Assembly (NCBI RefSeq): GCF_021917145.1 | Contig: NC_061071.1 | Location: 383,375-447,374 of the forward strand | Length of the DNA stretch: 64,000 nt | Reading direction: 5' to 3' | Origin: Hypomesus transpacificus | Lineage: Eukaryota > Chordata > Actinopteri > Osmeriformes > Osmeridae | Part shown: positions 1-64,000 of the stretch, piece by piece | How positions within the stretch are numbered: position 1 is the first letter of the stretch | Layout: every line of letters starts with the position of its first letter | The notes under the pieces: model-generated | Seen by the model: the letters and a program-made list of their open reading frames with translations, nothing else | Databases searched by the model: none | Told to the model about the DNA's origin: nothing | Position numbers and translations under genes: made by a program

Positions 1-258
1 TGTGTGTGTATCACTTACAGAAAATACCTTTTGGGAGATATTCAAGGACCATAAAAGGCACTGAACAAGTTTAAATGGTTAATAACTCCTTTAAGTTGTG
101 CTTATTTTAATACATTAGTACTCAACTCACGATGAAGACACATCGTTGTATTGGAAAGATTTTGTGGACAGCTAAAACAATGTTTGCCAGAGGATCTTGT
201 GCACACAGGAGAGTTTTCACTAAACCCCAACCCTCCAAGGCCGGTTATTGTTCATTTC

Positions 259-376
259 ATGGCATTTGGAACCAAACCAACGGTTCTGTTTTCACTCGTG
301 ATCAGCTTCATGCTAGTTTTACTCACGGGTCAATCAGCTGCAGTTGGAAACATTTCAACTGTGAAACACAACGTCT
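259..376 (+). CDS. abi3bp: Candidate first coding exon of abi3bp (signal peptide)
   Basis: An open frame from the ATG at 259 encodes a convincing secretion signal (basic start, hydrophobic core VLFSLVISFMLVLLTG, then QSAAVG). If spliced at the phase-1 GT at 377, it joins in frame to the exon at 1734 (RRQNMKVRINATGD). This spacing resembles the human protein, where a signal peptide is followed by about a dozen residues before the first FN3 strand. The donor (GTGCCA) is weak and no promoter is evident, so the true first exon could instead lie upstream of the window. Confidence 0.38.
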
Positions 377-1733
377 GTGCCAAGAATGAGCTTGCATGAT
401 TACACACGTCTTGAGTGTCAAACCCGCCAAGAGACCGTGTAGGCTTTCCCATAATTTGAGTAGGCCACAGGATGCCAACATAATCTGCAGAACAAACATC
501 CTAAAGAAAACCGAAGAGACAGAAGAAGGACCTACTTATTATCGGACACGATCCGGCTGGGAAATTAGGGTTGGCCTACTCCCAAACATTCTACCTTCTT
601 GCTTTTCATGATCCCCATGCAACGCAAAGGGCTCATATGGCTGACCTCAGCTGAAGGTAAAACTCCACGTGAATCTTTTATAGATGTTGGTGGATTTAAA
701 ATCAAACTCTCCTTGATGGAAAGCATCAGTGGCTTGTGAAACTTTACGTTAAGTCACAACCCATAGCATAATGAGACAAAAAATGCCAAATTGAAAAAGT
801 TGAAAGATTCAGTTGATTAAAATGAGGAAAAAACCCTTGACAATCGCTGAATCCCTTGTCAACAAAGTCAGTCTGAGGCAACAGTTTTGTTTGGGATGGA
901 TAAGGTGGTATTCAAGGGGTACTTTGTTTACCCTGGACTGCAGAAAACGGTAGTGCTGTTTTTCCAAACAAACTAAACAAGCAGCCTTTTAAACTCATCC
1001 AAACCAACAGTTCCTGGCAACTTTCCAGTCGTCCTACCAGCTATTTTGTTTGCTTGATACTTTGCCATTGTTAAAGAGTTTAGGAGCAAACACTTGTAAT
1101 GAAAGAGGTCATATTCCATGGGTTCATCACAAGTTTCCCCTTTGAATTACAGTAATTAAGTTATCGTCAAAGCTTAATTAACACAAATGGTTTGGCACCT
1201 TAGGGTGTTTTTCTACAGTATTCAAGCAGGCAGCTGATTGATGTGTGTGGTGACACATCCACAACAGAATAATGTTTCTTAAAGCCGACCCAAGCTTCTT
1301 TATGTGGCTTTTCAAGCCTGGTTTTCATGAGCTTTTAAGGGGCTCTTTAACTCAGTGTAATCAGTCAAGTTCCTAAGAAGTGTGGATATGAGCGGAAAAG
1401 GAGAGCTTCTCCCTGCTGAAGAATGTATTTCTGGGACTGAATGATTCCAGGACGGGACGTTTAAGAGATTTCCACTGACAGCTATTTAGCCTCCGAAACC
1501 TAGAGAAACCAAGATCTGGAAGATCCCCAAACCTAGAACCCCCATCCATCCTAACAACATTCGTTGCAATGTGAACTAACAATAACATATACAGTGTCTA
1601 CAGTATTTATTTTGTCCAAAGTCAAAAATGTTCCAGAATGCATTGTTGTATCTTGGGTAAAAAAGAAGAAAATAAATAAAAATGATTTTGAGACAATGTA
1701 TTTCATTTAACACTATCAACCTTCTCTCCATAG

Positions 1734-16687
<14,954 letters not shown>

Positions 16688-17940
16688 GACCCTCTGCACC
16701 CTGGGAGAAGATGTATATCCCACAGGCTGGACTGGTGACAGGGTGGTGCTGTTGTCTCCAGTCTCTGGATGACGTGTATCCCTCTGTGCCACACGGAACC
16801 CAGACTTGTCAAGAGAATTGTACAGAATCTACATGTCAGGGAGTTCGATTGAGTGCCTTTGTAACATTTAACTGCAAATGTGGCTCCTTTCACTATTTAT
16901 CAATCATGGCAAATGAGACAAAACCGATAACGACAAACGGAAGAATTACAGAGATCGTTGTTACTGTCCGCAGTGTGTGGCAACAAACATACACTAGATA
17001 TATTTTTTAGATAATGGGAAGCTGGCTCCCTAAAATTATTTTGATAACTTGTATGATATTATTTATCAAAGTTTCTGATGCCATATATTCCTTGTATAGC
17101 CCACCAGTGTGACAGGGATTGGTATATAATGCAATGCTTCTGCTGTAAAGTGTACCAGCTTACACACTTCCATCAACAGTGACTGTTTAAGAAATAACGG
17201 TACAGAAAACAGGGAAAGAGTCAAACTTTTTAACACAAGGTTTTAGCTCTGACATACCTCCATGACTCTTAAACGCAGGACAGAGAAAATATGTTTCAAT
17301 AATCAATAATGATCAATAATGTTTACATAACTTCAGTTTACATTTCATCATCAAACTCATCAACATTCACATACAGTGGCAGCAAGAACATTCAGTGACA
17401 GACTCACTCAATGTCATGCATAAACACAGAACGTCATGTACCAATTAAATACGCCTCCTTCATTGGCCTTGATATATGGGGTGGGTAGAGGCTGGAGGTC
17501 GTAACACTTGCGATTTGCACAATATAAATGTATTTATATGTATATGGAGAAAAAGTATTTTTTCAACTACTTTTGCTAAACATTTCCTTAAAATGGTCAT
17601 TTGTGGCATTTAGTACCCTTTAGTAGCCTTTCAGATATGTGGGCAAACTGTAAACGTAGATGCATCCACACCAGTCGCATGGATGGAAAGTTACATGCGT
17701 GTGTTAGTCCATCCAAATATTTGGTTGTACATTGTTGTGAATCTGTGATGATTCATGAGAATCAGAAGGGGAAGGGTTTGTTGAAAAGTGACACCGTTTT
17801 GTACAGAAATACTCTTCTGTCTCATAAATGCTTGCAGATAAGTGTCTTAAGCAAATCTTTTACATGAAAATGGATTGTTGTTTTTGATATGTACGTCCAT
17901 TCTTGTATCTATTTTCAATAAAACAAACATTTTGTACATT
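16688..17940 (+). other. abi3bp: abi3bp 3' untranslated region
   Basis: About 1.25 kb of AT-rich sequence follows the TAG at 16685-16687, with no further open frame of note. It ends at a canonical AATAAA at 17917-17922, followed by T/GT-rich sequence (ttttgtacattattgttctta) suitable for cleavage near 17940. Confidence 0.75.
17917..17922 (+). terminator. abi3bp: abi3bp poly(A) signal
   Basis: Canonical AATAAA about 1.23 kb past the stop codon with a downstream GT/T-rich element. No better signal lies between it and the stop. Confidence 0.7.
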
Positions 17941-18655
17941 ATTGTTCTTATTGGGTTTCGGGGAACTTATGGAATTCCTCACTTCAGAATCAGAATGGGA
18001 TTTATTCATCATGAAAGCTTGCATAGACAAGGAATTTGCTTTGGCAGGAAGGTGCGTACAATGAACATATAAGAACCTAAAATGTAAATATGTGTACTAT
18101 GTATACTAAGGGTACATAAACTAGCAGTACTAAGTGGAATTAGAATTAGATACAATGTACAATGAGATAGGGTTAGACAATATCAAAATATAAAATACTA
18201 TTGTTTCTCAGTGGGTTTTGAGAGAGGCGTTATGAAAGCTTCGCCACCATCACTCCCAACACACACAGCCGGCTGGACTTTCCCTCAATGTCAGACCTGG
18301 CCGCAGGTCCAATTAGGAACATCAACAGTGATCCATGGATTACCACACTTTTCCAGGCAGAGAAAGAGAGAGTGAGTGAGAGAGTGAGTGAGTCAGACAG
18401 ACAGAAAGTGAAGGAGAGAGAGAGAGCGGGAAAACGACAGTGATCCAAAAGCCAAACTCAACACAGATATTCTTCGAATCCATCGAGGTGGTGGTGTTGA
18501 GACTGGGAGGAAGGGAGGGGAGGACTTCTATAACTGCCTCTGGATGTCTTCATACGTTTTGCTAAAGAAGGTAATGGTCTGGGGGTGAAAACAAATGTCA
18601 CTTCAAGGTGGAACTTAGTCTCTGATAGACGAATAACTTAGGGGCCTGCCACCAC

Positions 18656-18716
18656 TCTCCCTCTCTGTCTCTCTGTCTTTCTGTCTGTCTGTCTGTGTGT
18701 CTCTCTCTCTCTCTCT

Positions 18717-18798
<82 letters not shown>

Positions 18799-18837
18799 GT
18801 CTGTATGTCTGTCTCTGTCTCTCTGTCTCTGTCTCTG

Positions 18838-18890
<53 letters not shown>

Positions 18891-18902
18891 GTCTGTCTCT
18901 CT
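18656..18902 (+). repeat. CT/CTGT microsatellite
   Basis: About 245 nt of (CT)n interspersed with TGTC blocks. It gives long but meaningless Arg-Glu and Ser-Leu open frames on both strands. Confidence 0.95.
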
Positions 18903-21030
18903 GGAATGGTTTGTGGAATTGTGAGCCTTCTTGTTTTGCAAGGAAAGTATGTCTTTCCTCCACACACACAACCAACTCAGTACATAAATATTTATTGGGA
19001 AAGCATTGACAGTATCACATTTTTGGAACATCGCAAACTGGATCATATCCCTCAAAATGCTGATGTGTAGGCTCAATATAGGAGGTATCATTGTGTTTAC
19101 AACTCAGTGGTTAATCACATCAGAGGTGCTATGAGGATGGAACATACAGCATGTCAACGGAACTTGATATATCACCTTTTGAATCGGCTCACACGGATGG
19201 TTCTAGAACGTTCGCGTTACCACGGTAATCAAATGAATGGGTGAGGGCTCCGTATTCTTAAATTACTCTCTAAAAGAAAGTAAAGCTGGTTGATCGGTCA
19301 AGGCCAATCTTGACACCAGCAAAGACATACTGAGTCAAAAGAAGGAACTAAACAGCTTCCCCCCTCGCAAGCGCAACAGAGAGCCACTAGGGGCAGACCA
19401 GCACGGTCACGCTACACAACGCACTGCTCCTGACATGGTTGTAAGTGGCCGAGTCGCACCACACTGGCCACCCACACAGGGAACTCACAAACCCAACACA
19501 GCTGTTTCAACAACAGGCCAGTCTCTGTAGATACTGACAGTTTCACATGATGGGCTGCTTCATGGCTGGCCAGTTCTCCATGGTAGGAAAAATGGGGCAA
19601 AACTGTGGTGCTTGGCCAGGAAATTAATGCAGCAGACTAATGATCACAAGCTAAATTTGGAGTCTGGAGAGTGCGAATGTGCACAGCGAAGGTCAGAACC
19701 ACATGGCCCTGTGGATCGCTTATGGATGGTTGGATTACATCACTGGGTGATGACAAGAGCTCCTACTTTTAGGCCATGCATGTGTTTGAACATTCAGGGG
19801 ATGGGATTCCTTGTGTATTCACAGGACGTGATAAAAACTCATTTTCTCGGGTATTGACATGGCCAGTCAGGACACGGCCGCAGGCAAACGCAGGACAGAC
19901 TGCTGGGAGTTGTAGTCCACAGCCAGATGGAAGCACTCAGTCTGCAGGAGCAGGCCTGGACACCGGGGACCCTCTCCACCTCGGTGTCACTCCCATCTCC
20001 CTGCTTCCTGGAAAACGTTGGTTGATGGAAGCCAGTCTGATGGAGTGGGGGGAGGGATGTCTCTGAAGCAACCCTGGGGACTGTGCGAGATTAAACAGCC
20101 AGAGTTCCAGAGTGCCGGCTGGACTGTTTTAACATGGATGGTGTTGTGATTCTCCTTCTTTTTGGGATTGACGCAAAGAGTTATAGGTCCAGGTGCTTCT
20201 TTGAAGGCGATTGCTCAGAAATGCTTCGGGAGAGATTGACTTGATCGTTGGGTAAATTAACTGAGCTAGTCGCAAAGCGTCATCGTTGTAAAGTCTTCTT
20301 TAACTGCCTGTGTGAAGAGGAACAACTGTGTGGCTCACCTCTGTTTAGCTTTCTGCTGGAACTACAGTAGGATGTCATGTCAACACAGAATCCCTCAGAG
20401 TCGGGGTGAGTGCTGGATGAGCCATTACATTAACAAAGCATTGAACGAGATGGGGCTGCAAAAACCATCACAACTCCGATCTCTACGGAGTGGTGTCTCC
20501 GTGTGTGAGTCAGTCAACGTCGTGGAACAGGACATCAATCTCCAGACTTCTCTCCTCTCACATCCCTCCTTTCCCTGGAGTCTGACACCCTTTCTCCGTT
20601 TACCATCCTCCCTCCATCTCTCCACTCGGCCCTCCAAGTCTATCGTTCACAAACAGGGAATCCCTGCCCAGATAGGATTAGGGAATTTCCTCTGGACCAC
20701 AACTCATCTGTCTAGAAGCCCCCCGAGAGAAACATGACAACGGGAGAAAAGAAGTAAAACAAAATAGCAAAAAAAAAAGATACTTTCTTTTTCTAGCAAT
20801 CTAAAATCTACCCCTTTCTAGGGGTCTAGATTCTTGTTTCCAAAACAGTCCCTGGAGGGCTTCTAAATCAGACACAAAATGTTCCTCTCCTTGCACTTCA
20901 ACACGCTCTCTGGGATGACCTCCCATTCTCATGCTGGTGTAGATTGGGAGAGAACGTGATTGCACGGACTGACGACCACATTGAATCGGCTAATGGGACC
21001 ATTCAGGACATCATGTCCAGAATCATCAAC

Positions 21031-21246
21031 AAATGGAAGTGTGTTCTGGGAGAAGAACACAAGCTGAAGTGTGTTCTGGGAGAAGAACACAAGCTGAAGT
21101 GTGTTCTGGGAGAAGAACACAAGCTGAAGTGTGTTCTGGGAGAAGAACACAAGCTGAAGTGTGTTCTGGGAGAAGAACACAAGCTGAAGTGTGTTCTGGG
21201 AGAAGAACACAAGCTGAAGTGTGTTCTGGGAGAAGAACACAAGCTG
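21031..21246 (+). repeat. 30-bp minisatellite, 7 copies
   Basis: Seven tandem copies of a 30-bp unit (core gtgttctgggagaagaacac). They are identical apart from the first six bases of copy 1. Because 30 is divisible by three and the unit has no stop in several frames, it makes artificial repeat peptides such as KCVLGEEHKL on both strands. Confidence 0.97.
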
Positions 21247-21805
21247 CTACAGAATCGTTTATAGGCAACAAGGAGCCTGTTGGGCAACCAGGACTTAGAG
21301 GGGTTTGGACTTGCGTCACCCTGAAGTGCCAGCCTTGCACATGAAGCCACTGGCATCTACACTGAAAAATAGAAACGTCATAAAACACAGCTAGCAAAAG
21401 TAGTAGAAGTTCATTAATATTTAATCTACTATTAAAAATATTAAAAAGTTCTACATGCTGTGGGAAAATAGCTAGGGATGCGTGCAACACTTCTCCTGGA
21501 AAAGTAATTTTTCTCATAATACTTACGCAACTACAGGGAAAGTACACTATAAGAGGCATATTGGGAAAAAATGTCTGATTTCCCAAACTGCTCAGCTACA
21601 AAACCAGCTATGACAACCCTAACCCCATGAACCGTCGAAAAAAGAGAAAGGTGATGGGGTTGTGCAAATCCAAAGATTGAGAAACAACCTGCGAGTAGGG
21701 GTGCTTTTAAATGAAGCCCGTTCCAGAGGGCATGTGGCCTTGAACTCTTGAGTACCTGCAGAGTAAGTATCCAGTGAGTGGAAATCCACTCAGCTTTCCC
21801 CCTTA

Positions 21806-21810
<5 letters not shown>

Positions 21811-21843
<33 letters not shown>

Positions 21844-21851
21844 CCTCTCTC

Positions 21852-21914
<63 letters not shown>

Positions 21915-21936
21915 GTCTCTCTCTCTCTCTCTCTCG

Positions 21937-22032
<96 letters not shown>

Positions 22033-22091
22033 TTCTCTTTCTCTTGCTCTCTCTCTCTCTCTTCCTCAACCTCTCTCTCTTTCTCTCTCTA
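21811..22091 (+). repeat. CT microsatellite
   Basis: About 280 nt of (CT)n with sparse G and T interruptions. Confidence 0.95.
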
Positions 22092-22750
22092 TGGCCTGTT
22101 ATCCATCAACTCTGTTAAACAACTCAGAAAAAAGCAGAAATCCAGTTATGGCTTACGTAAGAAGGCCTTGTCTTTTCAATAGCATACCTACAAGGGAACT
22201 TCACTCAATGTAAAACCTTCTTCAGACCATCATCCATGCTTAAAATTGAGGTTCTGCTGTGGGAAGGCACCGCGACCGGCTCAACAAGAGGCATTTCTTA
22301 CGTATAAGCAGTACTTTCTTTTTTTCTGTCAGTGAATGAGCTTGACCCCAGTCATTACAGAGAACCCTACTACATTCGAAACACCTGCTTTCTACGATGT
22401 TTCCATTCAAGATGAAGCATGTTGTGACATAAGAACATACTTCACGACCAGTTAGCCAGCGCCTCTGCACACCTTCTAAATGCGGTTTTTATCCCTTTGC
22501 TGACTTAAAAATTGTTGAATTGATCGTGTCTTTGAGAAATGAAAATGAGCTTCCCCTGATTTCAAACAACTCTGGGACCAAATCCCTTACTGCATCAACT
22601 GTCTCAGGACAGAATCTCATAAACAGCCGAATGGCTAAATTCCAAGTACAAAGAGATAACAGAGGTGTGTTCACTTTGAAATCCCATCCAGGTGACACGA
22701 ATAGGGGACTCCAACGCCAGGCTCCAGCACACCCAGCTCCTTCTGACCAG

Positions 22751-23719
22751 ACAGGAGCAGAGAGAGCAGACCCAATACGTAGCACGACGTGTATCAGTGC
22801 ACTGAACAACACAGACAGGAGCAGAGAGAGCAGACCCAATACGTAGCACGACGTGTATCAGTGCACTGAACAACACAGACAGGAGCAGAGAGAGCAGACC
22901 CAATACGTAGCACGACGTGTATCAGTGCACTGAACAACACAGACAGGAGCAGAGAGAGCAGACCCAATACGTAGCACGACGTGTATCAGTGCACTGAACA
23001 ACACAGACAGGAGCAGAGAGAGCAGACCCAATACGTAGCACGACGTGTATCAGTGCACTGAACAACACAGACAGGAGCAGAGAGAGCAGACCCAATACGT
23101 AGCACGACGTGTATCAGTGCACTGAACAACACAGACAGGAGCAGAGAGAGCAGACCCAATACGTAGCACGACGTGTATCAGTGCACTGAACAACACAGAC
23201 AGGAGCAGAGAGAGCAGACCCAATACGTAGCACGACGTGTATCAGTGCACTGAACAACACAGACAGGAGCAGAGAGAGCAGACCCAATACGTAGCACGAC
23301 GTGTATCAGTGCACTGAACAACACAGACAGGAGCAGAGAGAGCAGACCCAATACGTAGCACGACGTGTATCAGTGCACTGAACAACACAGACAGGAGCAG
23401 AGAGAGCAGACCCAATACGTAGCACGACGTGTATCTGTGCACTGAACAACACAGACAGGAGCAGAGAGAGCAGACCCAATACGTAGCACGACGTGTATCA
23501 GTGCACTGAACAACACAGACAGGAGCAGAGAGAGCAGACCCAATACGTAGCACGACGTGTATCAGTGCACTGAACAACACAGACAGGAGCAGAGAGAGCA
23601 GACCCAATACGTAGCACGACGTGTATCTGTGCACTGAACAACACAGACAGGAGCAGAGAGAGCAGACCCAATACGTAGCACGACGTGTATCTGTGCACTG
23701 AACAACACAGACAGGAGCA
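22751..23719 (+). repeat. 64-bp minisatellite, about 15 copies
   Basis: Tandem array of a 64-bp unit that starts acagacaggagcagagagag and contains the CpG-bearing segment acgtagcacgacgtgtatc. Copies are almost identical. A recurring A-to-T variant (gtatctgtgc instead of gtatcagtgc) marks units near 23434, 23626 and 23690. The array ends directly at a SINE. Since 64 is not a multiple of three, open frames rotate through all three frames. Confidence 0.97.
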
Positions 23720-23720
23720 A

Positions 23721-23880
23721 GCTGAGCTGAGCAGTTAGGGAATCGGGCTATAATCATAAACCGGGACGTTGTGTCCTTGGGCAAGGCACTTCACCCTACT
23801 TGCCTCGAGGGAATGTCCCTGTACTTACAGTAAGTCGCTCTGGATAAGAGCGTCTGCTAAATGACTAAAATGTAAATGTA
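23721..23880 (+). mobile_element. tRNA-derived SINE, internally deleted
   Basis: Same family as the element at 13 kb: head gagctgagcagttagggaat, body gtgtccttgggcaaggcac, tail agtcgctctggataagagcg then taaatgactaaaatgtaaat. The B-box region is missing. It abuts the 64-bp array without a spacer. Confidence 0.88.
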
Positions 23881-26806
23881 AGCAAGCACTCCAGGAGCAA
23901 GCTCTCCAACGACATGAACCGTCTCACCGTCCCCATCTTCCAGAGAGAGGAAGAGACCGGACACCTGCCAACCATCTGTTCTCCTGGTGATTTTCCTTGG
24001 ATTTTCAAACAAAAGCAATCGAAAGAATTCCAAACTAAAAGAGCATCCAAAAGACATCGCTTAATCAACACCGGACCTTGATCTCACACAGGGAGCCCGC
24101 GTGGTGGAAGTCCAACTCTCTGACATGTCCAAGATCTGATTGTTGAAACAGACGAAGGCTGGGTGAATCTTTGAGACCTTGCGTATCTGATTGTTTCTAC
24201 AGAGTCCCTGCACAAAGCGTCTGGCTTCAGGCAATCGCCGAGTGATGGATTCCCCTCTAAAAATTATTCCAATCTTAAATCTATTGGCAGAGATGGTAGA
24301 GTTACGTTTGAAAATAGGCTTGGACATAAACAGGAGTTGCTGCTGAATGTTGTGTTGAAGGCAGTTTTCACTTTCTTATTTTTTACAGTAAACATGTATT
24401 TATTGAAGTTGTCTTATTTTAACAAACAGCAACAGTACAACAAGGCACGTTACATAACACAAAAGGGCACTAAGGATCAAAGCAGAAGTTGTGTAATCCA
24501 GTTTTCACTTTCACATTTTAGTTTGGATGTGAGATCCCTCAGCCCTCAGTTCCATGCATTTCCACTGACAGGGAGACAGCTGTTATATGTGAGATTGTTA
24601 AGATCTTAACGAGGGCCTAACTTTAGAATCAAACTAATGTGCTCTCATTGATAGAGGTCATTGATCTACTAAAAGAGGGTAAAGAGTTTGATGAAATCTC
24701 TCCAAGCAAAACCTTAAGCTTCAGAGCCATACTGGGCCAAGTACAACCAACCAAACAGACTGTAATTGGTGTTTTCTAAGTAGGGGGGTTGTGGACTAAT
24801 CATGTAGACATGGTCATATAAGCCCATCTCCAGGGCTCTGGCGACAACATGGTGTGTGTAGTCTAAGTCTGGGGATGTTTTAAGAGTCGGTACGCAGCTT
24901 TGTAACTTCCAGAACTCTGCTGACACCCCATGCAGCCAGGAATGTTTCTCATTTGGGAGGGAAGAATTCCTTGGAGGAATTACATTACAGAGCTGGGCCT
25001 ATCAACATCCAGACTTGTAATGATTACTTCTGATGAAGAAACTGTCTGCACTTTCTCATCTGGTTTAAGGATGTGACAGTGATTTGCCTCCTGCTTGGAA
25101 TGATCATGAAGAGAACAACAAAACACATGCTGATTAAAATTATTTCTGAACAAGAAAATATATATGCTTGTGCAGATGTGGATGAAGAAAAATATGTTTT
25201 TAAACAATATTAATAAGGAAGTGTGAATTCTGTCCATTTGTAAATTCAGCAGGAAAGTGGATTAGCTTTAGGTTTTGGAGAGAAATGCGGACGCTTGGAG
25301 GTGTCTGGGGAGATTCAGCAAAGTGTGCTGACAATGAGCAGTGTGAAAGAGACACAGTCAGCTCTGGCCCTTCTGCTGCAGTTGTGCGTGAGAATCCAGC
25401 TGGTGTTAATTTGACCAGAGAGAAAAAACATTGATTTATGTTGGTTTTCAAAGAAATCCAAATAGCAGATTTTTTTTTTTATTGCAGTCAAATACAAGCT
25501 GTTAATGTGCTGAAAAACAACACAGAGTAAATAATAAGACTTGAACAAAAAATGAAAAGAAAAAATGAAAAGCGTCTGGCTTACATCAAACAACAATTGA
25601 GATCATCACTGGTCAAATAATACAATCAATACATTCCCCTGTTCCTAGGGCCAGGCTTGAAAGGACCACGTCATGTCAGTCCTGTGTTCTAGACGTGTGT
25701 CGTTTCCAACAGCATCATTCAGCAAGATCTCAAACACTTTCGCTGACCCGTCAAACACCTTTACTGACACAACCTCCAGCATTTTATGGTTTCCTTCAGG
25801 AGAAGCCTCTACCTAGCAACTGACAGAGTCTGCACACAGGAAGGCACCGGATCTGTTACAAGGCTAAGGCAGCTCGATTCATCATCTGTGTCTGAGGCCT
25901 CAGTGTGTCAACTGGGCAGCTAACCCTAAGTCTGCTCCTGGTTAACATTCTTCAGGGGAATGGATTCATCCAGGATCTCATGGCCTCAAATCAGAACGCA
26001 AACGCAGTTGTGTACATTTCTTTTACGGCTCGGTTGGTGATCATAGTCGTTGGCTGTATGTGCAAAGTTGGTTGTGTAAATCCAGTTCATAACCTCAAAA
26101 ACAGTATCCATGATGAGTTACAACTCCTGACTTGCAGAAAGATACAACAGGGCAAGCCTTAGTTTCCACAGCCTCGTGTTTCCAGTGTGACCGGCATATT
26201 TTACTTTCATAACTGTCGCTGGATGACAATAATGAGATGAATAACTGTTCCTGCTTTCATAAAAAAGGAGTTGAGGCCAGAATCAGTTCTTCTTCAGGAT
26301 TGTAGACTTCTGAGGCAGAAACACTATTCTGGAGCCAAACCACAAGCTTGGTTATTGGCTCTGGCCAGCGAGTCTGCTGATTGGTGCTGGCGGGGATGAT
26401 CTGGCATGCTAATTGGTCGAGAGCCACGTGCCAACAGCGAAGAAAAACAGACCCACATGGAGGGAGACAACATGGTGACAGACACAGACAGACAGGCCGG
26501 GCAGGAGTGAAAAACCTGAAGCACGACATTCAGAAATTCAAGGATGAAAATGGAAAGATGACTTCAGTGGACTGTGTTCCATCTGGACAGCCAAACAGGA
26601 AGCCATGCTTCCATGCTTGGTTCCCTTCGACATGTCGAACCACTTCTACGAAGACGGCACTCCCTGAGAAGTTCTCCATCACAAAGAGCCATGAAACAAC
26701 GTACATCCTTCCCTGCACCAGCAGGTTGTTTCATGTAATGGCAAAGGTTGATCATTCTGTGGCACAAGATATGAATCTGTCTTTTTCATCATCACATCAC
26801 AATGCA

Positions 26807-26883
26807 GCATCCAGGGGGATTTGAACCGGCGACCTCTTGATCTGCAGATCTGAACGCTCCATCACTTAGGTAATACGTATCCC
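26807..26883 (-). mobile_element. tRNA-Cys-like relic (tRNA-derived element)
   Basis: On the minus strand, CTGCAGATCAAGAGGTCGCC followed by GGTTCAAATCC matches the anticodon loop (GCA), variable and T arms of tRNA-Cys. The acceptor stem does not pair and the D-arm/A-box is degraded, so this is a pseudo-tRNA or SINE head, not a working tRNA gene. Confidence 0.65.
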
Positions 26884-29800
26884 CTCCTCAGTGTAGAGAC
26901 TGTGGAGGAACGTGAGACAAGCGTTGTACACATTGTATAAACTGTGGCTGATAATGTCAAGTAACCTGAACTGCATCTGACTTCAGGGTAAAAAGGAAAG
27001 GAAGGATTTTTCCCGGACTGTCTGATTTGTTTATCAGTTCCCAGTGCCAGTGGGTGTAACTACACCCACCAGATGTGTCTGCTTCACCACCACAGCCCAT
27101 CACAGCAACTACAGTGGTAAACCACGTAAAGGGGCCTTTTAGCATGCCGGACACCCCTAGCGGATCACGGGGAGCAGCACAAAGACAAGATGAGACACAA
27201 CCCCACATCTTTACCCTCGAGAACGTGACAGAAAAGAAGAGTTTAGATAGCCACTGTGAGACACGAGCAGCCTACATCTCTGTGTTTGGGTTAGTGGTTG
27301 GGCTGATGAAGGAGGATGAAGCAATAGGCAAAGCTCTCGACGCAGATTCTTTGACTTCAGACATGGTCAAAGTGAAGAGTTGGTGCTTTGAAAACCTGCC
27401 TATAAAATTCAGCCCCGGGGACTAGATTCTCAGTGTTTGCTCAGGGACTATCAGATGGTGGAACACTGAAGTAGTTCTGCTGTCACTAAAAAGAACTTCA
27501 GTGAAATTCTAATTCCAAAGAAGCTTCCAGGTATAACATGTGATACGTACAGCTCAGAGCATGTGACCGCTGATCAACATCCCCCCGGTATGTCGATTTG
27601 GATGGAAACATCTGCTAAGTGGACACGTTATTAAAACGGTCCACATATTGCCAGGAAAAGACATTCCAGGAAGACTCCCTGACGTGCTGAAATTCAATGG
27701 CTGTGATGTCATCACACATATTACAAGAAGATGCTATAGGCTCTTTGTATCAACATTGAGAATGCACATACTAATTGTTCACTGCATGGTAAAAGACAAA
27801 CATTAAGACACTAATGTCTATTAAATTACGTAAACTATGTATCCATTCCTCACTAAACCTTGTAATTATCTTTACTGTAAGACAAGGTTTTACTTCTCAA
27901 TCTCTTTCCGTCATTGACATTTGTTTATATTTTTACATGGTTGTCTTACAAGCAGTAAGCAAAAAATACAAAAAATATTTTCCTGTGAGAGCATAAATTG
28001 GCTGGGTTGAGACCTTCAAGGAGGCCAGGAAATTAAACACCATCCCTTGTCAGTTTTTTGAGGAGAAGGAATTAATCATCCATGTCAAATGTGCTGGAAA
28101 AGGCTTAATCCCACTGTAATGAACGATCATAACAGATTCCGCCTTTCAGAACAAATAATAATCTCCTAACTACTCTCAAACTAATTAATCCAGAGTATTT
28201 CTGTTTAAAAAATTACATTGTTATTGATTTAATCATTCTCTGCTGCGATAGTTTTACAGATCACTTTTTGTTTTGATGAAATTGGATTTAATGATACAAA
28301 TGCTTTAAACTTAACTCCTTAGTTAATCCATTCATCTATGATATGTTGTAATTATGCCATTATATAAATGCTCTCATTTTAGCGTATTAGTGTAGAACAT
28401 GTCAAATACCAGAGGAAAGCATAACTGCCACATTTAGACAGACTGGGAAAAATCCCACTTGCCCACTCATTAAATGTGTGTCTGAACTGATCAGATGATG
28501 TCATGCACCGGACCACTGACCCACAACTATTCCAACCATGGCGGCTGGGTACAATTATGAAAAATTATATCCAGTGTTTTGATTATTTCTACAGAGCAAC
28601 TCTAATCTGCTCCAGACTCTTCCAAGGTCTACGGTACTCCATCCCAGCAAAAACACACACACACACACTCACACACCAAATTGGTCTGCAAATGAAGCAC
28701 CCACTGTCCTCACAGTCAACCCATGAGGGGACCCACAATGGTGTTGATCTATCTGAAAACACAAGAAACAAGGGCAAGGATTCAGCAGGATTTAGACGGG
28801 AATGAAACCCACAATGTACATACAGCCAACATTCCTATCACTGCTTACATATCAAGACAAACAGCCATTAGACCCAAGATACCAACTGCAAACCATGCTA
28901 ATGTCAGATAACACATCTCACTTCCAGACACCATAAACTTTGTTATTGCAGAGTAAACACCCTGAGGACAGTGAACATGGCACATGTGGCCAATTAAGTG
29001 GGACAGGATTTGTTATGATGCAGTTAATCATGTGTGATGTAACACAATCAAGACAAACCATACTGTTTCAAGGTGACAAGAAAGTCATTTTCTCTGGTGT
29101 TTGACTACAGAAAGCAACTATAAAGTTTGTGTTTTTCATAACGACATGCTGAAGTCCTAACCTTTGCAGTTTATGGTAATTCTACATTGCTCTTCGGCAC
29201 AGTATGCCATGGCGTTTGAATAGAGTTATAAGACGTGTTCAAAGGTCAGAGTTTTGCAGGAAAAACCTTAAGTAGGAAAATAATATATTTCAACGAAAAA
29301 TTCTGTGATGAGGAAATCTTGAGTTCTTAGAATCATTGTAAGTATGGAGAAAGTCAGGACACCCTTCTCTAATCTCACCTGACTACAACTTTTTTACCCC
29401 ATATTCAACATTCTTGAACTTGACCCTTCCCAGGACATACATCTGTATTTAGTAAGAGTACCAAAGCTGGGGAGAAATATGAGGTCCACCTGTGCATTTC
29501 TTTCCCAGACAAACACACGCCATCTGTAGAGAGCTCTGTTTTTAGCAGCTTCACACACATCAACGCCGTACCGGTGCCTGTTGTGCGTCTTCCATCGCCA
29601 CGACCACCCCTGCCACAGGAAATCAAATTTAGCCCACACGTTGAAAGGGGACAGTTTACAATTTACAGACCATTTACAATGATCCGTGAAGACTGCAGGT
29701 CCTCTCATGCAGGTTTTGATTACTTTTGTCTAAGTTGAGTAATCAATAGAGAATAGGAACATTTGTCAAGAGATGAAGTTGGTGAAGTGATTTATACCTA

Positions 29801-31040
29801 CTGTGAAAGTCCGTACAGGTACGATGATGGTGCGCTACCTTGATTTATTTTGAAAATAGTCTGTAAGATTGTAAAAGTTGAATAGTTTCAAAGGTTAAGA
29901 AAAGGAAGCTGAGGCTATAATAGAAAAGGTCAAGTTGAACCCAATTCGCCTCCAACTGATAAAGTTGCTGTGAAACTTTCCAGCTCTGTGAAAACTTCTT
30001 GAGAAACGGCACCATACATCAGACCGTGGCACTGACCCGACATCCTGACTCCTAAATAACAGTGCAGTCCAACGCTTTACCTTAACACCTGCCTGAATAC
30101 ACAAGAAACAGAGGTCTCGTTGGTCCGGTGTATATCACTTTGATTTAACACAAAACTTCTATGCCAAATGCTCAAGAAACCCTAACGCTCCTGCTACACA
30201 TAGTGAGGAGAGAGAACAAGATTTACAGAGGACAGAGTTTATTTATGATCTCAGGCTCACGCTGTCTATTCCTGATTGAAGGTTAGGGTTAGGGTTTGAG
30301 TTTTTGCACGAAGACTAAAGTGGACCAGGACTACAGACACAGGCTAAACTCAACTGTGTAGAATTCAGGGATCGTATGGTGACACAACTCACACAGGAAT
30401 GACCGTAACTGATGTCTAGAACGTACACATGTCAAAATGATTCACGCCTTACCGAGAAGAACCCTAAAAGAGGGTCTCAAATGTACGACTTTCCCCCTCT
30501 TTGCTGTAGAGTCACTCCTGAGAGAAAAGACCATCAATGTGTCCTCATTTGGCTTGTATTAGGAATGTGTGAGACAGGTCACCAATGGTTGTAAATAGCC
30601 TTCAACCACACAAGCCTAGAAATGTACACAGGTGCACAGGATATTCCTTTCCCATTCATCTCCAGGTACAAAAACACATCAGATTAACTGAATAATAGTA
30701 TCATCCGGCCAAAGTCGAGCTGAAACCGCGTATGATGTCATTAGCGACACTCCTTTCCCAGGTCTTGGCATGGTGCAGGCTCTGGGACGCTGTTTTAGCA
30801 AAGAGCAATCCATCTTCTCAATGACGCATAATTAAAGCCCACAATGGCTTTAAATAAAAGCTGACATATAAAAACAGGCCGGGATACTCATCAGAGCTAT
30901 TGGGTCTCTAATGTTTCCACCTTGGATTTTTAAGAGGCCTTTACAATCACAGCCTTTTTTTGCAAGAGGCTGACTATTCACTCCATTTGAAGGGCTTGAA
31001 CGCCTTTTCAGAGAGCAAGAAGGAGTCACCTTTTCCATGA

Positions 31041-31122
31041 CTGAGAGAGAAAGAGAGACAGAGAGAGAAAGAGAGAAAGAGAGAAAGACAGAGAAAAAGG
31101 AGAGAGAGAGAGAGAGAACGCT
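31041..31122 (+). repeat. GA-rich microsatellite
   Basis: About 80 nt of (GA)n with AAAG and CAG interruptions. Confidence 0.9.
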
Positions 31123-31516
31123 ACCGTTCTTGATTTATGAAAGCGTTCGCTGTCACTTGATCAAAGAGTTCCCATTTGGAGAGGCTCCCACAAGGCCCAC
31201 AAGCACCAGCCATCTCCTGAGAAGCATCACCCTGTTGAGAGTGTGAAGTCCTCCGCTTGTGTTGCAGGTCGGCTCAGGTCAACCCCTCTCAACAGGTTCC
31301 TAAACTCACATAAATTACTGTCACTCGACAAGGTGAGCTACTGCAGAAGTAGACAATAGGATATCAGTCACCCCTCCCAACGATCCTATCTGCAAGTAGG
31401 AGTGATGACTTAGACTACAGACTTGGCCTGTTTCGATATGCAGGTTTGACATTCAACCCTCTCCAAAGGGTTCGTGCTGCAGAATTTGAAGGACAATGAA
31501 CAGACGTTTTAGTTTT

Positions 31517-32076
31517 GAGGGGGTGGGGTAAGGGGATGTGGGTAAGGGGATAGGGGTGGGGGTAAGGGGATGGGGGTAAGGGGATAGGGGTGGGGGTAAG
31601 GGGATGGGGGTAAGGGGATAGGGGTGGGGGTAAGGGGATGGGGGAAAGGGGATAGGGGTGGGGGTAAGGGGATGTGGGTAAGGGGATAGGGGTGGGGGTA
31701 AGGGGGTGGGGGTAAGGGGATAGGGGTGGGGGTAAGGGGATGGGGGTAAGGGGATAGGGGTGGGGGTAAGGGGATGGGGGTAAGGGGATAGGGGTGGGGG
31801 TAAGGGGATAGGGGTAAGGGGATGGGGGTAAGGGGATAGGGGTGGGGGTAAGGGGATAAGGGTGGGGGTAAGGGGATAGGGGTGGGGGTAAGGGGATGGG
31901 GGTAAGGGGATAGGGGTGGGGGTAAGGGGATAGGGGTGGGGGTAAGGGGATAGGGGTGGGGGTAAGGGGATGGGGGTAAGGGGATAGGGGTGGGGGTAAG
32001 AGGATAGGGGTGGGGGTAAGGGGATAGGGGTAAGGGGATGGGGGTGGGGGTAAGGGGATGGGGGTAAGACGGTGGG
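31517..32076 (+). repeat. G-rich minisatellite, 0.56 kb, G-quadruplex-like
   Basis: Dense array of variants of ggggtaaggggata and ggggtgggggtaagg with dozens of runs of four or five G spaced by 1-4 bases. On the minus strand it reads as a spurious (Pro-Thr-Pro-Ile-Pro-Leu) open frame of over 200 codons. Confidence 0.95.
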
Positions 32077-32140
32077 TGTGTCTTCCTTGCTGGGGGGTGT
32101 AGTCTAAGTATCTGTCACGTGTAGCAGTGCGACCAGACAT

Positions 32141-32292
32141 TTTACATTTACATTTTAGTCATTTAGCAGACACATTTTAATCATTTAGCAGATGCTCTTA
32201 TCCAGAGTCCGATTTACAGTAAGTGCCTTGCCCAGGGAGACAATGTAATTTGGCATGGCTGGGAATCGAACCGGCTACCTTCTGATTGATAG
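32141..32292 (-). mobile_element. tRNA-derived SINE, minus orientation
   Basis: The reverse strand reads as the same SINE family: degenerate head, then caaggcact-like body and tail. On the plus strand the tail appears first (tttacattttagtcatttag, partly duplicated), then cttatccagag, then the B-box complement gggaatcgaaccgg. Confidence 0.85.
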
Positions 32293-32401
32293 TCTTAGAA
32301 CAAAAGTATTTCAAATACAGAATCAGGAACCCAGTGAACTGCTCACAGGTATGGCATCTCCACAAATGAACTAACAGACAAAGGGAGCAGATGTTTACAC
32401 A

Positions 32402-32645
32402 GAGGAGAGGAGCTGAGGAAAGGAGCTGAGGAAAGTGGCTGAGGAGAGGAGCTGAGGAGAGGAGCTGAGGAGAGGAGCTGAGGAGAGGAACTGAGGAGAG
32501 GAGTTGAGGAGAGGAGCTGAGGAGAGGAGCTGAGGAGAGGAGCTGAGGAGAAGAGCTGAGGAGAGGAGCTGAGGAGAGGAACTGAGGAGAGGAGCTGAGG
32601 AGAGGAGCTGAGGAGAGGAGCTGAGGAGAGGAGCTGAGGAGAGGG
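32402..32645 (+). repeat. 13-bp minisatellite
   Basis: About 18 copies of a 13-bp unit (agctgaggagagg) with a few point variants, just after a SINE. Confidence 0.95.
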
Positions 32646-32969
32646 GGGATCAGCTGAAGGAGGCACAGGAACGCAGCAAACCTGGAACCAGGGGAGAGAG
32701 ACAAAACAAGATTTAGAACACACACACCCAGGATGACAGACAAAGAACACTAGGGAGAACAGGGAGAACACTAGGGGGGCAGAACAGGGAGAACACTGGG
32801 GGGGCAGAACAGGGAGAACACACTGAAGATACCATGGCCGTCTCGGTGCTGGGTTCCTCTGTTCTCATTGTGTTCCTGCGAGGAGGTGTGGCCTGTCCCT
32901 CGCCACACATGTCTGAGTTCCGCAGGCCCACGTGAGGTCGCGGCCCCGGCACGTGCCGACGGTTCTGGG

Positions 32970-33031
32970 CACGCCGCAAACGTGCACGCCGCAAATGTGC
33001 ACGCCGCAAACGTGCACGCCGCAAACGTGCA
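32970..33031 (+). repeat. 15-bp CpG-containing tandem repeat, 4 copies
   Basis: Four copies of gcacgccgcaaacgt (one with aaatgt). Confidence 0.93.
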
Positions 33032-33414
33032 CAAACCTCAGGGTCAGACAGACTTTCTGCGAGGAACAGAGAGAAAAAAAACCTCGAGAGGTTTATTTTC
33101 TTTTCCTTTTCCCTTTCTTGTTTTACCACTCTTATTCTAATATTAGGCTGAAGCATTCAGGAGGCCGTAATTGAATACAGAACCAAGCGTTGACACCGAC
33201 AGGAAGAGCAGAAAACAAGCTTTTCAAAACCTTAACTGTTGGACATAAACACTCGGGCCATCTAACCCTCCGTTACTTCTGAGCCTCACGTTGAAAACAT
33301 CTAACAATCCTACTGGTGGATGTAGCGGAACCTGAGGGGGTTGTGGCTGTCGATTCTCCAAAACAAAAAAAAAGATGAAACTCGTTGGAAAAACAACAGA
33401 CTCTTTGAGTATGA

Positions 33415-33540
33415 CACTGCTGGTCTGTGTCCGCCATGGGAGAGACTGCTGGTCTGTGTCCGCCATGGGAGAGACTGCAGGTCTGTGTCCGCCATGGGAG
33501 AGACTGCAGGTCTGTGTCCGCCATGGGAGAGACTGCAGGT
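33415..33540 (+). repeat. 29-bp minisatellite, 4 copies
   Basis: Four copies of a 29-bp unit (core ctgtgtccgccatgggagag). The first two begin ctgctgg and the last two ctgcagg. The NcoI-like ccatgg in each unit gives fake start codons. Confidence 0.95.
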
Positions 33541-34678
33541 GGGTCGGCTGTGGTTTACATTCATCGGATCCTCTATCGCTTACAGATGGGAGGTTTGAGG
33601 AGCAGCCGAAAGATTCACAACAAAGGCTGGGGTAGAAGGAGCCGGCCAGGTCCTCGCTCAGTGGGAGACCCAAAATGCTTTCCCCCTAGGCCTGTCGACG
33701 CCATCCACAACATCTCACTCTCTTACCCACGCAGACACACACGCACGAGTGCACTTGCACACACATGGACATAGAGACACACACACAGCAGCAAATGTTG
33801 CTCTGTAACTGGGGCCTGGCTTGCACACCAAACTATCGCAGGAGGGGTTCAGGGGGTAAATCTGCTGGGGCTGGAGGAATCTCGACAGCTCCTGTCTACA
33901 ATCTCTCAGGGTTGATGTCCCTGGATCCAGCTGAGCCGTTGCCTCGGCAACAGACTGTTGTGATTTGGCTAGTCGTTGTATTTCTATTCGCAGATTGTTT
34001 TCTTTGCGATTTGGCAATGGTTCTTCTTTTCTCTCCACGTAAATCCCGCCTGTTAGACATGGAAGGACTGAGATGAGAGGCCTGTCTGTTATCACAGAAA
34101 TATGAATCAGGGTGATACTCCTACTACTGACTACTTCCTTTGCCATTTTTAAAGGAGATGAGGCAGACTAGATATCAAACCCTGGTCTATGGGGCTTGAA
34201 CCAATTTGTCTGCCGTTAGACCGACACGGCTTCTTGAATCCCAAGTAAACCAGGGAGCTAAAAAACATCTCTGGGACAAAAAGGTAGATTGAAAGAGGTG
34301 AGACAAAATGTGCCCTGTTGTATAGCTCTGTTTTGTAGACTTGATACGACTCGATACAGCATCAATTTTGGCTCTCGCCCCTGCCGGTGTGGAGAATCAC
34401 AGTGCAAAGAGGGTTAAACGTACTGAATGCTGTGAAACAGTCGATCCTGCAAATATATGTAAATTCCCTGCACTTGAAACCAGCAATCTGTCTTTCTGAG
34501 AAACAGGATGATGCCAGTGACGTGGGCCTCCAGGAAATGACTGGAACCTAGACAGAGCGGGCAGAGGGCTTGAGGAGAGGAAGCTAACGACTTATAGTAA
34601 AAAGTGAACATGTGTCTATTAAAAAGGGCCAAATGCGTCACGACAGACTGTATTTTTTTTTTCATCTCCTCTTTTTGT

Positions 34679-34907
34679 GGGCGGCTGTGGCTCAGGGGGT
34701 AGAGAGGGTCGTCTGTCAATCGCAAGGTTGGCGGTTTGATCCCCGGCTCCTCCCAGGCCATGTGCCGAAGTATCCTTGAGCAAGACTCAAGGATACTGAG
34801 TCTTGCTCAAGTGTGAGTATGAATGGGTGAATGAGAGGCAAACATTGTAAAGTGCTTTGAGTGCCGCTAAGGTAGAAAAGCGTTATATAAATGCAGTCCA
34901 TTTACTT
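34679..34907 (+). mobile_element. tRNA-derived SINE of a second fish family
   Basis: Head gcggctgtggctcagggggt with B box GGTTTGATCCCCGGC. The tail reads gtaaagtgctttgagtgccg then gcgttatataaatgcagtcc, as in common teleost tRNA-SINEs with a LINE-like 3' end. An internal perfect 12-bp inverted repeat (agtatccttgag / ctcaaggatact, 5-nt loop) lies at 34769-34797. Confidence 0.88.
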
Positions 34908-35360
34908 TTACAGTTCAGTGTAATTTCTGGTCTCTGTGCATCCTGAGCAGTGAACGTCTGTCTTAAACAACAAGCTCAAGTTGTGTCCCTGGATGAACCA
35001 AAACCCACTAGGGCTAATCTTTGTTTCTTTCAACTCACAAATCCGACAGAGTAGACTATTATTTTACACCTGCTAATGTATTAAAATAGTGAACTTTCAC
35101 GAAATAAAGCAAACTAAATGAAAATATCATGCATCGTTTGGAATTTGCACATTATGTGCAACCATGTAATTGCCTAATCTAAATCTAATCTAAATTCAAG
35201 ACAAACGTGCAGCAGGTTGACTAAACGCCCTTAATCTGAGAAAATTACTGATGTGCAATATGTGCACTGAGAGTTCTGGTTGAATAGAGTATGGGCGCCT
35301 CCACAAGGCAATCTGAGATCAAAGACTCCACTGCAGTCAAGATCTAAAACTATGCAGAGT

Positions 35361-35551
35361 TTACATTTAATCATTTAGCAGACGCTCTTATCCAGAGCGA
35401 CTTACAGTAAGTACAGGGACATTCCCCCCGAGGCAAGTAGGGTGAAGTGCCTTGCCCAAGGACACAACGTCATTTTGGCACAGTGGGGAATCAATCCGGC
35501 AACCTTCTGATTACTAGCCCAACTCCCTCACCTCTCAGCCATCTGACTCCG
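35361..35551 (-). mobile_element. tRNA-derived SINE, minus orientation, near full length
   Basis: Best-preserved copy of the family seen at 13 and 51 kb. The minus strand reads GTCAGATGGCTGAGAGGTGA (head), GGATTGATTCC (B box), then the conserved body and tail ending in aaatgattaaatgtaaa. Confidence 0.9.
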
Positions 35552-36321
35552 GAGTTCCCACAAAACTGAATATCTTAAGAGTTCCAATCAATATTTTTCT
35601 GGGAAACTAGACAATAATGTTTTTACATTGTTTAATAGGTGGGCAAGGCAATACACGTGGCATAGATATGTTACAGTTGTTACCGTAACTTCATAAATGA
35701 ATGAAGACCTGAGTTCACATCCTTAAAAACTTTGGTGGTACGTATTTATACCTCAGGCCACTTAAAGAAGAAAGATCAACAAAGCCGTCATAAGAACAAA
35801 TATAGGGGTTAACTGGAAAACAAGCTGATCAAATGCAGTGATATACAGGAAGTGATGGACAGAATAGATAACACTCAATTAAAAATAATGTTGTTGCTGT
35901 CTGAGTGAAACCAGAATAGAGCAAATAGGTGAAATGGAAACCAAACCAAAAATAATTTCTGGAAATAAATTCTGGAAAATAAACTTACAGAAATTGCTAA
36001 CCAATCATCATTTATAATAATATTTAGAAATATTCATGTTTTTGTTGTAATTCAATTTTTTTTTTTTGACTCAAAGAAAGCATTTGATTGAGTCTATTTG
36101 TATGTACCCTAGCATAAAACAGTAATAGTTTTTAAAGAGTATTTTATATGTTTTATGAATAATCCAAACAATATAGCTCCAATGTAGATCATATTATTTG
36201 TAAGTATACTGCTAATTCATATTTAATTGATCTGTATTTAAATGTTACATTTATTTACACATCCAATATATTCACTACCAGGCTGAAACACATCCTAGGT
36301 CCGACACTGTTCTCAGCATGT

Positions 36322-36327
36322 TTTATT
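36322..36327 (-). terminator. Poly(A) signal overlapping the FIIND-CARD stop codon
   Basis: On the minus strand the last codons read TTC CAA TAA AA, so the AATAAA hexamer contains the TAA stop. If used, the 3' untranslated region would be only some 15-30 nt. Confidence 0.55.
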
Positions 36328-37990
36328 GGAAGCCAAGTGTTATGTATAAGGCAGGGTCATATTTAGCCAAAATAGATTTAATCACATAACATGAGGGAGA
36401 TCCTTTCCTCAGGACCATGTCGATGGTGACCCGTGTTCTGGTCTTCCTCACTGTCTCCACCTTCACTGCCTCCATCTCAGCATCGTTGATCACCCTCTCC
36501 TGCAGAAGTCCATCCAGCAGATCATTCAGGACAGGCATCGTCACTCGCTCCACAAACGCCAGTCTTGCAGAGCGCAGCTGCTCCTCTGCAGAGCCCTTCT
36601 GAGCATGCTCAGTCTGCCTGCCTCCCATCGATGAGGAACCTGGTTGTGTGGAGGAAACCCAGATGTGTTCAGCTGTTCAGAAATGAAGTGAGTGATTCTG
36701 GCATCAGGTTGGTGGACGTTACTGCCAGTCATTAACCTCAGTAAAGTACAGCAGAAACTGAAGCCTGAATGTGGACCCTGAGGATGTCCTGTACCTGTTA
36801 GTGGAACACTTGCTGCCCACACCTCCTCTCCTTCTCCCCCTCTCTCCAGAAGCCTCAGCCCCACCTGCTCTGTGTCGGCGCTCAGAAACACCTGGAAGGT
36901 GGGGTGGTAGTTTGGACCGTAGTTCCAGTAGACCTGAACACGCTGGAACACAGATGAGATCATTGTTAACAGCTAGATCTGAACCATTCAGAACCATCTG
37001 TCCGGTTTGGACGAGACTAAACCAGTGAATAATGAGATAATAATATATAAGGGGAACCAAATTAGTAAGAAATTACCACAGATAATATAAAGGTTTTGAA
37101 CCTAACGTAACATCATTAGACAAAAGCATTATTATATCATGAGTGAGTTTACCTTAGGTTGGATCATATCTCCCTCCACCATATCACAGCAGAGACTGTA
37201 GACTTCTCCACGAGAGAGTGTGCAGTCTGAACACACAGCTATATAGGAGCTCAATCTCTGCATCCTCTCCACCTGAAATAAGACGATGTATTCAACATGT
37301 CAGCATTTCACACTCTTGGCAAAGCTCACCAACTTCTACCCTTTATTTAACTCCTTTCAATTCACCCTTTTCAGGGCTTGTGGTGCAACCATAGTGATTT
37401 ATATACTGATGTGTTTTGGGTGTGTTAGAAGGTCTACCTCTTGGAGTGGAACGTTGTGTGGTAGAACAACCAGGTTGAGAACAGAGCGCTGGGGGCCAAG
37501 TGGTTGGAGGAAGGGCAGCACCTGCCCCCTGGTGGTGAGGAAGGGTATGTACCATCTCACCAGACCCCACAGGGACAGGTCTGTGATGTTCACCACCACA
37601 TGTGTGTCAGTCACCCTCAGGGGAGGCAAAAGCTCCACATTATCACCACTGACATGAGCCACAGACAAGGAGTCAAGACCCTCTCCTGTAAGACAGACAG
37701 GTTTCAGTCAGCAGTATTTCAGAGCTGAGTAGGGTAAGCGTGGTATTAGTGAGTTGTGAGAGGTGTGGAACTCACCAGAGAGAATCTCACAGTGTGGGAG
37801 GTGCAGCTGACAGACAGAGCCCTGAGGACAGCTGATGTTGAACAGGGGTCCTGCAGGGGTCTGGCCTATGGAGAGCAGCAGACCTTCATCCCATTGGACA
37901 GTTCTGTAGAGCACCTCCCCCTCTCCCTCCATCTGAAAGGCCAGACCTGTCAACCTGCATTGGAACACACCCGCATGGGGGCACTGGAGC
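36323..37990 (-). CDS. FIIND-CARD portion, splice-intact (NLRP1/CARD8-like module)
   Basis: Exons on the minus strand: 37990-37776 (ZU5-like: [28 protein letters not shown]), 37685-37438 (UPA start: [35 protein letters not shown]), 37272-37153 ([20 protein letters not shown]), 36942-36795 ([20 protein letters not shown]) and 36639-36323 (CARD). All internal splice sites are canonical and phases match. The CARD exon has [20 protein letters not shown], then INDAEMEAV and a terminal [12 protein letters not shown], as in FIIND-linked CARDs. In NLRP1 and CARD8 this module self-cleaves, and the released UPA-CARD nucleates caspase-1 activation. Here the serine aligned with the cleavage site is present (TDLS, codon 37573-37575) but Phe is replaced by Leu. 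No start codon can be assigned to this part alone. Confidence 0.78.
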
Positions 37991-38580
37991 CTGTGGCAGT
38001 GGTGATGTCTGACACTCTTCTGAACTCCAGTTCATTTCTTTACTGTCATCCATCTCAGGGTAAAACACATCTCCACTGTTTGCTGCCACCATCTCATCTA
38101 TCTTGTTCAGCAGCTCAGGGACCTGAGTGCTATCAACTTTGTTCTTATAGTTGAGGACATGATACCTGTTCCCACATTTCTCAACAAGCCACTGGAGGGC
38201 CTTCCCTTCTCTCTCAATGTGCTGCTCAATGGTTGTGTCTCCCAGACGGTCCCCATGAGTGAACAGCACTATAGACTGTGACTCCAGACTCTCTCACTGA
38301 GAAGCTGCAGGTGTCCCACAACTGATCTCTCTTTCTTTGTCAATGAGGCATCCAGCTGTATGACCAGGAGGAGAGTGTGGGGTCCCTGAGGACACAGAGA
38401 CACACTGCGTACTATCTCCTGTTTAACCAGTTCAGTAGTGTACTGTAGGGTGATTCCTCCACCATCCTGGAGTGTCAACCACAGTGACCTGCCTCCCTGC
38501 TACTTCTCCCTGTCTCTTCACACACTGAGCAGTGGTATTCCGGTCAAACTCCTCTCTTCCCAGAATGGTGTTTCCTGATG
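36323..38580 (-). pseudogene. AIG1 (GIMAP-type GTPase)-FIIND-CARD gene, GTPase part broken
   Basis: On the minus strand an AIG1 GTPase fragment, a FIIND (ZU5-UPA) and a CARD follow one another. AIG1: GNTILGREEFDRNTTAQC and the G3 motif VVDTPG (38465-38479), then ITLQYTTELVKQEIVRSVSL with LLLVIQLDASLTKKER in a second frame, then [20 protein letters not shown] and [11 protein letters not shown] in a third. So there are indels near 38448-38464 and 38268-38275. A further frame change separates the AIG1 linker from FIIND near 37990-38040. The P-loop (GxxGxGKS), expected just before GNTILG, is absent: sequence beyond 38580 is unrelated. Frames of the neighbouring genes are almost all clean, so simple sequencing error is a poor explanation for all of this. 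It may be a truncated pseudogene, or an intact FIIND-CARD gene with a decayed 5' part. Confidence 0.8.
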
Positions 38581-39202
38581 AACATTATATCCTGAAAATA
38601 CTGCTAACATCCCTTGCCAGCAGAGAACCCCCCCTCCTCACATGACTTATAGATGACACTAAGATTACATAAACAAGCCGACCTAGGCTGACCATTATCA
38701 TACTAGAGGTGCAATGAATGTGTTTCTGTGTTGAGTGAATTATATGGTCAAGCCTAGGGTCAGAGAACTCTGTAGGTTTCCACGCACACACTGTCCCTGG
38801 GATCGATCATATTAACAGCTGGTATGCAGAGGAGGGGACTTCTCTCCATTAAATGGTTATACCTGATAATTTGTGAACCAGACAAACTTTGTATTGTGAT
38901 CAGACTTTGTCTCCTTGCTGGCAAGCATTGAACTATTGTACTTTCTTTGAATCCGACGACTCTGTGCATTACTTGAGAAATTATCTTAACAACAGGAGAC
39001 TTGCAAAGGATCTTCCATGAACATCATGAACATGATAGCATCAGTGGACCAGAAGTAGTAGTGTGCAGTATTGGAGCATGTCAAGCCTACTTCCTTTTAT
39101 AAGTGTACTTCTTATTACGCGGGTGGGTGGATCTGAGGCTGCCTCCGCCAGTCTGTCAAATCAACTCTCCGCCAAGCGACCCGTCCTCCTCTGACTCTGA
39201 AA

Positions 39203-39512
39203 CAGGGGCGAATCTAGGTTCACACTTTTGGGGGGGGGCTAAGCCCATAGATAAAACCTATTATTTTTCCTGTGACCCAGCAAAACTAGGGGGGTCTGGG
39301 GGCGTGTTCCCCCAGAGGACATTTTTGAAAATATCCTTTTAAATAGTGTCTTCTAGTGGGTTTTAGAAAGAGAAATGAACACATTTACATTTAAAATTTG
39401 AAAGAAAAACAAAATTAAAATTTTTATTTTATACATATATAAAGAATTTGGGGGGGCTAATGAAACTTTGGGGGCTCCAGCCCCCCCCGAAATAGGGCTA
39501 GATACGCCCATG
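39203..39512. mobile_element. Non-autonomous hAT-type element with 8-bp target duplication
   Basis: A 310-bp element whose ends are inverted (CAGGGGCGAATCTAGG at the left, complement of CATGGGCGTATCTAGC at the right), flanked by the perfect 8-bp duplication ctctgaaa (39195-39202 and 39513-39520). It carries no coding frame. The 8-bp duplication and CAGGGGCG-type terminus are hallmarks of hAT transposons. Confidence 0.85.
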
Positions 39513-40077
39513 CTCTGAAAGTGAACTGCAGTGAACTTGAAACAAACCTACTAAACCAACGTTGGCAGCGAGTATTACATTGCATGGGATGCAATCCAAC
39601 ACCACTCCTCAAGTAGCCTGGTCCTAACCAGAACTATTTCATTTGTAAAGACTCCGTCATTTCATTTGTACAGAAGCAAAATCCAAATTGAGCGGAAGTA
39701 CGTAGTAGGGTGCCCTCCTACGTACTTCCTCAATTTTCATTCATGTTAATATATATCAGGGTTGCCTACGTTTCCAAAAACCTTGGAGTGAGATTTGCTG
39801 GGGCCAACCACCTTTTTCTCTCCTCCTATCTCCTCATGTTATGCTGTAACATTTCTAGTTGGCACCGTAAATGGCTGCCTAGGTAGGCACTCCTGCCAAG
39901 GTAAATTCCTTGTCTGTGCAAACTTTTATGGCGAATAAACACCAATTCTGATTCATGAAGAAAGGGACATCCTCAGTTTTTTCATTCATTCAATATTTTG
40001 CATACTAATAAATAAATGTATTAATTGTTATCCGGTGAAATTAGGGATTTATTAGCAAGGGGATTTTACACTTTTGC

Positions 40078-40558
40078 AAGGCACTGTGTTCATGTCACAT
40101 TGTCATTGGGGGCTGAGCACCCCTAAAGGTCTGATCGCCCCTGATCTGGGTTCTTGAGCTATGAAACTGACAACGTGGTCTCTGCCTCTTGTGTCTTGAG
40201 TCCTGTCTGTTTCCCCCGCACCCTACAGACCCCACCACCCATAGCCAAGGGGTCTGAGAAATAATTAGCCATAAATTATAACATTGTTAAGTTAAAAACA
40301 TAAAAAATCCATTATAATCTACAGATAGGGACCATTTGCATCAATAAAACAAATATTGACACGATACCTTTTTTATGCCAGCCGAGGGCGCCAAACTAAA
40401 AATTCCCTCAAAATCTCGAAAATTCCGCCCCTCTCTTCATACCGCCCCGGCCAGCTGCCCGGTTTGCCCATGCTTAGAACCGCCCCTGAAGGGTGTGCTG
40501 AATGGGTGTTACGATTATGCGGGGTCCCTGGCCCCCAAAGGTTTGAGAACCCCTGGCC
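40078..40558. mobile_element. Fragments of hAT-type elements (nested termini)
   Basis: Three outward-facing ends lie close together: ctgatcgcccctg near 40143, agaaccgcccctg near 40488 and gtttgagaacccctg near 40557. Read on the minus strand these are CAGGGGCGATCAG, CAGGGGCGGTTCT and CAGGGGTTCTCAAAC. Matching left ends are not found, so the elements are truncated or nested. Confidence 0.55.
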
Positions 40559-40642
40559 TAGAGTACAAGTAAATAAGACAGAAATGCAATGAACACCCGC
40601 AAATTTGAATATAAAAGAACGTTTCCCTTTCACACCACGTCC

Positions 40643-40913
40643 TAAATAAAACTTGAATAAGGCTCAGATTTGAATAAATTCTATATTTCAGTTAGACAAC
40701 AGGAAACAAAAAAAATCCACAGAAACTAGAAACTGTTTCACGTACACCACACAGCTGAGATGTTGGAGGAGGTGACAGAACGAGAGGAATGTATCACGTA
40801 CTAATGTGCAGCGCTGGGAAAGTATGGAATGATACAGGATTAAACACAGGCATCAGTCACAGCAGACCATGCAGCACACGGATAATGAGTGCATGCAGAT
40901 GAGTGTGTCGTCA
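40643..40913 (+). repeat. Direct duplication flanking adgrg7, copy A
   Basis: About 270 bp sharing long blocks with 48981-49267 in the same orientation. Shared landmarks are aataaggctcagat, ccacacagctgagatgttgg, gctgggaaagtatggaatga and tgcagatgagtgtgtc. This copy lies just beyond the adgrg7 poly(A) signal. Confidence 0.9.
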
Positions 40914-40996
40914 TTGCTTAATCAATGCATTGAGTCTGCAACTGTCGTTATGTGCATTGCACATCCACTTCTGAACAACTGGAACAACAGTTCCAG

Positions 40997-41002
40997 TTTA
41001 TT
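40997..41002 (-). terminator. adgrg7: adgrg7 poly(A) signal candidate
   Basis: AATAAA on the minus strand about 220 nt after the adgrg7 stop codon at 41223-41225. It is the nearest canonical signal. Confidence 0.5.
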
Positions 41003-41222
41003 CACTATCAAACAAATATTCAAAAGGATGCAATTGGTTTAAAACATATAAGCTAACAATACAGATAGCAATACTGCCCAGACAATTTGTTTACGCACGT
41101 ACACAAGGTAAACACCAGAAAGTACATGTCTGTGTGCAGAACAGGGGAACAGTAGTGATGATGGAGTAAAGAGAGAATTATTTCGTAAACTTATAGTTCA
41201 CTGGTAAGTATAGCGGTATTTC

Positions 41223-44200
41223 TTATAATTGGCGGTCTAATACTGTGTCTGCTGAAACAGACAGTTTAGACTGGCTAGAGCTAAATGTATCCAGTTCTTT
41301 GAAGGAATCGATGGTATTTCTGTTTTTGTGTTTAAACCGTAGAGTGTAACTTTCGATATGGCGGCCGATAGGAAGATCCAACATCTTTTGCCTGAAGATG
41401 GACGTTCTTGCTACGAACAGTATGAAAATCTGAAGTCCCTGTGAACGACAAAAAAATAGAGATGGCGAATGGTTCTGAATCTTTTTAGGTTTACATTATT
41501 TATAGGTCTTCATTATATGAGCTGTTACTGTTCTATGGTTTGTTCAGACAGGATTATTGGGCAGTTGCCACAACACGGTTAGTGAGTTTTCCATGTCACT
41601 TATCTCACAATTGTTTATGGGGGCCGAAACAGTCACTACCAAGCGTGTGCATACAGTACATAGGCATCAGGGGCATTTTGGATGTTTTCATCACACATTT
41701 GACAGAGCTTGTCCCCAGGGATGTCCCCTATGTACTGCCTGTCTAACTCAATGAGAACACAGGTAACAAACACAGGTAACTACCGTTACCAAATACGTTA
41801 CCAAGGCTTTACTGACATCTAGTGGAGTTTTCACAGCACATACGACTCTAAGTATGAACTAATAGTAGGTTAATCTTTTATACCTGTGTGGTGGTACACA
41901 GGCAGAAGACAATGCTCAGGATGAAGTGCATGTTCTTGTTTGGTATGATGAGCATCAGGTAGCCTATTATCCAGGACAGACCCAGCACCACTGATAATGA
42001 GAAACTACTCAGAAGTTTTTTCTTGTTGGAGGACTGTTTAGTGCTGTGGAGAAAATAATAAAAGCTTACAGCAGATAGTAGAGCACTCAAAACATACAAG
42101 TACAATAAAAAACGTTTTTACAAGCCCTTCGACTATGAGGATTTGTTTACGTATGATAGCAGTTAGCTACATCATCGGTACCTGGTTAATTCCGGGTCGG
42201 TCCTGCAGGTTTTGTAGCTAAAATAGCATAGGATAACTGTGTTAAAGATCAGAATTAGAGCCACTGGGATGAGGAACCCCCAGAACATTGGCTTTGCAAA
42301 GTCAAACTGCCCCTCTTGGTTTACAGCAGCAAGCCAGCAACTGGAGGGGGAAAAGGAAGTAGTTTGTTGTTGATGTAAAGTACTGTGAACATCTACCTCT
42401 ATGTGTTTTGTACTGTAGTATAATATGTATTAGGATATGCTATGGAAGCAAATCAGTGACATCATGTTGTGAATTTAAAAAGCATTGAATACTTAATATA
42501 TACCACCTAATTTGCTGGTTTTGAATTCACCTCTTCAGATTGAAATATACATTTATTTAAATGTTCAAAAATTCCAATCCAGAATTCAAGGTTCGGAAAT
42601 TCAGGTTCCTCAAATTCAAACAGTAAAATTCAGATCCCAAAAATTAAATTAAATAACATTCAGGCTTCAGGAATTCAAACACAACAAAATTCAGGCTGCT
42701 CAAATTCAAATGGTGGAATTCAGATCCCCAAAATTCGAACCTGTTTTTTCTAAACAGATTTGCTTGCATACTATTCTTTCTTTGTCCTGGTAGTGTAATA
42801 ATACAGTAAAAGGAACAGTAAAAGCTATGACAGATTACTTATTAAATGTTGGCAGTTTAGTGGATTAAGTAATAATGAAACAACCACAAAAAAAAGAAGA
42901 GGTTTCAATTTACAATTCTTCCCGTCGGTAGTTTAATGGATTGTCCACTCTGTAGGTGACTCCCAACGTGATGGAAACGATAAGAGCAGGAACTCCTGGG
43001 AGAGAGAAGACAGTCTTGGTACACTCTAGCACTTTCAAGGATCATGTTGTTTAATGGTAATTTATTTAATAACATGCTCTTCTGGTTCTACCCATTGGCA
43101 CTTATTTGCTTTTCACAATGTATGCTTCATGTTTTGGCTTCCCACAATGTGTTTGGGGCTATCTTGTTGTTCATGATCATTGACCTATACCTTTTTGTAA
43201 AGCTCTTTCTTGTAAGTAGTTTTGGACAAAAGCGTCAGCTAAATTAATAAATGTAAATGTTGTGACTGTGTTGTCACAGGCCTGCTGCAGCACCCTGAAG
43301 TCCACCTGTCCCCCTGCCTGCGTCTCTGCAGAGGGTGTAACCCATAATGATTTTAGGGTGTTTGTCTAAGCTTTTTGTAAAGACTGCACAGTGAAGAGGT
43401 CATACATAGTGGTGTGGGGGGAGCACTAATCTTTGCTGTTTGTTGGACATTTTTTCAAGTAGTAGTATGAAGTTGAATACTTAAGTTAACAACAGTTACC
43501 CCCCCCCCCCTCCCCCTCTCAAAGAACAACAACATAGGTACGGTGACAAACAGTACTTTCTACTTTGTTACTTCATGCCGCTACCTACGTACCCCATCCA
43601 GTCACCACGGTGATAGTGGGGAGGTAGGATGGGGGTCTCCTCAGGGGGTTCCAGAGCAGGAGGAACATGTGACAGGCATAGAGAGAGTTCCAGACAAAGG
43701 TGGCCATCAGGAAGTACTGCAGTAAGACTGCCACGGCAGTGCAGGGTCCGTGGTCTGGGTCGATGTGCAGGTCAGAGGAAGGCATGACGTTGGCGTCCAA
43801 GTCTTCAGGTTCATGGGACTGTGGGTCGGTGTTGTTGATCCCCAGCAGGAAGAGGAGGGTGAAGATGAGGAGGCTGACACAAAGGCTCACCATCAGGATT
43901 GCTGGGCTGCTGTTACCGGATTTCCTGGGAAACGCACCAATTTAAGAAGTCAACGTAACAATTTGCTCTCTACGGAAGTTGCTTTCTTGAGGGTTGCCAA
44001 ATCACGGTACAGCAAAGATCCCGTTAATTTAATCTCACCTGGTCATGACGTAAAAAACTATTGTGATAACCAAGCCCACAACAGACATGGAACACCCCAG
44101 ATAGGTAATCCAGTCCAGGGCTTCAGAGTAGACATATTCAACCCTGTAGGACTAGAGGAGGAGAGAAAAATAAACAACTATGACATTCCAAAGTGCTTTA

Positions 44201-47200
44201 AATGTTATAGGGTTGTTTGATTTGTATGTGAGTAGTTCACAGCTGAGGGCAGTAAAGACAGAGGTGAGAGAGGACTTGCCATTAGCGCAGCAAAGTTGGT
44301 GGTATGATTGCAAACACAACGCAGGGCCTCAGAGGAAACGTTGACTTTGGAGCACCCTTCTGTGCTCCATTCACTTTTGTTGTAGTTCCAGAACACGCAT
44401 GCAAAGTCGTAGAGGGTTGTGGTGGGGACATTCTGAGAACAGAAACAAGTCACTTTGTCATCACCGTAGCCGGAGAACCAAACACAAATAGACATTTAGA
44501 TTTGTGGGTGAAATGGATGAATGCTGTTGTACAGTTGGTATACTAGGACTTCCTTGTTCCACTGTTAAAAGGAACAAAGAAACACTGTATTTACACAGCA
44601 GTTTACATTTTACATTTACATGTATTCATTTATCAGATGCTTTTATCCAAAGCGACCTACAAGAAAGAGCCTTACAAAAAGTGCAGAGGTCAATGAATGA
44701 TCATAAACACAAGATAGCCCCAAAAACATTGCGGGTAGCCAAAACATGAAGCATGCATTGTGAAAAGCAAATAAGCGCTAATGGGTAGAACAAGAAGATT
44801 AGTAGTTTAACAAATTACAGTTAAACAGCATGATCCTCGAAAGTGCTACAGCGTACCTGGAGGAAAGCAAGCAACAATAATATAATTCAGTTCTGTTTCT
44901 TCCAGCCTCCACGAATTATGAATAAGTGTCATGACTCTGCTGTATCAAGCAAAGCTAATCTAAAACACGGGTCTGCAGGGAATCTTACAACTGGCTTGAA
45001 GACCATTTCCACGTGGTCGACCCCCATCCTTCCAGCTCCTTTCACATTTCCCGAGATGACCCTTCTACGACTGCCCAAGAGGGCTCTGAAATCCCTTGAC
45101 TTGAAGAACCTGTCGTTCTGGTAGAGCACAAAGCCAACAGAGATGCTAGAACTTTGATGCCGCATTCCTGAGGGGACGAGGCCCAGTTTGTAGAGGAAAA
45201 GAAAAGGAGGGAGAAATTAGAGTTGTATTTTATCTACTCGATTGTGTATTGTGGTAGATTTAGTTTACTATGTCTCATAGGAAGTGTGTGATAAGCACAA
45301 GGAAACTGTAAGGGGGTTGATGGTGAATCTACTGTATGACGTTAGGTCCACTGTCAGCTCACCTGGTGATAATCTAATGAATACCTGGACATCAGTGGCC
45401 TCTCCATTGTCAGACCCAAGTTCAGACGCATTGGTATTCAGTCTAATTCTATCAGCAGAAAAATTACTAGATAATCCTGGAGAAGGGGGAAATTATTGTG
45501 TTGATCATTTAATTGGAATCTAAAAAATGTTGACAGCAAATGTATCTGCAAATGTGGATGAACAACGCCTTTTTCCCATCAACCTGTTTGTGCAGAGAAC
45601 TGGACGCCGACTATGTTGTTACTGGTTAGTACGACAGACTGGACCGCGAGGTTGGGCTGGACCACTAGAGATGTGTTGTCTGACCCCAGTGAGATATTCT
45701 GTAAACTTTCAGTTAGTCTGTGGGAAAATCAGAGGTAGAGAGACAAAATTACCTCACAAGAAAAACGTTACCGTAATGTGGCCTTCTCTCTGGTCACTTA
45801 AGCATGTCTGGATGATTCAAAAGATGTCCGCTACATGAGTCATATGTAAATTATGCAATGCACATTACCTTTTACCAGACGTCTCTGCTTCACTGTCCGG
45901 TACAGAAGCATCCAGCAGCTGACTAACAGTGGTCAATGCTGCCACGGCAACTGCCTGCAATAATACCAGACCACCACAGTTAGCTTTGAAGAATAGAATA
46001 GTGGAAAGTTTCTTTTTTTCACGTATTATCTCTCTTTCTCTGGTATATACTGTTTGTATATAGTAGATAAAACCAATGTAAATATGCAGCATGAATACAT
46101 ATAGCCTCATTGTTAGAATTGATGTTGTGTTGAGGTTTTTAAACACTGCACCTCTGAGATATTGGAAGACCTTTCAAGGAGGGTGTTGGTGATGTCAATC
46201 GCCTTGGTAACATTATCAGCTGTTAGAGTCTCCGGATTTGACGTCAGAATCTGAGCACTACTCGCTAACTGCAGCAAATTAGCTGTGCTGGTTAGCTAAG
46301 GGGATCAAAACAAAATAATGTATGTAGTTATATACTGTACAGGCATTTAGATTGTTAGATTGTCCCATTAGGTTTAAAAAGAGAGTCACCGTTTATATTG
46401 GGAATTGTTCTATTTAAATTTGACTTACATTTCCCTGAATGTTGCTGAGAGTTATGTCACACTTTAAGACATTTGGGGCATCAAACTTTGGAGTCCCATA
46501 TTGACCGGTACACCTTGCTGAAGCTCTTGGCACATTCCCTGTTGGTGATAAAACAGAAAATAGTGAATTTGTTATCAAGAATGTCATGTAGAGATATTGA
46601 TGTTAGACAAAAATGGGGCAATGCAGTAGAGTGAATTGGGTAATCTGGCAATTTTTTGGCATTGATTTTCTCATCTGAGCTTTCTGATTTACTAGTGCCT
46701 TGACCCTTTCTGTGACACCACGACACCATCATGTTTTGTGATTTCATATACAATTTGCATCCATGCTAAACCTACAGTTAAAGTTCTGTGGACTAGACAT
46801 TTTCATAGCAGGGAAGAAAATGCTCTGAAGTTTAAGTGTCCCACATAACCCAAATTCACCCTTCGAGGAAAACCGACAAATCCTTTATCTTACCACTAGA
46901 TGTATTAGGTCCACACTTCTGCTTAGAATAACTGAACCAACCGATGATAGTTCTTGGGAAAGTAAACCCTTGAATGGTTTCTTCCATGCAGATATTTTCT
47001 GAGAGATTTAAATGTGGTACATCGGTTTATATCAAACACAGAGCAGAACATACCTGTGATAACAAGATAACTAAGAACATGTTTAGAACAGCAGAGCCAG
47101 GCGAAGGTGCCATCACAGCCGTGGCAGTTTAGACCCACCTATTGAGCAGTTTCTTCCAGTCCATTCAACTGGACAGACACAGAATCCATTCTGTAGCTCA

Positions 47201-47792
47201 CCTCCATTGGTGCAGCTCAGAAGAAGGTGGGTTGTTTGGATGGCGGTGGTGGAAAGAGTGCTGGTGGTGGGGGCAGTGGTGGACGCAGATGTAGCATTGA
47301 TGGAGGAGCTGGGAATGGTAGTATTTGTGGGGATGGTGGTAGAGATGGTGGGTGGGGGAGTTGCAAGGTCAGTAGTGTTTGCAGAGACAGGCACAAGTGT
47401 GGTTATGTGTTGAAAAAACACTGTAAAAAAAAACAAAAGCCAAGAAAAATGATCCATCAGAAACGTGGTCAACTATGTCATGGACATTGTCATGTCATAT
47501 CAACAATGTCAACAAAGTTGTTGTCATGTCAACTATGTCATGGACCAGAATCCCTCCAACAAATCATTCAAGGCTCTCAAATTTCATGCATTCGCGCATT
47601 TCAGAGATTTATCACGCTGAAAAATTTAAAAAGCTAATCAGAAAACATCACAAGCCTTTCATATCAATACAAAACCCTTGATTTTCGCAAAACCAGACAG
47701 CCTTGCACTTTAGTTCAACCTGTGTGTAGTAGGCCTATAACATTTTAAGTCTTACCTATGATGAAAATGAATGAAAACCGCATGTCCTTCAT
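41223..47792 (-). CDS. adgrg7: adgrg7 (GPR128), adhesion G protein-coupled receptor
   Basis: Coding exons (minus strand): 47792-47756, 47420-47139, 46998-46894, 46538-46429, 46295-46152, 45954-45869, 45717-45584, 45476-45363, 45167-44989, 44432-44280, 44151-44039, 43924-43593, 42995-42914, 42340-42182, 42043-41884, 41438-41223. They total 2406 nt, 801 residues plus stop, close to the human length. Order: signal peptide (1-26), Ser/Thr-rich mucin-like stretch (27-78), EGF-like segment with four Cys (82-104), GAIN region (SAQILTSNPETLTADN, SVGFVLYQNDRFFKS), GPS with CVCNHTTNFAALM (436-448), seven-transmembrane domain and a Ser-rich tail. GLQIFILFVARTSIF opens the terminal exon. The intron after the GPS exon uses a GC donor. 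Ligand unknown; ADGRG7 is known as an intestinal orphan receptor. Confidence 0.96.
42580..42745 (+). repeat. Degenerate AATTCA-rich repeat in an adgrg7 intron
   Basis: Diverged copies of a roughly 50-60 nt unit built from aattcaggttcctcaaattc-like blocks (caggctgctcaaattcaaat, aattcagatccccaaaatt). No coding content. Confidence 0.6.
43197..43259 (+). mobile_element. SINE tail fragment
   Basis: Reads gtaagtagttttggacaaaa then gcgtcagctaaatta and aatgtaaatgt, the degenerate 3' part of the SINE family at 13 kb. It lies in an adgrg7 intron. Confidence 0.6.
44603..44670 (-). mobile_element. SINE tail fragment, minus orientation
   Basis: ttttacatttacatgtattc then atcagatgcttttatccaaa and gcgacctacaagaaag match the complement of the SINE 3' end. 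It lies in the adgrg7 intron before the GPS exon. Confidence 0.65.
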
Positions 47793-47944
47793 CTCAAAAA
47801 GCTTTGAGATCAGCCTTCAGCAGTCCTGTGGTGAAGTAGCACACCAACTCTTGAGGTAAAACTAAAACTCCAAACATAGTGCCAGTTCATGTTTGTAATG
47901 CGTTATCAGTGTCAGTCAAATACTTCAGTATTTTGTGGTCAAGC

Positions 47945-48663
47945 TAGAGGTGTCACCAACACGGTGCCCGCGGGCACCAGGTCGCTCACAGGTCCGCCTG
48001 CAGGGCTGTTCTAAAAATAGCACCAGTGAGCAGCGTCTAAAATTGTATTTTATTCTGTTGCTATTCTTTTTTAATCACACTTAGCATTCATATAGATTTG
48101 AAAATGTCAATATCTTAAAATAAATAAATGTTTTTATTGATAAAAGTAAAAAACAGCGTGTGTCTCATTTGCGGGGCTAATGTGGCCACGGCAAAGCGGC
48201 ACAATGTGGAGAGACACTTCACCTGTCACAAGCTACCATGTTAACTACCCATCGGGTAGCGTGCTACGGGCAGTTTACCTGATTAAGTTGGCCCGGCCTC
48301 CACCCAACCATATAGACTAATAATCGTTTGTGCTGCAATTATTTTTGTTTGTGCTGTTTTGCAGAATGTAGAAGTTATCATCTGAAAATTTGAACAATTG
48401 CTGAGATAAATAGAAATAAAGTGTTGAATATTGATATGATCTGTTTCCCACCTAAGTCATTGTTGATAGTTATTGTGAGCAATCATTAACATGATCAGTG
48501 TCTTGACATAGATGAGTATCATTAATCATGATATAGGCCTATAACTAAAGGTAAACTGAGCAAATGTGTCATTTTTAGAAGAGTGTATCAAACTGGTAGC
48601 CCTTCGCATGACTCAATACCCATGAAGTAGCTCTCAGTTTCAAAAAAAGTTGGTGACCCGTTA
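47945..48663. mobile_element. Decayed hAT-type element with BED-finger remnant
   Basis: The left end (aggtgtcaccaacacggtgc) and right end (aaaagttggtgacccg) contain inverted GTCACCAAC motifs. The left-end sequence cgcgggcaccaggtcgc and the right-end block ggtagcccttcgcatgact look like a widely dispersed fish hAT-like repeat. The interior keeps only one short coding piece, listed separately. No clear target duplication is visible. Confidence 0.65.
48146..48244 (+). pseudogene. BED-type zinc finger fragment of a hAT transposase
   Basis: The plus strand reads VKNSVCLICGANVATAKRHN then VERHFTCHKLPC and a stop. The spacing of the two Cys and two His fits the BED zinc finger found at the N terminus of hAT transposases and of domesticated relatives. 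There is no downstream catalytic region. Confidence 0.7.
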
Positions 48664-48980
48664 CTTAAATTAATAGCGCCATCTACTGGGTAAGGGTTGC
48701 AACATAATATTCTAACTCAAAACCCCTATTAAATCTTGTGCGAGGCCTACTCGAGGAGTGGTCAATGTATCCATGTGACATAAGAACATCCATTATGTTG
48801 GATTAACAGAGTTTATCCAAAGACGGAAATGAGCCCACAGTGCAATCACTGCGATAGCTGTTTGAAAGACACACAAACATGTGCAATGTTAGCTTCGCTA
48901 ATAACGTGCTTCCACCTACAAAATTCACATCTCCTGTAGCTGCAATGTATAATGTTTTATTAGGGATGCAGGCAGTGGAT

Positions 48981-49267
48981 AAATAAAAACACTTTTAATA
49001 AGGCTCAGATCCTAATTCAATATCAGCTTTCAGTTAAACAACAAGAAACAAAAACATTCCACAGAAAGTAGACACAGAAACTAATTCCCTTAAAAAACTG
49101 TTTTCACTACACCACACAGCTGAGATGTTGGAGGAGGTGACAGAATGAGAGGAATGTATTGCCTACTCATGGTAGCGCTGGGAAAGTATGGAATGATACA
49201 GGAATAAATAAGGGCGTCTGTCACAGCAGGCAGATAATAACGAGTGGTTATGCAGATGAGTGTGTCC
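48981..49267 (+). repeat. Direct duplication flanking adgrg7, copy B
   Basis: Diverged partner of 40643-40913 in the same orientation, about 8.3 kb away, upstream of the adgrg7 start. Small indels distinguish the copies, for example in the stretch after cacagaaa. Confidence 0.9.
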
Positions 49268-49499
49268 TTGCATATTTAATTGAACCCAAGTACACCTAAA
49301 ACACACGTTCCTTTGAGTGGTCAGTTGGAGACTGACGAGGCGATCTCAACAAACCTAGCCTAATCTTGCGTTTGGATTGCACTCATGATGCAAAAATTCC
49401 CTTAACAAACGAGATAAATCAAACATACACACAACATATAAAAACACAATGCTAAAAGTCTTCACATGTTACGGGATGGTGTTTCCCTCTGCCTAGACA

Positions 49500-49947
49500 G
49501 CTTAGGTGGTATTTCAGGGATCCTAAGCTGCTAACTAGCTAGTTGCTAGCTAGCTATCGCTTCATAAACCTGCAGAATGGGAGAAAGAAAGAGGAACTGG
49601 ACAGAGACAGGGTCATAAGACACCATGGGAAACGCACGCACGTGCACACACACACACACCAGAAGAAACAAAACACACACGTTAAAAATAATTGTCAGTT
49701 AAGAAAGTTCCTGGAGACTGGAGAAGATTTCCATTACATTTCTGGTGTTGCATTGCATCCTGGGGCAAAACAAAATCATGAAGAGGCTGATATCCACAGC
49801 AAGGCCATGTCCAATGCCTCTCATTCCTGGTCTTCGCACACAACTAACAAACGCTTCCTTAGCATTAGCCGCTAACAGCTAGTTAGCCACCGAGGGCCAG
49901 CGTTAGCTACTAGTGACTAGTTAGCCGTTAACAACTGTGGAGTTAGC
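49500..49947 (-). other. adpgk2 3' flank
   Basis: Sequence after the stop contains palindrome-rich gctagctagc/gttagc motifs (49530-49560 and 49865-49935) and a short CA tract near 49645. No AATAAA is found close by, so the 3' end cannot be placed. Confidence 0.4.
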
Positions 49948-50896
49948 TCAGATCTGCAGCACCAGGCCAGCGGCAGAGATGTTGTCCCCTCCGCCGGCAG
50001 TCTGGTACACCTCGGTGCACACCAGCACGGGAGCCACACAGATCTGGTAGTCGTCCTCGTCCCAGCAGCTGACGGGCCTGGTCTCCTTCAGCGGTATCCG
50101 GGGGCTGCCCTCCTCCCGACTCACCGAGAACGACTCGTCCATGATGAGGCGCGCCTTGCTGGGGTCGATGTCCGAGGACCCGCACACGTGACGGTTAGCG
50201 GTTAGCGAAGCCTTGGCGACGGCCGACATAGTGTTCTTCCACTGGGACCCGCGCGTCACTATCATGGCCTGGAAGGCCAGCGTGTGGACGTGGAGCCGGG
50301 ACAGCGGGCGCCCCGCCGCTCCGCCCTCGCTCGCCTGGCGGTGGCGCTGGTTGAGGATGCGGTAGAGGTCCCGCATCTGGTCGAGCACGGTGGCGACGCG
50401 CGGGTTGGGGTCCGACAACACGGTGACGTTGGAGCCCCGGAGCAGGCTCAGGAGGTTGGGCAGCTCCTGCTCGTTCATGCCCAGGGAGTCGGCCTGGGGG
50501 ACCACCAGCGCCAGCAGGTCCTCCATCAGGTCCTCGTCCACGAAGCTCGCCATCTCAAAATGGACGCCTGTCTGAGGGGAGGAGGAGGAGAGGAGGTGGG
50601 AGAGATGGGAGAGCAGAGCCTCCCGCTCACCTGGAGAAGAGAGAGAGGAAGAGAGAGAGAGAGAAATTGGGCGAGAAAATGTAGAGAAAGAAATTAAAAT
50701 ATTGGATCCAGTACGTGTTGCAGAACGTACTCTTCATCACCACCCAATAGTGTGTGTGAATATCACAGGCAAGACAAACACATTCTCTTTCCCTCACTTT
50801 CACTCTCACACCTCACTACACACACAGGCCAATGCGACTTAAACCATCAGTACAAACAGTCTCTATGGAAACCCATCATGGTCTGCCTGGCTGCCG

Positions 50897-50927
<31 letters not shown>

Positions 50928-53900
50928 GAATATGTGTCTATATTGACTGCTCTGATTGGCTGACTTCTCCACTCACCCTGTTGGAAAGGGAAGCTGTCCA
51001 TCATCTGGAGCCCGCCCACCACCAGTAGGTCTGGCTGGAAGGTCTGAAGCTTCAGCTCAAAGTCCTCCATGGACGCTAAGTAGGGGTTGTGGTCGTCACT
51101 GTGGACAATGTACCTGACGGGAAGCAGGACAGAGGGGAGTCAGATGGCTGAGCGGTGAGGGAGTCGGGCTAGTAATCAGAAGGTTGCCGGATCGATTTCC
51201 CACCGTGCCAAATGACATTGTGTCCTTGGGAAAGGCACTTCACCCTACTTGCCTCGGGGTAATGTCCCTGTACTTACTGTAAGTCGCTCTGGATATGAGC
51301 GTTTGATAAATGACTAAATGTAAGTGTATTGTATACACAGTCGCTATTTAACATTTCATCATCACAGCTGCAGACAGTTGAGAGTTTTCTGGGCGGGTTA
51401 TAGGGTTGAGCCTCCATTGCAGGTTGGACCTGACACACTCAAACACACCTGTTGGCCCTGCGTGATGTGTACTGCCCCCAGCTGGCTCCTGAGGGGTATT
51501 CCAGGATCAGGTGGATATCAGGTTCCTCCACTACATTACCTGCCACTAGGGAGAGGAAGGGAGGGACAGAGAGATGGGGGGGATATAGCAATAGACAGGA
51601 AGTGAAATTGTATAAGAGGGAGAAAAAAGGGGGAAGAAAGAGAGAGGGAGAGGAAGGACGTGTGTAGAGGAAATCTATGAGTTAAAACAAGGGAGTGATG
51701 AACAGTGATTGTATGTATGTATGTATGTGTGTGTGAGTGTGTGTGTGTGTGTGTGTGTGGATATGAGCGTGTGTATGTGTGTGTACCTGTGATGTGCTGG
51801 GACAGGACATCTGTGAAGTCTGGGCTGAAGCTTCCCCCTAGTAACACATCACAACCCTCTGTTGCCATGCGACTAGCCATCACGGGCGCGTTGCCGCCCA
51901 CTGACCAGCGGTTGCCCGGCAACTCACGAGACGCCTCGACCAGTTCATGGAAGAGAGTGTCGTTCCTCACAAACCTTCTGCGAGCGGAGAGGAGACAGGG
52001 AGAGAGGAGGAGAAATTGGGATGAGGGTCGGGAGGGAAGGAGGCAGGGATAAGAAGATAAGCCAAGTTATACCGTCTAGGTTGGCGGGGAACAACCTTCT
52101 AGAAACAATCGTTGTCTGTCTTAAGTTGCATTTGTTAAACGTGTGTGTGTATTTAGCGTGTGTATGAGCCTGTGACTCAGATCTTCGTAGGATTAACCCA
52201 GTTTGACATGAAGAACCTCCGGTGCATTAAAACTCAATTAGGGTTAATCCTTTCACCTGAACACAAGTGTGACACACTATCTGTATATTTAGGAAGTTTC
52301 ACTTATTTAAGCTCAGCATAGATGTAAATTATGTTCTGTGTACTTATATGTTATATTATGCCAGGTGCTTGCGTTGTCTTGTCTTAAGAATTTCAGTACC
52401 CAGTCTAACCTTGTGTTGTTCTGTGTACCTGACAAATAAAAGACTTGAACTTGAACACACAAACACAAAACAACCAAACTTATCACACACACACACACCC
52501 ATTCTATTCAGCTTTAAGCACAGCAGTCATGTTAGGAAAAGTAAAACACACTCCCCTCTTAAAAAAAGGTGTCTTGTGCCTCGCAACACGAGCCCAACAT
52601 GCAGCTCACAGGGCCCGGGCCAACGCTGCTCACAGCAAGTCAGTCAGCCTGGCTACTGGCCAGCATGAGCAGAGCTTATGAGGCCACATAGAGCCATCAC
52701 CAAGCCTTATGAGGCCACATAGAGCCATCACCAAGCCTTATGAGGCCACATAGAGCCATCACCAAGCCCTCATCCATCAGACTCTCTGAGAACTGGCGCA
52801 ACAGATCTATCTCACTTTCCTGCCAACGACTGCAATTTGGTAGCGTCCAACCCTCTTCCATGTTCTCAAATTCCACTCTGCTGTATGTGTGTGGTGTGAG
52901 TATATATTTCTGTGTGCGTGTATGTGTGTGTTGGAAGTGGGTGTGTGTCTAAGGGGAAGGTCAGCTCAGACTGTTGTCTTTAGCAGTTAGTTCCAGTCCG
53001 TGGGTAGCGAACCGAGTCTACTGATTTACCCAGGACAACTGGCCTCATCTCTGTGTTGGCCTAGCCACTGAGCAGACATTTATGTTGTGTGTGTGCACGA
53101 GTGTGTGTGTGTAATAGAAGGTGTGAGTTTGTGTAGTCCTATTTATGTAAATACTGCTCATATCTCACTGCTCTCTTAGAAGACTTCACTCTCATCCCCT
53201 AACGATCTTCGGAATGAAAGGTTAAGTGTGTGTGTGTGTGTTTCATTGCTCCTGCATGTTAGGGGTGGTAAGCCTTTGGCTGTGACTGGAGGAACATTTT
53301 AAGTTTGGTCTTCAGTCGCATTGCTTGCGGCTTGATATTTTTACCTTAACACACACACGTACAGAGGCACGTACACACGCCCACACTTACTCTGCAGCTG
53401 CCCCTGGGGCAAAGAAGTAGGCAAAGCTCTGAGCCAGTTGCTCATGGCTTTCTATGTAGTCGTGGTGCAGAGGTTCCTGCGTGGGAGGGAGGCCCATCTT
53501 GTTCAGAAGGGTCACTCCGTCTACGATCAAGTCCACACAGCCACCAAAACCTGGAGGGGAGGAGAATAGGGAGAGAGGGATACAGAGAAAAGGATGAGAG
53601 GAGTGAAATCTGACACCATACAAACACCAAACACTAACCTAGTAAGAGGTGTTTAAGTTAACTCATGCTAATGAGCCTCCATGATTGATTGTTTTTTCGA
53701 CATATCCCGTTTGGGAGTTGTCCGACTTTTGACACAGCTTATCAATACTTTCAAGCGATAAAAAAAAAAACTGTCAGTTCAGACTTTTGGCTAATGGCTT
53801 GTTGTCCATCATTCAGTATCTTGTCCTTGTCTCTAATCTACACATTATCCTTTTGGACCCAGGTGCAGAAGCTCAACAGTTACCATCAGCTACTTGCAAA

Positions 53901-54637
53901 ACAATTTTAGTTCTACTCTATCCTGATGGACCGCTTATATCAGATATAGTCGTTGTGACTCAGCAGTTTTAATCTGTTTTCAAAACACACACGACGGTTT
54001 AGTTAGCTAAGTAGATGCCAGTGAGTAGTCTACGTTATATTAGTTGAGCAAAGTGTAGTTGAGAAAAGAATACTGTGTGATAATACTGTAGCTTAAAAAC
54101 AAAATAAAGACAAAAGCTAATTATCTACCTAATCCCTTAATTAAAACAAAAGACAATTGTTCTAATTGAGATCTGTAGCTCGTATCAGCTCTCTCTTCCA
54201 GGAACACAGGGTGATGCCAGCTGTAGCGCTAGCAACTGTACTTCTCCTTTTGGTTTCAATAACTAACTAGTATTTTGCACAATAACGCTTGAATTGGAGA
54301 ATACATGCTTGGAATAATAGCACGCTAACATCCTAGTTAGCCGAATAGGCATTTGGGGTGGGGTGTCGATGAATTCAGCTCGCCGATACAAGGCTAATGT
54401 GGTAGCTAGCAATAGCTAGACTAGCTTGATTGCAATGTTTTTACCTATGGCCACCCGGGGTCTGGCGTTGTTCACGGCTGCTTTTCGTTCAGCCCGCAGA
54501 AGAGATGAAAGCACAGCATCGAGCCGCTCATCTAGTCCCACATTTAGGGGCGGTCGAAACCAGTAAGACAATAGAATCACTAAAAGGGACACGGCAGTCC
54601 CATATTTCATGTATGAAAATCCGCTTCCTCGCTCCAT
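49948..54637 (-). CDS. adpgk2: ADP-dependent glucokinase, adpgk2-like
   Basis: Uses ADP to phosphorylate glucose; the mammalian enzyme is ER-associated. Coding exons: 54637-54445, 53550-53391, 51977-51787, 51539-51449, 51113-50977, 50630-49948; total 1455 nt, 484 residues. The start is the first ATG and has a strong context (caccATGg). A hydrophobic segment (TAVSLLVILLSYWF, residues ~14-27) fits a membrane anchor or signal. Family motifs: FGGCVDLIVDGV, GAAAERF, SVGGNAPVMA, HLILEYPSG, the SLGMNEQEL motif with metal-binding NEQE at 310-313, and the C-terminal GGGDN with the catalytic Asp at ~473. Identity to the usual vertebrate ADPGK, compared from memory, looks modest, so I favour the fish paralogue adpgk2. 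The protein stops soon after the catalytic loop, without the longer human tail. It lies head to tail behind hnrnpu. Confidence 0.9.
50899..50926 (+). repeat. CA microsatellite in an adpgk2 intron
   Basis: About 13 CA units between the exons at 50630 and 50977. Confidence 0.9.
51138..51322 (+). mobile_element. tRNA-derived SINE in an adpgk2 intron
   Basis: Near full-length copy, antisense to the gene: head gtcagatggctgagcggtga, B box GGATCGATTTCC, body gtgtccttgggaaaggcac, tail aagtcgctctggatatgagc then taaatgactaaatgtaagtg. Confidence 0.93.
51709..51786 (+). repeat. GTAT/GT microsatellite at an adpgk2 splice donor
   Basis: (TGTA)n then (GT)n run up to base 51786, directly next to exon 51977-51787. 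On the coding strand the intron starts with GTACAC and enters the CA/TACA repeat at once. Confidence 0.85.
52674..52768 (+). repeat. 31-bp tandem repeat, 3 copies
   Basis: Three copies of a unit containing gaggccacatagagccatca in an adpgk2 intron. Confidence 0.93.
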
Positions 54638-55225
54638 GGTGACAGGGTGCAATGGACCGAGCTGCAACCGACCCACCTGCTGACAAGATAACTAGCTACT
54701 ACCTTCTTCCTACTCGCTGGTGTGCGCTTTCCATTCAACACAACCAGCGCCACGAAGCGTCCTATTCAACTGAAAAAGGGGGAGTGACAGGCAGACAAAA
54801 GCAAGGCGGAAGTAGTGCTCTGATCATACACGAATCTGTAATGTTTTGTGATCTTTTACTTCTACCATTTCCGGTTATATCACTAATACTGAAATAGATA
54901 TGCATGCATGTGGCCAATGTAATCGTTTTGATCTAAATTATTAAACCAACATACATTTTATCGGCCTCCGGTGGTGTGTTCATTCCACGTTAGCCTCAAA
55001 TAGCATGTCCAACATGACTGGGAAGCTTAACAGATCCATCTAAAATGTTTCTTCCACATCCGAGAAGTAACCTCGACTGGAATATCAGATTTTATTTTCT
55101 TGTACGAACGATTCTGTGTTGAACATCAGTGGTAATGCAAGAGTTGACATTAAGGTAATTCTGACAACCCAAAACACAGGAAAGGTGTTTAAGGAAGGAA
55201 AGTAAATGCAGGGAAGTGAAACAAA
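54638..55225. promoter_or_regulatory. Short interval between hnrnpu 3' end and adpgk2 start
   Basis: Fewer than 600 nt separate the hnrnpu cleavage region from the adpgk2 ATG, so the adpgk2 promoter and 5' untranslated region must lie mostly here, or overlap hnrnpu transcription. I see no clear TATA box. The 100 nt next to the ATG are GC-richer than the rest. Confidence 0.5.
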
Positions 55226-57676
55226 CACAAGCACTCTCTTAGCTGTTTTATTCATACTTCTTTAAAAACGGACATCATCTCTTTACCTCCACAGTAAAGG
55301 GAAGCAACAAAATAACAAGTATTTGGTCAGCTTTTTCTTTTTATAATCACATTTTTTGTCCTAAAATACAAAACATAGCAAGGTATAAAAAACAAAACAT
55401 CTTCATATCTGTATCTTACAAAATGTTAAACATCCATTCGGTACAATATGTCTGTCTTGCTTGACCAAATACTTAAAATGCATACAGCCACAAACACAAC
55501 AAGCAAGCCTCACTTCAAATTAACTGCAGTTGTACACAGCATGCCAATGTTAATCATTGCAATTTAGTTTAATCATTTTTTGTATATATATATATATATT
55601 ATTTTTTTTTTCAAAAGAATTATCTACGGAAACTCAAATCCATCCCTTAGACTAAAAAAAATAAATAAATAACTTGATGTTAAATAAGATGGGAATGGTG
55701 GGTGTTGCCCTTGCATCAGACTTGTTTGTGAACTCCGTAAATTAAGATACACAAACGTACAGGACATCAAATGTTTATACACAACCCAAAATATGTTTTA
55801 TTCTTAGCTCATAGCAGGGGATTAAAATAACTAGTGCATTCAATATAAAATGGAAGAACTGACAACAAATCAAGGAGAATATAATTACTCTACACAGTCT
55901 GACACTATGTAACAACCTAATATAAACATGGGAATGAGTCCTTTTTTACGTCAGCTTATTTTGCAGTTTTAACAACACCTTGGTACAAGGAACGCAACAG
56001 TAACACTAATAAGTCTTTTAAAAGATACCTTGTACAGGTCAAACAGTTTTGTTTATTGCCTAACAGAGTACCTCAGCGACAACTCCCCTTTCCCACCACA
56101 CACCTAGCACCATTAATCCATCATTTCAGTTGTTGTCACAGCAACCAAACTGTCAACTAGAAACTCATATTATGGTCTGTGTGCCTAACGGTCAATGGAA
56201 GTGAGAGAGAGACGATTGGTCTCCACTATGCTAGTCTAACAAAGCATTTTATCTGAGAAATATAACTATGAAATAAATACTAGTAAAATCATATCTTTCA
56301 TGGTATTTCAATTCAATACAACTTAAAAAGCTATTCTGCAGCCAATAGGGTTTCAAGTGCCAAAGCAGAAACAAGGTAATTCAGGTCAATACTACTCCAT
56401 CTTGCTGTCTGGAAAACAGCCGTACATAAAGATTGTGCTTCCACAAAGAGTGCTGATGCAAGCCAACATTGTTTCTAACAGTCAAATCAAAATACACATT
56501 CTATGATGTAAAACACAATTCCATTCATTACAACTGAAAACATAACACCTTGAAAAGTCTTTACACCAAACTAGGGGCATTACATTGCTACATTAGTATA
56601 AACTTCTATCTAAAAACTCCTTTGAACAGAATTCACGACTGCTTGAGGGTATTAAAGTAACTGACTTCTAACTTCTGATGCACCCCCGCCCTGATAGATA
56701 GGCTGGCCCTGTGATCCACAGAGCATCAGGCATCATGGAGTGTTCCATCTGCCTGCTATGGGGGGGGGGGGGGGGGAAGAGGGGGGGTAGTCTGTCTGGC
56801 ATGAGAAGAGGTAGTGCCTTGCTGCTCTGGGTTACAATGGATCTATATCCATTATTTACACGGATGGAGCCATATTTACATAAATTACATCACCGGTCGC
56901 CTTCCATTTGTTGGGGAAAAGGGTGTCAACATCGAAGAGTGGTTCAGGGTTTAAATGTTTACGGCCTACTCTTCCTTAGCTAGAGTTCTATTCATGTATG
57001 CATCTAAAAAGGTGAAGCGTCTTCAGGAAACGCTTAGGTTCAGCGTAAGGCCGTCGCAGCACTACAACAACCGAGACCTCCTAGTCTCTCCAGGTCAAAT
57101 AGTATTCAACTATGGACTGATGATGTCCACAAACCAGACATGTAATAAGATAATAAAAATGGAGGAAAAAAAAAATTATATAACTAAAACAAATCTATAC
57201 CCCTCGTCCTTCATCATTGTTATATTAAAAAGTACTTCTTTACAGATAAAAACACAGAACCCTGAAAGTTTAGATTTTGTTTTAGAAAACGTCCGACCCT
57301 GAAGAACCAGCGAGATCTCTGTCTCCTCAGAAGCTCCAACGTAAAAGCCTTAGAAACGTACAAAAGTAGAACGCAGAGAAAATGGAGAGAGGGAGACCAC
57401 ACGAGAGAAAGAGAGAGAGAGAAGTCACAGGAGAGAAAGAGAGATCGTAAAGCGTTTGTAATATTTGTTGCATCCTTAAGAACCAGCAGTTCCAACACGG
57501 CGATGGAATGTTCCTTCATCTGGAAACCGAGGAGGAGGAGGACGTGGAACAGAGAGGGAAAACATGTGGTGTGGAACAGTGGTTCAGTAGACTGACCGTT
57601 GCGGAGGCGCTGGGTGTGTGTGTGTGTGTGTATACGTGTCTGTATGCTGTCAGTTAAGTCTCTCTACTGCACATGC
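55226..57676 (-). other. hnrnpu: hnrnpu 3' untranslated region
   Basis: About 2.4 kb of mostly AT-rich sequence follows the hnrnpu stop (57679-57677). It includes a 17-nt G run (56760-56776) and GA-rich patches near 57400. It ends at AATAAA on the minus strand (55252-55247). No coding potential is seen. Most of this is probably one terminal exon, but introns cannot be excluded. Confidence 0.65.
55247..55252 (-). terminator. hnrnpu: hnrnpu poly(A) signal candidate
   Basis: Canonical AATAAA (minus strand) about 2.4 kb after the stop. Other A/T-rich hexamers occur in the interval, so alternative ends are possible. Confidence 0.55.

Positions 57677-64000
<6,324 letters not shown>

What the first reader, a model, noticed from the sequence alone, without database searches (positions are those of the whole stretch)
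36323..38580. GIMAP-type GTPase fused to FIIND and CARD: an inflammasome-sensor-like architecture
Reading the minus strand, an AIG1 GTPase region (DTPG, THGD motifs) is followed, in one gene-sized block, by ZU5/UPA (FIIND) exons and a CARD exon. Mammalian FIIND-CARD proteins are NLRP1 (NACHT-LRR in front) and CARD8 (disordered front). A GIMAP GTPase in front would be a different sensor head on the same autoproteolytic trigger. I cannot tell from memory how well this combination is described in fish.
Basis: partly seen in the sequence, partly recalled or inferred. Interest (0 to 1): 0.78.

Follow-up and report, generated by a model that had tools for sequence, protein, structure and literature searches.

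The report
Decayed GIMAP–FIIND–CARD sensor gene copy
In a smelt genome, this stretch is a damaged duplicate of a fish gene that joins immune GTPase domains to the self-cutting trigger and cell-death adaptor known from the human alarm proteins NLRP1 and CARD8; what looks like an intact copy lies elsewhere in the same genome.

Summary
The domains are real. On the minus strand, AIG1 (E 2.5e-37), FIIND/ZU5 (3e-45), UPA (8e-22) and CARD (7e-14) follow one another in 2.26 kb. In this copy they are not a working fusion: the AIG1 exon is cut off at the P-loop (38583), changes frame twice, and meets FIIND out of frame because the linker exons are missing. FIIND-UPA-CARD stays open over five exons with AG/GT borders.

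The architecture itself is genuine. The same genome (a smelt, almost certainly Hypomesus transpacificus) gives an open 13-exon homology model with four P-loop AIG1 domains, linker, FIIND, UPA and CARD. Of 246 listed proteins matching my FIIND-CARD profile, 37 from 20 other fishes carry AIG1 and FIIND.

The FIIND-CARD tree groups by fish lineage, not by head; the AIG1 tree does so in part. Repeated joining or concerted evolution would explain this. The cassette also follows other heads, for example a SAMD9-like exon here. GTPase-FIIND-CARD has a zebrafish precedent, Gbp4 (PMC4932187), so this is a new variant of a known kind.

The parts
37994..38581 (-). AIG1 (GIMAP-type) GTPase remnant: P-loop missing, three reading frames
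   Evidence: Pfam AIG1 2.5e-37 over profile 15-202 with X at the frame breaks; frames and coordinates; stops inside
38582..38584 (-). 5' break of the AIG1 exon: homology to AIG1 exons of other loci stops at 38583
   Evidence: blastn against L019, L020, L021 of the same genome: 10 of 11 AIG1 matches stop there
37991..37996 (-). Joint where the linker exons and introns found in other copies are missing; the acceptor AG of the FIIND exon is kept
   Evidence: DNA compared with L019, L020, L021, L023, L026
37776..37990 (-). FIIND (ZU5) exon 1
   Evidence: Pfam FIIND 3e-45 for joined exons; borders
37438..37685 (-). FIIND exon 2: end of ZU5 with the predicted self-cleavage site, start of UPA
37654..37656 (-). 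Histidine codon aligned with CARD8 His-270
   Evidence: alignment; position; His in 243 of 253 fish FIIND rows
37573..37578 (-). Predicted cleavage site Leu|Ser (CARD8 Phe-296|Ser-297)
   Evidence: alignment; position; Leu|Ser in 231 of 253 fish FIIND rows
37153..37272 (-). UPA exon
   Evidence: Pfam UPA-FIIND 8.1e-22; borders
36795..36942 (-). UPA exon ([11 protein letters not shown])
36323..36639 (-). CARD exon with stop codon TAA
   Evidence: Pfam CARD 6.9e-14; caspase-1 CARD is the best solved CARD-only match by sequence, 1.1e-8

Best explanation
The locus is a 5'-truncated, decaying duplicate of a teleost gene family with the order AIG1 (1-4 copies) - linker - FIIND (ZU5-UPA) - CARD. Shown: the domain order; the broken AIG1 and missing linker here; the open FIIND-UPA-CARD frame; an open homology model of the full architecture elsewhere in the same genome; predicted fused proteins in 20 other fishes. 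Inferred, untested: in intact members the GIMAP GTPases sense something on a membrane or invader and assemble on GTP; FIIND cuts itself at Leu|Ser but the halves stay together; loss or removal of the AIG1-ZU5 half frees UPA-CARD, which nucleates a CARD filament and calls ASC and an inflammatory caspase, as NLRP1 and CARD8 do. The window copy lacks the P-loop and so cannot bind GTP in the usual way; at most it yields a headless, CARD8-like FIIND-CARD protein if an upstream exon supplies a start; it may yield nothing.
For: Pfam on the pieces. Breaks in AIG1 and the missing linker. Open 13-exon paralogue L019 (C12:6089000-6098990), one terminal stop, four P-loops; its neighbour L020 is open from AIG1 no. 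4 to CARD; between the two that stretch has dN/dS 0.59 (bootstrap 0.39-0.89), CARD 0.12. Osmerus P0122 is 88-93% identical to L019 in the five regions compared, linker 89%. 37 of 246 FIIND-CARD-profile proteins have AIG1 and FIIND; 34 of the 37 show at least one GxxxxGK[ST]. The rows nearest to the window's AIG1 are fused or AIG1-CARD smelt domains (P0008, P0003, P0004, P0124; joins 89-93, not starred), and its FIIND-CARD sits in a starred group with Osmerus P0061 and P0124 and Hypomesus P0074; this suggests that both parts came from one fused gene. The model of headless relative P0061 matches NLRP1 and CARD8 FIIND and caspase-1 and CARD8 CARD structures. GTPase-CARD signalling has a tested precedent in zebrafish Gbp4, which needs GTPase activity and Asc (PMC4932187, abstract and passages).
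Against: No transcript was seen for any copy; database fusions are predicted gene models, and L019 was modelled with GT-AG introns required and one linker donor ambiguous. Window FIIND-CARD shows no clear purifying selection against two paralogues (dN/dS 0.80 and 0.75, intervals 0.51-1.30 and 0.53-1.11), and the broken AIG1 part scores no worse (0.37-0.82 in six comparisons, three with the interval below 1). An open frame survived by chance in 12-33% of simulations with 30-60 substitutions. The cleavage residue is Leu, not Phe, and the CARD8 Glu-279 position is hydrophobic in all 253 fish rows, so self-cleavage is not assured. Assembly error could explain single frame breaks, though hardly the P-loop truncation or the linker loss.
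Confidence: 0.78

Rival explanations
1. Two neighbouring genes: a GIMAP pseudogene that happens to lie upstream of a separate FIIND-CARD (CARD8/NLRP1-like) gene.
For: The AIG1 part is broken and in other frames than FIIND. The genome has 136 AIG1 matches, so chance neighbours are possible. Some smelt relatives are annotated as FIIND-CARD only (P0061, P0074).
Against: The same order with phase-compatible linker exons is open in L019, and fused proteins are predicted in 20 other fishes. AIG1 sequence lies upstream of FIIND on the same strand at 5 of 9 FIIND places of this genome, within the 10 kb fetched for each. The rows nearest to the window AIG1 are fused or AIG1-CARD smelt domains, without starred support. 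P0061 and P0074 themselves begin, by eye, in the AIG1 tail and in the linker.
Confidence: 0.08
2. The window copy is a working headless gene: the AIG1 head decayed after an upstream exon was recruited, leaving a CARD8-like FIIND-CARD protein under selection.
For: FIIND-UPA-CARD is open with splice-site borders over five exons; the acceptor of the first FIIND exon survived the loss of the linker; headless relatives are annotated in Osmerus and at C8 of this genome (P0061, P0074).
Against: No in-frame ATG lies upstream of FIIND within its open stretch; dN/dS against two paralogues does not differ from 1; survival of the frame by chance is not rare.
Confidence: 0.25
3. Assembly error: the locus is an intact AIG1-FIIND-CARD gene, and the frame breaks are sequencing indels or a misassembly.
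For: Two breaks are frame changes within AIG1; reads were not available.
Against: By my count 121 of the 136 AIG1 matches listed for the same assembly show no internal stop (frame changes are not counted there). The sharp end of homology at 38583 and the loss of the linker look like rearrangements, not indels.
Confidence: 0.06

Closest known systems
Zebrafish Gbp3/Gbp4 (GBP GTPase - FIIND - CARD)
   Same: GTPase head before a CARD, in fish; the legend of the figure that draws Gbp3 and Gbp4 marks a FIIND (PMC4932187; the passages do not say which of them carries it). Gbp4 needs GTPase activity and Asc (abstract and passages). A Danio protein, P0331, has GBP, FIIND and CARD domains.
   Different: Head is a GBP, not an AIG1/GIMAP domain; P0331's FIIND-CARD groups with zebrafish NLRP1, not with the smelt genes.
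CARD8
   Same: FIIND-CARD tail; fold match of headless relative P0061; aligned His-270 and Ser-297 kept.
   Different: CARD8 has a disordered head (as the finding says) and Phe|Ser; here an AIG1 head (broken in this copy) and Leu|Ser.
NLRP1 (mammalian and fish)
   Same: FIIND-CARD at the C-terminus; the best fold match of P0061 is rat NLRP1 with DPP9; zebrafish NLRP1 P0314 also has Asp-Leu|Ser.
   Different: NACHT-LRR head instead of AIG1.
GIMAP8-like proteins
   Same: Tandem AIG1 domains; one search lists many fish GIMAP8-like relatives.
   Different: Most listed GIMAP8-like proteins lack FIIND-CARD. Two smelt species (P0003, P0017 Osmerus mordax; P0004, P0036 Hypomesus) and a catfish (P0097) have AIG1-CARD without FIIND.

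Membership tests
GIMAP / AIG1 GTPases | AIG1 domain by profile | tested here: met
   Pfam AIG1 2.5e-37, 128.7 bits against a cut-off of 27, pieces joined with X
GIMAP / AIG1 GTPases | P-loop GxxxxGK[ST] | tested here: not met
   Missing in the window copy; present four times in the paralogue L019
GIMAP / AIG1 GTPases | Uninterrupted reading frame | tested here: not met
   Three frames in the window; open in L019
FIIND-CARD proteins (NLRP1/CARD8) | ZU5-UPA (FIIND) followed by CARD | tested here: met
   Pfam FIIND, UPA-FIIND and CARD over cut-off; fold match of relative P0061
FIIND-CARD proteins (NLRP1/CARD8) | Cleavage motif Ser-Phe|Ser | tested here: not met
   Asp-Leu|Ser; Leu|Ser in 231 of 253 fish FIIND rows, Phe|Ser in 16, other in 6
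FIIND-CARD proteins (NLRP1/CARD8) | Catalytic Ser and modulating His | tested here: met
   Both kept in the alignment to CARD8; that Ser, His and Glu matter is from PMC3210808 (abstract and passages); that the His is number 270 is recalled
FIIND-CARD proteins (NLRP1/CARD8) | Glu-279 of CARD8 | tested here: not met
   Leu here; Leu, Ile, Met or Val in 253 of 253 fish rows
FIIND-CARD proteins (NLRP1/CARD8) | Self-cleavage and release of UPA-CARD | not testable with these tools
   needs expressed protein
GBP-FIIND-CARD (zebrafish) | GBP N-terminal GTPase domain | tested here: not met
   The head is AIG1; no GBP match up to E 1

The most novel reading that the evidence does not exclude
In teleosts FIIND-CARD is an exchangeable alarm cassette that has been joined again and again to unrelated immune heads: NACHT-LRR, GBP, GIMAP (in at least two lineages separately), SLIP-GC-type GTPase, SAMD9, MORC-like and SP140-like proteins. 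It works with a Leu|Ser self-cleavage site instead of the mammalian Phe|Ser. GIMAPs, whose direct role in pathogen sensing is unsettled (recalled), thereby become inflammasome sensors in fish.
Probability: 0.42. Interest if true: 0.72.

Novelty: new variant of a known kind. Interest (0 to 1): 0.52.

Why it matters
If intact members work as the anatomy suggests, fish wire GIMAP GTPases straight to the NLRP1/CARD8-type trigger, which would give the GIMAP family a direct sensing output and let its ligand be sought by watching CARD release. Naturally swapped heads on one trigger separate what senses from what fires. The prevalent Leu|Ser site in the fish FIINDs sampled here raises a plain, testable question: does that site cut itself, and if not, how do fish NLRP1-type sensors fire?

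Tried and rejected
Chance match: rejected by Pfam E-values. Leu|Ser as a sign of decay in this copy: rejected, because Leu|Ser is the rule in the fish FIINDs sampled (231 of 253 rows; isoforms and double domains not removed). One ancient fusion read straight from the FIIND-CARD tree: holding all AIG1-bearing rows as one clade is rejected (p-AU 2e-53), but concerted evolution or gene conversion within lineages could give the same tree, so I do not claim that independent fusions are proven. That tree is a quick one of 76 rows (29 AIG1-bearing) chosen by me from the listed hits; P0183, P0250, P0276 and P0290 were dropped as incomplete, and P0124 was cut by hand. The AIG1 tree supports lineage grouping only in part: knifefish and smelt GIMAP8 domains sit beside the fused ones, but the characin GIMAP8 proteins tested (P0103, P0106, P0111, P0114, P0116) do not sit with the fused characin domains. 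Purifying selection on the window copy: not shown. Some heads in the protein lists (STAT P0264, stonustoxin-like P0157, caspase P0153) rest on single gene models and may be chimeric annotations; I did not count them as shown. P0008 (Osmerus) looked like a clean single-AIG1 fusion, but its translation slips out of frame over the cleavage site, so I do not use it as an intact example. Literature: ten library searches. AIG1+FIIND and 'IMAP family member'+FIIND gave 0 papers; GIMAP+FIIND+fish gave one (PMC8195603), whose matched passages do not describe the fusion. The library holds open-licence papers only, so absence from print is not shown. A genome-wide CARD search of the own genome did not complete; CARD exons were looked for inside the fetched loci instead.

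Full report
What is there. The window is 64 kb of a fish genome without Ns; in the held assembly it is G000:C12:383375-447374. Contig C8 of that assembly is 14,090,550 bases, the length listed for the contig of P0074 from Hypomesus transpacificus, and the exons translated from C8 read like P0074; so the source is almost certainly that smelt (Osmeriformes). The contig length listed for two other Hypomesus proteins (17,206,656) was not among the few contigs whose lengths I saw. On the minus strand I find AIG1 (Pfam 2.5e-37), FIIND (3e-45), UPA-FIIND (8.1e-22) and CARD (6.9e-14) in order. FIIND-UPA-CARD forms five exons with AG/GT borders and no stop before the TAA at 36323-36325.

What is broken. 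The AIG1 part lies in three reading frames. Ten of eleven matches to AIG1 exons in L019, L020 and L021 end at 38583, at the P-loop. In five relatives the FIIND exon is preceded by an intron ending in ccccag or, at C6, cccaag; here the AIG1 exon runs directly into the same exon start, and the linker is gone. The two sides of that joint are out of frame. The copy at C8 (P0074) has an even shorter AIG1 remnant and a Pro in place of the cleavage Ser. The copy at C17:15.98 Mb has AIG1 sequence twice but a stop inside FIIND.

Paralogues in the same genome. FIIND matches (17) lie at nine places; AIG1 sequence lies upstream on the same strand at five of them. At L019 (C12:6089000-6098990) a 13-exon model is open from AIG1 no. 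1 to the CARD stop, 1382 residues plus a possible Met-Ala start, with four P-loops. I built it exon by exon against Osmerus P0122 with GT-AG introns required, so it is a homology model, not a transcript; one linker donor differed between two runs. L020, about 290 kb away and inverted, is open from AIG1 no. 4 to the CARD stop but has a frame break in AIG1 no. 3. Between these two, AIG1 no. 4 to CARD has dN/dS 0.59 (bootstrap 0.39-0.89); AIG1 no. 4 alone 0.53 (0.30-0.93), CARD 0.12 (0-0.51); ZU5 0.44 and UPA 0.49 have intervals reaching past 1, and the linker is 1.42 (0.61-4.88). L019 is 88-93% identical to Osmerus P0122 in AIG1 no. 4, linker, ZU5, UPA and CARD.

Other fishes. My FIIND-CARD profile matched 246 of the 348 listed proteins; 42 of the 246 also match AIG1, and 37 of those have FIIND (five are AIG1-CARD without FIIND). 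Of the 37, 34 show at least one GxxxxGK[ST] near an AIG1 start; a few end before a full CARD (P0024, P0091, P0315, P0321), and two have AIG1 after FIIND as well (P0315, P0321). By their listed names they come from 20 species: salmonids, pike, smelts, characins, catfishes and a knifefish. Each protein search listed only its best 120 hits (of 1287, 630 and 288), so this is no census. Pfam on eight full proteins confirms AIG1, FIIND, UPA and CARD in P0001, P0121, P0122, P0124 (UPA partial), P0045 and P0087, and FIIND-UPA-CARD alone in P0061 and P0074. Variants include AIG1-CARD-CARD-FIIND-CARD (P0243, P0244) and AIG1-FIIND-FIIND-CARD (P0127, P0241).

How it most likely works. Human CARD8 and NLRP1 cut themselves at Ser-Phe|Ser; the second Ser is required, and conserved His and Glu residues influence efficiency (PMC3210808, abstract and passages). 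Aligned to CARD8, the window keeps Ser-297 and the His at 270 but has Leu for Phe-296 and Leu for Glu-279 (residue numbers counted by me). Across 253 fish FIIND rows the site is Leu|Ser in 231, Phe|Ser in 16 and other in 6; the His is kept in 243 and the Glu position is hydrophobic in all 253. Of the 41 rows from AIG1-bearing proteins, 37 are Leu|Ser, 3 Phe|Ser and 1 Pro|Ser. Zebrafish NLRP1 (P0314) itself has Asp-Leu|Ser. So Leu is the rule in this sample, not damage here. Whether Leu|Ser cuts is open; adhesion GPCRs cut themselves at His-Leu|Ser/Thr (recalled), while PMC3210808 notes that UNC5b has Leu at the Phe-296 position. The AlphaFold model of headless relative P0061 (mean pLDDT 78.5; residues 1-84 unreliable) matches rat NLRP1-FIIND with DPP9, human CARD8 with DPP9, and caspase-1 and CARD8 CARD filaments. 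I infer GTP-driven assembly of AIG1 heads, self-cut FIIND, and release of UPA-CARD to nucleate ASC and caspase. Zebrafish Gbp4 needs GTPase activity and Asc for its function (PMC4932187, abstract and passages); the legend of the figure drawing Gbp3 and Gbp4 marks a FIIND.

One fusion or several. The FIIND-CARD tree (76 rows, quick method) groups by lineage rather than by head: AIG1-bearing rows sit in a smelt-pike-salmon group (support 94, not starred) and in a starred group of 49 otophysan rows that also holds NLR, GBP, MORC and SP140-like heads. Holding all AIG1 rows together is rejected (p-AU 2e-53). In the AIG1 tree (117 domain rows, many weak forks) fused domains of the knifefish and smelts sit beside ordinary GIMAP8 domains of the same fishes, but the characin GIMAP8 proteins tested fall elsewhere, on long branches. 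Separate fusions would explain this; so would one old fusion with gene conversion in both halves. In this genome a 939-residue exon related to SAMD9 (58% to P0125 of Oncorhynchus; solved SAMD9 structures at about 1e-74; no Pfam match) precedes FIIND and CARD at C32, a further sign that the cassette takes different heads.

Status of the window copy. Its FIIND-CARD differs from the C17 and C8 copies with dN/dS 0.80 (0.51-1.30) and 0.75 (0.53-1.11); the broken AIG1 part gives 0.37-0.82 in six comparisons, three with the interval below 1, which reflects the partners and the time before the break as much as this copy. A frame of this length stayed open by chance in 33%, 21%, 12% and 4% of simulations with 30, 45, 60 and 90 substitutions, indels not simulated. 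I therefore call it a decaying duplicate that may or may not still make a headless protein.

Novelty. A GTPase-FIIND-CARD order is known from zebrafish (PMC4932187). AIG1-FIIND-CARD proteins sit in databases as uncharacterized or GIMAP8 models. My searches of open-licence papers found no description. I rate it a new variant of a known kind. The specific window copy is a degraded member.

Noticed in passing
L024:5545-8361:- (G000:C32, upstream of FIIND C32:134925-135386): A 939-residue single exon related to SAMD9 precedes FIIND and CARD exons on the same strand; Oncorhynchus P0125 has the same order in one protein.
   Followed up: partly
and 32 protein lists: The fish FIIND-CARD cassette is annotated behind many heads: SLIP-GC-type GTPase (salmonids), MORC-like and SP140-like (catfish, cyprinids), GBP, NACHT-LRR-B30.2, PYD and, in single models, STAT, caspase and stonustoxin-like.
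   Followed up: partly
P0003, P0017 (Osmerus mordax), P0004, P0036 (Hypomesus), P0097 (Pangasianodon): AIG1-CARD proteins without FIIND; the GIMAP head is tied straight to a CARD.
   Followed up: no
P0074 (G000:C8:9.52 Mb): Headless FIIND-CARD copy whose cleavage Ser is Pro, so presumably uncleavable.
   Followed up: partly
window 43588-44495 (-), 49951-51139 (-), 60086-60562 (-), 4089-4358 (+): Pfam hits of the neighbours tested are not immune-type: an adhesion GPCR (GPS and 7tm_2), an ADP-dependent glucokinase, a SPRY-domain gene and an fn3 gene. The next AIG1 match on C12 is a fragment about 118 kb away (C12:539455).
   Followed up: partly
L022:99-6731 (G000:C21): About four tandem copies of a roughly 1.75-kb unit lie just upstream of another FIIND-CARD gene (ORF list).
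   Followed up: no
window 32771-33685: Minisatellite-like repeats (by eye) give spurious long reading frames on both strands.
   Followed up: no
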